A stretch of DNA of 64,000 nucleotides from Pseudomonas poae (lineage in GTDB: Bacteria; Pseudomonadota; Gammaproteobacteria; Pseudomonadales; Pseudomonadaceae), in contig CP034537.1 in NCBI GenBank assembly GCA_004000515.1, positions 2,294,001 through 2,358,000 of the forward strand. The letters are read 5' to 3'. The translations under genes and the position numbers were made by a program. Of this stretch, positions 1 to 64,000 are shown piece by piece; the stretch's first letter is position 1, and every line of letters starts with the position of its first letter. The notes under the pieces were generated by a model. That model had not been told where the DNA came from. It was given only the letters and a program-made list of their open reading frames with translations, and made no database searches.

Positions 1-345
1 ATGCTGCTCCGTCATTGGCGAACAGGGCCGACACTGCTGCGCCTAGCAGGACGATAAATGCGAACAGCTTGCGGGTACTCCCGCCTCCCCATCGGGCCAC
101 ATGCAGCGCAGCCCACTTGAAAAAACCTGCTTCATCAAGCAGCAGACTAATGATGATGACCGCGATGAAAGTCCCAGTGGCATTCCAGACAATGCGCCAA
201 ACCTCTGGTATGTCGGCAAGGGTAACGACACCTGCCAGCAACGCTACGATGGCACCGAACATCGCACTCAGCCCACCCCCAGCCCCTTGGGCTGCCAGAT
301 GACAAGAACGATGGTGGCGATAAAGATCAATACGGCAATCAGCAT
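1..345 (-). CDS. arsB: Arsenite efflux pump ArsB, N-terminal part (runs off window, frameshifted)
   Basis: Membrane carrier that exports arsenite, alone or with the ArsA ATPase. The leftward frame from 345 reads [20 protein letters not shown], the typical ArsB first helix. It then stops at a TGA near 270. Skipping one missing G restores the family sequence ([14 protein letters not shown], then [20 protein letters not shown] and ALFANDGAA) to the window edge. It starts 24 nt after arsR, so the two form an arsRB operon. The frameshift resembles many homopolymer-type indels in this window and is probably a sequence error. The C-terminal three quarters lie outside the window. Confidence 0.85.
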
Positions 346-369
346 TTCATTAATCCGGTTGGGCGTGAA

Positions 370-726
370 TCAGCTACACACGGCTTGATTAATCGGACGG
401 TCGTTCATGCCGCAGAGGCGCTTAGCCTCGGTTTCCAGCCATTGCTGATTGGCGTCTACCACTTCCTTCAAAACTGCAGTCACCCATGTGGGCAAATCAG
501 GATTCAGCCGGTAGTACACCCATTGGCCTTGGCGACGATCCAACAGCAAACCGGCAGAGCGCAGCAGCGCCAAATGACGAGAAATCTTCGGCTGACTCAG
601 GTCGAGTGCTGCCGTTAGCTCGCATACACACAGCTCACCTTCACTCACGACAAGCAGCGAAATTTTTGCTCGGGTGTCGTCCGCCAGGCACTTGAACAAG
701 GTGGTGGGGTTCATGGGTTCTGTCAC
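370..726 (-). CDS. arsR: ArsR-family arsenic-responsive repressor
   Basis: A 118-residue winged-helix metalloregulator that represses the ars operon until As(III) binds. The inducer-binding motif ELCVCEL (Cys-Val-Cys) precedes the recognition helix SQPKISRHLALLRSAGLL, as in E. coli ArsR. The start is the GTG at 726, preceded by GGAGG at ideal spacing. An upstream frame in another register ends across this start (stop at 723-725), so translational coupling is possible. It heads the arsRB transcription unit and diverges from the arsN-like gene across a shared promoter region. Confidence 0.93.
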   Translation of the reverse strand: MTEPMNPTTLFKCLADDTRAKISLLVVSEGELCVCELTAALDLSQPKISRHLALLRSAGLLLDRRQGQWVYYRLNPDLPTWVTAVLKEVVDANQQWLETEAKRLCGMNDRPINQAVCS

Positions 727-841
727 AGATCCTCCAGGTGTTTGGTCTTGACCAAAACGAAGAGCTTGATGCGCTCGTGGATGTCGTGGAGCGTGTGGCG
801 AAATGCGCCGGGATCGTCGCTAGCTAATGCATACGAAAAAT

Positions 842-880
842 CGAATATATGCTTTGTCGAATATTCGGTAAAGCGAATAT
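842..880. promoter_or_regulatory. Candidate ArsR operator: three CGAATAT repeats, 16-bp period
   Basis: CGAATAT occurs at 842-848, 858-864 and 874-880, exactly 16 bp apart. The middle copy extends to the palindrome CGAATATTCG (858-867). The array overlaps the predicted promoters of both divergent genes, as expected for a site through which ArsR represses them together. Assignment to ArsR is inferred from position. Confidence 0.6.
844..872 (-). promoter_or_regulatory. Predicted sigma70 promoter of arsRB
   Basis: On the minus strand, TTTACC (867-872) is followed after 17 bp by TATATT (844-849), one mismatch from the -10 consensus. The transcript would carry a roughly 110-nt leader before the arsR GTG at 726. 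The promoter lies inside the CGAATAT repeat array. Confidence 0.5.
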
Positions 881-883
881 GAT
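854..883 (+). promoter_or_regulatory. Predicted promoter of the arsN-like gene
   Basis: On the plus strand, TTGTCG (854-859) is followed after 18 bp by TATGAT (878-883), one mismatch from TATAAT. It overlaps the arsR promoter and the repeats, so one bound repressor could block both directions. Confidence 0.45.
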
Positions 884-945
884 GATTGCTGCTTCGGCTT
901 GAGCCGTGACAGGCCATACCAACCGGCACAGAAGGAGACGAAGGG

Positions 946-1408
946 ATGGGTAAGGAGATGGTGATACAGGCAACGGAAATAGCCGAAGGGCAACGGCAGC
1001 GTTTTCGCGACGCGCTGAAGTCCGCTGACCTTCCAGCAGATGATATTGATCTTCCAGGCCGAACCTTTTTGAGTTCTCACAGGATGGTGAGACTGTTGGA
1101 TGGGGAGGATTTGAAACGCATGGTACTGACGGGTTGTTGCGTTCTCTGGTTGTAGTCTCGACACACAGATCGAAGAGGGTCGGTGTCACGGTGCTTCGGG
1201 TCATTGAAGCGAAGGCCGCCGAGCAGGGAATCGCTCGACTTCATTTGCTGACAACAACTGCGTCAGGCTTCTTTGAGCAGCAGGGCTATGCAGCAAACCA
1301 ACGAAGCTCTGCGCCGCCTCTGATTTCTCAAACGGAGCAGTTCAGGGGCTTTGCCCTGACTCGGCTTGCTACATGTGCAAGGCGTTATCTGCGTTGGCGA
1401 GAAGATAG
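946..1408 (+). CDS. arsN: ArsN-like GNAT N-acetyltransferase (two frameshifts)
   Basis: GNAT-fold acetyltransferase of the ArsN type found in ars operons; family members are linked to N-acetylation of arsinothricin or phosphinothricin-like compounds. The reading starts MGKEMVIQATEIAEGQ with GAAGGAG upstream. It needs one extra T in the T5 run at about 1065 (giving RTFFEFSQDGETVGWGGFET) and one extra G in the G4 run at about 1357 (giving QFRGLCPDSACYMCKAL, ending at the TAG 1406-1408). Between the breaks it reads LLRSLVVVSTHRSKRVGVTV, the acetyl-CoA loop region, then the family's GFFEQQGY motif. As given the gene is broken twice; both breaks are in homopolymers. Substrate is inferred from context. 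Confidence 0.7.
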
Positions 1409-1444
1409 TCGTTGAGATAAACATGTACGTTGTGGTCAAAAGTG

Positions 1445-1562
1445 CAAGCGGAGCGCGCCGGCCCATGACGGGCCAAAGGCTTGAGGATGGACGCCCGTAG
1501 GGCCAAAACCCGGCGCAGCTGGGGTTTGGTTCACGACAGCCGTACCCCGAGGGGGCAAGCCC
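1445..1562. repeat. 118-bp structured direct repeat, copy A
   Basis: Matches copy B (4671-4788) at 104 of 118 positions without gaps, in the same orientation. Several inverted repeats persist in both copies: GGCTTG with CAAGCC near the ends, a GGCCC/GGGCC hairpin (one C-G pair becomes U-G in copy B), GCCC-GTA-GGGC, CCAAA with TTTGG, and CCCC-GA-GGGG. Conserved stems with variable loops suggest selection on a folded RNA or single-stranded DNA. No coding frame is apparent. It lies between the arsN-like gene and the sirtuin gene and, with copy B, brackets the SIR2/DUF3800 cassette. Confidence 0.8.
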
Positions 1563-1606
1563 AAAGCGGATATACCGTGAACCGCCATCACACTAGAAGG
1601 TAGAAG

Positions 1607-2359
1607 TTAGCCGAAGGCATCACGAAGCAGTGTCTGCATCATCAACGAGGCAGGGCCCTGAAGAAAATGCTCCTGACTGCTGATATCGAACCGCACAGGA
1701 TTAATATGAGCGACAGTGGCACCATGGCCCAAAGCACGTAGCGGTAGCTCAGCAGCCGGATACACAACCCCGGACGTACCAATCGAGAGGAACACATCGC
1801 ATTCCTCTGCAGCGGCTAGGCCCGCACTCCAAGCGTCCTCAGGCAGCATCTCACCAAACCAAACGACTCCTGGTCGAACATACCCATCACACGCGCTGCA
1901 TCGCGGCGGCTCAATTCGACTTCCCTCCTCAGGCAGTGCGCCACACGTGAGGGGCAACCTATATGCCAGCCCGCAATCGATGCACCTAGGAGAATGCAGG
2001 CTGCCATGCAGATGAATTACATCCTGGCTGCCGGCGCGTTCATGCAGGTCATCCACATTTTGTGTGACCACCGTCAGCTTGTGCACATGCCTGGCGAGCT
2101 CGGCGATAGCGAGATGCGCTCCATTCGGCTTCGCCTGCCCAACCTTCTGCCGACGCCACTCGTACCACCCCCAACACAGCGCTGGATCGGCTCTGAATGC
2201 TTCGCTGGTGGCGAGCTGAGCCGGATCGAAGCGCTCCCAGAGCCCTGTCAGTGCATCACGGAATGTCGGGATGCCACTTTCGGCTGAAGCACCCGCCCCG
2301 GTAAAGACAACAACATGCTTAGACTCGCGCAATTGCTGAGCCAGTGTGCTGGTGGTCAT
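1607..2359 (-). CDS. Sirtuin family NAD-dependent protein deacylase (SIR2, CobB-like)
   Basis: Class III deacylase that uses NAD+ to remove acyl groups from lysine. The NAD-binding motif GAGASAESGIPTFR is near the N-terminus, TQNVDDLHERAG in the middle, the catalytic HLHGS follows, and four Cys (CIDC and CSAC) form a zinc ribbon; GTSGVVYPAAELP and HINP complete the fold. All catalytic residues are intact. The start at 2359 has AAGGA at good spacing; an upstream in-frame ATG at 2398 would add 13 residues without a clear RBS. At 250 residues it is a stand-alone enzyme with no fused defence domain. It sits directly downstream of the DUF3800 gene, with a 51-nt gap. It may be a regulatory deacylase or part of a defence module. 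Confidence 0.9.
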   Translation of the reverse strand: MTTSTLAQQLRESKHVVVFTGAGASAESGIPTFRDALTGLWERFDPAQLATSEAFRADPALCWGWYEWRRQKVGQAKPNGAHLAIAELARHVHKLTVVTQNVDDLHERAGSQDVIHLHGSLHSPRCIDCGLAYRLPLTCGALPEEGSRIEPPRCSACDGYVRPGVVWFGEMLPEDAWSAGLAAAEECDVFLSIGTSGVVYPAAELPLRALGHGATVAHINPVRFDISSQEHFLQGPASLMMQTLLRDAFG

Positions 2360-2410
2360 GAGCATTCCTTCGGGCCGGATCTCTTTGGGTGCCGACATTG
2401 TGGTCTGGGG

Positions 2411-3510
2411 CTATTCTTGCCTGTCTCTTGCCATAATGAAGTCAGCGAAGGCATTCGCTGGGTTGTGCCCGCCTTCATCACCAGCCCTTCCGAGTGCTTC
2501 TGGAGTGACATCTGTCGTAGGCCAAACACAGCCGCTGACGAAATCATGCAGAAAGCCCAGGCTATCTAGCTTCATGAAGAACTCATCGTCTGTTTCACCC
2601 TTCTGCCGCTTGGTGTAGTAGTACGAGAGCGCGCTGGTGAGCACGTCGGTGAGCTGGATACCATCAGAGTCGTGTGAGGCGCTGAAGGCCAATGTATTCA
2701 GTTTCAGGGGCAACTCAATCTGGGCGTTCCCGAAACCGATAACTTGCTGCTCTTCACCTTGTTCTTCGAGCTCGGCGATTGCGGTGAAAAAATCGGCCTG
2801 CCGTTCCAGTGGCTCCGAGTCATCGCATAACGCGTCGAACCTGGCATGCTGCCTCCCCACTGAACACACAGTGAAAAGAAAGCCGGTATTGCTGGGTTGA
2901 AGGTATGTTTGGGCAAATCTTCGAAGGCATCCCGGACAATCATCGAGGTCATGGACAGCACTCCGAGCTCCCACTCCATCGGCAGCGTGCTCCGTGCGGC
3001 AGTTTCTTTCATCACCTCCAAATGCTCGTAGAACGCAGTGATTGCTTCCTCGCTTTTCTCGCAGCACATGTCGTAGTAGGCGGAGAGGAACTGATCGAAG
3101 CAACCATCCCCCACTGCTAAAGGAAGGCAAGCGAAGAGCATGTTGCTCAGAGCGATATTCTGGCCGTTCTCATAAAGGTTAAAGTCAAATTGGTAGTAAA
3201 GCAGCGGCTCCAGGAGGTCATCAATCACCTTGGTCAGCAGCATGAACCGCTTGTGAAACACCTGTGCCTTGAAGCGCTCAGGCGTTACCAAGTCGGACTG
3301 GAATAGCTCAATGATCCGGTCTTGCCCTCGCCCCGACTTTCGAAGCTTTTTGAAGTGGATTTCAGCCGCCTGCTGGGAGCGGAGTGGGCGAAGAAGCTGC
3401 TCGCACTCTTCAGCATTGAAGTCACACGAGCCAAGGATAAACAGTGGTTGGTCGAGATCGGCCAGCTGGCGCCCTGTGTTGCCTGATTCGTCGAAGTAGA
3501 TTGTTGTCAT
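2411..3510 (-). CDS. DUF3800 domain protein (one frameshift)
   Basis: The N-terminus MTTIYFDESGNTG is the hallmark of DUF3800, an RNase H-like fold with an early Asp-Glu motif. The family is of uncertain function and common in phage-defence and mobile regions. The C-terminal part includes IQLTDVLTSALSYYYTK, matching the family's late 'Q-aD' motif. The frame breaks at about 2853: one G more in the G4 run would read CVQWGRQHARFDALCDDSE and join both halves into about 366 residues. The start at 3510 is chosen because the DES motif must sit at the N-terminus. It is co-directional with the sirtuin gene (51-nt gap) and the unknown gene upstream (73-nt gap). Confidence 0.8.
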
Positions 3511-3583
3511 TTCGCTACCCTGCGCTTCTGCCTTCGTGGAGTCTTGAATGGCCAGCATGAAGCTGGCCACCACCTCATCAATA

Positions 3584-4405
3584 TCAGAACTCGTGTTCAA
3601 CATCATCGAAGAAGTTTGCGTGTAGCTCGTACTCCAGCGAGCCAAAACGCGCAAGCAAGTCTGCCCTCAGTTCGCCTTCAGCTTCAGGTTCAAAATTGAT
3701 CCAGTAGCTGTACACGAGACCATCATCCGACTCGTTGTTGGTGATCTCTGAGCCCGCCAACAGCTCGCCATCCTCGACCGATATCCCCAGTTCGCTTGCG
3801 AGTGCTTGCGCCATGGACATGCGGTTGCTGATTCGAGCTTCTTCCACCTGAGCCCAATATTCGTGCTCAGACCTGCGATCTCGATCAGCATCCGATTCCA
3901 TACTGGAGATGGATACGCCATCATCTGCAAGCAACCACTTACCATCACGGCGAAGCAACTCGACTGTGGCAGTAAGGATGAATGCTGCACCGTGATACAC
4001 CCGATCTTGGTCTTGCTCGCCCTGATAGGTCAGCGAAACCCCCAAGCTCAGTATCCCGGTTGAATCAGCGTAGTGAGTAGCATCGACCGTTAAGGCGTCC
4101 ACCGTGAACCCGCTGGCGTTTGTCTCCGCAATCGCACCGGACAGCTGATCTTCCAACTCCTGATCCAGATCCGAGAAGACATCGTCCTCGTGGATCGCGT
4201 CGTCAAAGTCCTTGATCCCAAAGACGGCCATCATCAGGCGCGGATCCTCGGGGTTCCGCTGAGCGACCACGGCAAGCTCATGGTAATCAGCAAAGCCAGC
4301 TTTCCGTGCGAGGGTCTCTTGAGCGACAGAAAGCTTCACGTCCTGATCACGAACGAGCTGCTTAGCTTGGGATTTGAAAATGTTAAGCGGGGAAAAATTG
4401 GACAT
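3584..4405 (-). CDS. Unknown protein with N-terminal glyoxalase-related helical motif
   Basis: About 273 residues; the start at 4405 is fixed by GGAG eight bases upstream. Residues about 5-45 (FKSQAKQLVRDQ, then LSVAQETLARKAGFADYHEL) resemble the short helical segment in proteins annotated as glyoxalase-related, where a 'lot of genes end in W-x-x-L-type' helix follows; this is a weak family call. The rest is acidic (EDDVFSDLDQELEDQLSG, many Asp/Glu near the C-terminus) with no recognisable catalytic motif, signal peptide or membrane segment. It is the first gene of the three-gene cassette with DUF3800 and SIR2. Function unknown. Confidence 0.6.
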   Translation of the reverse strand: MSNFSPLNIFKSQAKQLVRDQDVKLSVAQETLARKAGFADYHELAVVAQRNPEDPRLMMAVFGIKDFDDAIHEDDVFSDLDQELEDQLSGAIAETNASGFTVDALTVDATHYADSTGILSLGVSLTYQGEQDQDRVYHGAAFILTATVELLRRDGKWLLADDGVSISSMESDADRDRRSEHEYWAQVEEARISNRMSMAQALASELGISVEDGELLAGSEITNNESDDGLVYSYWINFEPEAEGELRADLLARFGSLEYELHANFFDDVEHEF

Positions 4406-4813
4406 AGCAATGTCTCCAAAACCATTCGACGCTCTGGTGACCGATTGCCTGTTCACCGGGCAGCGTCTGGTTAGGGACATGCCGATGTAAAACGAGTGGG
4501 TGTATCTTCGATGGGCTATTGCTTCGCGAAACAGGCGCCAGGCGACCATCACCGCCTGGCCGGATCATAGGTCAGGCAAATTCGGTCTGCAATAGGCTGC
4601 GTGAAGGGCATCGCCAGGTTGGTTTCGCGGGGAGTGTCTTGGAGGGTTGCTCATATATCAGGCACGACCTCAAGCGGAGCGCGCCGGCTCAGGATGGGCC
4701 AGGGGCTTGAGGATGGAAGCCCGCAGGGCCAAAACCAAGCGCAGCCGGGGTTTGGTTCACGAGAGCCGTCCCCCGGAGGGGCAAGCCCGCAAGTCCGGCT
4801 CGGAAGGTTACAT
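4406..4813. other. Intergenic stretch with the cassette promoter region and repeat copy B
   Basis: About 400 bp without a convincing gene. The left part must contain the promoter for the leftward unknown-DUF3800-SIR2 genes, but no strong -35/-10 pair stands out. The right part is the 118-bp repeat and the 3' flank of the recombinase operon. Confidence 0.6.
4671..4788. repeat. 118-bp structured direct repeat, copy B
   Basis: Second copy of the element at 1445-1562 (104/118 identical, same orientation, 3226 bp apart). It lies 26 bp downstream of the last recombinase gene's stop and upstream of the cassette genes. All stems of copy A can form, including GGGCTTG/CAAGCCC, GCCC-GCA-GGGC and CCCC-CGGA-GGGG. 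Confidence 0.8.
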
Positions 4814-6229
4814 TCAATTGGCGCTCACCCGCCTGCCGGCAATCTCAAAGTCCTCATCCCTCAGACGTTGCAGCTCCAGCAACTCGGCTTCATATTCCTC
4901 AACGCTGAGATCGGTCTTCAGTCGATTCAGCAGCTCCCGCTGCTTACCGTCAAACACCTCCATGGCTGAAGCTAGGTGGACTGACGTTACTGTCGCAGCG
5001 TAGTTAGCGACCTTCTTGAACGCCAAGTGAATATAGCGTTCAACAGCCTCAGAAGACTTATGTCCAGTCCACATCATTACTTCGATAATGAAGGTTTTAC
5101 TACTCAGCAAGGACTGCCTGAATTGATCAGGGTTTTGTAATTCGTGCTGCTTAATTAATTTGACGAATTTGTTCGTGATAAATGCATGCCGGAACATGTG
5201 TGGAGATATCTTTTCTTTTATGCCTGCCGCCTTTTTCAGGAGAGCAATTTCCGAGGTGATTGTGTCCGGAGATATCCCCTTCCCCGAATTTTGTGATACG
5301 AATAGAAAACCATCGTCTTCTTTACCCTTGACGGCCTTCCTGCGCATGATGTTGATGTGCTTCTTTACTTCACTGAGAACCATCTTGTGCGCGGGAATGA
5401 GCCGCTCGCTAGACAAGCCCTGTTTCCAAGTCTCTAGCCTAAGCATTGGCTCGTCCATCTCTATCGCATCAAGGATGTCTTTAACCAATATTCGGGAGAT
5501 TTCCCCCCTGCGTGCACCAGTGTGCTCCAACAGTAGAAGCATGATCTTTCTTCTGGAATCAATGAATCGCGACTTAGAATGGCTGTCTATCGCGTTCTTT
5601 AGGCGCTTTATGTTGTTATCGGAAATCGGGTATGTTGATCGAATTCGTCCGCCAAGGCTTAGCGAGTGATGGTGTACAAACTCTTTTTTCATCGTTCGCC
5701 CATTACGATATTTGACCGTAAAAGCGTGCATGCTGATTCTGATTGTCCCGCCAATGGCGACAAAATTTGGATTCTCGTGAAGCCTGCCAACAAACTCCAG
5801 AAAGGCCAGGCAAACCCGACCTATGCCTAGAATTGTAGGCTCGGTTCTTTTTTTCTCGGTTGGGTAAATCCGAGACTTTTCGTCTCTAAGGGAATCGATG
5901 AACTCTGTAAATTGGGAGTCAGTCAGTTGAATAAAGTCGATGTTCGCATGATAGCAGTAGCGAACCAGTTGGCTTATCTTCGAGGCGTACTCGCCGAAGG
6001 TTCCGCCTTTAGATCCGCGTGTAGATAGGTTGCGGTTACCGTTGCGACCTGGCCGCTCCATCATCGACAGTATGTACTGATTCACCGGCACACAGGGCGC
6101 ACCATTCGGCCAGGTCACGAACGGGACACTGACGAATGTCCTTGTCTCAGTCCTGCCCAGCGCCATGTGGGAATACACTAACATCTCATCCAAGATTGAG
6201 AACAGCTGGTTTTGACTTTTCCCCGTCAT
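4814..6229 (-). CDS. gmtY: Tyrosine recombinase, third member of trio (GmtY-like)
   Basis: A 471-residue site-specific recombinase with a complete catalytic set: Arg in HTGARRGEISR (about residue 240), HMFRH (His344, Arg347), WTGHKS (His390) and nucleophile Tyr399 in AVERYIHLAF. Its start overlaps the upstream 201-residue gene by 4 nt (ATGA), and it is the last gene of the leftward operon. The size and the order recombinase-small protein-large recombinase match what I recall of gamma-mobile-trio modules (GmtY, GmtX, GmtZ). Tn554-type TnpA is an alternative. The DNA is clearly more AT-rich than the core genes. The recombinase call is secure; the family name is from memory. Confidence 0.72.
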   Translation of the reverse strand: MTGKSQNQLFSILDEMLVYSHMALGRTETRTFVSVPFVTWPNGAPCVPVNQYILSMMERPGRNGNRNLSTRGSKGGTFGEYASKISQLVRYCYHANIDFIQLTDSQFTEFIDSLRDEKSRIYPTEKKRTEPTILGIGRVCLAFLEFVGRLHENPNFVAIGGTIRISMHAFTVKYRNGRTMKKEFVHHHSLSLGGRIRSTYPISDNNIKRLKNAIDSHSKSRFIDSRRKIMLLLLEHTGARRGEISRILVKDILDAIEMDEPMLRLETWKQGLSSERLIPAHKMVLSEVKKHINIMRRKAVKGKEDDGFLFVSQNSGKGISPDTITSEIALLKKAAGIKEKISPHMFRHAFITNKFVKLIKQHELQNPDQFRQSLLSSKTFIIEVMMWTGHKSSEAVERYIHLAFKKVANYAATVTSVHLASAMEVFDGKQRELLNRLKTDLSVEEYEAELLELQRLRDEDFEIAGRRVSAN

Positions 6230-6831
6230 CTTCTGTATTCATCCAGGCTTACAACAGAAGGGCCATCTTGGGCTGGAAGCTTGTCGTAAGGTGGGGCGTT
6301 CAGCGAGACCATCGCTGTCAGCGCTTTGATAGCCTCCTGAGCCCTTAGCGACCTGACACCTGCGTTTGGCGCATCCCTGACACTCTTAATATGATCACGA
6401 GCATTGCCTAGCGCATGAAGAAGTGTCAGGTTAGTTTTCTGGTGCATGGCCAGCTTCTGCTCCAGTTCTGCGACTCGCAGCGACAGACCCACCTTGGTTC
6501 GCTTATTGGAGCGCTCCTCGCGTCGCTCTGAGGCCTCTAGCGCTTCAAGGGCTGCGACACGAAGTTTATTCATCCCCTTGAACCCCGTAGGCAGATTGCT
6601 TTCTGCATATGACTTCAGCGTGTTCAGGCTGACAGGGGTCGTTGTCTTCGTCTCCTCGCCCACAGTGAAGCTGAAGCACAGAGCTGCCGTTGAACTCTGA
6701 CTTTTAAGGGCTGCCACCAATTCTTTGTTGCCTTTAAAGCTATCGGGAGCCTTACGGATTCTTTCCAGGCACTCAACCAGCGTGAAAAGCGCCGATGTGT
6801 TGCGCTCTACACGAGCATCAATCTTCTTCAT
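6226..6831 (-). CDS. gmtX: Recombinase accessory protein, middle of trio (GmtX-like)
   Basis: A 201-residue protein with no catalytic motif. Residues about 70-110 (SLNTLKSYAESNLP, then GMNKLRVAALEALEASERRE) and 110-160 are helical and charged, likely a coiled coil (SLRVAELEQKLAMHQK). It is locked between two tyrosine recombinases by 4-nt overlaps on both sides, so the three are translated together. By position it is the small non-recombinase member of a gamma-mobile-trio or TnpC-like partner, which may help synapsis or site choice. The role is inferred from arrangement. Confidence 0.6.
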   Translation of the reverse strand: MKKIDARVERNTSALFTLVECLERIRKAPDSFKGNKELVAALKSQSSTAALCFSFTVGEETKTTTPVSLNTLKSYAESNLPTGFKGMNKLRVAALEALEASERREERSNKRTKVGLSLRVAELEQKLAMHQKTNLTLLHALGNARDHIKSVRDAPNAGVRSLRAQEAIKALTAMVSLNAPPYDKLPAQDGPSVVSLDEYRR

Positions 6832-8903
6832 GCTGCCACCTGCCTGACGTGTGCTACTACCTTGAATCGCAGGCCTTCATCGTCTTCGATGAATTCCGGC
6901 TCGATTTCCACGGCGCCTTCCTCCATCAGATCTGACAGGTAATCTTCGAGCTCCTCGGTGTCGACAATGGTGAAATCCTCTGTACCGTATCGAGCCTTCA
7001 ACAGGGCCGCTAGGTTTTCAAAGCTGTCTACATCACCGCTGTGGAGTGCCTCAGCCACGAACTGCGCTTTTGCCCCGCGCAGGGTGGCACCGTCCATAGA
7101 CTCGGTGAGGTAATGCCAGACGTGCCTCACGTCGGTGTGTCCTAACATCCATTGAAGAGTTTCAAGTCCACCGAAGCTGCGGGAGTAGAAGAACAGCATG
7201 GCAAAGAACCTGCGAAGCTGATGTTGGCGAATGTAATAACGCCTTCCGCCTTCGTTCGTCTGAGTTTCAAAGTAATCACAAAACAAGTCAAGATTCTGGT
7301 TGAAGCCATAAACCGAGACCTTTGAAAACGCGGCATTGCCCTTACTGGAAGGGCTTGCGAAAAGGCCCTGGAGTTCACTAATGAACCCAACCCGTTTCAA
7401 GATCTTTTGCATCCTGACCAGGTTTTTAATCATTCTCATGGCGATTGGTTCGATTGGCCTCACTTCCACTTGCCGAGTGCCGAACAAGTTGGAGGTGCTT
7501 TTCCGGTTGACAAACACCAGCCACTGCTCTGATACATCCAAGCAATCATCGGCGTGCAGATCCATCAGTTCACCGATCCGCCGACCCATCAATGCACCAG
7601 TAACAACCTGCGTGCACCCGATGAGTACCTTCACCATCTCAATCAAACCGTGATTGGAGCGCAGCTTCGTAAAATACTCGGACTTGGTTCCCTTAAGCTC
7701 GCTGGCATAGGGCGTCTCCACCGCTCGCCGCGAGATTCCAAGCTTCTCGACGCCTACTGAAATCAAGTCTTCACCAACCACCTTCTGGAATTGCTGGTCT
7801 GTCAACTTGCTCAGAGGAATGTTTTCCTTCTTGCAGTACATTACTGTACGGCAAAACCCGTCTACGATTTTTGATCCGTGCTTGAGATAAAACTCAATGG
7901 AGTTTCTGACGGCACCGAAAACAACCTGGGAGGGTAGCGACCGGAATCTACCACCGCTTGCCGTATCAATAGAAAAATCCTTGGCGCTCACCAGATCCTC
8001 TATTGATGGCGCAGGCAGCCCAACGTCATGAAGACCTCCGAGGCCATAAAGTGTCCTTCTATATTCGCTAAAGTTGATATCACCCATTTTGTCTCTGGCC
8101 CCTGTGGCCACAGGGATCGGAGGATATTCTCGCACGAAGTCATCGCCGGTTTGGACAGCCAGCATCTTAATAATAGGCTTTTGCTCAAACCTACCTCTAA
8201 TGGTATTTGTGTAAATCTCGTTCGACAATCTTACAGAGTTTGGAACATTTCCTTTGTCACGAGATCCACGGTACAGGCCCTCTAGATAAAGCGCGGCCCT
8301 GACTTTAGGTATTAATTCCAGCGGTATGTCCAGCGTGTTCTCATCGATCTGCTCTGGGGTGATGATTGCTAGCTCAGGCCATAGGGTGATCGCGTGTGCA
8401 ATTTCAGTTTGGCTAGTCTCCAGGGCAAGCTGAAGGCCGTAAAGCGACATGCGCTTTGACCAGCCATAGATCGACTCAGCGGTGTCTTTGCTAGAACCGA
8501 TTTCCGACAAAATCACTTTCAACTTATCTCGGCCCAATCCAGCTAGCCCATATTGTGCTAGTTTGAATTGTTCTGCGTTCAGTAGAAGGAAGTCGACGAT
8601 GTGAACTGCACGCGCGAGCCCGCTGGCCCATTGGAGCTTAAGGCCCGGAGCAGTATTGGCCTGAGTTGAGCCTGTGAGGAAGTATTTGAAGCCATCCAGC
8701 AGCTCCTTATTCTTTTTATCAATTAGGCGGCTCCCATCGTTCAGCTCCACATCCCAATAAATATACTTCGGCTCCTTAAAGGCAAAACTATATTTCCAGA
8801 CGTCGGCGTCGAAGTCGCTGAGTAGCCACTCAGCCGATCTGGCAGCTTCGTCAGGGTCAACGAAAAAAGCCTCAAGGAAATCCAACTCAGGCGGCAGCGA
8901 CAT
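6828..8903 (-). CDS. gmtZ: Large tyrosine recombinase/integrase of trio (GmtZ-like)
   Basis: A 691-residue protein with a C-terminal tyrosine recombinase domain: Arg in ALMGRRIGELMDL (about residue 441), HQLRR (His561, Arg564), MLGHTD (His589) and Tyr598 in VWHYL. The long N-terminal 400 residues are probably DNA-binding and specific to this family. An acidic tail follows the catalytic core. The start overlaps the 71-residue gene by 17 nt and the end overlaps the 201-residue gene by 4 nt. Size and placement fit GmtZ; Tn554 TnpB is the other analogue. Confidence 0.7.
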   Translation of the reverse strand: MSLPPELDFLEAFFVDPDEAARSAEWLLSDFDADVWKYSFAFKEPKYIYWDVELNDGSRLIDKKNKELLDGFKYFLTGSTQANTAPGLKLQWASGLARAVHIVDFLLLNAEQFKLAQYGLAGLGRDKLKVILSEIGSSKDTAESIYGWSKRMSLYGLQLALETSQTEIAHAITLWPELAIITPEQIDENTLDIPLELIPKVRAALYLEGLYRGSRDKGNVPNSVRLSNEIYTNTIRGRFEQKPIIKMLAVQTGDDFVREYPPIPVATGARDKMGDINFSEYRRTLYGLGGLHDVGLPAPSIEDLVSAKDFSIDTASGGRFRSLPSQVVFGAVRNSIEFYLKHGSKIVDGFCRTVMYCKKENIPLSKLTDQQFQKVVGEDLISVGVEKLGISRRAVETPYASELKGTKSEYFTKLRSNHGLIEMVKVLIGCTQVVTGALMGRRIGELMDLHADDCLDVSEQWLVFVNRKSTSNLFGTRQVEVRPIEPIAMRMIKNLVRMQKILKRVGFISELQGLFASPSSKGNAAFSKVSVYGFNQNLDLFCDYFETQTNEGGRRYYIRQHQLRRFFAMLFFYSRSFGGLETLQWMLGHTDVRHVWHYLTESMDGATLRGAKAQFVAEALHSGDVDSFENLAALLKARYGTEDFTIVDTEELEDYLSDLMEEGAVEIEPEFIEDDEGLRFKVVAHVRQVAA

Positions 8904-9102
8904 AAATGACTTTCTCCATTTGAGAAGGATTGCAGTGAATCCTGGCAGTGTTAAGGTGCTCTTTTAACAGATGGTCGCTGCCGCGTTCGATTTCGTCGCT
9001 TACAGCCTTGGAAACGTCCGCCCAATACCTTGCAAGGCCACAAACTTCTTGGTCTTTCGTAGGGTTTCTAACGGCTGCTTCAAGTGAAAGCATAGCGGTC
9101 AT
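8887..9102 (-). CDS. Small hypothetical protein in recombinase operon
   Basis: 71 residues (MTAMLSLEAAVRNPTKDQEV...), mostly helical, with no known motif. It lies between the fourth recombinase (5-nt gap) and the 691-residue recombinase (17-nt overlap). This tight packing in a co-directional operon is the main reason to accept it. Confidence 0.5.
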   Translation of the reverse strand: MTAMLSLEAAVRNPTKDQEVCGLARYWADVSKAVSDEIERGSDHLLKEHLNTARIHCNPSQMEKVIYVAAA

Positions 9103-9107
9103 GATCC

Positions 9108-11214
9108 CTACATCAATCGAAATGTAGATATGGCTTTTTTCTGTTTTGACTTGTTTTGGGCTTGGTTTTTTTCAGGGTTTACGAGATAACTTGGAATGTC
9201 CTTAAGGGCATGGTTTTTCAGAAAGGTGTGGAGCTCCTCCATACTGGAGAAATCCGTTGCTTCAAGCAAGTAGGGGCTGTCCTTCATCGCCTCGCATATG
9301 AAGCTGCGCTGGAATATACGAATCCATCGAGACTGGAAGAATGCCAGTATCGCATCAGGGAGATACCGTCTCAGCAATTCAGCGTCATAGCGCGTATGCC
9401 CAAGTGCTTTTGACATCTCGACAACGTTTTTTGTACGCAGATAGACTTCCACCCCGCACGACGAGCGAATAGTCGTAAGCGATAGTCTTTCAAGGAACAG
9501 CCGTAAGTCGCAGCTTAACAGGCGTGCGTAAGGGGCGAATTGAGGTCGCAGGGCGTCATAGATACCGGGGTGATTTTCGAACCTCCAGCGGTTCCAGACC
9601 GGAATAGCCGAACTGCTAGGAGGAGAAAAGCCCAGGCCACAACTAATAAATAGCTCTTTCCAAATGGGGTTTCCCTCCTTGCGTAGAACCCTTCTCAACG
9701 GCTCAGTGATCTCAATAATCTCTTCGATCCATTGCTGGGACTCAGCGGTGAGCTCAATGACTTGCTCACTTCTTTTTTTGCCTTTGCGATCTTTGTAGCC
9801 GATGAGGTTGGCACCGGTATCGGTTTTAATAAACCCGATATAGTCCCCATTTTCGTCAAAGAGCGTAAATCTGAGTAGGAAGCTTGGAGTGATCTCTGGG
9901 TGCTGAGTCACAAGCAAGCACTGATAGGGGAAAAGCTTATCGGCAGTTGGAAGTCCAAGCAGGTTTGCTACCTCGACCCTGTTACCGCTTCCGAAACGGG
10001 TCGTCAAATAGGTTTTTGTCAGTCTGAAAACCATCTTGCTCAAACGTAGCGCAGATGTTTTCCAGACCCAGTTGTTCTACAGACTTTGTACTGCCGCGCT
10101 GTAGAATGGGCTCGCCAATTTTTGCCAGCGCTTTACGCGCCTGAACTTTAGACCACAGCTGCCGGCATTGTTCAGTGGCCCACAGTTTAACGACCGAGAT
10201 ATCAGATTCGATGTTGTGGAAGATGATTTCGATTGCTTCTTCGTCGGTCACGTGAAGGGGGACTGGCGTAATCAGCTTTTCATGCACAATGACACCATCT
10301 TCGCGCATTTTTTTATGTGTTCCAACGCCTAAGTCAGGCCTTGCAATGGGCCTTGGAAGGCCGCCTTGAAATGGCATTGCCCACACACCTGGATCGATGA
10401 AAACCTCTTCGCATTGGGTGGTGAATGCGTTCCAGCTTTGGATCTGTGCGTTCATGTTGTTCTTTTGCTGGTACGCAGTCAGGAAGAAATCTTTCATGAA
10501 GGCCAAGAAGAACGCCTTGATCATCCGGGGATGCTGGAACGTTACAGGTGGCCAGTCTTCGCCGTGTTCCGAAAGGAACTTGGCCATCTTGTTCACCACC
10601 GTGTATGGAGGTTGAGCATACTTTTTAAAATGAAGCTGCCAGTGGCGATAGAATTCCTCTGTAAATTCCTTACCGTGGCTTACCCACAAGCACGGCAGGT
10701 AGAGGAAATATTCCCGGCCCGTTTTCTGAGAGGTGATTCCCCACCCATTCCAGTACCTGAGGCTTTCTTCATCCAATTTGGAGCGCTGCGCCTGCCACAG
10801 TGAGACATTGCTCGCCATGCTGTCTGGGTCAACCCTCAGTTCCTCCATGCCAGGTATTTCTGCTCGAATGAGATTGTGGGTTTCTGTGAAGGCACGAATG
10901 AAAACCGAACGAGACAATTCGCCGTTGTCAACGAAATCAGTGCGCTCCAGAGCCCCCAAGAAGCCTCGGGCCAGCTTGTGGTACGAGGGACTGGACAAGG
11001 TGATGTACGAAACCTTTGCGCCCTGCAGGTCGCAGTAGCATTCGAAGAGCTTGATCAGCACCGCCGATGGGCTTTTGTACCCTTGAGCTACGCGCTCCAT
11101 CAAGGCGACGACCTCTTGAGACAGAGCTCTGAACGGGTAGTTGGCTAGGTAGGCGGTTTTTCTGATGATTGTCAATTGATTTTGCTCTTTCTTGGTGCAG
11201 ATATAGGCTTGCAT
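9108..11214 (-). CDS. Fourth, divergent tyrosine recombinase-like protein (frameshifted)
   Basis: Two frames join at about 10000: DDPF, then one C fewer in CCC gives FGSGNRVEVANLLGLP, making one protein of about 700 residues. The C-terminal domain has recombinase features: LTTIRSSCGVEVYLRTK holds the second Arg, SKALGHTRYD the GH, and LLRRYLP a candidate nucleophile Tyr. However, the usual His three residues before the Arg is Thr, and no clear first Arg is seen. It could be a degenerate partner subunit rather than an independent enzyme. It is the first gene of the operon, starting only about 50 bp inside the island's right end. Confidence 0.6.
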
Positions 11215-11233
11215 TTCAATGGTTTAGGTGATT

Positions 11234-11258
11234 TTGACAGGAATGTGCAATCGGTCAA
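11234..11258 (-). promoter_or_regulatory. Predicted promoter at the island's right end for the recombinase operon
   Basis: On the minus strand, TTGACC (11253-11258; 5/6 of consensus) is followed after 16 bp by CAAAAT (4/6), 20 bp before the first recombinase ATG at 11214. It lies just inside the junction with hrpB. Confidence 0.35.
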
Positions 11259-11270
11259 GTGCGTCAGCGC
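11259..11270. other. Right junction of the genomic island within hrpB
   Basis: Right of about 11268 the sequence encodes R-S-L-D-A-D-L, the family-conserved stretch just after the DExH box of HrpB (normally DEFHERSLDADL). Left of it the sequence is unrelated and leads into the recombinase operon. The crossover therefore lies near CGCAGCCTCGACG. The left junction, which should repeat part of this sequence, is outside the window. Confidence 0.75.
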
Positions 11271-13390
11271 AGCCTCGACGCCGACCTGGCGCTGGCCCTT
11301 AGCCTGAATGGCCGCGACTTGTTCCGCGATGAGCAGCCGCTGAAAATCCTGCTGATGTCCGCGACCCTCGAAGGCGAGCGCCTGGCGGGCTTGCTGGACA
11401 ACGCGCCGATCCTGCGCAGCGAAGGCCGTATGTTCCCGGTGCAGATGCGCTGGGGGCGGCCGTACCAGGCGGGGGAGTTTATCGAGCCGCGTTTGGTACA
11501 GACCATCCTCGAAGCCCTGCATGACGAAACCGGCAGCGTGCTGGTGTTCCTACCCGGCCAGGCGGAAATTCGTCGGGTCAACCAGCAACTGGCCGACGCC
11601 CTCGGTGATCGCAGCGATGTGCTGCTGTGCCCCCTGCATGGCGAGCTGGACCTCAACGCTCAACGCGCCGCCATCGATCCGGCACCCCTCGGCAAACGCA
11701 AAGTAGTGCTGGCCACCAACATCGCCGAGACCAGCCTGACCATCAACGGCGTGCGTGTAGTGATCGATGCCGGGCTGGCGCGCGTGCCGCGTTTCGACCC
11801 CGGCAGCGGCATGACCCGCCTCGACACCCAGCGCATCTCTCGCGCCAGCGCCACCCAGCGTGCCGGTCGGGCAGGGCGGTTGGAGCCTGGGGTGTGTTAT
11901 CGGTTGTGGTCCGAGGACCAACATGAAGGGTTGGCGGCCTACAGCAGCGCGGAAATCCTTGCCGCCGACCTTGCAGGTTTAGCCCTGCAGTTGGCTCGCT
12001 GGGGCGTCACCCCAATCAACTGGTGTGGTTGGATGTGCCGCCGACCGCTGCGTATGCCCAGGCCCAGGACTTGTTGATGCGACTGGGCGCCTTGAACGAC
12101 GACAAACTCACCGCTCACGGCCAAAAAATGGCTGAGCTGCCGGCTCATCCGCGTATCGGTCATTTGCTGTTACGCGGTCAGGAGCTGGGTTTGGCGGCAA
12201 CCGCGTGTGATGTCGCGGCGCTGCTGGGGGAGCGCGATATCTTGCGCGGGGGCGGCGCGGATTTGCACAGCCGCCTGGCGTTGCTCTCCGGCGAAGAACG
12301 TGCACGCGGCGCCCAAGGCGGCGTGCAGCGGGCCAAGCAGCTGGCGCGGCAGTATCGCGGCTACCTGAGAGGCCAGGCCACGCAACCGGTGGCCGACCCT
12401 GACCACCCGCGCTGGCTCGGCGCCTTGTTGGCATTGGCCTACCCGGACCGCGTTGCCAAGCAACGTCGCCCCGGCGGCGCGGAATACCGCTTGGCCAACG
12501 GCCGTGCCGCGCTGTTCGCCGAAGCCGACAGCCTGATGAAACAGCCGTGGTTGGTGATCGCCGACCTCGGCAGCCGCCAGGGCCAGCGCGAAGAGCGTAT
12601 CTATTTGGCGGCGGATTTTGACCCCGCACTGTTCGATTCGGTGCTGGCCGAGCAGGTGCGCACTGTCGATCAACTCGACTGGGATGAACGTGAAGGCGTA
12701 CTGCGCGCTGAACGCCAGCGCAAAGTCGGTGAACTGGTGCTCAGCCGCGAGGCCCTTACGGGCCTCGACGAATCCGCTCGCAGCCAGGCGTTGGTTAACC
12801 TGGTACGCCGCAAGGGGCTGGAGTTATTGCCCTGGACTCCGGAACTGCGCCAATGGCAGGCCCGCGTCATGCTGCTGCGCCAACTGGATGCCGGTAAAAC
12901 CAGCGAATGGCCCGATATCAGCGACAACGCCTTGCTCGCCGGGCTGGAGCACTGGCTGATGCCTTACCTGGGCAAAGTCTCGCGGCTGAGCCATTTCGCC
13001 AACCTGGATATCGCAAGCTTCCTGCACAACCTGCTGCCCTGGCCGCTGCCCCAGCGCCTCGACGAACTGGCGCCGCAACATGTGAAAGTGCCGTCGGGTT
13101 CGTCGGTGCGGTTGGACTACAGCGAACAGCCACCGATTCTGGCGGTGCGCCTGCAGGAATTGTTCGGGCTGGCAGACACCCCGCGCATTGCCGGCGGCCG
13201 TCAGGTGGTGAAGCTGCACCTGCTGTCCCCGGCGCGACGGCCGGTGCAGGTGACGCAGGATCTGGCGAACTTCTGGCGCAGTACCTACGCCGACGTGAAG
13301 AAGGATCTGAAGGGGCGGTACCCCAAGCACTACTGGCCGGATGACCCGTTGGTGGCCGAGCCCACTGCCAGGATCAAACCCCGAAAGTAG
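11268..13390 (+). pseudogene. hrpB: ATP-dependent helicase HrpB, 5' truncated by island and frameshifted
   Basis: Putative DEAH-type helicase related to RNA helicases. The part present begins right after the DExH box and includes motif III (LMSATLEG), the second RecA domain with QRAGRAGR, the HA2 region and the HrpB C-terminal domain to about codon 708. The Walker A part (about 125 codons) is absent because the mobile island is inserted. A second lesion at about 12010 is one C missing in CACCCC; adding it gives VTPNQLVWLDVPPTAAYAQA. The only upstream start, GTG 11259, has no RBS, so this half is probably silent. The truncation is real; the frameshift is probably an error. Confidence 0.9.
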
Positions 13391-14582
13391 GCGCTGCGCA
13401 GATCAACTGTGGGAGCTGGCTTGCCTGCGATGGCATCGCCGCGGTGTACCTGAGAGGCCGCGTCGTCTGCATCGCAGGCAAGCCAGCTCCCACAGTATTG
13501 CGCAGCTGGCAGCAGGAAGCGTGCAATCACCGGCAGATGGTTGGAGATACGCAACGTGTCGTCCTGGCGCACTCGGGCTTCCACCCGCTTGATGCGCGGG
13601 CTGTAGAACAGGTAATCAAGCGTGCGGTCCGGCCCATCGACACTCGGGTCATTGGGAAAGTGAGTCAGCCACTTTTCACGGTCGATGCCGCTGGATTGGC
13701 TGTTGCTCGGGATCATCGGGTATTTGTCCCACAGCAGGTGTAGCTCGCTGTCCGGTGAATACTGCCCGCGCTTGTCGGCGTCCAGGCGTAGGAATTGTCC
13801 CAGGGGCAGCAAGTTGAAATCCCCGCCGATCAACCAAGGCGTGCCCCGGCCTTCGAATTTATCCAGCAGTTTAACGGTGGCCTGGACCTGCTCCTGTACG
13901 GCGTTGCGTCCGGGCATGTCGCCGTCCAGGCGGGTGTTGAGCACCGCCAGTTGGCCACCGTCGCTCAGCGGCAGGTAGGTCAACAACAGGGCGGGCTTGG
14001 GTTGGAACTGACGGCTGATGAAGTTGGCCGGGGCCGCCGGCAATTGCAGGCGTTCGGCGTGTTTGATCTGGTAGCGGCTCAGCGTCGCCAGCTTGCGGCC
14101 TACACTGCCGAAGATATGCCAGTCGGGGACGAAGTCGGCTTTCCAGTCGAAGGCTTGGGCACTGCAGGGGTAGAGATCGACCAGGCGCTCTTGCAGCAGG
14201 GCGAGTTGGTCCTGGTAATGGGACGGCTTGGCGTTTTCATCGATCTCCTGCAGCAGCAGGAGGTCGGGTTGTTCGTCGCGAATCACCCGCGCCACTTCGT
14301 CGAGGCTGGCGGCCATGTCTTCCACGGTGGGGCGTTCATCTGGACCACTGCCGTCGGCGGTGTCGTACCAGAACACGTAGTTCTTGCCGGCCAGGTATTG
14401 CACGTTCCAAGTCATGACCTTGAGCGCCTGCCCCGGCAGCAGTGTCGGCGCACGGGGGCGACGCAGCTCACCGGCAGGGTTTCCTTCGCTTCGGGGCGCC
14501 AGGTCAGGCTGTAGATCAGGGCGGCGAGCAGGCCCGCAATGATCAGCAGGCCCAACAGGGTTATGCGCAATAAACGGGTCAT
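13330..14582 (-). CDS. Membrane-anchored endonuclease/exonuclease/phosphatase (EEP) family protein, frameshifted
   Basis: The EEP fold covers metal-dependent phosphodiesterases. Motifs: MTWNVQYLAG, LLLLQEID, GGDFNLLP, DRTLDYLFYS and SNHLPVIARF. The true start is ATG 14582, giving an N-terminal membrane anchor (LLRITLLGLLIIAGLLAALI); one more C in the C5 run at about 14453 is needed to join it to the catalytic part. The last 40-50 residues (after RFLLPAAQ) are encoded by a REPIN, and the stop falls 60 bp inside the 3' end of hrpB. It is the second gene of a unit with the membrane protein upstream (40-nt gap). Confidence 0.8.
13409..13497. repeat. REPIN (paired inverted REP sequences)
   Basis: TGTGGGAGCTGGCTTGCCTGCGATG at the left and its reverse complement at the right form an imperfect hairpin of about 89 bp. 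This is a Pseudomonas REPIN, a non-autonomous element spread by RAYT transposases. It lies between convergent hrpB and the EEP gene and is read through by the latter. Confidence 0.9.
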
Positions 14583-14622
14583 CGGCTCGGCTTATAGCGT
14601 TTTGGGAATGCCACGGAGCATA

Positions 14623-15291
14623 TCACCGTGCGTCGGCATCGCCACCGATCAGCATGAATAAACGGAACAACACCACGCTGGTGAACAGTTGCAGAAAGCT
14701 GTGAGCGCTGTCGATCAACAGCCCCAGCAGCGGCGCCGGGGTTGGGTAGGCGGCCACGCTGGCGCCCTTGAGCAGCCACAACGGCGTCATCACGCACAGC
14801 AGGCACACCAGGATTCGCCAGAAATGCCCACGGGTCAGGCGGAAGCTTTCCTTCATCGCCTCCAGCGCTGGCATGCCGCGCAGCACCAGCAGGTATTCGG
14901 CGAATGCCAGCACCACCATCAGCCACAGGCCGGGCAGGAAATACAGTGACAGCCCCAGCAGGATCAGCAAGGTACTGATGGCCGTCAGCAGGGCGAAGCG
15001 TGGCCACAGGGTCAGGGCCATGGCCCACACGTCCTTGGTGCGCGGCGACTCGCCACGGGTGCGGGCGTCAAGAAACAGGATCAGCGCGCCGGTGTACAGC
15101 GGGTACACCAGCAACCCCACGACCACGCTGTAGCCGGGGAAGGCATCCGGGCCGATTGCGTGGTTGAGCACCTGTTGCAGCAGGGCTTCGAGGATCACCA
15201 ACGGCAGGCACAACTGGACGATGGCGCCCAGGTTGTGTTGGGTGAAACGCAAGGAGTCGCGGAGCACGTCTAACGGATTCATCAAGTTCAT
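14623..15291 (-). CDS. YciC-like (UPF0259-type) integral membrane protein
   Basis: 222 residues with about six hydrophobic helices (e.g. VVVGLLVYPLYTGALILF, LLILLGLSLYFLPGLWLMVV, ILVCLLCVMTPLWLL). The N-terminal NPLDVLRDSLRFTQHNLGAI and the central FAEYLLVLRGMPALEAMKES resemble the YciC/UPF0259 and DUF975-like families. No function is known. An in-frame Met at residue 4 is an alternative start. Upstream in one unit with the EEP gene. Confidence 0.65.
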   Translation of the reverse strand: MNLMNPLDVLRDSLRFTQHNLGAIVQLCLPLVILEALLQQVLNHAIGPDAFPGYSVVVGLLVYPLYTGALILFLDARTRGESPRTKDVWAMALTLWPRFALLTAISTLLILLGLSLYFLPGLWLMVVLAFAEYLLVLRGMPALEAMKESFRLTRGHFWRILVCLLCVMTPLWLLKGASVAAYPTPAPLLGLLIDSAHSFLQLFTSVVLFRLFMLIGGDADAR

Positions 15292-15463
15292 CGCTGGCCT
15301 GAAAGCAAGGGCAACACTTTAACCGATCATGGCTGGGCGTAAGCAAACGTAAACCTTGAGTAAAGACCATTGAAACAACTGGTAACAGCCCCATAACTAG
15401 TTCGTACCTTAGCCTGATCACAGGCGGGACCATGATTTCTACCGGCAATCTAACGAGGTCGCC

Positions 15464-16227
15464 ATGAACAGCGAAGAGCAAACCCTGATCGATGGACTGT
15501 TTTCACGGTTGCAGCAAGCCGAAACGGACTCAGCCCCCGCGACGCCCTGGCCGAAGCGCGGATCAAGGAGCACATGACTCGCCAACCGGCGGCCGGGTAC
15601 TACATGACCCAGTCGATTTTGGTGCAGGAACATGCGCTCAAGAGCCTCGACGCGCAGAACAAGCAACAAGCGCAGCAGATCCAGCAATTGCAGGATCAAC
15701 TGCAACAGGCCCGCTCCCAGGCGGCACAGCCTGCACCCAGCAGCGGCGGCTTCCTGTCGAGTATCTTTGGCGGCGGTTCCCGCGACGCACAGCCAGCGCC
15801 CAGTGCTCCGGCTTCCAACGGTGGCGGCTGGCGTGAGCCGGCGCGGCCTTCGTTTAGCCAGCCTGCGCCGCAGCAAAACTACGGCGCGCCCCAGCAAAAT
15901 TATCAACAGCCGCAGCAAGCGCCCGCCGCTCCTATTGGCAGCGGTTTCCTCGGTGGTGCGCTGAAAACCGCCGCCGGTGTGGCCGGTGGCGTGATGCTGG
16001 CTGAAGGCATCAGCAGCCTGTTCAACCACAACTCGCAACAACCGCAGGTCGTGGAAGAAATCATCCGCGAAGAGCCGGCGCCCGCCAGTGACAACGGCAA
16101 CTGGGGCAACGATGACCAGCGTTTCGCCGGTAATGACAGCTGGGGCAGCAACAACTCGGACAGCTTTGCCGACAGCGATTATTCCGACGACTCCTCTTCC
16201 TTCGGCGACGACGATTCCTTCGTCTGA
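15464..16227 (+). CDS. DUF2076 domain protein (one frameshift)
   Basis: Starts MNSEEQTLIDGLFSRLQQAE at ATG 15464 after AACGAGG, the typical DUF2076 N-terminus. One C is missing in CCCC at about 15536; restoring it reads SAPRDALAEARIKEHMTRQP and joins the rest. A Gln-rich coiled coil follows (KQQAQQIQQLQDQL), then a Pro/Gln/Ser low-complexity region, a Gly-rich hydrophobic segment (GFLGGALKTAAGVAGGVM) and an acidic Asp/Ser tail. Family function unknown; probably about 253 residues. Confidence 0.8.
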
Positions 16228-16345
16228 CACACCCAGGCCCAGGGCGCTTCGTCGCCCCGGGCTGATTTTTTCCGGAAACTTTCACGCGGCTGGCATACTG
16301 GCACCCTTTCCGGGCCCTGGCGCCTGGCTGTCATGAGGAAGTGCG

Positions 16346-16822
16346 GTGAAGAAAATTGCAGTGTTCGCCGATGTGCAAAACCTCTACTACACCGTTCGCC
16401 AGGCCTATGGCTGCCACTTCAATTACGCCGCCCTGTGGGCTGACATCAGCTCGCGCGGGCAGATCGTCGAGGCGTACGCCTATGCCATCGACCGGGGCGA
16501 CAGCAAGCAGCAGCAGTTCCAGCAGATCCTGCGCAACCTGGGCTTTACGGTAAAACTCAAGCCCTACATCCAGCGCAGCGACGGCTCGGCCAAGGGCGAC
16601 TGGGACGTGGGCATCACCATCGACATCATGGACGCCGCCGACCACGTCGACGAAATCGTCCTGGCTTCCGGCGACGGTGACTTCGACATGTTGCTCGACC
16701 GGGTTATCCACAAGCATGGCGTGGAAGCTGTGGCCTATGGCGTGCCGGGGCTGACGGCGAACTCGTTGATCCGTGCGGCCAGTCGCTACGTGCCGATTGA
16801 AGGCGCGTTGTTGCTTAAATAA
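16346..16822 (+). CDS. NYN domain protein (LabA/DUF88 type)
   Basis: 158 residues, GTG start with GAGGAA upstream. The NYN (PIN-like) nuclease fold is seen from FADVQNLYY (first Asp), the middle GDWDVGITID and the ASGDGDFDMLL acidic motif. The putative catalytic Asp residues are present. Such proteins are predicted RNases; a specific target is not known. Followed 26 bp later by the exonuclease gene, likely co-transcribed. Confidence 0.85.
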   Translation: MKKIAVFADVQNLYYTVRQAYGCHFNYAALWADISSRGQIVEAYAYAIDRGDSKQQQFQQILRNLGFTVKLKPYIQRSDGSAKGDWDVGITIDIMDAADHVDEIVLASGDGDFDMLLDRVIHKHGVEAVAYGVPGLTANSLIRAASRYVPIEGALLLK

Positions 16823-16848
16823 ATTGATTAGACGGAGTTGGAACAGGT

Positions 16849-17460
16849 TTGGAACGTATAGCGGTCATCGACTTTGAAACCACCGGCATCACCCCGAGCA
16901 GCCACTGCCGCGCCACCGAAATCGCCGTGGTCATCCTCGAACGTGGCCAGATCGTGGACCGCTACCAGAGCCTGATGAATGCTGGTGTACGCGTGCCCGG
17001 TTTCATCGAGCAACTTACCGGCATCAGCAACGCGATGCTGCGCGCTGCGCCGCCAGCCGAGCGGGTGATGAACGAGGTCAATGAGTTCGTCGGCACCACG
17101 CCGCTGCTGGCGCACAACGCTGCGTTCGACCAGAAGTTCTGGGACTTCGAACTGGGCCTGATCCGCCGCACCCGCCTGCAAAAATTCGCTTGCTCGCTAT
17201 TGCTGGCGCGTCGCCTTATGCCGACGGCACCGAACCACAAGCTCGGCACCTTGAATTCGTTTGCCCAACTGCCTCACACCGGCAAGGCTCACCGGGCGAT
17301 GGCGGATGCGGAGATGGCTGCCAACTTGACCGCCCACCTGGCTCAGGAACTGCGCGGTACTCATGGTTTGCGTGAGCTGTCCCATGATTTGCTGTGCACA
17401 CTACAGAAAGTGCCAGCGGCGAAGATCAATGAGCATCTGAAGAAACATCGCGGGTTCTGA
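16849..17460 (+). CDS. DEDDh 3'-5' exonuclease (DnaQ/DNA pol III epsilon-like)
   Basis: 203 residues starting at TTG 16849 with a GGAG upstream. Exonuclease motifs: IAVIDFETTG (Asp-Glu), LLAHNAAFDQKFW (Asp) and HRAMADAEM (His..Asp), completing the DEDDh set. It lacks the C-terminal polymerase-binding region of true DnaQ, so it is a stand-alone proofreading-like or RNA/DNA-trimming exonuclease. Follows the NYN gene closely. Confidence 0.88.
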   Translation: MERIAVIDFETTGITPSSHCRATEIAVVILERGQIVDRYQSLMNAGVRVPGFIEQLTGISNAMLRAAPPAERVMNEVNEFVGTTPLLAHNAAFDQKFWDFELGLIRRTRLQKFACSLLLARRLMPTAPNHKLGTLNSFAQLPHTGKAHRAMADAEMAANLTAHLAQELRGTHGLRELSHDLLCTLQKVPAAKINEHLKKHRGF

Positions 17461-17489
17461 TCCCGCCACACTCCAAAAAACACCGAAGA

Positions 17490-17564
17490 TCCGCGAAAGC
17501 GGTGTATCAGTCGCCGAATACAGTGACTGACACACCGCTTTCGCGAGCAAGCCCGCTCCCACAT
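17490..17564. repeat. REP/REPIN hairpin
   Basis: GAAAGCGGTGT and ACACCGCTTTC form a stem, followed by GCGAGCAAGCCCGCTCCCACA, the standard REP end in this genome. It is a half-REPIN located between convergent genes and may act as a transcript-end hairpin. Confidence 0.8.
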
Positions 17565-17580
17565 TAGGTCTTTGGCATTC

Positions 17581-18264
17581 TCAGGAGATGAGTGCCATCA
17601 CTGACGCTGGCGATCCCGACCCACCTTCAAGCGCCAATACACCAATCACTAACGTCGCGCCTTTAGGCGGCAACTGGTCTAAGTGGGTCAAACACTCCAA
17701 CACAATCCCGTTGCCCGCCAACACCGCACGGTTGGTCGCGAACGTACTGCTTTGCCCCGGATCAACCCCGTGGGTATCAATGCCTACACCCGCAATTTGG
17801 CGCTGGGACAGTAGAAACTCAATTGCCGCCTGGCCGATCCCCGGGAAATGCGATCCCTGGGCATCCTGGCCAAAGAACGCCACCGGATCATCCCAAAGGT
17901 GCTGCCAGCCGGTGTACATCAACACCACGCAGCCCGGTTCGATGCGGCCGTGTTGGTTCTCCCAGTCTTGAATGTCCTGCACGCTGATTTCGTAATCCGG
18001 CGTGCATCGGGCCCGTACGTCGATGACCACCGCAGGCCGCACCAGGTCGTGGGGTTGATAGCCGTCGATGCCTATGCCATCAGCATAAAAGCTGTTCGGC
18101 GCGTTCATGTGGGTGGCGCTGTGTTCGCCCATGCTGAAACGGCGTAGGAAGTAGCCGTCTTTGCTCAACGACGCGAAATCTTCGAACACCACCGACGGGT
18201 CCCCCGGCCACAAAGGAATTCGCGGGCTGATCGGATGGCTGAGGCTGACGACCTTACCCACCAT
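17581..18264 (-). CDS. Cyclase family protein (kynurenine formamidase-like)
   Basis: 227-residue metal-dependent hydrolase of the cyclase/KynB fold. The metal-binding motif appears as HSATHMNAP (family H-x-G-T-H-x-D-x-P, with the usual Gly and Asp replaced), and HGVDPGQSS follows near the C-terminus. Early PLWPGDPSV is also typical. Changes in the metal motif make the exact substrate uncertain. Overlaps the end of the Lrp-type regulator gene by 11 nt, suggesting that regulator controls it. Confidence 0.8.
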   Translation of the reverse strand: MVGKVVSLSHPISPRIPLWPGDPSVVFEDFASLSKDGYFLRRFSMGEHSATHMNAPNSFYADGIGIDGYQPHDLVRPAVVIDVRARCTPDYEISVQDIQDWENQHGRIEPGCVVLMYTGWQHLWDDPVAFFGQDAQGSHFPGIGQAAIEFLLSQRQIAGVGIDTHGVDPGQSSTFATNRAVLAGNGIVLECLTHLDQLPPKGATLVIGVLALEGGSGSPASVMALIS

Positions 18265-18709
18265 TTTTCACCTCCAGTTGCTCCAACGGCACCCGCCGCT
18301 CTATCGCACTCGACAAAATAATCGAGGTCTTGCTGAACCCAAACTTCGCTACCCGGTTGATCAAATTCTCCAACTCCGGCATCGAGCCGACCGCCGCTTG
18401 CATAATCACGCACGGGTCACCGGTCACTCGGTGGCACTCCGTCAGTTCGGGGATTTCTGCCAAGGCGTCATACACCTTCTGGCTTCCATGATTGGTCAGT
18501 CGCAACTCAATCACGCACTGAATCGGCAAGCCGACTTTGGACAGGTCCACCTTGGCTTGATACCCCGTGATCACCCCGCTGGCCTCAAGCTTGGCCACGC
18601 GTTCAGCCACGGCTGGAGCGGAGAGATTCACCGTGCGCGCTAGTTGCGCATAGGACGCGCGGCCGTCTTCGAGCAGGGCGCTGAGGAGCATGCGGTCGTA
18701 TTTGTCCAT
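18254..18709 (-). CDS. Lrp/AsnC family transcriptional regulator
   Basis: About 151 residues from MDKYDRMLLSALLEDG: an N-terminal helix-turn-helix (SYAQLARTVNLSAPAVAERV) and a C-terminal RAM/AsnC ligand domain (CHRVTGDPCVIMQAAV). The start at 18709 is preferred over the Met 12 codons upstream because it matches the family. It overlaps the cyclase gene and probably regulates it in response to an amino-acid-like ligand. Confidence 0.9.
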   Translation of the reverse strand: MDKYDRMLLSALLEDGRASYAQLARTVNLSAPAVAERVAKLEASGVITGYQAKVDLSKVGLPIQCVIELRLTNHGSQKVYDALAEIPELTECHRVTGDPCVIMQAAVGSMPELENLINRVAKFGFSKTSIILSSAIERRVPLEQLEVKNGG

Positions 18710-18869
18710 GATAAGGCTCCCGTTGCGCGTGGCTTTCGAAAGCACGGTTTATAGCCTTCATAACCATGCTTTGAAAAGTGTATGGGCGCTTTAAACAGGT
18801 TTTGTAACTTATGTTTAACGGGCTGCTTTTTTAGAATAAGCGTCCTTTCTCCTGCCATAGAGCCGCCCA

Positions 18870-19766
18870 ATGCCTGGCCCCAGTCGCTTTCCCTTACCGT
18901 TGATCGCCGCCTTTTTTGCGCTGTATGTGATCTGGGGTTCCACCTACCTGGTGATCCGCATCGGCGTGGAGTACTGGCCGCCGCTGATGTTGGGCGGGAT
19001 TCGCTTCTTGGCGGCGGGGGCGGTGATGTACGGTTTTCTGCGCTGGCGCGGGGTGCCAGCGCCGACCTGGGTGCAGTGGAAAGCGGCGGCCAAGATCGGC
19101 GTTTTGCTGCTGACCTTCGGCAATGGCGCGGTCAGCGTCGCGGAGCACACAGGTGTGTCGTCCGGCGTGGCCGCGCTGGCGGTGGCGACGGTGCCGCTGT
19201 TTACCTTGTTGTGTGGCTATTTTTGGGGCGCGCGCAATACAAAGCTGGAATGGGCGGGTGTGATTCTGGGCATGATCGGCATCGCCATGCTCAATATGGG
19301 CAGCACCTTGCAATCGAGCCCGATGGGCGCGGCTTTGTTGTTATTCGCCGCAGCGTCGTGGGCGTTCGGTTCGGTGTGGAGCCGGCGCTTGCCGCTGCCT
19401 CAAGGCGCCATGGCCAGTGCCGCAGAAATGCTGGTGGCGGGTGTCACGCTGTTGATCGGCAGTGCGCTGACCGGTGAGCGCCTGCACGCCATGCCGCCCG
19501 TAGAGGGCTGGTTGGCCCTGGCTTATCTGGCCGTGTTTGGTTCGATCATCGCCTTCAATGCCTACATGTACCTGCTCAAGCACGTGCGTCCGGCGGCGGC
19601 CACCAGTTATGCCTACGTCAACCCGGCGGTGGCGGTGTTGCTGGGGATCGTATTCGTGGGCGAGACCATCGGCCTGGAAGAAGCCTTGGCCATGTTGGTG
19701 ATCATCAGCGCGGTGCTGTTGATCAGCCTGCCCCAGTGGCGCAAGCCCAAGCCGGAAATAAGGTAA
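18870..19766 (+). CDS. yedA: DMT-superfamily EamA exporter, YedA-like
   Basis: 298 residues, ten predicted helices with two EamA repeats. The first repeat begins with VIWGSTYLVIRIGVEYWPP and the second with SWAFGSVWSRR, the YedA signature, ending in YVNPAVAVLLGIVFVGETI. Such exporters move metabolites or amino acids across the inner membrane; substrate unknown. Divergent from the Lrp gene. Confidence 0.88.
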   Translation: MPGPSRFPLPLIAAFFALYVIWGSTYLVIRIGVEYWPPLMLGGIRFLAAGAVMYGFLRWRGVPAPTWVQWKAAAKIGVLLLTFGNGAVSVAEHTGVSSGVAALAVATVPLFTLLCGYFWGARNTKLEWAGVILGMIGIAMLNMGSTLQSSPMGAALLLFAAASWAFGSVWSRRLPLPQGAMASAAEMLVAGVTLLIGSALTGERLHAMPPVEGWLALAYLAVFGSIIAFNAYMYLLKHVRPAAATSYAYVNPAVAVLLGIVFVGETIGLEEALAMLVIISAVLLISLPQWRKPKPEIR

Positions 19767-19814
19767 ACTGCGGCCCATTGCGTTCCTTGCGCTGAATTTT
19801 CCTACGGTAAACAC

Positions 19815-21149
19815 ATGACTTTCGCCACCCTTGGCCTGATCGAACCCTTGCTGCGCGCCCTTGAGACGCTTGGCTACCAGACCCCGACGCCGGTGCAGGC
19901 GCAAGCCATTCCGGCGGTGCTGGCCGGTCGCGACCTGATGGCTGCGGCCCAGACCGGTACCGGCAAGACCGCCGGTTTCGCCGTGCCGTTGCTGCAACTG
20001 CTGACCATGGAAGGGCCGAAAGTCGCTGCCAACTCGGCGCGAGCGTTGATCCTGTGCCCCACCCGCGAGTTGGCCGAGCAGGTTCACGCCAGTGTTGCCG
20101 AGTATGCGCAAAACCTGCCGCTGACCACTTATGCGGTGTACGGCGGCGTGAGCATCAACCCGCAGATGATGAAGCTGCGCAAGGGCGTCGATATTCTGGT
20201 CGCCACGCCTGGCCGCCTGATCGACCTGTTTCGCCAGAACGCGCTGAAACTCAACCAGCTGCAAACCCTGGTGCTGGACGAAGCCGACCGCATGCTCGAC
20301 CTGGGCTTCTCCGAAGAGCTGGCGAACATCTACCGCATGTTGCCGAAGAAGCGTCAGACCCTGCTGTTCTCTGCCACTTTCTCCGATGACATCCGCCAGT
20401 TGGCCGGGCAGATGCTCAACGACCCGCTGAGTATCGAAGTCAGCCCGCGCAACGTGGCTGCCAACACGGTGAAGCAGTGGATCGTGCCGGTGGACAAGAA
20501 GCGCAAGCCGGAGCTGTTTGTGCACCTGATGCGCAAAGGCCGCTGGAAACAAGTGCTGGTGTTCGCCAAGACCCGTAACGGCGTAGATGCGCTGGTGGAC
20601 AAGTTGCAGGGCCTGGGCATCAATGCCGACGGTATCCATGGCGACAAACCGCAGGCCACGCGCCAACGTGCGCTGGACCGTTTCAAGTCCAGCGATGTGC
20701 AGATCCTGGTGGCGACCGATGTGGCGGCCCGTGGCCTGGACATCGAAGACCTGCCGCTGGTGGTCAACTTTGACCTGCCAATCGTTGCCGAGGATTACAT
20801 CCACCGCATCGGCCGTACCGGTCGTGCGGGCAATACCGGCGAGGCGATTTCCCTGGTGTGTGCCGATGAAGTGAACATGCTTTCGGCCATCGAAATGCTG
20901 ACCCGTCAGACCTTGGCTCGCCACATGGAGCAGGATTTCGAACCGGAGCACCGCGTGCCGGACACCGACGCCAGTGGGCAAGTGGTGAAGAAACCGAAAA
21001 AACCGAAGAAGCCTAAAACGTCCGGTGGTGGCGGCAAGCGCAACCTGGGCAAGTGGGTGGACAGCGGGGAAGTGGCGCCGGCGGAACCTTCGATCAAGCC
21101 GGTGCGCAAGGTGCCGGTGTTTAATACTGGGCCGCGTAAGAAGAAGTAA
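19815..21149 (+). CDS. rhlE: DEAD-box ATP-dependent RNA helicase RhlE
   Basis: 444 residues with all DEAD motifs: Q-motif, AAQTGTGKT (Walker A), PTRELAEQ, TPGRLID, DEAD (VLDEADRML), SAT, the ARGLDIE region and HRIGRTGRAG. A basic Lys/Pro tail (KKPKKPKKPK and GPRKKK) follows the helicase core, as in RhlE. Roles in the family include ribosome assembly and RNA turnover, in the cytoplasm. Confidence 0.93.
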   Translation: MTFATLGLIEPLLRALETLGYQTPTPVQAQAIPAVLAGRDLMAAAQTGTGKTAGFAVPLLQLLTMEGPKVAANSARALILCPTRELAEQVHASVAEYAQNLPLTTYAVYGGVSINPQMMKLRKGVDILVATPGRLIDLFRQNALKLNQLQTLVLDEADRMLDLGFSEELANIYRMLPKKRQTLLFSATFSDDIRQLAGQMLNDPLSIEVSPRNVAANTVKQWIVPVDKKRKPELFVHLMRKGRWKQVLVFAKTRNGVDALVDKLQGLGINADGIHGDKPQATRQRALDRFKSSDVQILVATDVAARGLDIEDLPLVVNFDLPIVAEDYIHRIGRTGRAGNTGEAISLVCADEVNMLSAIEMLTRQTLARHMEQDFEPEHRVPDTDASGQVVKKPKKPKKPKTSGGGGKRNLGKWVDSGEVAPAEPSIKPVRKVPVFNTGPRKKK

Positions 21150-21172
21150 TTTTTGGGTGAGGCTGATGGCCT

Positions 21173-21249
21173 CATCGCAGGCAAGCCAGCTCCCACATTT
21201 TTGATTTGTGAATACATTCAAAATGTGGGAGCTGGCTTGCCTGCGATGG
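21173..21249. repeat. REPIN
   Basis: ATCGCAGGCAAGCCAGCTCC-CACAT, a short AT-rich loop, then ATGTGGGAGCTGGCTTGCC-TGCGAT form a near-perfect inverted repeat between convergent rhlE and the flavoprotein gene. In-line hyphens only break the text. Confidence 0.9.
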
Positions 21250-21272
21250 CGGGCCTGAGCGCGCCAAAAATC

Positions 21273-22498
21273 TCAGCGCTTAAGCCACTCCAACATCCCC
21301 CGCCCAGCCGCCCGCCCACTGGCAAAACACCCGGTCAGCAAATACCCACCGGTCGGCGCCTCCCAGTCCAACATCTCTCCCGCACAAAACACCCCTGGCA
21401 ATTGCTTGAGCATCAAGCGTTCATCCAGCGCCTCGAACGGCACGCCGCCGGCAGTGCTGATGGCTTCATCCATTGGCCGCGTTTTCACCAGGGTCAGTGG
21501 CAGCGCCTTGATATCCACCGCTAATTGCGCCGGATCATTGAAGTGTTCCACAGGCGCCAACTCGCGCAATAGCGCCGCTTTCACCCCATCCAACCCCAAC
21601 TGGCTGTGCAAGTGCTTGCTCATTGACCGCGAACCACGCGGCTTGGCCAACGCAGCTTGAATTTTGTCCACAGGCTTGCTTGGCAACAGGTCGATATGCA
21701 CCGTGGCCGACCCCTCGCGGTTGATCGCTTCCCGAATCGGTGCCGACAGCGCGTAGATCAGGCTGCCCTCGATGCCGGTCGCGGTGACCACACATTCGCC
21801 CAGCCGAGGTTTGTCGTCATCCAGTCCGATGGCGACGTTTTTCAGCGGTGCGCCGGCGAATTTGCTGACCATCAATTCGCTCCAGGCCGACACCTCGAAA
21901 CCACAGTTGCTCGGCTGTAGCGGGGCGTAGGGCACGCCCTTGTCTTCCAGCAGTTTGAGCCAAGCCCCGTCGGAACCCAGACGCGACCAACTCCCCCCGC
22001 CGAGCGCCAGCAGCACCGCATCGCTGTGGACGGTTTTTTCGCCTTCGGGGCTGTGGATAAGTAAATCACCGTCGGCATTCCAACCGGTCCAGCGGTGTCG
22101 GTGTGGATAACCACGCCTTGCTCCCGCAGGCGCTTGAGCCAGGCACGCAGCAGGGGCGCGGCTTTCATGTCGGTAGGAAATACACGGCCCGACGTGCCGA
22201 CAAAGGTCTCGATCCCCAACCCGTGTATCCATTCACACAGGGCTTCGGCGCCAAACGCACGCAGCAACGGTGCCATGTGCGGTGCGCGTTCGGCGTAGCG
22301 CGACAGGAACGCCGGGTAGTCTTCGGAGTGGGTAATGTTCATGCCGCCCACGCCGGCCAGCAGGAATTTTCGCCCCACCGATGGCATGCCGTCGTACAGG
22401 TCGACGCGCAGCCCTGCCTGGCTCAAGACTTCGGCGGCCATCAGCCCGGCGGGGCCGCCGCCGATGAGGGTGACGTGTTGAGGTGGGGTCAGGGGCAT
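21273..22498 (-). CDS. HI0933/YhiN-type FAD-dependent oxidoreductase (frameshifted)
   Basis: Aminoacetone oxidase-like or BaiN/YhiN flavoprotein (TIGR03862 type). FAD-binding GGGPAGLMAAEVL is at the N-terminus, then GRKFLLAGVGGMNITHSE and SGRVFPTDMKAAPLL; the C-terminus has GVFCAGEMLDWEAPTGGYLL and GRAAG. The frame breaks at about 22103: one C more in 'ACACC' gives VIHTRHRWTGWNADG and joins both parts, about 408 residues. The break sits in a CC/CCC run and is probably an error. Confidence 0.88.
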
Positions 22499-22669
22499 GG
22501 CGAGGGCTACGGTCGAATAAACAGGCCGAGCATTCTACCCGACGATCGCGCAAACGCCTGATCAAAAAACGTACAGCTTTGTGCAGCCCATGCAGACAGT
22601 GGCTCTTGGACGCTTACGCTCAAGTTATCCACAGGCCGTTCCACAGGCATTGTGGGTAAAGCCCACAGT

Positions 22670-23589
22670 TCAATGACAACCTGATGACGTCCACACCCGT
22701 TGTGCGCTGTGGTGCAGGATGCCGTGGCGGCGGGCCAAGGCAGGGCGGTCCTTGCTGTAGCCGCCGCCGATTACGCCCATCACGGGAATGTCGCGGCCCA
22801 GGCAATGGCGCATCACGCTTTCATCGCGGGCGGCCACGCCTTGGTCTGTCAGCTTGAGGTAACCGAGGGCGTCGTCCTTGTGCACGTCGACACCGGCGTC
22901 GTACAGCACCAGGTCCGGCTGGTACAGCGGCAGCAGGTAGTTGAGGGCATCGTCCACCACCTTGAGGTAGTCGACGTCGCCCATGCCCATGGGCAGCGGG
23001 ATGTCCCAGTCGCTCTGGGCCTTGCGTGCGGGGAAGTTCTTTTCGCAGTGCAGCGACATGGTGATGGCGTCTGGTGTGTCATGAAGGATGCGCGCGGTGC
23101 CATCGCCTTGGTGCACGTCGCAATCGAAGATCAGCACACGGTTGACCCTGCCGCTGGCTAGCAGGTAATGGCTGATCACCGCCAGGTCATTGAAGATGCA
23201 AAAGCCTGCGGGGTAATCGTAGTGGGCGTGATGGGTGCCCCCGCCAAATGACAGGCCAGGCCATGTTCCAAGGCAAGTTCTGCGGCCAGGATCGAACCGC
23301 CCACCGCCCGCACGGTGCGTCGGGCCAGGGCTTCGTTCCAGGGGAGGCCGAGACGGCGCTGGTCTTCGCGGGACAGTTCGCCACCCATGTAGCGCTCGAT
23401 GTAGCCGGGGTCATGGGCCAGGGCCAGGATCTCGGGTGGGCAGAGTTGTGGGCGCAGCAGTTGGCTGTCCTCAGTCAGTCCACTGGACACCAAGTGGTCA
23501 CGCAACAGGCGGAACTTGTCCATGGGGAAGCGATGGTCCGCCGGGAACTCGGGGCTGTAGTCGTCGTGGTAGATCAGTGGCAGGGGCAT
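22670..23589 (-). CDS. Histone deacetylase-family (acetoin/acetylpolyamine-like) deacylase (frameshifted)
   Basis: Zinc-dependent HDAC-fold hydrolase; bacterial members act on small acetylated substrates or lysine. The start at 23589 gives MPLPLIYHDDYSPEFP. One G more in the G5 run at about 23246 gives LAGGTHHAHYDYPAGFCIFN, containing the catalytic His pair; zinc ligands are in FDCDVHQGDG and YDAGVDVHKDD. GVIGGGYSKD ends the catalytic part. About 306 residues. Confidence 0.88.
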
Positions 23590-23663
23590 GGGATTTTCTG
23601 ACGGGAACCTGCGACGCATCTTACCCGCGTTGTACACTCACGCACATGGCAAGGGGGGGACCC

Positions 23664-24233
23664 ATGGAGCCGATACTCGAACTGGAAAGTGCACGCTTGG
23701 TGTTGCGCCAATGGCGCGACAGTGACCTGGCGGAATTTGCACGGATGTGCGCCGACCCGCAGGTGATGCGCTATTTCCCGGCCAAGCTGAGTCACCTGGA
23801 AAGCGCCGCGTTGATCGGCCGGATTCGCGGCCACTTCGCCGAATACGGTTTTGGCCCATGGGCCTTGCAGCGTAAAGACACCGGCGAATTCATCGGCCTT
23901 ACCGGCTTGCAGCATGTCAACTTCGACGCCGCATTTACCCCCGCAGTGGAAATCGGCTGGCGCCTGGCCCGTGAGCATTGGGGCCTGGGTTACGCCAGCG
24001 AGGCGGCCTGGACGGCGCTGCGGTGTGGTTTCGACCGGTTGCAGTTGGACGAGATCGTCGCCTTCACCACCGAAGCCAATCTGCCATCACAAAAAGTCAT
24101 GCAGGCCATCGGTATGCATTACGATCCCCAGGCAGATTTTGAACACCCCAAGGTCGCAGCCGATGACCCGCTGCGCCATCATGTGTTGTATCGCATCACC
24201 CGCGCCCAATGGTTGGACACGCTGCACGGATAA
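23664..24233 (+). CDS. GNAT family N-acetyltransferase (RimJ/RimL-like)
   Basis: 189 residues with the RimJ/L pattern: [37 protein letters not shown], and [19 protein letters not shown] for acetyl-CoA binding, then [17 protein letters not shown]. The start at 23664 matches the family; an ATG 18 bp upstream is possible. Substrate unknown. Confidence 0.88.
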
Positions 24234-24271
24234 GCAGCCCGGAATGCCCCATAGATTGTAGGAGTTGCTCT

Positions 24272-25140
24272 ATGAGCCAAGTATTGGAAGATCTGGTAGA
24301 CCTGCTGACCCTGGAGCCGATCGAGGAAAACCTCTTTCGCGGCCGCAGTCAGGACCTGGGTTTTCGCCAACTGTTCGGCGGCCAGGTGCTTGGCCAGTCG
24401 CTGTCGGCCGCCAGCCAGACCGTAGAAGAAGCGCGGCACGTGCACTCCCTGCATGGTTATTTCCTGCGCCCCGGCGATGCGGCCTTGCCGGTGGTGTATT
24501 CGGTGGACCGCGTGCGTGACGGCGGCAGCTTCAGCACCCGTCGCGTCACGGCGATCCAGAAAGGCCACCCGATCTTCACGTGCACCACGTCGTTTCAGTA
24601 CGACGAGCAAGGCTTTGACCACCAGACCACCATGCCCGTGGTGGTCGGCCCGAGAACCTGCCGTCGGAACTGGAGTTGACCCAGCAACGCGCCCACCTGA
24701 TCCCCGAGCACATGCGCGACAAGCTGCTGTGCCCCAAGCCGATTGAAGTGCGCCCGGTCACCGAAAAAGACCCGTTCAACCCGCAGCCGTCAGACCCGGT
24801 CAAGTACGTGTGGTTTCGTGCCGACGGCGCCTTGGCCGATACGCCGGCGCTGCATAAGTACTTGCTGGCCTACGCCTCGGATTTCGGCCTGCTGACCACC
24901 TCGCTGCTGCCCCATGGCAAGACCGTGTGGCAGAAAGACATGCAGGTCGCCAGCCTCGACCATGCGCTGTGGTTCCACGCTGACCTGCGTGCGGACGACT
25001 GGTTGCTGTACGCCATGGACAGCCCATGGGCCGGTAACTCCCGTGGGTTCTCACGTGGCAGTGTGTACAACCGCGCCGGGCAGTTGGTGGCATCGGTAAC
25101 CCAGGAAGGCTTGATCCGCCATCGCAAGGATTGGGCATGA
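24272..25140 (+). CDS. tesB: Acyl-CoA thioesterase II TesB (frameshifted)
   Basis: Double hotdog thioesterase that hydrolyses acyl-CoA. The N-half has [20 protein letters not shown] and [20 protein letters not shown], and the C-half [20 protein letters not shown] and [15 protein letters not shown] missing C at about 24650 breaks the frame; restoring it reads [15 protein letters not shown]. About 289 residues. The stop overlaps the start of the HAD gene (ATGA). The GNAT gene ends 38 bp upstream. Confidence 0.92.
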
Positions 25141-25715
25141 GCCTGTCGGACGTTAAGCACTGGGTGTTCGACATGGACGGCACCCTGACGGTGGCCGTGC
25201 ATGATTTTGCGGCGATTCGTGAGGCCCTGGACATTCCGCCAGAGGACGACATCCTGACTTACCTCGCTGCGTTGCCGGCGGATGTGGCGGCGGCCAAGCA
25301 TGCGTGGTTGCTGGAGCACGAACGCGAGCTGGCGTTGGGTTCGGTCGCAGCCGAAGGCGCGGTGCGTGAGCTGGCTGGGCGGGGCTATCGCCTCGGCATT
25401 CTGACCCGCAATGCGCGGGAGCTGGCGCACATCACCCTTGAGGCGATTGGCCTGGCGGACTGCTTTGCCGTCGAGGATGTGCTGGGGCGTGATGATGCGC
25501 AACCGAAGCCGGATCCGGATGGGTTGTTGAAACTGGCGGCGGCCTGGGAGGTAGCGCCAGGCGAGATGGTGATGGTCGGGGACTATCGCTTTGACCTGGA
25601 TTGCGGCCGGGCGGCGGGGACGCGGACGGTGTTGGTCAACTTGCCGGAAAACCCGTGGCCGGAGCTGGCGGATTGGCATGCCGAAGACTGCTCGGCCTTG
25701 CGCCGGATGCTGTAG
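25137..25715 (+). CDS. HAD-superfamily hydrolase (phosphatase)
   Basis: 192 residues. HAD motif I is WVFDMDGTL, motif II ILTRNA, and motif III/IV KPDPDGLL with GDYRFDLDCG. The helical cap after motif I marks subfamily IA. Start ATG 25137 overlaps the tesB stop. Probably a small-metabolite phosphatase; substrate unknown. Confidence 0.9.
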   Translation: MSLSDVKHWVFDMDGTLTVAVHDFAAIREALDIPPEDDILTYLAALPADVAAAKHAWLLEHERELALGSVAAEGAVRELAGRGYRLGILTRNARELAHITLEAIGLADCFAVEDVLGRDDAQPKPDPDGLLKLAAAWEVAPGEMVMVGDYRFDLDCGRAAGTRTVLVNLPENPWPELADWHAEDCSALRRML

Positions 25716-25732
25716 TCCTGACACCGAGGATC

Positions 25733-25827
25733 AAATGTGGGAGCGGGCTTGCTCGCGAATGCGGTGTATCAGTTTGCAATAGGCTGACTGATCCACCGCA
25801 TTCGCGAGCAAGCCCGCTCCCACATTT
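25733..25827. repeat. REPIN, near-perfect palindrome
   Basis: AATGTGGGAGCGGGCTTGCT, CGCGAATGCGGTG and its exact inverse on the other side of a 30-bp loop form a long hairpin between convergent genes. It uses the GCGGGCTTGCTCGCGAA variant, unlike the GCTGGCTTGCCTGCGAT type at 13409, 21173 and 33544. Confidence 0.9.
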
Positions 25828-25847
25828 TGACCTATTTCATCCAGTGA

Positions 25848-26822
25848 CTACTGGGCAAACAACACTTTCTGCCCCTGCGGCGACGTAAACATCCCATCCC
25901 CGTTATGCCCCACCCCTGGTACTTCCACCAACTTATGCCCCAGCTGCGGGTGCCGCTGCTTGAGGTAGTCAAAATAGTTGTGCCCGCGAATCAGTCGATA
26001 CGCGCCTTGGGTTTCAGCCTCGCAGCTTTTATCCAAGGCTGGGTGGTTTGGGTCGGTGTCTTGCTGGCCCAGCAGGTAGGTGATGTTGCGTGACACATAC
26101 ACCTGCTCAAGCTGCTCGGCGCTTTGGCCTTTTGCATAGGCCGGCAGGTTTTGCAGGCCGTATTTCCAGTCGTTGAAGCCAGGGCAACTGGCGGTGTCGA
26201 ATTTCACCGGGCGTTGTGGGGTGAAGTAGGCGTAGGACGATGGGTTGGCCACCACGTACCGCAGGCTGATGCCTTCGGTTTGCAACATTGGGTGATCGTG
26301 GCCGGTGAGGGCGAAACGCTGCACCACTTGGCCGCCACCGGAATGCCCGGCGACCACGATTTCTTTCAGCGCCGGGAACAGCTTGCGGTTGCCCAGGTGC
26401 TTGATGATCTGGTCGAGGGCGCCGTAGGAGCTGATTTGGCCCGGACCGGTGGAAGGCTCGCCGGCCATCCAGTCATTGCCATTCCAGCGCAGTACCTGGT
26501 TGTCCAGGTGGTTGCGCTTGATGTCCGATTCATTCAGGAACTGCGGCGCGATCACCAGGGTGCTCCCGCCAACTGCGGCATGCTCGGCGGCGTCGATGCC
26601 ACTTTGCAGGTAGGTTTGTGCGTTGCGCAGTCGCCCATGCACGATGATCAATGCGCGGGTAACGGTGGGCAGCGGTTTGCTCCAGTCCTGGCTCAAGCCG
26701 AGGCTGAGGTCGCCGGCCTCCAGGTGGAAACGATCAGGACTGACTTCCTTGACGCCATGCTCGGCGGCCCAGGTTGAACACGTGACTAACAAGCCCAGCA
26801 GTAATCCCAATCGTTTTTTCAT
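25848..26822 (-). CDS. Secreted alpha/beta-hydrolase-like protein
   Basis: 324 residues. The N-terminus MKKRLGLLLGLLVTCSTWA is a signal peptide with cleavage near AWAA/AE. ALIIVHGRLRNAQTYLQS and the nucleophile elbow VVAGHSGGGQVVQ (G-x-S-x-G) identify an alpha/beta hydrolase; a C-terminal VPGVGHNGDGMF carries a candidate catalytic His. Predicted periplasmic esterase/peptidase of unknown substrate. It lies immediately downstream of the metallopeptidase gene on the same strand (adjacent stop and start). Confidence 0.8.
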   Translation of the reverse strand: MKKRLGLLLGLLVTCSTWAAEHGVKEVSPDRFHLEAGDLSLGLSQDWSKPLPTVTRALIIVHGRLRNAQTYLQSGIDAAEHAAVGGSTLVIAPQFLNESDIKRNHLDNQVLRWNGNDWMAGEPSTGPGQISSYGALDQIIKHLGNRKLFPALKEIVVAGHSGGGQVVQRFALTGHDHPMLQTEGISLRYVVANPSSYAYFTPQRPVKFDTASCPGFNDWKYGLQNLPAYAKGQSAEQLEQVYVSRNITYLLGQQDTDPNHPALDKSCEAETQGAYRLIRGHNYFDYLKQRHPQLGHKLVEVPGVGHNGDGMFTSPQGQKVLFAQ

Positions 26823-27709
26823 TTAGAGACTCTTGGCGGAAAAGGTGTCGCATTGAGTGATCTGGCCCTGGGCGAAGCCGGTCTTGAACCAGCGCACGCG
26901 CTGCGCCGAGGTGCCGTGGGTAAACGAGTCTGGCACCACGCGGCCCTGACCCTGTTGCTGCAAACGGTCATCGCCAATGGCGTTGGCCGCGTTCAGTGCT
27001 TCTTCGATATCACCGGGTTCCAGCCAGTTCAGGCGCTTCTGCGCGCGATTGGCCCACACGCCGGCGAAGCAGTCGGCTTGCAGCTCCTGGCGAACCAGCA
27101 GGCCTCCGTCGCCTTGCATCTGCCGGCCTTGCTGGCGCGCGGCCTGGATCTTGGCCGAGATGCCCAGCAACGTCTGCACGTGATGCCCGACTTCGTGGGC
27201 GATCACATAGGCCTGGGCGAAGTCGCCAGCGGCTTGGAAGCGTTGCGACATTTCGCGGAAGAAATCCAGGTCCAGGTACACCTGCTGGTCAGCCGGGCAA
27301 TAGAACGGGCCGCTCGCCGAGGTGGCGCCACCGCAGGCGGAATTCACACGGCCACGGAACAGGATCAGTTTCGGGTTTTTGTAGGTCAGGCCGTTTTCCT
27401 TGAACACCTGGGCCCAGGTGTCTTCGGTGTCGCCGAGCACTGCGCGTACAAAATCAGCTTGTTCGTCATTGGCTGGCGGGGCTTGGCGTTGCTGAGTGCT
27501 CACCGAGGGAGCCTGGTCCATCTGGCCGGTCAACTGGCCGAGAATCTGCAGCGGGTCCTGGCCGGTCAGCCAGCCGATGCCGACGATCAGCACAATCGCC
27601 GTCAGGCTCAGGCCCTGCCGCCGCCAAAGCGCATGCCACCACCACCGCCGCCACTGTCATCGCGGGCATCCACTACGTTGTCGCTGCGTCGGCCTTTTTT
27701 CCATAGCAT
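26823..27709 (-). CDS. YpfJ-type neutral zinc metallopeptidase (frameshifted)
   Basis: Membrane-anchored metallopeptidase: HEVGHHVQ is the HExxH zinc motif, with LQADCFAGVWA as the downstream Glu/Asp region. The start is ATG 27709 (MLWKKGRRSDNVVDARDDSG), followed by a Gly-rich stretch and a single membrane helix (LTAIVLIVGIGWLTG). The frame breaks at about 27620, where one more G in 'AGGGCC' is needed to read GGRGLSLTAIVL. About 295 residues. Same strand as the hydrolase gene downstream. Confidence 0.88.
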
Positions 27710-27762
27710 GGGGCAATCCTCTCGGTGAACGGTCCTACAAACAAGTGGGATGATTATGGACG

Positions 27763-28279
27763 TTATTGGCGGCAGTAGCCTTCACCGGTGTCCACGATCA
27801 GGCAGTCCTTCTTGTCCGCCAGCCATTTCAGGCCGGTGGCTTCACCGTCGCCGGCGGTCAATTGCTGCGGGCCGTCTGGGCGCGTGAAGGCGATGCCGTC
27901 TTCGTTGGCTTCACCTTTGAAGGTGCCCGAGTCATCGGCATCAAGGCCGTATTGCATGGTGAGGATGTAATGCCCGCGGCCAATGCTGTCATCCTTGGCG
28001 ATGGTGAGGTTGAGGCCTTCGACGCCAATCCACTTGCCTACCCATTTGTCGGTGGGCGGAGTTTCTGGCACCAGGGTGGCTTGTACGGATGCTGGCGCAG
28101 GTTTTGGGGTTTCCTTCAGCTCTTTATTGCAGGCAGTGAGCAGGGCAAGGGCAGAAAGAACATTCTGGCACCAGGGTGGCTTGTACGGATGCTGGCGCAG
28201 GTTTTGGGGTTTCCTTCAGCTCTTTATTGCAGGCAGTGAGCAGGGCAAGGGCAGAAAGAACAAAAAGCGTTTTTTTCAT
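27763..28279 (-). CDS. Small lipoprotein, disrupted by a 100-bp tandem duplication
   Basis: The start at 28279 gives MKKTLFVLSALALLTACNKE, a lipoprotein signal with lipobox LTAC. The mature part is ETPPTDKWVGKWIGVEGLNL to DCLIVDTGEGYCRQ. In between, an exact 100-bp duplication (not a multiple of 3) shifts the frame so translation ends after VPECSFCPCPAHCLQ. Removing one copy restores one reading frame (QATLVPETPPTDKW). About 139 codons when intact. Function unknown. Confidence 0.75.
28063..28262. repeat. Exact 2 x 100-bp tandem duplication
   Basis: 28063-28162 and 28163-28262 are identical, starting TTCTGGCACCAGGG and ending GCAGAAAGAACA. The copies lie wholly within the lipoprotein gene and add 100 bp, breaking its frame. 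Confidence 0.95.
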
Positions 28280-28462
28280 AGCGGCAAGGCCTTGGTTAAA
28301 AGTAAGCAACACGGCGGTCAACGTGCAGCGTTGGACTCGAATCCCGTGATTTAGTGCGCTGTTCGCACGGTGTTTGGTTATGCTCTTGGGGCAGACGCAG
28401 GCCCGGCTGCTAGATTACCGGGTTGAGCAGCCCGCGTTCAGCCCGTCATGCAAGAGAAGCCA

Positions 28463-29341
28463 ATGACTGTCAGCACACCCCTCTCCGGCGTCAACCATCC
28501 CTTCAAAGGCATTTTGCTGATTGTACTGGCGACGTTCCTGTTCTCCAGCCACGACGCCTTGTCCAAATACCTGGCCGGGTTCTACCCGATCGTGATGGTG
28601 GTGTGGGCGCGCTACCTGGTGCACACCCTGCTGATGGCCGGGATTTTCCTGCCGCAATCGGGCTTGCGCGTGCTGCGCAGCAAACGGCCAGGGATGCAGG
28701 TGGTGCGGGCCTTGTGCCTGTTGGGCACGAGCCTGTTTTTTACGGCGGCGCTGCACTATATCCCGCTGGCGGAAGCCACGGCGGTGAACTTCCTGGCGCC
28801 GATCTTGGTGACGGCGCTTTCGGTACCGCTGCTCGGTGAGCACGTCACCCGTGGCCAGTGGCTGGCGGTGATCTGCGGGTTTGTCGGCGTGCTGATCATC
28901 ATCCACCCCGGCGGCGAGCTGTTCACCCCGGCGGTACTGCTGCCGCTGTGCTCGGCGCTGTTCTTCTGCTTCTACCAACTGCTCACGCGCATCCTCAGCC
29001 AATACGACACTCCCACCACCAGCAACTTCTTTGCCGGGCTGTGCAACACCTTGGTGATGAGTGCGCTGGTGCCGTTCTTCTGGCAGATCCCGACGCTGTG
29101 GCATGGTGCGTTGATGCTGGCGTTGGGCACCTGCGGGATGACCGCGCACTTGATGTTGACCCAGGCGTTCCGCTTTGCGGCGCCGGCCTTGTTGGCGCCG
29201 TTTGGCTATTGCCAGATCGTGTTTGCGGGGTTGTTGGGCTGGTTGGTGTTCAGTCATACCCCCGATGTGACCACGGTGGTCGGCATCGGGGTGATCTGCA
29301 TGAGCGGGTTGGCCGCTGCCTGGCAGCAGCGGCGCCGATAG
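28463..29341 (+). CDS. DMT-superfamily EamA transporter
   Basis: About 292 residues and ten helices in two EamA repeats (e.g. GILLIVLATFLFSSHDALSK, AVNFLAPILVTALSVPLLGE). The start at 28463 has a GAGAAG upstream; an ATG 15 bp earlier is possible. Exporter of unknown metabolite. Ends 13 bp before the convergent MFS gene. Confidence 0.85.
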   Translation: MTVSTPLSGVNHPFKGILLIVLATFLFSSHDALSKYLAGFYPIVMVVWARYLVHTLLMAGIFLPQSGLRVLRSKRPGMQVVRALCLLGTSLFFTAALHYIPLAEATAVNFLAPILVTALSVPLLGEHVTRGQWLAVICGFVGVLIIIHPGGELFTPAVLLPLCSALFFCFYQLLTRILSQYDTPTTSNFFAGLCNTLVMSALVPFFWQIPTLWHGALMLALGTCGMTAHLMLTQAFRFAAPALLAPFGYCQIVFAGLLGWLVFSHTPDVTTVVGIGVICMSGLAAAWQQRRR

Positions 29342-29354
29342 CTCGGACTGTGGC

Positions 29355-30689
29355 TTAGACGTCTACGGTAGGAATCTTGCGCGGTGCCATGAAGTACATC
29401 CACGTCAGCGCCAGGAAGTACATCGCCGGGATCAGCGTGAACAACACGGTGTAGTTGTTGTTGGTCACGGTGAGGATGTGGCCGACGATCTGGGTCATGA
29501 ACATGCCGCCGATGGCCGCGCACATGCCGCCGAAGCCGAACACCGTGCTCATCATGTGCTTGGGCGTGTAGTCCATCACCAGGCTCCAGATGTTGGCGGT
29601 CCAGGCCTGGTGTGCACCGATGGCCAGGGAGATGGCGAACACCGCGACCCACAGTTGGCTGGAACCGGCCGCCATGATCACGCCGACGATGCAGCAGGCA
29701 AACAGCAGCATCGACAACAACCGCGCCTTGATCGAGTTCATCCCACGGCCGATCAGGAACGACGACAGAATCCCCCCACCCACGCTGCCGAAGTCTGCGG
29801 TCAGGTAAATGATGATCAGCGGGATACCCATCTGGGTCACGTTGATGCCCAGGTTGTATTGCTGGTTCAGGAACGGAGGCAGCCAGTACAGGTAGAACCA
29901 GAACACCGGTGCGGTCAGGGCGTAGGCGATGGCGAAGGCCCAGGTGCCGCGCATGCGCAGGATGCGGCTGAACGGTACGCCGGGTTGTTCCGGTTCGACT
30001 TGCTGTTGCACGTAGTCCAGTTCGGATTGTTTAACCGTCGGATGGTCTTCCGGGTTGTAGTACTTCAACCCCCAGAACACCAACCAGATTACGCCCAGTG
30101 CCGCCATGCACAGGAACGCCGCCTGCCAGCCCCACACATGCAGGATCAACGGCAGCAGCATTGGCGTCATCATCGCGCCGACGTTGGTGCCAGCGTTGAA
30201 GATACCGGTAGCCACCGCGCGCTCACCGGCGGGGAACCACAGCCGAGTGGTCTTGACGCAAGCCGGGTAGTTGGCGGCTTCGGTCAGCCCGAGGATAAAG
30301 CGGCAGACCATAAAACCTACCGCCGACGTGGCCAGGCCGTGGGCACCGGTGGCCAGGCTCCACAGCAGCACGGCGCAGAAGAACACGCGCTTCACGCCCA
30401 CCCGGTCGATCAAGCGGCCCTGCAGCACAAAGCCGATGGCATAACCGACCTGGAACCAGAAGTTGATGTTGGCGTAGTCCATCGCCGTCCAGCTCATTTC
30501 CTTGGCGAGGATCGGCTGCATCACGCCCAGGGCGGCGCGGTCGATGTAGTTCAGGGTGGTAGCGAAGAACACCAGGGCCAGCATGCCCCAGCGAGTTTTA
30601 CCCACGGCCAGGGCGCCGCGGATCTTGTCGCCGATGCCGGCGTGCGGGGTGCCCGGGCGCTCGGCCAGGACGGAGTTTTGCGAAGGCAT
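29355..30689 (-). CDS. MFS transporter, ACS family, likely quinate/shikimate or dehydroshikimate uptake
   Basis: 444 residues, twelve helices. The ACS-type motif LNYIDRAALGVMQP follows helix 1, and GRLIDRVGVKRVFF is the MFS loop 2-3 motif. It diverges from quiC1 across a 211-bp control region and belongs to the same catabolic cluster, so the substrate is inferred to be quinate, shikimate or dehydroshikimate. Family members carry sugar acids or aromatic acids. Confidence 0.85.
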   Translation of the reverse strand: MPSQNSVLAERPGTPHAGIGDKIRGALAVGKTRWGMLALVFFATTLNYIDRAALGVMQPILAKEMSWTAMDYANINFWFQVGYAIGFVLQGRLIDRVGVKRVFFCAVLLWSLATGAHGLATSAVGFMVCRFILGLTEAANYPACVKTTRLWFPAGERAVATGIFNAGTNVGAMMTPMLLPLILHVWGWQAAFLCMAALGVIWLVFWGLKYYNPEDHPTVKQSELDYVQQQVEPEQPGVPFSRILRMRGTWAFAIAYALTAPVFWFYLYWLPPFLNQQYNLGINVTQMGIPLIIIYLTADFGSVGGGILSSFLIGRGMNSIKARLLSMLLFACCIVGVIMAAGSSQLWVAVFAISLAIGAHQAWTANIWSLVMDYTPKHMMSTVFGFGGMCAAIGGMFMTQIVGHILTVTNNNYTVLFTLIPAMYFLALTWMYFMAPRKIPTVDV

Positions 30690-30796
30690 GAGGTCGTACC
30701 CGTTTTTGAAATTTTTATGGTGTGTTTTGGGTCTTCTTTGCGTGGTCGATGGTGCGCAGCGGTTAAAAAATCGTCAATTCGCCAAAGAGGCTTAGT

Positions 30797-30811
30797 GTTC
30801 GATAATCGCAC
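30797..30811. promoter_or_regulatory. 15-bp operator-like site GTTCGATAATCGCAC
   Basis: Located between the divergent MFS gene and quiC1. From memory it equals the 15-bp site reported for PcaR, the IclR-type regulator of pca genes in Pseudomonas putida. A palindromic version occurs upstream of aroQ at 35034-35048. Regulation of dehydroshikimate catabolism together with the protocatechuate pathway would make sense. Confidence 0.55.
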
Positions 30812-30815
30812 CAAA

Positions 30816-30842
30816 AACTAACCGGTTCGTACATTTTAATTG
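30816..30842. promoter_or_regulatory. Second shared motif: AACTAACC...GTACATTTT
   Basis: AACTAACCGGTTCGTACATT-TT matches, apart from a 5-bp gap, the reverse complement of the sequence upstream of aroQ at 34987-35003. It includes the palindrome AACCGGTT. Likely a binding site for the cluster's TetR-type regulator. The hyphen only breaks the text. Confidence 0.5.
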
Positions 30843-30900
30843 CTGCGGGTAGGCTGGGGGCGAATAATTTGCCATAAACAACAATTGCCGGGAGTCGTCC

Positions 30901-32802
30901 ATGCAACGTTCCATTGCCACTGTTTCCTTGAGCGGCACCCTGCCGGAAAAGCTCGAAGCCATTGCCGCCGCCGGGTTCGACGGTGTGGAAATCTTCGAAA
31001 ACGACTTGTTGTATTACGACGGCAGCCCCCGGGAAGTTAGGCAGATGTGTGCCGACCTCGGCATTGCCATCACCTTGTTCCAGCCGTTTCGCGACTTCGA
31101 AGGCTGCCGCCGCGACCGCCTGGCGCGCAATTTGGAACGCGCCGAGCGCAAGTTCGACTTGATGCAGGAACTGGGCACCGACCTGGTGCTGGTGTGCAGC
31201 AACGCCTCGGCGGATTCGGTGGGTGATGAACGCATCCTGCTGGACGATCTCGGCCTGCTGGCCGAACACGCCGGTCGCCGTGGTTTGCGTATCGGCTATG
31301 AGGCGCTGGCCTGGGGCAAACATGTGAACACCTGGCAACAGGTGTGGAACCTGGTGCGTCAGGTCGATCACCCGGCCCTGGGTGTACTGCTCGACAGTTT
31401 CCACACCCTGTCCCTCAAGGGCGACCCAAGCGCCATCGCCGAGATCCCGGGCGATAAGATCTTCTTTGTGCAAATGGCCGACGCGCCGATCCTGGCCATG
31501 GACGTGCTGGAATGGAGTCGGCATTTCCGCTGCTTCCCCGGCCAAGGCGAATTCGACTTGGCGGGGTTCCTGGCGCCGATCATCAAGAGTGGCTACACCG
31601 GGCCCTTGTCCCTGGAAATTTTCAACGACGGTTTCCGCGCCGCACCCACCCGTGCGAATGCGGCGGATGGCCTGCGCTCGTTGCTGTACCTGGAAGAGAA
31701 AACCCGCGAGCGTTTGAAACAGGAAGCACCGGCGCAACCGGTGGAGATCCTGTTTGATACCCCAGCCGCGAGTGAATACGACGGCATCGAGTTCCTGGAA
31801 TTTGCCGTGGATGAAAGCCTCGGCGCCAAGTTGACGCATTGGCTGGAGCGCCTGGGCTTCGTCAAGGCCGGGCAACACCGCTCCAAGAGCGTGAGCCTGC
31901 TGCGCCAAGGCGATATCAACCTGATCCTCAACTGCGAACCCTATTCCTTTGCCCATAACTTCTTCGAAGCCCATGGGCCGTCGTTGTGCGCCACGGCGGT
32001 GCGGGTCAAGGACAGCGCCAAGGCCCTGGAGCGGGCGGTGGCTTACAAGGGCCAGCCGTATCGCGGCCTGGTCGGGCCGAACGAGCTGGAGTTGGCCGCC
32101 GTGCGCGCGCCGGATGGCAGCCTGATCTATCTGGTGGACCAGAATGAAGGCGGCCTGTACGACACCGACTTCAACCTGCAACCGGCCAACACGTCCAGCG
32201 GTGGCTTGCTGCGCATCGACCACATGGCCATGGCGTTGCCGGCCGACAGCCTCGACAGCTGGGTGCTGTTCTACAAGAGCCTGCTGGATTTCGAAGCCGA
32301 CGACGAAGTGGTGCTGCCCGACCCGTATGGCCTGGTGAAAAGCCGCGCATTGCGCAGCCGCTGCAGCTCGATCCGCCTGCCGCTGAATATTTCCGAAAAC
32401 CGCAACACTGCCATTTCCCACGCGTTGTCGAGCTATCGCGGCTCAGGTGTGCACCACATTGCCTTCGACTGTGCGGATATTTTCGCCGAAGTACGCCGGG
32501 CCAAAGAGGCGGGTGTACCGCTGCTGGATATTCCGCTCAACTACTATGACGACCTGGCGGCGCGGTTTGATTTTGACGACGAGTTCCTCAGCGAGCTGGC
32601 GTACTACAACGTGCTGTACGACCGCGACGCGCAGGGCGGTGAGTTGTTTCACGTGTACACCGAGCCGTTCGAAGGGCGGTTTTTCTTTGAGATCATCCAG
32701 CGCAAGAACGGTTATGCCGGCTATGGTGCGGCCAACGTGGCAGTGCGCTTGGCGGCAATGGCCAAATCGCGCAGCGGCGCGGTACGACAGGCCCGTTTAT
32801 AA
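30901..32802 (+). CDS. quiC1: 3-dehydroshikimate dehydratase QuiC1 (TIM barrel fused to HPPD-like domain)
   Basis: Converts 3-dehydroshikimate to protocatechuate, linking quinate/shikimate degradation to the beta-ketoadipate pathway. 633 residues: an N-terminal xylose-isomerase-like barrel (about 1-280) and a C-terminal vicinal-oxygen-chelate domain like 4-hydroxyphenylpyruvate dioxygenase (about 300-620). Metal ligands known for QuiC1 fall at the same numbers here: Glu134, Asp165, Gln191 and Glu239. The C-domain has HMAMALP, HHIAFDC and RFFFEIIQR, which would bind iron in a true dioxygenase. Start ATG 30901 with GGGAG upstream. Confidence 0.93.
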   Translation: MQRSIATVSLSGTLPEKLEAIAAAGFDGVEIFENDLLYYDGSPREVRQMCADLGIAITLFQPFRDFEGCRRDRLARNLERAERKFDLMQELGTDLVLVCSNASADSVGDERILLDDLGLLAEHAGRRGLRIGYEALAWGKHVNTWQQVWNLVRQVDHPALGVLLDSFHTLSLKGDPSAIAEIPGDKIFFVQMADAPILAMDVLEWSRHFRCFPGQGEFDLAGFLAPIIKSGYTGPLSLEIFNDGFRAAPTRANAADGLRSLLYLEEKTRERLKQEAPAQPVEILFDTPAASEYDGIEFLEFAVDESLGAKLTHWLERLGFVKAGQHRSKSVSLLRQGDINLILNCEPYSFAHNFFEAHGPSLCATAVRVKDSAKALERAVAYKGQPYRGLVGPNELELAAVRAPDGSLIYLVDQNEGGLYDTDFNLQPANTSSGGLLRIDHMAMALPADSLDSWVLFYKSLLDFEADDEVVLPDPYGLVKSRALRSRCSSIRLPLNISENRNTAISHALSSYRGSGVHHIAFDCADIFAEVRRAKEAGVPLLDIPLNYYDDLAARFDFDDEFLSELAYYNVLYDRDAQGGELFHVYTEPFEGRFFFEIIQRKNGYAGYGAANVAVRLAAMAKSRSGAVRQARL

Positions 32803-32879
32803 GGCCCGGCCAGGTGCTTCCTTCGGGAAGCATCGCAGCCCATAATCACCGCCTGCATAACACTGGCCGTGAGCGCAAC

Positions 32880-33521
32880 ATGACTTCCGAAGCACCGCGC
32901 AAGAGTCGCAAGAACAACCCGGAAAAGACCCGCGAAAACATCCTTCAGGAAGCGGTCGTCGAGTTCGTCCAGCAGGGCCTGTCCGGCGCTCGCGTGGACG
33001 CCATCGCCGAGCGCATCCACACCTCCAAGCGCATGATCTATTACTACTTCGGCAGCAAGGAGCAGTTGTACGTCGAGGTGCTGGAAAAGCTCTACGGCGA
33101 CATCCGCAACACCGAAACCCGCATGAACCTCACCGCCCTGGAGCCGCGCGAAGCGATCCGGCGGCTGGTGGAGTTCACCTTTGATCACCACGACCAGAAC
33201 GTGGACTTCGTGCGTATCGTCAGCATCGAAAATATCCACAACGCCGAATACGTGAAGCGTTCGGATTCGATCAAGGCAATGAACAGCAACATCCTTGAAG
33301 CACTGGGCGCGACCCTGCGACGTGGTGCCGAGATGGGATTGTTTCGCGAGGGGCTGGAGCCGCTGGATGTGCATTTGCTGATCAACTCATTCAGCTTCTA
33401 CCGGGTGTCCAACCGGCATACGTTCAGTGAGATTTTTCAGATCGAGCTGTCGGATGAAGCGATCAAGCAGCGGCATCGGGAGATGATTTGTGAGTCGGTG
33501 ATGCGGTACTTGCAGGCGTGA
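32880..33521 (+). CDS. TetR/AcrR family regulator of the quinate cluster
   Basis: 213 residues. The N-terminal helix-turn-helix is TRENILQEAVVEFVQQGLSG, ARVDAIAERIHTSKRMIYYYF; the C-terminal ligand domain is TetR_C-like. It lies 77 bp after quiC1 on the same strand and before the convergent aroE/aroQ genes, so it probably senses a cluster metabolite such as quinate or shikimate. The operator may be the AACTAACC/GTACATTTT motif. Confidence 0.85.
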   Translation: MTSEAPRKSRKNNPEKTRENILQEAVVEFVQQGLSGARVDAIAERIHTSKRMIYYYFGSKEQLYVEVLEKLYGDIRNTETRMNLTALEPREAIRRLVEFTFDHHDQNVDFVRIVSIENIHNAEYVKRSDSIKAMNSNILEALGATLRRGAEMGLFREGLEPLDVHLLINSFSFYRVSNRHTFSEIFQIELSDEAIKQRHREMICESVMRYLQA

Positions 33522-33543
33522 AGATCTCGGCTTGAAATGCATT

Positions 33544-33639
33544 CAATGTGGGAGCTGGCTTGCCTGCGATAGCGATCTGTCAGTCACATCATTGCTGACT
33601 GAGCCACCGCAATCGCAGGCAAGCCAGCTCCCACATTTT
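33544..33639. repeat. REPIN
   Basis: AATGTGGGAGCTGGCTTGCC TGCGAT and its inverse flank a partly complementary centre (CTGTCAGTC/GACTGAG). It lies between convergent TetR and aroE-like genes. Confidence 0.88.
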
Positions 33640-33656
33640 TGATTGGCTTCACATGC

Positions 33657-34505
33657 CTAGCCATTCATGCTCTGGAAATGCGCCAACATCCGCTGCGCAT
33701 CCGGCGCTTCGCCACTGAACAACTCAAACGCTTTCACCGCCTGGAACACCGCCATATTGCCGCCATCCAGCGTACGGCAACCCAAGGCACGGGCGTCGCG
33801 CAGCAGTTCGGTTTCCAGCGGGAAATACACAATTTCGGCCACCCATAGCTCAGTCCGCAACAGGGCTGCCGAAACCGGTGTGCCCGGCAATTTGGCCATG
33901 CCCATCGGCGTGGTGTTTACCAACCCATCCGCCTCGGCCATCGCATTTTCCAGGTGCTTGCCGACCTGGGCGCGCCCGGGGCCAAAACGTTGGGCGAGGT
34001 TGTCTACCAAGTCGTGGGCGCGGGTGGTGTCCACGTCAAAAATACTCAACTGCTCCACACCTTCTGCCAACAGCGCATGGGCCACGGCTGCGCCTGCGCC
34101 ACCCGCGCCCATTTGCACCACGCGTTGGCGCGCCACGTCATTCAGGTTGCGCCGAAAACCTTCGGCGAAGCCCAGGCAGTCGGTGTTGTGGCCGATGCGT
34201 TTGCCGTCCTTGAACACCACGGTATTGACCGCGCCAATGCCTCGGGCCTCGTCGGACAAATCGTCAAGCAACGCCAGAACCGCCTGCTTGCACGGGTAGG
34301 TAATGTTCAGCCCGGTGAAGTGCATCAGCTCGGCGGCGTCCAGCAGGTCGGGCAGGGCGTTGATGTCCAGTTGCAGCGGCTCAAGGTCGATCAGGCGGTA
34401 CAGGTAACGCAGGCCTTGAGCGTCTCCTTCCTGTTCATGCAGGGCCGGGGTGCGGGAAGCCTGGATGCCGGCGCCGATCAGGCCGGCGAGGATGTGCGGC
34501 TTCAT
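33657..34505 (-). CDS. aroE: Shikimate/quinate dehydrogenase, catabolic AroE-like
   Basis: 282 residues. The substrate site is [20 protein letters not shown] and [19 protein letters not shown] (with the catalytic Lys), and the nucleotide loop is [14 protein letters not shown] followed by DVDTTRA, which suggests NAD preference. NTTPMGM and [14 protein letters not shown] complete the family. The variant start ([18 protein letters not shown]) is of the type found in quinate catabolic clusters rather than the biosynthetic AroE. Overlaps aroQ by 4 nt. Confidence 0.88.
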
Positions 34506-34951
34506 CGGGTTGACCCTTTCAACAGCTGGCTGAAATGCTCCAGCGCCAGGTGGTAACCATGGCTGCCAAAACCGGCCAGCACGGCCTTGGCGATGGGCGA
34601 CACGAACGAGTGATGCCGGAACGCCTCACGGGCATGCACGTTGGACAAATGCACTTCGATCACCGGCACTTCGCTGGCTACCAGTGCGTCGCGGATGGCC
34701 ACCGAGGTGTGGGTCCAGGCTGCCGGGTTGATCACGATACCGGCACAGCGGGTGCGGGCGCCGTGAATCCAGTCCAGCAGCTCGCCTTCGTGGTTGGTCT
34801 GGCGGAATTCGATTTTCAGGCCGAGTTGTTCGGCGCTGCGGCCACACAGGGCGGCGACGTCGGCCAGGGTTTCGTGGCCGTAGGTGGCGGGCTCGCGGGT
34901 GCCGAGCAGGTTGAGGTTGGGGCCGTTGAGCACCAGCACGATAGGCAGCAT
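34502..34951 (-). CDS. aroQ: Type II 3-dehydroquinate dehydratase
   Basis: 149 residues with the signature [20 protein letters not shown] (active-site Asn and Tyr), then [29 protein letters not shown] and [20 protein letters not shown]. All catalytic residues (Arg, Tyr, Asn, His, Glu) are in place. It interconverts 3-dehydroquinate and 3-dehydroshikimate, giving the substrate for QuiC1. First gene of the leftward aroQ-aroE pair. Confidence 0.93.
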
Positions 34952-34986
34952 AAAGGGGTCTCCATTGTTCTTGTAGGTTGTGGAGA

Positions 34987-35048
34987 TAAAATGTACTGGT
35001 TAGTTAATTTGGTCAATTGATGGCAGCGGATGTGTTCGATTACCGAAC
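34987..35048 (-). promoter_or_regulatory. aroQ control region with two motifs shared with quiC1/MFS
   Basis: Contains AAAATGTACTGGTTAGTT (34987-35004), the reverse complement of the motif at 30816-30842, and GTTCGATTACCGAAC (35034-35048), a perfect 5-5-5 palindrome that matches GTTCGATAATCGCAC at 30797-30811 at 12 of 15 positions. This implies joint control of both transcription units. Confidence 0.55.
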
Positions 35049-35087
35049 TGTTAATCGGACCTTTCGTACGTGGAATCAGATTAGATA

Positions 35088-35106
35088 TCAATTGAAAATC
35101 ATTCTC
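35088..35106 (+). promoter_or_regulatory. Candidate Fur box upstream of hasI
   Basis: TCAATTGAAAATCATTCTC matches 13 of 19 positions of the Fur consensus (GATAATGATAATCATTATC). It lies 50 bp before the sigma-factor gene, as expected for iron repression of the has operon. Confidence 0.65.
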
Positions 35107-35156
35107 GACAACGCTTAAGATGCCCGCCTGTTTCCTTTACATTCCAGGGAGTCGGT

Positions 35157-35679
35157 TTGTCGGACGTGGATCTCAGAGGCCTGTTTCTCAAGCATGCCGA
35201 TACCCTGCGCGGGTATCTGGCGCGCAAGGTACGGGACCCGCAGTTGGCCGCAGACCTGGTGCAGGAGAGCTTCCTGCGCCTGGCCGAAAAAACCGGCCGG
35301 CGAGCGCATCGACAACTCCCAGGGCTATCTCTATCGAACGGCGAGCAATCTGCTGATCGACCACATTCGCCAGGAAGCGCGGCGCAAGACAGACTCCGTG
35401 CCCCACGAGGCACTGGCCGAGATTGAAGATGAAGTGGCCGGGTTGGAGGCTCAGGCAATGGCGCAGCAACAGCGACAGGCATTGAAGCAGGCACTGGCGG
35501 AGTTGCCGGAACGCACCCAGCAGATCTTCCGTCTGAACCGCATCGAAGGCATGACCCACGCCCAGGTCGCCCGGCACCTGGACATTTCCGACAGCTCCGT
35601 GCAAAAGCATCTGGCCAAGGCCCTGGCCTACGTAATGCAGCGCCTGCAGGAAGGCGAGGTGGCACCATCCGACGAATGA
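35157..35679 (+). CDS. hasI: ECF sigma factor HasI, FecI-like (frameshifted)
   Basis: Sigma-70 family protein of about 173 residues that, when released by the HasS/HasR signal, transcribes has genes. Region 2 is RGYLARKVRDPQLAADLVQE and region 4 ALAELPERTQQIFRLNRIEG with THAQVARHLDISDSSVQKHL. Starts at TTG 35157 after GGGAG. The frame breaks at about 35289-35294, where the A6 run has one extra A; with A5 it reads LAEKPAGERIDNSQGYLYRT. Likely a sequence error. Confidence 0.88.
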
Positions 35680-35742
35680 ATTACCGAAAAACGCCAGGTC
35701 AGACGTCACAGCGTTATATAACGAAAAATTCGAGATTCACAC

Positions 35743-36741
35743 GTGAATAGCCAGGGTCCGCAACAGCACAGCATTACCGAGGCGGCCGCCGAATGGGCGG
35801 TGCGCTTGCACGCCGGTGCCCTGACCGAACAGGAGCAGGCCGAGCTGCGGCATTGGATCGCCTGCGACAGCCGCCACGAAGCGGCATTGCGGTTTGCCGA
35901 GCAGACCTGGGCGGCCTTGGGCGACGTGCATAAAGACGAGCCGGTGCATCGCCAGCGTCCGGCCACGGCAGCGATGCCTCTACGCCGTTCCAAGCGTCGA
36001 AGGCCGTGGCAACGTGCAGCTGCCGTGGCGTTGGTCGTGGTGATGGCGGGCGTGGGCTGGGTGCGTGGGCCGGATGTTCTGCTGCGTATGCAGGCTGACT
36101 ACATCACCGACAAGGGCGAAGTGCGTACCGTGCACCTGGCCGATGGCAGCACGGTGGAGTTGGATTCCGCGAGTGCTATTCGCCTGGAATACGACGGTGT
36201 GCAGCGGCGTATCAGCCTGATCCAGGGCTCGGCGATTTTTGATGTGGCGCCCATGGTGGGCGAGGAAACCCGGCCATTCGTGGTGCAAAGCGCTGGCGGG
36301 CAGACCCGTGCGCTGGGCACGCGATTCGTGGTGGAACGCGAGGCGGATCGCCAGGCCTGGGTGGGTGTGTTGCAACACAGTGTCGCGGTCACTTTGCAGG
36401 CCTCACCCCAGAAGGGCTCGACGGACAGGCTGCTCAAGGAGGGCCAGGCGGCACGTTACAGCGCGCAGGAAGGCATCGTGCCCCTTGATCAATTCGATGT
36501 GGAACGCGCCACCAGTTGGCGGCGTGGCGTGCTGATCTTTGACCGGCAACCGCTGGCCAAGGTCATCGAGCAGCTCAACCAGTACCGCCCTGGGCGCGTG
36601 CTGCTGGCAGACTCGGACCTGGGTGAGCGAGAGGTCAGCGGTGTGTTCCGCCTCGACATGCTCGACACGGCGCTGGCTACCTTGACCCAGGAACTTCAAG
36701 TGCAACGCTTGGACCTGGCAGGCCTCAGCCTGATCTATTGA
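35743..36741 (+). CDS. hasS: FecR-like anti-sigma regulator HasS
   Basis: 332 residues from a GTG at 35743. An N-terminal DUF4880-like sigma-binding part (EWAVRLHAGALTEQEQAELR) is followed by a single membrane helix (RAAAVALVVVMAGVGWV, about residue 90-106) and the periplasmic FecR domain (VHLADGSTVELDSASAIRLE, GTRFVV). It relays heme-hemophore occupancy of HasR to the sigma factor. Upstream of hasR by about 150 bp. Confidence 0.9.
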   Translation: MNSQGPQQHSITEAAAEWAVRLHAGALTEQEQAELRHWIACDSRHEAALRFAEQTWAALGDVHKDEPVHRQRPATAAMPLRRSKRRRPWQRAAAVALVVVMAGVGWVRGPDVLLRMQADYITDKGEVRTVHLADGSTVELDSASAIRLEYDGVQRRISLIQGSAIFDVAPMVGEETRPFVVQSAGGQTRALGTRFVVEREADRQAWVGVLQHSVAVTLQASPQKGSTDRLLKEGQAARYSAQEGIVPLDQFDVERATSWRRGVLIFDRQPLAKVIEQLNQYRPGRVLLADSDLGEREVSGVFRLDMLDTALATLTQELQVQRLDLAGLSLIY

Positions 36742-36842
36742 TAAGCCCGGTGGGAGGCCTTCTCCCACTTGTTCAAAACCCCCGCCACAAAAAACTTTCA
36801 AAAAACCTTACTGACTTCCTGCGCGTCGTACGTCTTGCTAGG

Positions 36843-36858
36843 TGAGAAGCATTCGCAT
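36843..36858 (+). promoter_or_regulatory. Weak Fur- or HasI-type site before hasR
   Basis: TGAGAAGCATTCGCAT resembles the inner part of a Fur site and precedes hasR by about 35 bp. It could equally be part of a promoter for the ECF sigma factor. Weak evidence. Confidence 0.25.
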
Positions 36859-36891
36859 AAACAAAAAACGCTTAGCGCAGGGAAACCAGAA

Positions 36892-39547
36892 ATGTCAGCA
36901 CTCACCAAGGGGCGTATCACCGGTAGCCGGTTGGCCCTGGCCATCCACTTGGGGCTGTTCGCCGCTGTGGCGCCCGCGTATGCCGCACAGCCGCAAGTAA
37001 AGGCCGCCCAACCTGCTGTGCTGATGATCGATATCCCTGCGCAATCCCTGGGCAGTGCCGTGCTGACTTTTGCCGACCAGGCAGGCTTGCAAGTGCTGTT
37101 CGACAGCCAGCGTCTGGAAGGTTTGCAGAGCACGGCGGTGAAGGGGCAGTACGGCGTGCAGGAAGGGTTGGCGCGCTTGCTGGGTAATGCGCCGGTGGAA
37201 TATCGCTTCACCGGCGAGCGCCAAGTCACCCTCACCCGTGTCGAGCAGGGCAATGCCGCCTTGGCCTTGGCGACCACCACGATTACCGGCCTGCACCCCA
37301 ACGACTGGGTGTATTCATCGCCGCACTCGGTCAGCGTGGTCGGGCGTGAGCAACTCGACCGCAACCCGCCGCGCCATGCCGCCGAGATGCTTGAAGAAGC
37401 ACCGGGCGTCTACTCGGCCGTCAGCCAGCAGGACCCCGGCCTGTCGGTGAATATTCGTGGTATCCAGGATTATGGCCGGGTCAACATGTCGGTCGACGGC
37501 ATGCGCCAGAACTATCAACAGAGCGGTCACCAGCAACGCAACGGCACGCTCTACGTTGACTCGGAGTTGCTGTCCGAAGTCGTCATCGAAAAGGGCGCGA
37601 CGTCCACCATGGGCGGTGCGGGTGTGATCGGCGGCGTGGCCAACTTTCGCACCATCGAGGCTGCCGACCTGCTCAAGGGCGGCAAGGAAATCGGCGGGCG
37701 TATCCGCGTGACCACCGGGCTGGGCGGGCGCAGCAACGGCACGCACTTTATCGGCAGTTCGGCGTTTGCCGTGGGCACCGATGTGTGGGACATGCTGGTA
37801 GCGGCCAGTGAGCGGCACCTCGGCGATTACAACCCCGGCACCAAGGGCAGCATCGGCGATCTGCGTACCGGCAGTTCTTTCCTGCCGGCCAGCCAGGATC
37901 GGATCAAGAACTCTACCGTCGAATACACCGGCTCGGTGATGCGCTCGCGCTTGCTCAAGCTCGGCATCAACCTGCCTGTCGACCAGCGTCTGCAACTGAG
38001 CTACCTGACCACTGAAGTTGGCTACGACGACGTCAACATGATGGCCGCCGAAAAAGCCCAGTTATGGGAAAAGCTCGGTAGCAGCAATGTCACGGCACAG
38101 AACTTCGCGCTGGACTACAGCTACACGCCAGACAACCCGCTGATCGACTTCAAGGCCAAGCTTTATTACGTCGATACCCGCAATGACCAGACCACATTGA
38201 CCCGTGGCAGCACCAAGGGCTACGAGGTCACGTATCAAACCAATACCTACGGTTTCCAGGCACAAAACACCTCGACCTTTGGCTTGAGCGAGCTGTCCGT
38301 GATCAAGGCCAACTACGGGCTGGAATTTTTCTACGACAAGGTCCGCCCGGACTCCAACCAGGCGGTGGCCGCCGACTCTGCGGTGGAGGCCTCGGCAGCG
38401 GAAAGCATAACCCCCGAGGGCGACCGGGCGCTCGGCAGCCTGTTCGCACGTTTGGATTACGACTACGACAACTGGCTGAACCTCAATGCCGGCTTGCGCT
38501 ACGACCGCTATCGGCTACGCGGCGAAACCGGTTTGAACACCCGTACATTCATCATCGGTACCACGCGGCAGGTCGGCTTACCCATGACCTATGACGTGGA
38601 TCGGGAGGAGGGCATTTCTCGCCCACCTTCGGCTTGTCGATCAAGCCCGGCGTGGATTGGCTGCAACTCTTTGCCACCTACGGCAAGGGCTGGCGCCCGC
38701 CGGCAGTCACCGAGTCGTTGGTCAGCGGCCGGCCCCATGGCGGGGGCTCGGAGTCACTGTTCCCCAACCCCTATTTGAAGCCTGAGACGTCCACGGCCTG
38801 GGAGGTCGGCTTCAACGTGCTGAAGGAAGACTTGCTGTTCTCCGAAGACCGGGTGGGCATGAAGGTGTCCTACTTCAACACCCGGGTGGATGACTTCTCC
38901 TATATGGCCCTGGGGGTGCAGCCACCTGGTTATGGCATCGCCAATATCGGCAACGCGGCGTATGTGAACAACCTGGAAACCACCCGTTTTCGTGGCCTCG
39001 AATACCAGCTCGATTACGACGCCGGGTTTGCCTACGGCCAGTTCAACTACACGCGCATGCTTGGCAGTAATAAGTTCTGCAGCAAGACCGCGTGGCTGGG
39101 CGGGGTGACCAAAATTCAGAAAAGGCCGGGTAGCCGTGCGCCGGTAGACGCGATGGTGCCGGACGATGTGGCCAATGCGGGACAAAGCTGCAGTGCGATC
39201 CTGGGCTCCTCGGAACACATGCCGATGGACCGTGGCACCGCGACGCTGGTGCGCGCTTCTTCGAACGCAAGTTGGACCTGGGCGTTCGCGCCCGCTACAG
39301 CGGCGGTTACTACGTAAAAGGCGGCGTCGGGGTGACCACCTCGCAAACCGGCGTCTACCCGGCCGACTGGAAGCCGTACACCGTCTACGACCTCTATAGC
39401 AGCTACCGCGCTACCGACCAATTGACGTTGCGCCTGGCGATGGAAAACGTCACCGACCGCGCGTACCTGGTACCGCTGGGCGACGTGCTGGCCTTCACCC
39501 TGGGCCGTGGCCGCACCGTGCAGGGCACCGTTGAATATCAGTTCTGA
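36892..39547 (+). CDS. hasR: TonB-dependent hemophore receptor HasR (two frameshifts)
   Basis: Outer-membrane receptor for heme and heme-loaded HasA. After the signal peptide (ends near APAYAA), a STN signalling domain (IDIPAQSLGSAVLTFADQAG) contacts HasS. The plug has QDPGLSVNIRGIQDYGRVNM, and the barrel ends LGRGRTVQGTVEYQF. Frames break at about 38612 (one C missing; repaired EEGHFSPTFGLSIKPGVDW) and about 39248 (one G missing; repaired TLGARFFERKLDLGV). About 885 residues when repaired. ATG 36892 follows AGGGAA. Both breaks are in short homopolymers. Confidence 0.9.
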
Positions 39548-39628
39548 CCGATTTTGCCCAGTGACGGGCAAAACCACAGCAGGCACTGGCTTGCTGCGGA
39601 GATACCACCCCATGACTTGGAGTTTTGC

Positions 39629-40249
39629 ATGAGCATTTCTATTTCATACAGCACGACCTACGCCGCGAACACCGTTGCCGAATACCTGAGCGACTGGTCG
39701 GCTTACTTTGGTGACCTGAACCACCGTGAAGGTTCGGTCAAAGAAGGTTCGAACACCGGTGGTTTCAATCCTGGCCCGTTTGATGGCACCCAATACGGCG
39801 TGTCGAGCACCGTCAGCAATGCGGCAGTGGTCGCTAACGGTGACCTGCATTACACCTTGTTCAACCCACCGTCGCACACCTTGTGGGGTTCGATCGACTC
39901 CCTGAACCTGGGCACAATTTTGTCCGGCGGCGCGAGCAGCGGTGGCTACACCCTCACCGAGCAGGAAGTCAGCTTTACCAACCTCGGCCTGTCGAGCCTG
40001 CAGTCCGAAGGCCGCGATGGCCAGGTGCACCAGATCATTTACGGTCTGATGAGCGGCGACAGCTCGGCACTGACCTCGGCTATCGATTCCCTGCTCAAGG
40101 ACATCGACCCTAGCCTGTCGGTCAACTCGACGTTCGATCAACTGGCCGCTGCCGGTGTGGCTCATGTGGACTCGGCTTCGTTCGCCGCCTCCGATATGGC
40201 CTTGGTGGGCGTGCAAGACGTGCCTCAGGACTTCGCCCTGGCTGCCTGA
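39629..40249 (+). CDS. hasA: Hemophore HasA
   Basis: 206-residue secreted heme-binding protein. The heme ligands fall at the known positions: His32 (DLNHREG) and Tyr75 (LHYTLF), with His83 (PSHTLW) hydrogen-bonding the Tyr. There is no N-terminal signal peptide; the C-terminal secretion signal is recognised by HasDEF (ends DFALAA). Start ATG 39629 is 82 bp after hasR. Confidence 0.95.
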   Translation: MSISISYSTTYAANTVAEYLSDWSAYFGDLNHREGSVKEGSNTGGFNPGPFDGTQYGVSSTVSNAAVVANGDLHYTLFNPPSHTLWGSIDSLNLGTILSGGASSGGYTLTEQEVSFTNLGLSSLQSEGRDGQVHQIIYGLMSGDSSALTSAIDSLLKDIDPSLSVNSTFDQLAAAGVAHVDSASFAASDMALVGVQDVPQDFALAA

Positions 40250-40261
40250 CGGCATGAAAAA

Positions 40262-40291
40262 AGCGAATGGAAGATCGCTCTCCCATTCGCT
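40262..40291 (+). terminator. Hairpin after hasA without U-tract
   Basis: AGCGAATGG (40262-40270) and CCATTCGCT (40283-40291) form a perfect 9-bp stem. No T-run follows, so it may protect hasA mRNA or attenuate transcription rather than end it. This would favour abundant hemophore over its exporter. Confidence 0.6.
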
Positions 40292-40413
40292 GCATGACAC
40301 CGCCGTCGCCCAAGCCTTCTAACTCTTCAGGCGACGGGGTACCAAATTCTGCGCAGCGTCGTATCGCCTGTCAACGCGGCGACGCTGCCCGCTAAACCTT
40401 CGAGAATCCCCAG

Positions 40414-42150
40414 ATGCGCCACGCCGGCAACGAAACCCTGGCCGCCCTCACGGCCTATAAAAGTGGCTTCTTCAACATCGGCCTGTTCTCGGCGGTGATC
40501 AACCTGCTGATGCTGGCCCCGGCGCTCTACATGTTGCAGGTGTATGACCGGGTGCTGGCTTCTGGCAATCAGATGACCCTGTTGATGCTGACGCTGATGA
40601 TCCTCGGCCTGTTCGGCTTGATGGGCGCGTTGGAGTGGGTGCGCAGCCAGGTGGTGATCCGCCTCGGCACGCAGATGGACATGCGCTTGAACCAGCGAGT
40701 GTACGACGCCGCGTTCGAAGCGCAACTCAAGGGTGGCACCCAGGCGGCGGGCCAGGCGCTGCACGACCTGACTACGTTGCGCCAATTCGCTACCGGCCAG
40801 GCGCTGTTCGCGTTTTTCGATGCGCCGTGGTTTCCGGTGTACCTGCTGGTGATCTTTATGTTCCACCCGTGGCTTGGCCTGTTGGCGTTGGGCGGCGCGG
40901 TGATGCTTATCGCGTTGGCCTGGATCAACCATCACGTGAGCCAGGCGCCCATGGCCCTGGCCAGTCAGCTGTCGATCAGCGCCAGCCAGCAGGCCACCAC
41001 CAACCTGCGCAATGCCGACACCATCGAAGCCATGGGCATGCTCGCCACGTTGCGCGCGCGTTGGTTCCGCCAGCACCAGGCGTTCCTGGCCCAGCAAAAC
41101 CTGGCCAGCGAAAAGACGGCCACCATCACCGCGTGGTCCAAGGGCGTGCGCCTGGCGTTGCAGTCGCTGGTGTTGGGCTTGGGCGCCTTGTTGGCGGTGC
41201 AGGGGGACATCACGCCGGGGATGATGATTGCCGGCTCCATCCTGATGGGCCGGGTGCTGAGCCCTATCGACCAACTGATCGGCGTTTGGAAGCAATGGGG
41301 GTCGGCGCGCCTGGCGTTCGAACGGTTGTCGCAACTGTTGGAAGCCAACCCCGCACGGCCCGTGCGCATGAGTTTGCCGGTGCCCAAGGGCCAATTGACG
41401 GTTGAGCACATCAGCGCCTGCGCCCCCGGTAGCCGCCGACCGGCGCTGGCGAATTTGGGTTTCACGCTACCGGCGGGTGACGTGCTGGGCGTGATCGGGC
41501 CATCGGGCTGTGGCAAATCCACCTTGGCCCGAATCGTCGTGGGCGCCTGGGCACCACTGTCCGGCAAGGTGCGGCTGGACGGCGCCGACCTGGCCCAGTG
41601 GGACAAGCAGCAACTCGGCCCGCACATCGGCTACTTGCCCCAAGACATCCAACTGTTCGCCGGCAGCATCGCCGACAACATCGCACGATTTGCCGAGGCC
41701 GATGCCGACAAAATCCTGGCCGCCGCGCAAATGGCCGGCGTGCATGAACTGATCCTGCAGTTGCCTCAGGGCTACGACACGCTGTTGGGGGAGGGCGGTG
41801 CCGGCTTGTCTGGCGGCCAGAAGCAACGCGTGGCGCTGGCCCGGGCGCTATATGGTTTACCCGCATTGATTGTGCTGGATGAGCCGAACGCCAACCTCGA
41901 CGAAGTGGGGGAGCAGGCGTTGCTTCAAGCCATCGCCCAGCTCAAGCAGCTGCGTCGTACCGTGATCCTGATTACCCACAAACCCAACGTACTGAGCCTG
42001 ACGGATCAACTGCTGATCCTCAAGGACGGCCAGTTGCAGGCCTTCGGGCCAACGGCGCGGGTGTTGGAGGCGCGGCAGAAACCCGTCGCCGCCAAACCGG
42101 TGACAAGCATGAACATGAGCTACCGCGTCGGTGAAGGAAAACAGGCATGA
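40414..42150 (+). CDS. hasD: Type I secretion ABC transporter HasD
   Basis: 578 residues, PrtD/HasD family. Six membrane helices span about residues 20-300, and the ATPase domain has GPSGCGKST (Walker A), [15 protein letters not shown] (signature), [13 protein letters not shown] (Walker B) and ITHKPN. Exports HasA directly from the cytoplasm across both membranes. Overlaps hasE by 4 nt. Confidence 0.95.
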
Positions 42151-43472
42151 GCATGAGCAAACCGATGTTGGTGAGCGACACACCCCATAACGTGCTGGCG
42201 CTGGACGACAAAAAATATTCGCGACTGGGCTGGTGGCTGGTGCTGGGCGGCTTTGTCGGGTTTATCGGCTGGGCCGCGCTGGCCCCGCTGGACAAGGGCG
42301 TGGCGGTGTCGGGCAAGGTCATGGTGTCGGGGCATCGCAAAACGGTGCAACACCCTGCCGGTGGCATCGTCGAGCGTATCGAGGTGCGCGACGGTGATGT
42401 GGTCAGCGCAGGCCAGGTGTTGCTGCGCTTGAAGGAAACCCCGTTGCGTGGGCAGATGCAGTCCCTGCGCAGCCAGTACCTCGCGTCCCTCGCCAGCGAG
42501 GCACGGCTGAGTGCGGAAAGTGAAGGTTTGCTCGCAATCACCTTCGGCCCTGAACTGCTCAACGATCCAGAGGCGGCGGGAACGTTGAACCTGCAACGGC
42601 AACTGTTCAGCAGTCGCGCCCAGGCGTTGGCCACTGAGCAGCAGGGCCTGCGCGAAACCATCGCCGGTGCTGAAGCGCAGTTGCGTGGCACACGGGACTC
42701 CCAGGCCAGCAAAGTCCAGCAACGAGCGGCGTTGAATGAGCAGTTGCAGGGTTTGCGGGAGTTGGCGCGCGACGGTTATATCCCGCGCAATCGCTTGCTC
42801 GACAGCGAGCGGCTGTACTCACAGATCGACGGCGCGATTGCCGAGGACTACGGCCGCATCGGCCTGTTGCAACGCCAGGTGCTGGAACTGCGCCTGCGTA
42901 TCCGCCAGCTCGGCGAAGACTTTCAGAAAGACCTGCGCGGCCAACTGGCCGAGACTCGCACCCGCAGCGACGACCTGCGCAACCGCTTGGCCTCGGCTGA
43001 ATTTGAACTGGCCAATAGCCTGGTGCGTGCGCCCGCGTCTGGGGTCGTCGTCGGCCTGGAGGTGTACACCGAAGGCGGGGTGATCAAGCCCGGCCAGCCG
43101 CTGATGGACATCGTGCCCCAAGGCGAGCCGTTGCTGGTGGAAGCGCGAGTGCCGGTGCAGATGGTCGACAAGGTGCACCCCGGCTTGCCGGTGGAGCTGA
43201 TGTTCTCGGCGTTCAACCAGGCCACCACGCCACGGGTGGCCGGCGAGGTAACGCTGGTGTCCGCCGACCGCCAGGTGGATGAGCGCACCGACGAGCCTTA
43301 CTACACGGTGCGCGCCCAGGTCAGTGCGGCCGGCATGCAACAACTGGACGGCGTGCAGATCCGTCCGGGCATGCCGGTGGAAACCTTCGTCAAGACCGGC
43401 GAGCGCTCGATGCTCAACTACTTGTTCAAACCCCTGCTGGATCGCACTCACATGGCCTTGGTGGAAGAATGA
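42147..43472 (+). CDS. hasE: HlyD-family membrane fusion protein HasE
   Basis: 441 residues. One inner-membrane helix near residue 30 ([20 protein letters not shown]) is followed by a biotinyl-lipoyl part ([20 protein letters not shown]), a long coiled coil and the C-terminal half ([20 protein letters not shown]). It connects HasD with HasF. Starts within a GCATGA overlap with hasD and ends in a 4-nt overlap with hasF. Confidence 0.95.
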
Positions 43473-44786
43473 AGGCGTTGCTGTTTACCCTGTGTCTGAG
43501 TTGCATACCGGCGGCGCACGCCATGGGTTTGCTGGATGCCTACGACTTGGCCCTGCGCAACGATCCGACCTTTCAGGCGGCGATCCAGGAGCGTGAGGCG
43601 GGCGAAGAAAATCGCGTGATCGGTCGGTCGGGGTTGCTGCCGAACCTGTCCTGGAGCTACAACAATTCGCGCAACGAATCCGAGGTGACGGCGGGCAACA
43701 CCACCAGCGATCGCGATTACCGCAGCTATGCGTCGAGCCTGACCTTGCAGCAACCGCTGCTGGATTACGAAGCCTACGCACGCTTTCGCCAGGGCACTGC
43801 CCAGGCGCTGATGGCCGATGAACGCTTTCGCGGCAAGAGCCAGGAACTGGCGGTGCGGGTGCTCAGTGCCTACAGCCAGGCGTTGCTGGCTCAGGAGCGT
43901 ATCGAACTGAGCCGTGCGCAGAAACGCGCGTTTGCCGAACGCCTGCAACTCAATGACCGCTTGCTCAAAGGCGGTGAAGGTACGCGCACCGATGTGCTGG
44001 AAACCCAAGCGCGCTTGAGCCTGGCCCAGGCTGAAGAAATCGAATCGCTGGACGCGCAGGACAGCGCCCTGCGCGAATTGGAAGCCATCGTCGGCCAACC
44101 TTTGCAGATCGAAGAGCTGGCGCCCCTGACCCGCCAGTTCAACATCCCGCCCCTGGAACCCAATCGTTTCGAAACCTGGCGCGAATTGGCCATGACCAAC
44201 AACCCCGAGCTCAAATCCCAGCACCATGCCTTGGACGTGGCTTCTTATGAAGTCGAACGCAAACGCGCCGGCCATATGCCCAAGGTCAGTCTGTACGCCA
44301 CCAGCCGCCAGACCAGTTCCGATTCGGAAAGCAGCTACAACCAAAAGTACGACACCAACAGTGTTGGCATTCAGGTCAGCTTGCCGCTGTTCGCTGGCGG
44401 CTCGGTGTCGGCGTCCACGCGCCAGGCGGCGAACCAGCTGTCCCAGGCCCAGTACGAGTTGGACGCACACACCTCGGCCACGCTGGTGGAGTTGCGCAAG
44501 CAGTTCAACCTCAACACCAGCGGCGCGGCGAAAGTGCGCGCCTATGAGATGGCTGTCAGCTCGGCCACTGCGCTGGTCACAGCGACCAAAAAAGAGTGTC
44601 ACGGGGGGCGAGCGGGTCAACCTCGACGTGCTCGACGCCGAGCAACAACTGTTCACCGCCCGCCGCGACCTGGCGAATGCGCGGCATGCATATCTGCTGG
44701 CGAGGATTCAGTTGAAGTATTACGCGGGGTTGCTGAGCGAGCAGGACTTGCGAGCCTTGGCGGGGTATTTCCAGCCCTCGGCATGA
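43469..44786 (+). CDS. hasF: TolC-family outer-membrane protein HasF (frameshifted)
   Basis: Outer-membrane channel for HasA secretion, about 439 residues with an N-terminal signal peptide ([17 protein letters not shown]). TolC-like repeats include LLDAYDLALRNDPTFQAAI and LPLFAGGSVSASTRQA. An extra A in the A6 run at about 44588-44593 shifts the frame; with A5 it reads TKKSVTGGERVNLDVLDAEQ and ends at FQPSA. Without the repair the frame runs on to 44836. Confidence 0.9.
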
Positions 44787-44794
44787 GTGGTTAC

Positions 44795-44818
44795 AACCCG
44801 GCATTCGCCGGGTTTTTT
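44795..44818 (+). terminator. Rho-independent terminator of the has operon
   Basis: AACCCGGC-ATTC-GCCGGGTTTTTT, an 8-bp GC-rich stem with T6, eight bases after the hasF stop. Confidence 0.92.
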
Positions 44819-44921
44819 GTGCTGACTAGTCTGTGAAACAGCTCCAGGGAAAGGGAGCCGGTTGTCGGGTGGCAAGGCAAAATTGTTACCTGGCGGAAAA
44901 TAACCTAACGGATGGGTTACG

Positions 44922-45308
44922 ATGCGAGTAGGCGCTTACAAGGGATATGTGATTTCGGTATTTATCAGGGATGAACATTGCCCGCCCCATGTGCAAGTGA
45001 GTGGAAAGGAGTGGGATGCGCGTTTTCGTTTCAGTTTTCTGGATGCAGATGTGGAGTTGTGGGATGTAGACCCAGAACGGAGACGGCCACCCGCTGCGGC
45101 GCTGTTGGGAATATGCGAGGCGATAGCCCAGCAGCACTACTTGGCGCGAGCACGCAGGATCTGGTGGGAAAAACTGCAAACGGTTTGCCTGGAGAATCAT
45201 TCCTGGGATTGGGAAGCCCGAGAGGTATTGCCTGGGTTGATCATTCGGCGTGGTGTTTATGTGATCGCACGTGCCCGGCACGATGCTGTAAGGCAAAAAC
45301 AATTTTGA
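44922..45308 (+). CDS. DUF4160-type protein
   Basis: 128 residues. The N-terminal part (YKGYVISVFIRDEHCPPHVQ, then DARFRFSFLDADVELWDV) is the DUF4160 pattern, with the 'H-x-PPHVH' segment as PPHVQ. The C-terminal 40 residues are less typical. DUF4160 genes usually sit beside DUF2442 genes as here, and the pair is suspected to be toxin-antitoxin-like. Gap to the DUF2442 gene: 37 bp. Confidence 0.7.
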   Translation: MRVGAYKGYVISVFIRDEHCPPHVQVSGKEWDARFRFSFLDADVELWDVDPERRRPPAAALLGICEAIAQQHYLARARRIWWEKLQTVCLENHSWDWEAREVLPGLIIRRGVYVIARARHDAVRQKQF

Positions 45309-45345
45309 ACCTGGTCAGGGCGCCGGGTTTTGTGGAGATTGATTT

Positions 45346-45813
45346 ATGAAGCAAATCGTAAAGGCCAAAGTTGTACCCAATAAGGCGATCACTGAAGCCG
45401 ACATAGACAAGGCAATTGCCCGAGGGCGCGAGACGCGGCACCTTTATGCCCGTGCCAGCTCTGTGCGTTATGAAGACAACTGCATTTCCATCGGCTTCAG
45501 CGACGGCAGTCGCGTTATGTTGCCTGTGGCGGGGCTCCCGGAGTTCGAAGGGTTCACCCCGCAGGATTTTCAACAGTTGGAAGTCGGCTTTGGCGGAAAG
45601 GCGCTGTGTTGTGAGGCTCAAGACCTGGACGTTTCGATCACGGGCCTGATCGCCACTAGCAAACCCCTGATGGACCTGGCCACCAGCCTGGTGGCCTCGC
45701 ACAACGGTCGCAAGAGCAGCGCTGCCAAGGCCGCCGCTGCCCGAGCCAATGGCAAAAAGGGCGGGCGGCCGCGCAAGGAAGTCTTGGATAACGAGGAACC
45801 AACGGATGTATGA
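45346..45813 (+). CDS. DUF2442 domain protein with AT-hook-like tail
   Basis: 155 residues. The core (SVRYEDNCISIGFSDGSRVM, then LPVAGLPEFEGFTPQDFQQL) is DUF2442. The tail has Ala/Lys-rich NGKKGGRPRK, an AT-hook-like GRPRK suggesting DNA binding, as for an autoregulating antitoxin. Paired with the DUF4160 gene upstream. Confidence 0.78.
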   Translation: MKQIVKAKVVPNKAITEADIDKAIARGRETRHLYARASSVRYEDNCISIGFSDGSRVMLPVAGLPEFEGFTPQDFQQLEVGFGGKALCCEAQDLDVSITGLIATSKPLMDLATSLVASHNGRKSSAAKAAAARANGKKGGRPRKEVLDNEEPTDV

Positions 45814-45820
45814 AATTCCA

Positions 45821-45850
45821 GTGTGGGAGCAGGCAAGCCAGCTCCCACAG
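45821..45850. repeat. Collapsed REP remnant
   Basis: TGTGGGAGCAGGCAAGCCAG CTCCCACA contains both REP outer arms but has lost nearly all of the centre, leaving a short hairpin. It lies between the DUF2442 gene and convergent trmA. Confidence 0.75.
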
Positions 45851-45873
45851 TAGATTGGTGTTGCCTGGCAGAT

Positions 45874-46953
45874 TCAGCGCCGGGTCAGCAGCACCCCAGA
45901 CTCCATATGATGCGTCCACGGAAACTGGTCAAACATCGCACACTGGGTAATGCGGTGCGTGTCGTGCAGTTGCGCGATGTTCGCCGCCAACGTCTCCGGG
46001 TTGCAGGAGATGTACAGGATGTTGTCGAAACGGCGGGTCAGCTCGCAGGTGTCCGGGTCCATGCCGGCGCGCGGCGGGTCGACGAAGACGCTGCCGAATT
46101 CGTAGCTTTTCAGGTCGATGCCGTGCAGGCGACGGAACGGGCGCACTTCGTTCAGCGCTTCGGTGAGTTCTTCGGCGGAGAGGCGCACCAGGGTGACGTT
46201 ATCCACCGCGTTTTCATCCAGGTTGCTCAACGCTGCGTTGACCGAGGTCTTGCTGATCTCGGTGGCCAGCACTTTGCTCACACGGGTCGCCAGTGGCAGG
46301 GTGAAGTTGCCGTTGCCGCAGTACAACTCCAGCAGGTCGTCCGGACGATCACCCAAGGCTTCGTACGCCCAGTTGAGCATCTTCTGGTTCACCGTGCCGT
46401 TGGGCTGGGTGAACGCGCCTTCGGGTTGGCGATAGCTGAAGGTGCGACCGCCGACGTCGAGTTTTTCCACCACATAGTCATGGCCGATCACATCGCGCTT
46501 GCCCTTGGAGCGGCCGATGATGCTCACGTTCAAGTCCGCAGCCAGTTTGTTCGCGGCGGTGTGCCAATGCTCGTCCAGCGGCCGGTGATAGCACAGGGTG
46601 ATCATCGCATCGCCGGCCAGCGTGGTGAGGAACTCCACTTGGAACAGCTTGTGGCTCAGGGCGGCGCTGGCTTGCCAGGCGGCCTTGAGTTGCGGCATCA
46701 ACTGGTTGATGCGCAGGCTGGCGATCGGGAACGCTTCGATCAGGATCGGTGTGCGTTTGTCATCCTGGGAGAACATCGCGTAGTGGCGCTCACCGCCTTC
46801 GCGCCACAGCCGGAACTCCGCCCGCAGGCGGAAGTTCTGCAGCGGCGAGTCGAATACCTGCGGCTCTGGTGCATCGAACGGAGCCAGCAGGTCACGCAGG
46901 CGCGTGACCTTGTCTTGCAGTTGAGCGGTGTAGCTTGCGGCGTCAAAAGTCAT
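45874..46953 (-). CDS. trmA: tRNA (uracil-5-)-methyltransferase TrmA
   Basis: 359 residues; makes m5U54 in tRNA using SAM. SAM-binding [30 protein letters not shown] and [12 protein letters not shown] (catalytic Cys) are intact; the C-terminus ends [12 protein letters not shown]. Overlaps the permease gene's stop by 4 nt, so both are likely one transcript. Confidence 0.95.
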
Positions 46954-48245
46954 GCGTTAAACCAGCCCAGCTTGATCACAAACAGAATCGACAGAATCAC
47001 CAGCGCCGGGTTCAGCTCACGGTAGCGGCCCGAAAGCAGCTTGATGGCGGTCCAGGCGATGAAACCGAAGGCGATGCCGTTGGCAATGGAGTAAGTGAAG
47101 GGCATCGCCAGGGCGGTGATCACCACCGGCGCTGCAACGGTGATGTCATCCCAATCGATTTCCGCCAGGCCCTGGGTCATCAGCACGGCCACGAACAGCA
47201 ATGCAGGTGCGGTAGCGAAGGCGGGGACGCTGGCGGCCAGTGGCGAGAAGAACAACGCCAGCAGGAACAGAATTGCCACTACGATGGCGGTCAAACCGGT
47301 ACGGCCGCCGGCGCTCACGCCCGCAGCAGATTCGATATAGCTGGTGGTGGTCGAGGTGCCCAGCAGGGAGCCGGCCATGGCGGCGGTACTGTCGGCGATC
47401 AGCGCGCGGCCCATCTTTGGCATGTGGCCGTCCTTGCCCATCAGGCCGGCGCGCTTGGCCACACCGATCAGGGTGCCGGAGTTGTCAAACAGGTCGACGA
47501 ACAGGAAGGCGAAGATCACGCTGACCAGGCCGATATCCAGCGCACCTTTGATATCCAGTTGCAGGAAGGTTGGCGCCAGGGACGGTGGCATCGAGGTCAC
47601 GCCGCCGAACGGGGTAACGTTCAAGGCGATGGATACGATGGTCACTGCCAGGATGCCGATCAGCACCGCGCCACGCACGGCCAAGGCTTCCAGCGCGACG
47701 ATCAGTACGAAACCAAAAGTGGCCAGGATGGGCGCGGCTTTTGTCAGGTCACCCAGGCCAACCAGCGTGGCCGGGTTCGCCACCACGATCTCGGCGTTAT
47801 GCAGGGCGATCAGCGCGAGGAACAGACCGATACCGGCCGCAATCGCAGAGCGCAGCGGCAGCGGGATGGCGTTGATGATCCACTCGCGAATGCGAAAGAT
47901 CGACAGCAGGAAGAACAGCACCGCCGAGATGAACACCGCACCCAGCGCAACTTGCCAGGTATGGCCCATGTGCAGGACCACGGTGTAGGTAAAGAAGGCG
48001 TTGAGGCCCATGCCCGGCGCGAGGGCGATCGGGTAGTTGGCGATCAGGCCCATCACGGTGGAACCGATGGCGGCGGCCAGGCAGGTCGCGACGAAGATCG
48101 CGCCCTTGTCCATGCCGGTTTCGCCCAGGATGCTTGGGTTCACGAACAGGATGTAGGCCATGGCCAGGAATGTCGTGATCCCCGCGAGAATCTCGGTGCG
48201 CACATTGGTGTTGTGGGCTTTGAGTTGAAACAGCTTTTCCAGCAT
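46950..48245 (-). CDS. NCS2-family nucleobase permease (AzgA/GhxP-like)
   Basis: About 431 residues from [20 protein letters not shown], with about 12 helices. [19 protein letters not shown] and [34 protein letters not shown] and [19 protein letters not shown] are the AzgA-like (hypoxanthine/adenine/guanine) signatures. The start at 48245 fits the family; upstream codons add an unlikely extension. Purine specificity is inferred. Confidence 0.9.
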
Positions 48246-48467
48246 GCCGGCTCCCTGTGACGCTATTTTGCGTCGTGATTTGTTGACCTCTAAGTCAAAG
48301 CACAAACTGCGCCAAGCGCCTGTGGTTTCAGAGAGGATCGGAAAAAGCGGCGCATCATACCAGCAGCCGAGGCCGTGTGGGGCGCGGGCTCAGTCTTGTG
48401 AATCATCGCTCTGGATCATGGCCTTGAGGCATACTGCGCCGACGTTCAAACCGGGGTCATCGACAGC
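48246..48467. other. Divergent intergenic region, nothing recognised
   Basis: About 220 bp between the purine permease and the DUF4879 gene. It must contain both promoters. I see no purine riboswitch-like core or clear repressor site. Confidence 0.4.
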
Positions 48468-48914
48468 ATGAAAAAAGCCAACGCGTGGAGTCTAGCTCTG
48501 ATCCCCTGTATCGGCCTGTGGCTCGCTGCAGCACCGGCGTGGGGCGCGACTGCACCGCCCTTGAGCGAGGTACGCGTGTTCAAGGTCCAATCGGCGGGTT
48601 GCACCGAAACCATTCCCGAGCGGGCGCAGGGCACGCAAATGTGCACCCATCGCGGGCCTACCAAGGTCTCGGTGATGGAAGTCGGCCTGGGCAACAACCC
48701 CATGGGCCGTTTCGATGGCGCCGAGTTGAACGGGCAACGCACCCCGGTGTGCCAGGTCGGCAACATCAGCCAGGTGTGCAATGGGGCGGGCACGGTGATG
48801 GGCTATATCTACGTGTTTGAGGTGAATGTCGAAGCCCCAGGCTGGTTTGAATACACCAACTCGTCGATCAACGGCCCACAGAACACCTTGAAGACGCTAC
48901 TCAATATCCGCTGA
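48468..48914 (+). CDS. Secreted DUF4879 (YolA-like) protein
   Basis: 148 residues with an N-terminal signal peptide (SLALIPCIGLWLAAAPAWGA). The mature part has four Cys (AGCTE, QMCTH, VCQVG, VCNGAG), likely in disulfides, and ends WFEYTNSSINGPQNTLKTLL. The family is named after Bacillus YolA, an extracellular protein of unknown role. Confidence 0.75.
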   Translation: MKKANAWSLALIPCIGLWLAAAPAWGATAPPLSEVRVFKVQSAGCTETIPERAQGTQMCTHRGPTKVSVMEVGLGNNPMGRFDGAELNGQRTPVCQVGNISQVCNGAGTVMGYIYVFEVNVEAPGWFEYTNSSINGPQNTLKTLLNIR

Positions 48915-49010
48915 TCAATCCCCTTGAACGCTCAAAACCCCGGGCAGTCGTACCCCTGAGACGGCGACTTTCCTGAACGCCGCGGACGTACACCAACCCG
49001 TGAGGTGTTT

Positions 49011-49516
49011 ATGAGCGCAACTCCCAATGGCGCGGCGGTCCAACCGTTCGTCAGCCACCCGATTCGCCTGCGCCTCAACGGCCAGGACCGCCAACTGGAC
49101 GTGTTGCCCTGGACCACATTGCTCGACCTGTTGCGCGAGCAACTCGACCTGGTCGGTAGCAAAAGGGCTGCGACCATGGCCAGTGCGGCGCCTGTACCGT
49201 GTTGCGCGATGGCAAGCGGGTGAATGCCTGTTTAACCCTGGCAGTGATGTGCGACGGTGCTGAATTGACCACCATCGAGGGACTGGCCGACGGTGACGTG
49301 CTGCACCCGATGCAGCAGGCATTTATCACACACGATGCTTTCCAGTGTGGTTACTGCACCCCCGGTCAGATTTGTTCGGCCGTAGGCTTTGCCAATGAAG
49401 GTCGCGCCCGCGATTCGGCGCAGATCCAGGAATTGATGAGTGGCAACCTGTGCCGCTGCGGCGCCTACAGCAATATTCGCGACGCGATTGAAGATGCCCT
49501 GGGAGGTGAACGATGA
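49011..49516 (+). CDS. [2Fe-2S] subunit of a molybdenum hydroxylase (frameshifted)
   Basis: Small electron-transfer subunit like PaoA/YagT. One A is missing in the A4 run at about 49160; restoring it reads GSKKGCDHGQCGACTVLRDG, the plant-type [2Fe-2S] Cys set. The second cluster is formed by FQCGYCTPGQI and GNLCRCGAYSNI. About 168 residues. It has no Tat signal, unlike E. coli PaoA. Its stop overlaps the next gene by 4 nt. Confidence 0.9.
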
Positions 49517-50502
49517 ATCCCTTCCATTACAGCAAACCGGCCAATGTGCACGAGGCCGTACACCTAAGCAGTGCCGCATCACGCTTTATTGCTGGCGGCA
49601 CCAACCTGCTGGACCTGATGAAAGAAAACATCAGTCGGCCCGAACACCTCATCGATATCACTGGCCTGCCGCTGCATGACATCCAGCAAACCGCTCAGGG
49701 TGGCCTGATGATCGGCGCCCTGGTGAGCAATGCCGACGTGGCCTGGCATCCGCTGATCGAGCAACACTACCCCTTGCTTTCCCAGGCGATCCTGGCCGGC
49801 GCCTCGCCACAATTGCGCAATATGGCCAGTACCGGCGGCAACCTTTTGCAGCGCACCCGTTGTTACTACTTCTATGACGCCGACGTGCCCTGCAATAAAC
49901 GCGAGCCCGGCAGCGGCTGCCCCGCGCGCACGGGCCTGAACCGCATCCATGCGATCCTTGGCGCCAGCGATCAATGCGTCGCGACTCACCCCTCAGACAT
50001 GTGCGTAGCCCTCGCAGCATTGGAGGCACGTGTGCATGTGGAGGGGCGCGGTGGCGCGCGAATCATCGAATTTGCCGACTTTCATCGCCTACCCGGTGAC
50101 GCACCGCAACGCGACAATCAACTGGCTGACGACGAACTGATCACCGCCATCGAATTACCGGCCGATCGCCTGGCGAGCCATAGCCACTACCTGAAAATCC
50201 GTGACCGTGCGTCCTATGCCTTTGCCCTGGTGTCCGTCGCCGCCGCCCTCGAATTGGACGGTGACACCATCGTCGATGCGCGCTTGGCCCTCGGCGGAGT
50301 TGCCCACAAACCCTGGCGTGACCGGGCAGTGGAAACCGCGCTGATCGGCCAAGCCGTCAGCCGTGAAACCTTCACTGCCGCCGCCGACGCCTTGTTGCAA
50401 GATGCCGAGCCGCTGGCGCACAACGGCTTCAAGATCAAGCTGGCTCGGCGCGGGATCATTCGCGCCTTGAGCGACGCTGCTGTGGCAGGAGTTCAACCAT
50501 GA
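49513..50502 (+). CDS. FAD-binding subunit of molybdenum hydroxylase (YagS/PaoB type)
   Basis: 329 residues. FAD-binding motif FIAGGTNLLDLMKENIS, and TGGNLLQRTRCYYFYD followed by PCNKREPGSGC; YagS-type proteins place a [4Fe-4S] cluster with such Cys residues near this motif. Passes electrons between the [2Fe-2S] subunit and FAD. Translationally coupled to both neighbours. Confidence 0.9.
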   Translation: MNPFHYSKPANVHEAVHLSSAASRFIAGGTNLLDLMKENISRPEHLIDITGLPLHDIQQTAQGGLMIGALVSNADVAWHPLIEQHYPLLSQAILAGASPQLRNMASTGGNLLQRTRCYYFYDADVPCNKREPGSGCPARTGLNRIHAILGASDQCVATHPSDMCVALAALEARVHVEGRGGARIIEFADFHRLPGDAPQRDNQLADDELITAIELPADRLASHSHYLKIRDRASYAFALVSVAAALELDGDTIVDARLALGGVAHKPWRDRAVETALIGQAVSRETFTAAADALLQDAEPLAHNGFKIKLARRGIIRALSDAAVAGVQP

Positions 50503-52682
50503 CCGTTATCGGCAAACCGTTGGACCGGGTTGACGGTCTGCTCAAGGTTACTGGCCAGGCGCGCTATGCCGGTGAGTTTCCCGAAAAGGGCCTGCTTCAC
50601 GGCAGCGTGGTGTCCAGCCGTATCGCCAGAGGCCGCGTCGTACACATCGACGCGTCCAAAGCCATGGCTTTGCCCGGTGTGGTCATGGTGCTCGACCACC
50701 TCAACCGCCCGGCAATCGCCAGCTACGACGAGGCCTTCGCCGATGCCGATGCGGCGGACGGTTCGCCGTTTCGCCCGCTTTACAATGACCGCGTGCTGTA
50801 CAGCGGCCAGCCCTTGGCCTTGGTCATCGCTGACAACCTGGAGTTGGCGAGGTATGCCGGGTCCCTGGTGGAAATCGAGTACGAAATCGAGGCGTTCGAC
50901 ACCGACTTGGTGGCCCAACAGGCGCATGCGCACCCATCGCCCCAGACGCCGCCCGCACCACGTGGCAACTTCCAGGCCGAATGGAGTACGGCCGCTATCC
51001 GTCTGGACGTGCACTACAGCACCCCGATCGAACACCACAACCCCATGGAGCCCCACGCCAGCACCGTGCTGTATCAGCCGGATGGCACCTTGCATATTCA
51101 TGACAAAACCCAGGGGCCCCAGAACTGCCAGGCTTATGTGCAAAAAATCTTCGGGCTGGATAAAAGCCAGGTGCGGATCTTTGCCGCCTTTGTTGGCGGC
51201 GCGTTCGGTTCCGGCCTGCGCCCGCAGTATCAGTTGCCGCTGGCAGTGATGGCGTCCCTGGCGCTCAAACGCTCGGTGCGCGTGACCTTGACCCGCCAGC
51301 AGATGTTCACCTTCGGCTACCGCCCGCGTACGTTGCAGCGCTTGCAGATCGGTGCCGCCGCCAACGGCAAGTTAATGGCACTTGGGCATACCGCCGTTGG
51401 CCAAACGTCACGCTTCGAGGATTTCAGCGAGCACGTGGTGGAGTGGAGCGGCATGCTCTACCACTGCGACAACGTGCAGTTGACCTACAACCTGGTGCCG
51501 CTGGATGTGTTCACGCCGTTGGACATGCGCGCTCCGGGCGCCGCCCTCGGGGTGATCGGCCTGGAGTGCGCCATGGATGAACTGGCCTGTGCCCTGGGCA
51601 TGGACCCCGTAAAACTGCGGCTGATCAACTACGCCGAGCGCAACCAGAACGAAAACAAGCCCTGGTCCAGCAAGGCGTTGCGCGAATGCTACCGTGACGG
51701 CGCCGAGCGCTTTGGCTGGTCGCAGCGCAACCCGGAGCCTCGCAGCATGCGCGACGGTCGCCAGTTGATTGGCTGGGGCATGGCCGGTGGCGTGTGGGAG
51801 GCGATGCAGATGAAGGCCAGTGCTAAGGCGCGAATGGACGCTGCAGGCAAGCTGACAGTCAGCAGTGCCACTACCGATATCGGCACCGGCACTTATACGG
51901 TGATGACCCAAATTGCGGCGCAGGCCAGTGGCGTTGCGGTGGACGATGTGGTGTTCCTGCTCGGCGATTCGTCGCTGCCAACGGCCCCCCTGCAAGGCGG
52001 CTCGTTTACCGTGTCGTCGGTGGGCACCGCCGTGCAGCAAGCTTGCGAAGCGTTGACCGGCAAACTGCTGAGCATCGCCCGGCAGACGTACCCGGTATTC
52101 AAGGACGCTGAATCCGTGCGCTTTGAAGGGGGTCAGTTGCATGCCGGCGCCGTGAGTGTGTCGTTGGCGCAGTTGGTCAAGGACAGTGGTGAAGAGGCAT
52201 TGGAGGTTCAGGTCGACAGCGAGCCCGATAAAAAACGCGAAGGCTATGCCACCGCCACCCATTCGGCGGTTTTTGTCGAGGTGCGGGTCGATGAGGACCT
52301 GGGCACAATCAAGGTCAGCCGTGTGGTCAGCGCAATTGCGGCGGGGCGGGTGGTCAATCCCAAAATGGCCCGCAGCCAGATCCTCGGCGGGGTGGTGTGG
52401 GGTATCGGTATGGCACTGCATGAAGAGACACAGATTGACCATCAACTGGGCCGTTATATGAACCACAGCCTGGCCGAATACCATATCCCGGTAAACGCCG
52501 ATATCGGCGAGATTGATGTGGTGTTTGTCGAAGAACACGACGAGATCGTCAACGCCCTCGGGTCCAAGGGCGTTGGTGAGATCGGTATTGTCGGGGTGGC
52601 GGCAGCGGTGGCGAATGCGATTTATCACGCCACCGGCAAGCGGGTGCGGGAATTTCCCATCACCCTGGACAAAGTGCTCTAG
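50499..52682 (+). CDS. Molybdopterin-binding catalytic subunit (YagR/PaoC type)
   Basis: 727 residues of the xanthine oxidase family. Motifs: ARYAGEFPEKGLLHGSVVSS, FVGGAFGSGLRPQYQ, DMRAPGA and the active-site stretch SKGVGEIGIVG with the catalytic Glu near the C-terminus. It probably oxidises an aromatic or aliphatic aldehyde. Its stop overlaps the convergent MFS gene's stop. Confidence 0.9.
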   Translation: MTVIGKPLDRVDGLLKVTGQARYAGEFPEKGLLHGSVVSSRIARGRVVHIDASKAMALPGVVMVLDHLNRPAIASYDEAFADADAADGSPFRPLYNDRVLYSGQPLALVIADNLELARYAGSLVEIEYEIEAFDTDLVAQQAHAHPSPQTPPAPRGNFQAEWSTAAIRLDVHYSTPIEHHNPMEPHASTVLYQPDGTLHIHDKTQGPQNCQAYVQKIFGLDKSQVRIFAAFVGGAFGSGLRPQYQLPLAVMASLALKRSVRVTLTRQQMFTFGYRPRTLQRLQIGAAANGKLMALGHTAVGQTSRFEDFSEHVVEWSGMLYHCDNVQLTYNLVPLDVFTPLDMRAPGAALGVIGLECAMDELACALGMDPVKLRLINYAERNQNENKPWSSKALRECYRDGAERFGWSQRNPEPRSMRDGRQLIGWGMAGGVWEAMQMKASAKARMDAAGKLTVSSATTDIGTGTYTVMTQIAAQASGVAVDDVVFLLGDSSLPTAPLQGGSFTVSSVGTAVQQACEALTGKLLSIARQTYPVFKDAESVRFEGGQLHAGAVSVSLAQLVKDSGEEALEVQVDSEPDKKREGYATATHSAVFVEVRVDEDLGTIKVSRVVSAIAAGRVVNPKMARSQILGGVVWGIGMALHEETQIDHQLGRYMNHSLAEYHIPVNADIGEIDVVFVEEHDEIVNALGSKGVGEIGIVGVAAAVANAIYHATGKRVREFPITLDKVL

Positions 52683-53920
52683 GCCTTCGCGGCCTCTTCC
52701 ACTGGCACATGCATGCGGTCCCGATTCGCAAGGGTCGGGAACAGCTTGATCCACACGCCGGTCACCACCAACGTACCGATCCCGCCCATGACCACGGCGG
52801 GCACCGTGCCGAACCAGTGGGCGGTAATCCCGGACTCGAATTCACCCAATTGATTCGACGCGCCGATAAACAGCCCGTTGACTGCACTGACCCGCCCGCG
52901 CATTTCATCCGGCGTTTCCAACTGCACGAACGACGCACGAATCACCATGCTGATCATGTCCGCTGCGCCCAGCACCACCAGCACGCCCAAGGAAAACCAG
53001 AACGAGGTGGACAGGCCGAAGGCAATCGTGGCCACGCCGAACACGCCGACGGCGGTAAACATCACCCGGCCCACGTGGCGATCCACCGAGAAGCGTGCCA
53101 ACCACAGCGACATCAACAATGCCCCTACCGCCGGCGCCGAACGCAACAGCCCAAGGCCCCAGGCCCCCGTCAGCAGGATGTCCTTGGCGAACACCGGCAG
53201 TAACGCAGTGGCGCCGCCGAGCAGCACGGCGAACAGGTCGAGTGAGATCGCGCCAAGAATGTCCGGGCGGCTGCGGATAAAGCGGATGCCAGCCAGCAAC
53301 GAGTCCAGGGTGGCCTTGCCCTTGTTGAGCGGGGTCTGGCGAGCGGGCAGGTTAAGGGTCAGCACGCAGGCGATGAGGTACAGCACCACGGTGGGGCCGT
53401 ATACCCACACGCTGCCGAAGGCATAAAGCAAACCGCCCAAGGCCGGGGCGACGATGGTGGCCAACTGCTGGGCCGATTGCGACGAGGCCACCGCGCGCGG
53501 GAACAATGCCGTGGGCACGATGCTCGGCAGCAGCGCCTGGGTGGTGGGCATTTCGAAGGAGCGTGCGGCGCCCAGCAGGAAGGCGAGGATAAAGATCATC
53601 TCGCGGGTCACGTTGCCGGTCAGGCCGCCGATGGCCAGGGACAACGCAATCAGCGCCTGCACGGTCTGGCAGATGGCGGCCACTTTGCGCCGCTCATAGC
53701 GGTCGGCCACGTGTCCGGTGTGCAGCATGAACAACACGCGCGGTACGAACTCAACCAAACCCACCAGACCCAGGTCCAGCACGTTGCCGGTCAGTTGGTA
53801 GAGGTTCCAGCCAATGGCCACGGTGAGCATCTGGAACCCGCTGGCGGTGAAGATGCGCGCCAACCAAAACGCGATGAAAGGGCGGTGGTGACGCAACAGC
53901 AACGCGGGTTCACTAGGCAT
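52679..53920 (-). CDS. MFS transporter, DHA3/EntS-like
   Basis: 413 residues, about 11-12 helices. HTGHVADRYERRKVAAICQT is the loop 2-3 motif and DMISMVIRASFVQLETPDEM RGRVSAVNGLFIGASN is a signature of EntS-like exporters. No adjacent siderophore genes, so the substrate is unknown. Confidence 0.82.
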   Translation of the reverse strand: MPSEPALLLRHHRPFIAFWLARIFTASGFQMLTVAIGWNLYQLTGNVLDLGLVGLVEFVPRVLFMLHTGHVADRYERRKVAAICQTVQALIALSLAIGGLTGNVTREMIFILAFLLGAARSFEMPTTQALLPSIVPTALFPRAVASSQSAQQLATIVAPALGGLLYAFGSVWVYGPTVVLYLIACVLTLNLPARQTPLNKGKATLDSLLAGIRFIRSRPDILGAISLDLFAVLLGGATALLPVFAKDILLTGAWGLGLLRSAPAVGALLMSLWLARFSVDRHVGRVMFTAVGVFGVATIAFGLSTSFWFSLGVLVVLGAADMISMVIRASFVQLETPDEMRGRVSAVNGLFIGASNQLGEFESGITAHWFGTVPAVVMGGIGTLVVTGVWIKLFPTLANRDRMHVPVEEAAKA

Positions 53921-54236
53921 CGGGAGTTCAGGTCAGGGCCGGAGGGAGCGCCGAGATTATCATTAAGTTGTAACAGATGGTTGCAACAACTGAGCTGAGG
54001 CAGTCTGTCACGCGGCAAAAGACCACGCCGTCCTACAGCCAAATCCGGACTACTCTTTCAGCAATGCTTGATCCAGATCAAAACCTCCCCAGGGATTGCT
54101 CTGGCGGCCTTAGGGCCAGAATCCCTGCGTGGTTGGTTAAAAAGAAACGAATTGAAATTCGCCAGACTCCATATCCGTGGGGGCAGTGGGTGCAGGCTCC
54201 CGCCAGCAGCCGGTATTACCTGACAGAGGAAGACTT
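53921..54236. other. cioAB upstream region
   Basis: 316 bp between the divergent MFS gene and cioA. Apart from the ANR-type box at 54068-54081, I recognise no gene. The rest should hold both promoters and a roughly 150-nt leader for cioAB. Confidence 0.6.
54068..54081. promoter_or_regulatory. ANR/FNR-type box
   Basis: TTGATCCAGATCAA is a perfect match to TTGAT-N4-ATCAA. It is 155 bp before cioA. ANR controls cioAB in other pseudomonads. Confidence 0.85.
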
Positions 54237-55675
54237 ATGTTCGGTTTGGAGGCGCTAGATCTCGCCCGAATTCAATTTGCATTCACCATCTCGTTCCACA
54301 TCCTGTTCCCGGCGATCACCATCGGCCTGGCCAGTTACCTTGCGGTGCTGGAAGGCTTGTGGCTCAAGACCCATAACGACACCTACCGTGACCTCTACCA
54401 TTTCTGGTCGAAGATCTTTGCCGTCAACTTCGGCATGGGCGTGGTCTCCGGCCTGGTCATGGCCTACCAGTTCGGCACCAACTGGAGTCGATTCTCGGAC
54501 TTCGCGGGCGCCGTCACCGGGCCGCTGCTGACGTACGAGGTACTCACGGCGTTCTTCCTTGAGGCCGGTTTCCTTGGGGTCATGCTGTTCGGTTGGAACA
54601 AAGTGGGGCGCCAACTGCACTTCTTCTCCACCGTGATGGTGGCTGTCGGTACGTTGATCTCCACGTTCTGGATTCTCTCGTCCAACAGCTGGATGCAAAC
54701 GCCGCAAGGTTTTGAAATCGTCGACGGCCGTGTGATTCCCACCGATTGGTTCGCTGTGGTCTTCAACCCGTCGTTCCCGTATCGCCTGGCGCACATGGCC
54801 ACGGCAGCATTCGTGGCCACCGCATTCTTTGTCGGTTCCTCGGCGGCCTGGCACTTGCTGCGCGGCAAGGACAACCCGGCGATCCGCACCATGCTCTCGA
54901 TGGCGATGTGGATGGCCCTGATTGTTGCGCCTATCCAGGCAGTGATCGGCGACTTCCACGGCCTCAATACCTTGAAGCACCAACCGGCGAAAATAGCCGC
55001 GATTGAAGGCCACTGGGAAAATATCGGCAACGAACCGACTCCGTTGATCCTGTTCGGCTGGCCGGACATGAAAGCGGAAAAACCAAGTATGCCGTGGAGA
55101 TCCCGTACCTCGGCAGCCTGATCCTCACCCACTCCCTAGACAAGCAGGTGCCGGCGCTCAAGGAGTTCCCGCCTGAGGACCGTCCCAATTCCACCATCGT
55201 GTTCTGGTCGTTCCGGGTCATGGTTGGCCTGGGCTTCCTGATGATCTTCACCGGCCTGTTCAGCCTTTGGCTGCGCCGGGGCGACAAGATGTACACGTCC
55301 AAGCCGTTCCTGTACCTGGCGCTGTGGATGGGGCCATCCGGCCTGATCGCGATTCTTGCTGGTTGGTTCACCACCGAGATCGGCCGCCAGCCGTGGGTGG
55401 TCTATGGCTTGATGCGCACGGCGGACGCTTCATCGGGGCATAGCCTGGCGCAGATGACCATCACCCTTGTGTTGTTCGTGGTGGTGTACTTCGCGCTGTT
55501 TGGCGCCGGTTTGGGCTACATGATGCGCCTGGTGCGCAAAGGTCCAGTGACCCACGAAAGCACCGAGCCAACCCACGGCGGCCCTGGCCAGAAACGCACA
55601 CCGGCCCGTCCGTTGTCCGCCGCCGATGATGGCAGCGACGACGACCACGTCGACATCCAGCACAAGGGGCATTGA
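54237..55675 (+). CDS. cioA: Cyanide-insensitive terminal oxidase subunit I, CioA (frameshifted)
   Basis: bd-type quinol oxidase, large subunit. Starts MFGLEALDLARIQFAFTISF at ATG 54237 after GAGGAA. His ligands in SFHILFPAIT and the heme site are present; the short Q-loop marks the Cio type. One A is missing in the A5 run at about 55082; with A6 it reads MKAEKTKYAVEIPYLGSLIL. About 479 residues when repaired. First gene of cioAB-DUF2474. Confidence 0.93.
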
Positions 55676-55676
55676 G

Positions 55677-56684
55677 ATGGGTATTGATCTTCCGCTGATC
55701 TGGGCCGTGATCATCATCTTCGGCATCATGATGTACGTGGTCATGGACGGTTTCGACCTGGGCATCGGCATTCTCTTTCCGTTCATCCCCGGCAAAGTCG
55801 ACCGCGACGTGATGATGAACACCGTCGCGCCGGTCTGGGACGGCAATGAAACCTGGCTGGTACTCGGTGGCGCGGCGTTGTTCGGTGCGTTCCCGTTGGC
55901 CTATTCCGTGGTGCTGTCGGCGTTGTACCTGCCGTTGATCTTGATGCTGATCGGGCTGATCTTTCGCGGCGTGGCCTTCGAATTCCGCTTCAAGGCCAAG
56001 GACCACAAGCGTCACCTGTGGGACAAGGCGTTTATCGGTGGTTCCATTGCGGCCACCTTCTTCCAGGGCGTGGCGCTGGGGGCGTTTATCGATGGCATTC
56101 CGGTGGTTGATCGCCAGTTTGCCGGCGGCTCGCTGGATTGGCTCACGCCGTTCACGATGTTCTGCGGTGTGGCCCTGGTAGTAGCCTACGCCTTGCTCGG
56201 TTGCACCTGGCTGATCATGAAGACCGAAGGCAAGTTGCAGGAGCAGATGCACAACCTGGCGCGGCCATTGGCCTTTGTGGTGTTGGCGGTGATTGGCATC
56301 GTCAGCCTGTGGACGCCGCTGGCGCACCCGGAAATCGCTTCGCGCTGGTTCACCCTGCCGAACCTGTTCTGGTTCCTGCCGGTGCCGATCCTGGTATTGG
56401 TGACCATGTACGGGCTGATCCGTGCGGTGGCGCGTAATGCGCACTACACGCCGTTCCTGCTGACGCTGGTGCTGATCTTCCTCGGCTACAGCGGCCTGGG
56501 TATCAGCTTGTGGCCAAACATCATCCCGCCGTCCGTGTCGATCTGGGACGCGGCGGCACCACCGCAGAGCCAGGGCTTCATGCTGGTGGGGACGTTATTC
56601 ATCATCCCGTTCATCCTGGGCTACACCTTCTGGAGCTACTACGTGTTCCGCGGCAAGGTCACCCACGAAGACGGCTATCACTAG
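55677..56684 (+). CDS. cioB: Cytochrome bd-type oxidase subunit II, CioB
   Basis: 335 residues, about eight to nine helices. GFDLGIGILFPF, WDGNETWLVLGGAALFGAFP and the C-terminal WSYYVFRGKV are CydB/CioB signatures. Starts one base after the cioA stop. Complete. Confidence 0.95.
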   Translation: MGIDLPLIWAVIIIFGIMMYVVMDGFDLGIGILFPFIPGKVDRDVMMNTVAPVWDGNETWLVLGGAALFGAFPLAYSVVLSALYLPLILMLIGLIFRGVAFEFRFKAKDHKRHLWDKAFIGGSIAATFFQGVALGAFIDGIPVVDRQFAGGSLDWLTPFTMFCGVALVVAYALLGCTWLIMKTEGKLQEQMHNLARPLAFVVLAVIGIVSLWTPLAHPEIASRWFTLPNLFWFLPVPILVLVTMYGLIRAVARNAHYTPFLLTLVLIFLGYSGLGISLWPNIIPPSVSIWDAAAPPQSQGFMLVGTLFIIPFILGYTFWSYYVFRGKVTHEDGYH

Positions 56685-56696
56685 GAGGGTCGTTCC

Positions 56697-56864
56697 ATGT
56701 CCGGCAAACCTTCGTTGCACGAGATTGAACAGGCCGAGAAACAGCCGTTGTGGCGGCGCTTGGGGTGGCTGGCGATGATCTGGACCGGCAGCGTGTTGGC
56801 CCTGTTTGTCGTGGCCAGCCTGATGCGCATGTTCATGAATGCGGCGGGCCTGACCACCCACTGA
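56697..56864 (+). CDS. Small membrane protein, DUF2474 (CydX-like) of the Cio oxidase
   Basis: 55 residues: MSGKPSLHEIEQAEKQPLW, a single helix (LGWLAMIWTGSVLALFVVAS) and a short tail. Starts 12 bp after cioB with GGAGG upstream. DUF2474 proteins typically follow cioB and are thought to stabilise the oxidase as CydX does. Confidence 0.85.
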   Translation: MSGKPSLHEIEQAEKQPLWRRLGWLAMIWTGSVLALFVVASLMRMFMNAAGLTTH

Positions 56865-56896
56865 CATCCCGATCCGGGCTTCGCGGCCCGGCTTTC

Positions 56897-56930
56897 AACC
56901 CTGCCTCTCGCAAGAGTGGCAGGGTTTTTT
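56897..56930. terminator. Bidirectional terminator between cio and rlmG
   Basis: AACCCTGCC and GGCAGGGTT form a 9-bp stem around TCTCGCAAGAGT, with TTTTTT on the right. It serves the cio operon, and perhaps the convergent rlmG. Confidence 0.85.
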
Positions 56931-58074
56931 ATTTGCGCGCCTTGAGGATCACGAACTTGGGCGTGGCCGCCACTTGCTCGACACCCCGGAACAGTCGCGC
57001 CAATTTGCTGTGATAGCCCAGGTGACGGTTGCCGACTATGTAGAGCGCGCCACCTACCACCAGCGCTTCACGCGCCTGCTGGAACATGCGCCAGGCGAGG
57101 AAGTCGCCGACGACCTGCTGCTGGTGGAACGGTGGGTTGCACAGGACTACGTCGAGCGAATCCGGCTCCTGGCCGGCCAGGCCATCGGCGGCGCGCACGG
57201 TCACGTCGCGGTCGCCGAGGGCGGCTTGCCAGTTTTCGGCAGCCGATTGCACGGCCATGTACGACTCGTCCAGCAGGGTGTACTGCGCATCGGGGTTTTG
57301 CAGTGCGCTGGCAATTGCCAATACGCCGTTGCCACAACCCAGGTCGGCCACACGGGCGTTGCCCAGGTTTTTTGGCAGGTGTGGCAGGAACGCGCGAGTG
57401 CCGATATCCAGGCTTTCACGGCAGAACACGTTGGCGTGGTTGAGCAGCTCGATGGCAGGCGCGTCCAGCGTGTAGCGGGTCGGGTAGGGCGACACTGCGA
57501 CTGGGCGATCCGCGACGGTGGCAATCAACAGCCGCGCCTTCTTCACTGCCAGCGACGCATGCATGGGGCCGATATACCGCTCCAACATTTCCCCGGCTGC
57601 CCGTGGCAGGTGTTTGACCATCGCCCCGGCGATCACTTCTGCGCCTGGGGCCAGTTGGCCCTGCAGGCGAATCAGCTGTTCTTCCAATAACGCCAGGGTC
57701 TTGGGCACACGGATCAGTACCCGGTCGAACGGCCCGTTGGGTACTTGGCTGGCGGGAATGAATGCCACGGCATCAAAGGCCTTGCCATTGCGCACCAGGT
57801 TCTTCTCCAGGCCCTGGGCCGCCAGGAACGAGTCGCCGCTGGAGGTCACCTGCACCTGGCCATCAAGGCTGGCGGCCAGGGCGCCAAAACTGTCGTTGAG
57901 TACCAGCACACGGGTGGCAGCAACAGGTTGCTGTTCTGCCAGGTAGCTGAGCAGGTACTCGTCGGCGGCATCGAAGGCTTGCAGCGGATCATTGTGTTGC
58001 TCTGGCTGGCGGATCAGATCGAGCTGGGCGAAGGGGCTTTCGAGCAGGGGCATGGCGGGGAGGCTCTGGGTCAT
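56929..58074 (-). CDS. rlmG: 23S rRNA (guanine-1835-N2)-methyltransferase RlmG
   Basis: 381 residues; SAM-dependent rRNA methylase with an N-terminal pseudo-methylase half. SAM-binding VADLGCGNGVLAIASAL and catalytic VVLCNPPFHQQQ (NPPF), then GGALYIVGNRHLGYHSKL. Complete. Confidence 0.92.
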   Translation of the reverse strand: MTQSLPAMPLLESPFAQLDLIRQPEQHNDPLQAFDAADEYLLSYLAEQQPVAATRVLVLNDSFGALAASLDGQVQVTSSGDSFLAAQGLEKNLVRNGKAFDAVAFIPASQVPNGPFDRVLIRVPKTLALLEEQLIRLQGQLAPGAEVIAGAMVKHLPRAAGEMLERYIGPMHASLAVKKARLLIATVADRPVAVSPYPTRYTLDAPAIELLNHANVFCRESLDIGTRAFLPHLPKNLGNARVADLGCGNGVLAIASALQNPDAQYTLLDESYMAVQSAAENWQAALGDRDVTVRAADGLAGQEPDSLDVVLCNPPFHQQQVVGDFLAWRMFQQAREALVVGGALYIVGNRHLGYHSKLARLFRGVEQVAATPKFVILKARK

Positions 58075-58209
58075 CGATGGGAGTTCGACAGTTACCTGCG
58101 AACCCTCTGAGTGAACTTCGACGTGGGCCCCATGGGCTGCGTCAACACTCAGAATTGGGCGTAAATGTTACTTTTTTCCAGAGGGATTACATGCGGTGTT
58201 TCCACTCGA

Positions 58210-58921
58210 TTAAAAGCAGCCCATTTTGGAGGCCCTGAGTACTGCTGCGATCTTGTTATTAACCCCCAGCTTCTTGAAGCAACTGCTGATATGGAACCCC
58301 ACCGTACGCTCCGACAGGCAGAGGATGGTGGCAATATCAGAAGCGGTCTTGCCCATGGCTGACCATTTGAGTATTTCCGTTTCTCGTGGGGTCAGTTTGC
58401 TGGGCGGTTTGACGCCAGGTTCGTCGGCAAATTTCTGCGCTACTACCGCATGCATGGCATGACACAGCCACAGCACCTGGCCGGCTTTTTTCGTACAGTT
58501 CTTCCGGGCTGACTTCGCCTTTGGTACGACCCAGGGTCAGCATGCTGAAGACCCCATGGAAATCATGCACTGACTGCGTCCAGCCCAAGTGCACACCATG
58601 CACTTGGGCCAATTCCCACAGGTTCGGCGCGGCGCTAAATGCCTTCTTCTCCCACACTATTGGCAGTACGCTGCGTTTGCAGTGGGCGACAACAGGGTCT
58701 ATTTCGAAGAAGTGTCCTTGTTTGTAGGCATTGTTCCACTCACTTGGGTAATTATTTTTATAAACAGGTTTTGTGTGGTTTTCAGGTATTTGAGAACTCA
58801 TCGTAAATGAACAGGATTGGAAGCCGAGCTCTAAGGTGTGATTGAGGGCCATTTCAAAAACACTGGTTATCTGGTTCTCGCCTTCCAGTTTGGGGAGTCT
58901 TGTGTTGCGCCAGCTAATCAT
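58210..58921 (-). CDS. LuxR-type quorum-sensing regulator, solo (frameshifted)
   Basis: Autoinducer-binding regulator of about 236 residues. Conserved ligand-pocket residues of the LuxR family are present: the Trp/Tyr of SEWNNAY, Asp-Pro of EIDPVV, and Trp of PIVWEK. The C-terminal helix-turn-helix is LTPRETEILKWSAMGKTASD and SERTVGFHISSCFKKLGV. The frame is broken at about 58487-58492 where A6 should be A5 to read ELYEKAGQVLWLCHAMHAVV. No luxI-like gene is adjacent, so it is a solo or orphan. Confidence 0.88.
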
Positions 58922-58943
58922 TGGTCACTCTCCATGGGATTTT

Positions 58944-58960
58944 ACGTACTGTGGGTACGT
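58944..58960 (-). promoter_or_regulatory. lux-box-like palindrome upstream of luxR
   Basis: ACGTAC-TGTGG-GTACGT is a 6-5-6 inverted repeat ending 23 bp upstream of the regulator's start. It may be an autoregulatory site. It does not match the classic CT...AG lux box exactly. Confidence 0.45.
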
Positions 58961-59364
58961 CCTCACCCCACAGTTGCACGAAACTGAGTGTAGGATATTG
59001 CCTATATAATTTAATCGGGAAAATGCTGAAAGCTGTTGTGTTGTTAGGCGGGCGATCTTGTACATGTTGCAAGTGTTTGTGCAGGTTGTTTGGATGTTTA
59101 TTTTTTCTAATTGGAATTAGCCAGTTAGCAGTGCTGCCAAATTGATGGCTGTTAACAACACTGCATCATCTGATAAGCGATTTAGACTGTGTTAATAGCC
59201 AAATGATTAGTCGCGTGGTCGTCGGCTAACTGTTTCTCCAACTTTACGCAGGCTCACTCACCGCAGCCATTGGGGGATGTGAAAGGCGCAAATGCCGTAC
59301 AAATCAACGGTGTTTGCGCTCGCCACTTTGAGGGACACTAGGGCACCTGTAGAACGGAGCCCCC
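58961..59364. other. AT-rich intergenic region between luxR and fpr
   Basis: About 400 bp, clearly more AT-rich than its surroundings between about 58975 and 59220. No convincing gene; the 74-codon frame from 58921 has atypical composition (many Cys) and no support. Confidence 0.5.
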
Positions 59365-60141
59365 ATGACGGCCAGCGCTGAGAAATTTACCCGCCAGACC
59401 TTGCTAGACGTGCAGTCGCTGACTCCGAGCCTGTTTACCCTGCGCACTACCCGTGACGCGGGCTTTCGTTTCACCGCAGGCCAGTTTGTGCGCCTGGGGG
59501 TAACCAAGGCGGATGGCAGCACGGTGTGGCGCGCTTATTCATTGGTGTCGTCGCCGTTCGATGAGCACCTCGATTTCTTTTCCATCGTCGTTCCCGGCGG
59601 AGAGTTCACCAGCGAACTGAGCCGTTTGCGGGTAGGCGATACCTTGATGGTGGAGCGCCAGGCCACAGGGTTTCTAACGCTGAACCGATTTGTCGATGGC
59701 CGCGATTTGTGGATGCTGGGCACCGGCACCGGGGTGGCGCCGTTCCTGTCGATCCTGCAGGACTTCGAGGTTTGGGAAAAATTCGAGCGCATCATCCTGG
59801 TCTATAGCGCCCGCGAGGCCAAGGAGCTGGCGTATCAGACGCTGATCAAATCTTTAGGCGAGCGTGAATACTTGGCTGAACATGCGCACAAACTCGTCTA
59901 CCTCCCAATTGTCACCCGCGAGCAACACCCTGGCGCATTGAACGGGCGCATTACCACGCTGATTGAAAACGGCGATTTGGAGCGCGCCGCAGGTGTTGAG
60001 CTGACGCCTGAACACTCCCGCGTCCTGATCTGCGGCAACCCGCAAATGGTTGATGACACGCGGCAGTTACTCAAGCAGCGCGATATGCAACTGAGCCTGA
60101 GCCGACGCCCCGGCCAAGTGGCGGTGGAAAACTACTGGTAA
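59365..60141 (+). CDS. fpr: Ferredoxin--NADP(+) reductase Fpr
   Basis: 258 residues. FAD-binding WRAYSLVSSPFDEHLDFFSI (R-x-Y-S), and NADP-binding LGTGTGVAPFLSIL and LVYSAREAKELAY, ending in the aromatic VENYW as in bacterial Fpr. Transfers electrons between NADPH and ferredoxin/flavodoxin; oxidative-stress linked in Pseudomonas. Confidence 0.94.
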   Translation: MTASAEKFTRQTLLDVQSLTPSLFTLRTTRDAGFRFTAGQFVRLGVTKADGSTVWRAYSLVSSPFDEHLDFFSIVVPGGEFTSELSRLRVGDTLMVERQATGFLTLNRFVDGRDLWMLGTGTGVAPFLSILQDFEVWEKFERIILVYSAREAKELAYQTLIKSLGEREYLAEHAHKLVYLPIVTREQHPGALNGRITTLIENGDLERAAGVELTPEHSRVLICGNPQMVDDTRQLLKQRDMQLSLSRRPGQVAVENYW

Positions 60142-60144
60142 CAA

Positions 60145-60168
60145 AAAGGCGCCCCTTGGGGCGCCTCG
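60145..60168. terminator. Terminator hairpin between convergent fpr and mscL
   Basis: AGGCGCCCC-TT-GGGGCGCCT forms a 9-bp GC stem directly after the fpr stop and before the mscL stop. Confidence 0.8.
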
Positions 60169-60186
60169 TTTACTGGCAGACGACGC

Positions 60187-60600
60187 TCAAGGCTTGTCGT
60201 TCTGCGCCTTGAGCAGATCGCGGATCTCGCCCAGCAACACTTCTTCCTTGGTCGGCGTCGGCGGCAGGCTTGGCGCCACGGCCTCTTCACGCTTCAGGCG
60301 GTTGATCGCCTTCACGCCCATGAAGATCGCAAACGCGACGATCACAAAGTCGATCACGCTCTGGATGAACTTGCCGTACGCCAGCACCACCGCAGGTACA
60401 TCGCCTTGCGCGGCCTTAAGCGTTATCGCCAAGTCGCCGAAGTCTACGCCACCGATCAACAGACCGATGGGAGGCATCACTACGTCGCCTACAAACGAGG
60501 AAACAATCTTGCCGAAGGCGGCGCCGATGATGATACCGACGGCCATATCGACCACATTACCTTTGACCGCGAAGGCCTTGAACTCACTGATCACGCCCAT
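60187..60600 (-). CDS. mscL: Large-conductance mechanosensitive channel MscL
   Basis: 137 residues: [20 protein letters not shown], first helix [20 protein letters not shown], periplasmic loop, second helix ending [14 protein letters not shown], and a C-terminal helix. Releases solutes on osmotic downshock. Complete. Confidence 0.95.
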
Positions 60601-60886
60601 AGGTTATTCCTTGTTACAGATGAGAAGGGTGGAACTCAGTGTAAGTCAGTCGTAGAGCCCTTGCGCGACACAACTGTTAACACTGTTAGGTTTTATCGAC
60701 ACATTAAATCGCAAATAGTTTGCAAAATGCCACCAGTCGCGCGCGAAATACTCGTGATTTCAGTGGGTTACCACACTATTTTCTTTATCGGCTTGGTACT
60801 ACTTTTCTATTTATCTTCTGCGTCCCAGGTCACTAGCCTCTGGCAAGCACAACAGAATGTGCACTAAAAAACCAGAGGAAACCTCG
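60601..60886. other. Divergent mscL-katB control region
   Basis: 286 bp. A promoter for peroxide-inducible katB is expected, but I could not find a confident OxyR tetramer site; ATAG- and CTAT-like fragments at about 60714, 60777 and 60807 do not show the regular spacing. Confidence 0.35.
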
Positions 60887-62427
60887 ATGAATAACTCAAT
60901 GAGCCGCAGGCCTGTTTCAGCGCGATCAGCGCTGATACTGGTAACCGCCAGCTTGCTTTCCCTGTCGGTGCAAGCCGCCAACCTGACCCGCGATAACGGT
61001 GCAGCCGTCGGCGATAACCAGAACTCGCAAACCGCCGGCGCCAATGGCCCGGTGTTGCTGCAAGACGTGCAACTTATCCAGAAGCTGCAGCGCTTCGACC
61101 GTGAACGCATCCCTGAGCGCGTAGTACACGCCCGTGGTACCGGCGCCCACGGCACGTTCACCGTCACCGATAACCTCAGCGACCTGACCAAGGCCAAGGT
61201 GTTTGCCGCCGGCGAAACCACACCGGTGTTCGTGCGCTTCTCGGCCGTGGTGCATGGCAACCACTCTCCGGAAACCTTGCGTGACCCACGCGGTTTCGCC
61301 ACCAAGTTCTACACCGCCGACGGCAACTGGGACCTGGTGGGCAACAACTTCCCGACCTTTTTTATCCGCGATGCCATCAAGTTCCCGGACATGGTCCACG
61401 CCTTCAAGCCAGACCCGCGCACCAACCTGGATGACGACTCTCGTCGCTTCGATTTCTTCTCCCACGTACCCGAAGCCACCCGTACGTTGACCGAGCTGTA
61501 CTCCGACTCCGGCACCCCGGCGAGCTACCGGGAAATGGACGGCAATGGCGTGCATGCCTACAAGCTGATCAACGCCAAGGGCGAGGTGCACTATGTCAAG
61601 TTCCACTGGCAGAGCCTGCAAGGCATCAAGAACCTTGATCCCAAGCAGGTCACCGAGGTGCAGGGTCGCGATTACAGCCACATGACCCACGACCTGGTCA
61701 CGCATATCAACAAGGGCGACTTCCCCAAGTGGGACCTATACGTGCAGGTGCTCAAGCCTGAGGACTTGGCCAAGTTCGACTTCGACCCGCTGGACGCCAC
61801 CAAGATCTGGCCGAACGTGCCGGAGCGCAAAGTCGGGCAGATGGTGCTGAACCGCAACCCAGCCAATGTGTTCCAGGAGACCGAGCAAGTGGCCATGGCC
61901 CCGGCCAACCTGGTGCCGGGTATCGAACCGTCGGAAGATCGCCTGTTGCAAGGCCGGTGTTCTCCTACGCCGATACCCAAATGTATCGCCTGGGCCCGAA
62001 TGCCCTGCAACTGCCGATCAACGCGCCACGGGTGACCGTCAACAACGGCAACCAGGACGGCGCGATGAACGTCGGCAAGACCAGCAGCGGCGTGAACTAC
62101 CAGCCGAGCCGCCTGGAGCCACGGGAAGAACCGCAGGCCGCACGCTACAGCCAATCGGCGCTGTCGGGCAGCACCCAGCAGGCGAAGATCCAGCGCGAGC
62201 AGAACTTCAAGCAAGCCGGTGACTTGTACCGCTCCTACAGCAAGAAAGAGCGCCAGGACTTGATCGACAACTTCGGCGGCTCCCTGGCCACCACCGACGA
62301 CGAGAGCAAGCACATCATTCTGTCGTTCCTCTACAAGGCTGACCCGGAGTACGGCACTGGCGTGGCCAAGGTTGCCAAGGGTGATCTGGCGCGCGTGAAG
62401 GCGCTGGCGGAAAAGCTGACTGAGTAA
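60887..62427 (+). CDS. katB: Catalase KatB with signal peptide (frameshifted)
   Basis: Monofunctional heme catalase closely resembling P. aeruginosa KatB. A signal peptide (LILVTASLLSLSVQAA) precedes NLTRDNGAAVGDNQNSQTAG. Catalytic His is in VVHARGTGAHG, Asn in GNNFPTFFIRDAIKFPDM, and the heme-ligand Tyr in FSYADTQMYRLG. One G is missing in 'CCGGTG' at about 61956; with it the frame reads LLQGRVFSYADTQMYRLG. About 513 residues. Confidence 0.93.
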
Positions 62428-62484
62428 CGTTGGTTCCGGTCGGCGCCCTCAAGCGGGGCGTCGGCCTTTGGCAGGAGAAAACCC

Positions 62485-63024
62485 ATGCGTATTGCTATCG
62501 GTCTGTTAATGGTCATGCTGGCCTTTGTTGTCCGTGCCGAGCCGCCCGAGCCTGTGGCGCTCAAGGCCCAGTTGCAGGACTACTATTTCGATGCCGCCCG
62601 CCGTGGCGACCTCGACATGCTCAACACCTTTATCGACTCCGGCTACAGCCTCAACACCCAGGACGACAAGGGCTACACCGCGCTAATTTTGGCGGCCTAC
62701 CACGGCCAGGGCGCGTTCGTGGAGCGCCTGCTCAACGCCGGTGCAGACGCCTGCGTACAGGACAAGCGCGGTAACACTGCACTGATGGGGGCGATCTTCA
62801 AAGGCGAGCTTAAAATCGCCCAGCGGCTTCTGGCCACCGACTGCAACCCCGACCAGCGCAACGGTGCCGGGCAGACAGCCGCCATGTACGCCGGGCTGTT
62901 CAAACGTGTCGAGTTGCTGGATGAGTTGAAGGCCAAGGGCGCTGACCTCAACGCCGAAGACCCGATCGGCAACAGCGCATCACGATTGGCCAGTGGTGAA
63001 ATCCGGACCCCGGCGCCGCGCTGA
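62485..63024 (+). CDS. ankB: Ankyrin-repeat protein AnkB
   Basis: 179 residues with a signal peptide (AIGLLMVMLAFVVRA) and about four ankyrin repeats (DDKGYTALILAAYHGQGAFVE, KRGNTALMGAIFKGELKIAQ). Directly follows katB; in P. aeruginosa AnkB is needed for full KatB activity, probably as a periplasmic partner. Confidence 0.9.
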   Translation: MRIAIGLLMVMLAFVVRAEPPEPVALKAQLQDYYFDAARRGDLDMLNTFIDSGYSLNTQDDKGYTALILAAYHGQGAFVERLLNAGADACVQDKRGNTALMGAIFKGELKIAQRLLATDCNPDQRNGAGQTAAMYAGLFKRVELLDELKAKGADLNAEDPIGNSASRLASGEIRTPAPR

Positions 63025-63059
63025 GCTATCATCGCGGTTTTTCGGTTGGAGGTTCTCAA

Positions 63060-64000
63060 ATGGCAAAGGCCAAGCGCATGTACGGCTGCACGGAGTGCGG
63101 CGCGACCTTTCCCAAGTGGGCCGGCCAGTGCACCGAATGCGGTGCGTGGAACACGCTGACTGAAACCATGATTGAAAGCGGTGGCGCCGCAGCCCCCACT
63201 GGTCGGGCTGGCTGGACCGGGCAGCAAGCGCAGATCAAGACACTGGCTGAGGTCAGCGTCGAAGAAATCCCACGGTTTTCCACCGCCTCCGGTGAGTTGG
63301 ACCGTGTGCTCGGTGGCGGCTTGGTGGACGGCTCGGTGGTGTTGATCGGCGGTGATCCCGGCATCGGTAAGTCGACGATCCTGTTGCAAACCCTATGCAG
63401 CATTGCCAGCCGCATGCCGGCGCTGTATGTCACGGGCGAAGAATCCCAGCAGCAAGTGGCCATGCGCGCCCGACGCCTGGGGTTGCCTCAGGACCAACTG
63501 CGGGTCATGACCGAAACCTGCATCGAAAGCATCATCGCCACGGCGCGTATCGAAAAGCCCAAGGTCATGGTGATCGACTCGATCCAGACGATTTTCACCG
63601 AGCAACTGCAGTCGGCGCCGGGCGGTGTGTCCCAGGTGCGGGAGAGTGCGGCGCTGCTGGTGCGTTATGCCAAGCAGAGCGGCACAGCGATCTTCCTGGT
63701 GGGCCATGTGACCAAAGAGGGCGCGCTGGCCGGGCCGCGAGTGCTGGAGCATATGGTCGACACCGTGTTGTATTTCGAGGGCGAGTCCGACGGTCGCCTG
63801 CGTTTGTTGCGGGCGGTGAAGAACCGTTTCGGCGCAGTCAATGAGTTGGGCGTATTCGCCATGACTGACCGGGGGCTGAAAGAAGTCTCCAACCCATCGG
63901 CGATTTTCCTCACCCGTGCCCAGGAAGAAGTCCCAGGCAGTGTGGTGATGGCGACGTGGGAAGGCACTCGGCCGATGCTGGTGGAAGTGCAAGCGCTGGT
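63060..64000 (+). CDS. radA: DNA repair protein RadA, N-terminal part (runs off window)
   Basis: RecA-like branch-migration protein in DNA repair. The zinc finger is CTECGATFPKWAGQCTECGA, Walker A GDPGIGKSTILLQ, Walker B VMVIDSIQTIF, and the RadA motif KNRFG is near 63820. About 313 codons are visible; the C-terminal Lon-like domain lies beyond the window. Confidence 0.96.
   Translation, partial: MAKAKRMYGCTECGATFPKWAGQCTECGAWNTLTETMIESGGAAAPTGRAGWTGQQAQIKTLAEVSVEEIPRFSTASGELDRVLGGGLVDGSVVLIGGDPGIGKSTILLQTLCSIASRMPALYVTGEESQQQVAMRARRLGLPQDQLRVMTETCIESIIATARIEKPKVMVIDSIQTIFTEQLQSAPGGVSQVRESAALLVRYAKQSGTAIFLVGHVTKEGALAGPRVLEHMVDTVLYFEGESDGRLRLLRAVKNRFGAVNELGVFAMTDRGLKEVSNPSAIFLTRAQEEVPGSVVMATWEGTRPMLVEVQAL

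What the first reader, a model, noticed from the sequence alone, without database searches (positions are those of the whole stretch)
1607..4405. Candidate defence cassette: unknown acidic protein + DUF3800 + SIR2 deacylase
Three co-directional genes, closely spaced, on a recombinase island next to resistance genes. SIR2 domains and DUF3800 proteins both recur in anti-phage loci (SIR2 as NADase/deacylase effector), but I know no described system with this exact set. GMT-type islands are known to carry defence systems as cargo. The sirtuin here has all deacylase motifs, so it may be regulatory rather than NAD-depleting.
Basis: inference. Interest (0 to 1): 0.8.

Follow-up and report, generated by a model that had tools for sequence, protein, structure and literature searches.

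The report
RNA-led defence cassette in Pseudomonas island
A block of three genes between two direct repeats in a Pseudomonas genomic island starts with a strongly conserved stretch that is predicted to fold as RNA and that, in other Pseudomonas, in E. coli and on phage-plasmids, nearly always lies just before a relative of the same gene; the block likely helps its carrier resist phages or rival mobile DNA.

Summary
The three genes are real: SIR2 (1607-2398), DUF3800 (2411-3510; broken in two frames here, intact in three relatives) and an acidic protein (3587-4405, "ACID"). They are not a fixed system. A 118-bp direct repeat bounds the block (1445-1562, 4671-4788). The new feature lies upstream of ACID: a ~130-nt leader (4431-4562) with compensatory base changes, no Rfam match, and more conserved than the coding sequence in 30 of 30 loci compared. 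In 398 Pseudomonas genomes its model hits 26 places, 25 of them 16-25 nt before an ACID gene; all 25 ACID genes found with an N-terminus have it. The pair also sits on enterobacterial phage-plasmids and other plasmids, and the leader is in 137 of 5,426 E. coli genomes (two chromosomal copies viewed, both in tmRNA islands). ACID's neighbours vary and are rich in defence families. The DUF3800 subfamily (4 of 398 genomes, each time beside ACID) has a predicted RNase HII-type fold; SIR2, CobB-like, travels more loosely. Most likely: an exchangeable defence cassette whose leader controls, in cis, a sensor-type protein and its effector genes. No function was tested. The GMT label is not supported.

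The parts
1445..1562 (+). 118-bp direct repeat, copy 1, just downstream of SIR2
   Evidence: 2 copies, 88% identical, 3226 bp apart; only these two copies in the own genome at E<=0.001; a third, diverged copy in the same island (L051)
1607..2398 (-). SIR2: CobB-like NAD-dependent protein deacylase
   Evidence: NF001753 284.8 bits, cut-off 243
2411..3510 (-). DUF3800 gene, read in two frames here; predicted RNase HII-type fold in the intact relative
   Evidence: model of the relative:
3587..4405 (-). ACID gene (273 aa): predicted helical N-terminal part, NTF2-like sheet, C-terminal a/b part; phrog_28020 (unknown function) over residues 1-177
   Evidence: homologues
4431..4562 (-). predicted structured leader RNA (hairpin P1, long-range helix P2, short helix P3, possible pseudoknot GATGG/CCATC)
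   Evidence: no Rfam match at this place
4564..4592 (-). likely promoter of the leader: TATGAT at 4564-4569 and TTGCAG at 4587-4592, 17 bp apart; inferred from conservation only
   Evidence: alignment A3; the consensus scan found no promoter in 1400-4900
4671..4788 (+). 118-bp direct repeat, copy 2, upstream of the leader
4814..6229 (-). tyrosine recombinase (471 aa)
   Evidence: PF00589 E 9e-17
6226..6831 (-). 201-aa protein between the recombinases, no family
6828..8903 (-). second tyrosine recombinase (691 aa)
   Evidence: PF00589 E 0.0011, below the Pfam cut-off; integrase PHROGs, best E 3e-7
9108..11214 (-). probable third recombinase, in two overlapping frames
   Evidence: recombinase identity inferred by eye from the C-terminal motif, no family match
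370..726 (-). arsR of the adjoining arsenic-resistance genes
   Evidence: HTH_5 E 1e-13

Best explanation
The block is an exchangeable island cassette bounded by 118-bp direct repeats: a leader predicted to fold as RNA and the ACID gene form its conserved head, a DUF3800 gene with a predicted RNase HII-type fold is the likely effector, a CobB-like sirtuin gene is a looser passenger next to the repeat, and the whole likely acts in defence against phages or other mobile DNA. Shown by comparison: the repeats, the leader's conservation and compensatory changes, the near one-to-one coupling of leader and ACID, the change of neighbouring genes from locus to locus, and their enrichment in known defence families. 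Inferred: the leader is the 5' untranslated region of the ACID mRNA and acts in cis, as a switch on its expression; the ACID N-terminal module (about 177 residues, the part kept from Pseudomonas to E. coli) senses or transmits the signal; the execution part is interchangeable, being fused to ACID (PF14022/DUF4238, or a DUF2971-like tail), in the next gene on the same strand (DUF3800, OLD nuclease), or absent. For this window the predicted action is cleavage of RNA or RNA-DNA hybrid by DUF3800. Untested: transcription, ligand, target and any phage phenotype.
Confidence: 0.5

Rival explanations
1. The leader RNA is a trans-acting partner of ACID: a two-part RNA-protein system (a toxin-antitoxin-like or RNA-gated unit) that stabilises mobile elements or blocks phages; the genes behind ACID are separate cargo.
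For: RNA and the roughly 180-aa N-terminal module alone are the minimal conserved unit from Pseudomonas to E. coli. On plasmids the pair lies between other toxin-antitoxin pairs (L139) and between yacAB and parM (L141), and on phage-plasmids beside an AAA-family ATPase gene (ParA-type by recall). The RNA has a possible pseudoknot, paired in 98.8% of cells but almost without variation.
Against: No terminator-like site between leader and ACID in the window; the RNA ends 16-25 nt before the start codon, where a 5' UTR switch would lie; no repeat family of 25 nt or more inside the leader, as type III toxin-antitoxin loci would have. ACID is not toxin-like by fold as far as the weak NTF2-like match goes.
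Confidence: 0.22
2. The leader is a DNA element, a recombination or attachment site used by the island recombinases to insert cassettes, and not an RNA.
For: It sits at the head of a cassette whose contents change, close to a 118-bp repeat in 7 of 34 loci, and recombinases adjoin in the window.
Against: One-sided changes are nearly all G-U wobbles, as in RNA (37 of 38 cells, summed); conservation starts at the likely -10 box; none of the 12 plasmid, E. coli and viral-contig loci held with the leader shows the repeat; 27 of 34 ACID starts have no repeat within 800 bp.
Confidence: 0.08
3. Ordinary mosaic cargo: three genes gathered by repeated recombination at an island hot spot, with no joint function; DUF3800 and SIR2 serve other ends.
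For: SIR2 is in 15 of 398 genomes, only 4 of them with ACID; in L166-L169 SIR2 sits 38 bp from the repeat with different neighbours; L039 has an OLD nuclease in the place of DUF3800.
Against: The DUF3800 subfamily was found only next to ACID (4 of 4 genomes of 398) and on the same strand; neighbours are strongly enriched for defence families.
Confidence: 0.2

Closest known systems
Gamma-mobile-trio (GMT) islands
   Same: island with several tyrosine recombinases and defence-like cargo
   Different: GmtY model at E 0.08, far below its cut-off, and no other Gmt model listed; the system itself is recalled, the papers were seen only as a search listing
tmRNA-site islands of the I55 family in Pseudomonas (PMC12595487)
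   Same: islands without transfer genes, tyrosine integrase, exchangeable defence cargo; the two chromosomal E. coli copies of the leader-ACID pair that were viewed also lie in islands at the tmRNA gene
   Different: the window island appears to sit in hrpB and has a different set of recombinases; abstract and passages of the paper seen
DUF3800 proteins beside Cas12a2 (PMC10910872) and PADLOC DUF3800 models
   Same: DUF3800 with predicted RNase H-type fold in a defence context (passages seen)
   Different: no TPR or Cas12 gene in the window block (families); PADLOC DUF3800_VII matches the second DUF3800 of L038 weakly (E 9.5e-6) and is not listed for the ACID-linked one
Type III toxin-antitoxin loci (ToxIN kind; recalled)
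   Same: RNA with a possible pseudoknot directly upstream of one protein gene on mobile elements
   Different: no RNA repeats of 25 nt or more, no terminator-like site between RNA and gene, different protein
Retrons and DRT reverse-transcriptase systems
   Same: structured RNA next to the protein gene, defence islands; RT genes occur beside some ACID loci
   Different: no reverse transcriptase in the leader-ACID unit itself

Membership tests
GMT island | GmtY-type recombinase | tested here: not met
   NF040693 E 0.08, 12.2 bits against a cut-off of 340
GMT island | the two companion genes (GmtX, GmtZ; names recalled) | tested here: inconclusive
   one search lists no such model for the nine proteins; whether NCBIfam holds both models was not checked
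Sir2-type protein deacylase | family model above cut-off | tested here: met
   NF001753 284.8 bits, cut-off 243; Pfam SIR2
Sir2-type protein deacylase | GAGAS, TQNxD, HG, four zinc Cys and YxxR motifs (recalled) | tested here: met
   read by eye in the translation
Defence sirtuin (Thoeris, DSR, SIR2-pAgo kind) | match to defence SIR2 models over the domain | tested here: not met
   best E 3.8e-6, best stretch 37 residues; Dsr1 E 0.082
DUF3800 (PF12686) | Pfam model above cut-off | tested here: met
   N-terminal piece 23.8 bits, cut-off 21; most relatives listed carry PF12686
RNase H-fold nuclease | fold | tested here: inconclusive
RNase H-fold nuclease | catalytic acidic residues and activity | not testable with these tools
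   D7, E8, D230, D289 invariant; geometry and activity not tested
Type III toxin-antitoxin | RNA antitoxin repeats and terminator before the toxin gene | tested here: not met
   no repeat family of 25 nt or more inside the leader; no terminator-like site on the - strand between leader and ACID; window only
Rfam RNA families (4227 of release 15) | leader matches a described family | tested here: not met
   window 1-14000, E<=2; L110, L137, L140, E<=1, where the tmRNA of L140 was found
Repeat-bounded exchangeable cassette | direct repeats at both ends and changing content | tested here: met
   mechanism of exchange not tested; both ends seen in the window, L039, L057 and L060, one end or none in the other loci
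Integron attC-type cassette | strongly folding single-stranded site | tested here: not met
   z-scores of the two repeats, both strands, -0.1 to -1.2

The most novel reading that the evidence does not exclude
A previously undescribed RNA-protein immune module: a pseudoknotted RNA and its dedicated sensor protein, carried by phage-plasmids, tmRNA islands and Pseudomonas defence islands, which can be given different execution parts (RNase H-fold DUF3800, OLD nuclease, DUF4238 or DUF2971 tails) by gene fusion or by exchange of repeat-bounded cassettes.
Probability: 0.3. Interest if true: 0.87.

Novelty: new variant of a known kind. Interest (0 to 1): 0.72.

Why it matters
If right, a single RNA-plus-protein head has been fitted to many execution genes, which would make it a handle for finding unknown defence genes: whatever follows a leader-ACID pair is a candidate. 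It also gives an RNA family without an Rfam match that can be probed at once in E. coli laboratory strains, and it makes the question of what defence islands sense directly testable.

Tried and rejected
Fixed three-gene system: rejected, see the co-occurrence counts. GMT island: rejected. Leader as a coding extension or leader peptide: among 8 distinct upstream reading frames the pairwise differences are 2 synonymous, 78 non-synonymous and 7 stop, so not under coding constraint. Leader as a known riboswitch or thermometer: no Rfam match. Masking of the ribosome-binding site by the leader: pairing probabilities gave no clear picture and had no control; not used. Repeat as attC-like site: no strong folding. 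Solved-structure sequence searches with DUF3800 and ACID profiles: no match. Relatives of ACID in viral contigs by protein words: none; they were found later by the DNA pattern of the leader. Class-wide search with model R2: 2 of 369 genomes, the own one and a weak hit (E 3e-4), so the pair looks uncommon outside the groups named, within that sample. One protein (L148:1-189) was a wrongly chosen stretch and its result is not used. Literature: six listings on GMT, one for hrpB plus island plus recombinase (listing only), none for the accessions and PHROG name tried, and nothing relevant in the listings for the RNA; these are ten searches of one open-access library, so nothing is claimed about print beyond it.

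Selection made before counts: the PADLOC test used 103 of 206 representative neighbours (those of 217-932 aa, less three: the IS21 pair of L034 and one ORF beside arsR in L036), after loci L044, L045, L046 and L069 had been dropped as near-duplicates or fragments; the control was 64 ORFs of 217-935 aa from the own chromosome. It counts matched families, not proteins. The protein models used 44 of 124 ACID and 42 of 108 DUF3800 sequences. Alignments A3-A5 hold leaders next to ACID only; A9 also holds the L132 hit without ACID, and is fitted to the model. In one search one of five measures (further pair types, 44 of 500 shuffles) was not significant.

Full report
Observation. The genes at 4814-8903 are two tyrosine recombinases with a small gene between them; a further split gene follows to 11214. 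Its end abuts a partial hrpB (model 125-824), and a full-length hrpB, also split, lies about 34 kb to the left of the window start (model 1-382 and 410-825), so the island likely sits in hrpB. The frame break in DUF3800 is probably an assembly error, since leuS is split in the same way; intact copies exist in three relatives.

Boundaries. A 118-bp direct repeat lies at 1445-1562 and 4671-4788, 88% identical, on either side of the block. Only these two copies were found in the own genome at E<=0.001; a profile search found a third, diverged copy in the same island (L051). Of 13 other ACID-bearing genomes queried, 12 have the repeat; of 9 without ACID, 1 has a 28-bp match. Within 800 bp upstream of ACID the repeat is present in 7 of 34 loci. 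It also marks the far end: in the window, L039, L166, L167, L168 and L169 it begins 38-53 bp after the SIR2 stop, though not in L032, L033 or L172. In L168 the backbone arsR, GNAT, repeat, SIR2 is as in the window but the cargo differs; in L039 an OLD nuclease gene stands between ACID and SIR2 where the window has DUF3800. The block is therefore a cassette whose contents are exchanged; how is not known. None of 12 plasmid, E. coli and viral-contig loci held shows the repeat.

The leader. Directly upstream of ACID a stretch is conserved far beyond the protein. Blast finds it in 33 of 34 ACID starts (by 48 bp only in L067-L069 and by 27 bp only in L058). Identity to the window over about 130 nt exceeds that of the first 176 codons in 30 of 30 loci: 93.8 against 68.6% in L054, 95.3 against 70.0% in L057, 81.0 against 58.9% in plasmid pHCM2; the smallest margin is 95.3 against 94.9% in L032. 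Conservation begins at a likely -10 box (TATGAT) with TTGC/TTGT 17 bp before it in most rows, although a consensus scan found no promoter. RNAalifold pairs the two conserved halves. Counted on an independent MAFFT alignment, 98% of cells pair and 5 pairs show changes on both sides, 0 of 500 shuffles; on a model-fitted alignment with enterobacterial members and a pseudoknot added, 6 pairs and 14 cells, reached by 1 and 0 of 500 shuffles, while the number of further pair types was not significant (44 of 500). The pseudoknot itself (GATGG/CCATC) is nearly invariant and so neither supported nor refuted by covariation. Rfam has no match at this place.

Coupling of leader and ACID. A covariance model built from 28 leaders was run on 398 Pseudomonas genomes: 26 places in 24 genomes. 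Comparison with the protein search (25 genomes) shows that 25 of 26 places lie 16-25 nt before an ACID gene, and that all 25 ACID matches that include the N-terminus have a leader; the exception, G024, has a degenerate leader and no ACID ORF was found behind it. Genome overlap is 23, hypergeometric p 6e-34. Outside Pseudomonas the pair is on enterobacterial plasmids, mostly of about 106-113 kb in the rows listed, that include phage-plasmids (leader match in 161 plasmid records, usually the 50-nt core only; protein match in 200, none over 80% of ACID), on a Providencia plasmid among toxin-antitoxin genes, and on an IncFII-type E. coli plasmid between yacAB and parM. In E. coli 140 of 5,426 genomes match the leader and 137 hold at least 80% of it, 133 places on chromosomes and 9 on plasmids; the two chromosomal copies I looked at lie in islands next to smpB and the tmRNA gene, the others were not looked at. 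In viral contigs 5 of 5 leaders have the gene behind them. A class-wide sample gave only 2 of 369, one of them the own genome.

Association. The DUF3800 subfamily (E<=1e-20) is in 4 of 398 genomes, all with ACID next to it (p 1.2e-5), though two of the four give identical match figures and look like one transfer. SIR2 (E<=1e-100) is in 15 of 398, 4 of them with ACID (p 0.010); of the 8 at 84% identity or more, 4 (p 7e-4). So ACID and DUF3800 belong together more firmly than either does with SIR2. The first ORF of 100 aa or more after ACID is on the same strand in 18 of 35 loci (counted). Neighbours of ACID within about 6 kb include a CBASS cyclase and Cap15, Gabija GajA/GajB, OLD, RT and Mrr genes. 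As a group, 103 representatives match 287 PADLOC families at E<=1e-10, while 64 control ORFs match 2; redundant models inflate the first number.

Reading. The most economical account is a defence cassette with a conserved head (leader RNA and ACID module) and an exchangeable execution part. I take the leader to act in cis, because it begins at a likely promoter, ends just before the start codon and is followed by no terminator-like site in the window. The trans rival (RNA as partner of ACID, toxin-antitoxin-like) is kept alive by the plasmid-stability neighbourhoods. Nothing here tests function.

Noticed in passing
window 11259-13390 and L051 5383-7948: The island appears to sit in hrpB: a full-length copy (split in two frames) at the left and a copy lacking the first ~124 codons at the right end.
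   Followed up: partly
L052 796-3265: leuS is split between two frames in this assembly, a sign of indel errors that probably also explains the split DUF3800, hrpB and recombinase genes.
   Followed up: yes
L069 / G000:C1:2684603-2684993: A second leader plus short ACID-type gene (182-aa frame; matched over residues 1-84, 39% identical) elsewhere in the same genome.
   Followed up: partly
window 1445-1562; L166 9388-9499; L167 1283-1395; L168 9469-9577; L169 9534-9639: The sirtuin gene ends 38-53 bp from the 118-bp repeat also in genomes without ACID, as if SIR2 and the repeat travel together.
   Followed up: partly
L039 8647-9558; L169 10526-11347: A ~300-aa tyrosine recombinase-like protein begins with a stretch that, by eye, resembles the N-terminal module of ACID.
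   Followed up: no
window 9108-11214: Probable third recombinase of the island, in two frames; no family model matched it.
   Followed up: no
L057 10001-11368; P0111-P0116; P0097, P0104: ACID N-terminal module fused to DUF4238 or to a DUF2971-like domain; phage-plasmids carry a separate DUF2971 gene a few genes away (L048, L137).
   Followed up: partly
G245:C1 763063-766528 (L060): N- and C-terminal parts of ACID lie 2.6 kb apart between two repeats, as if split by an insertion or left over from cassette exchange.
   Followed up: no
window 1134-1415: Short, probably truncated GNAT gene of the arsenic-resistance cluster between arsR and the repeat.
   Followed up: no
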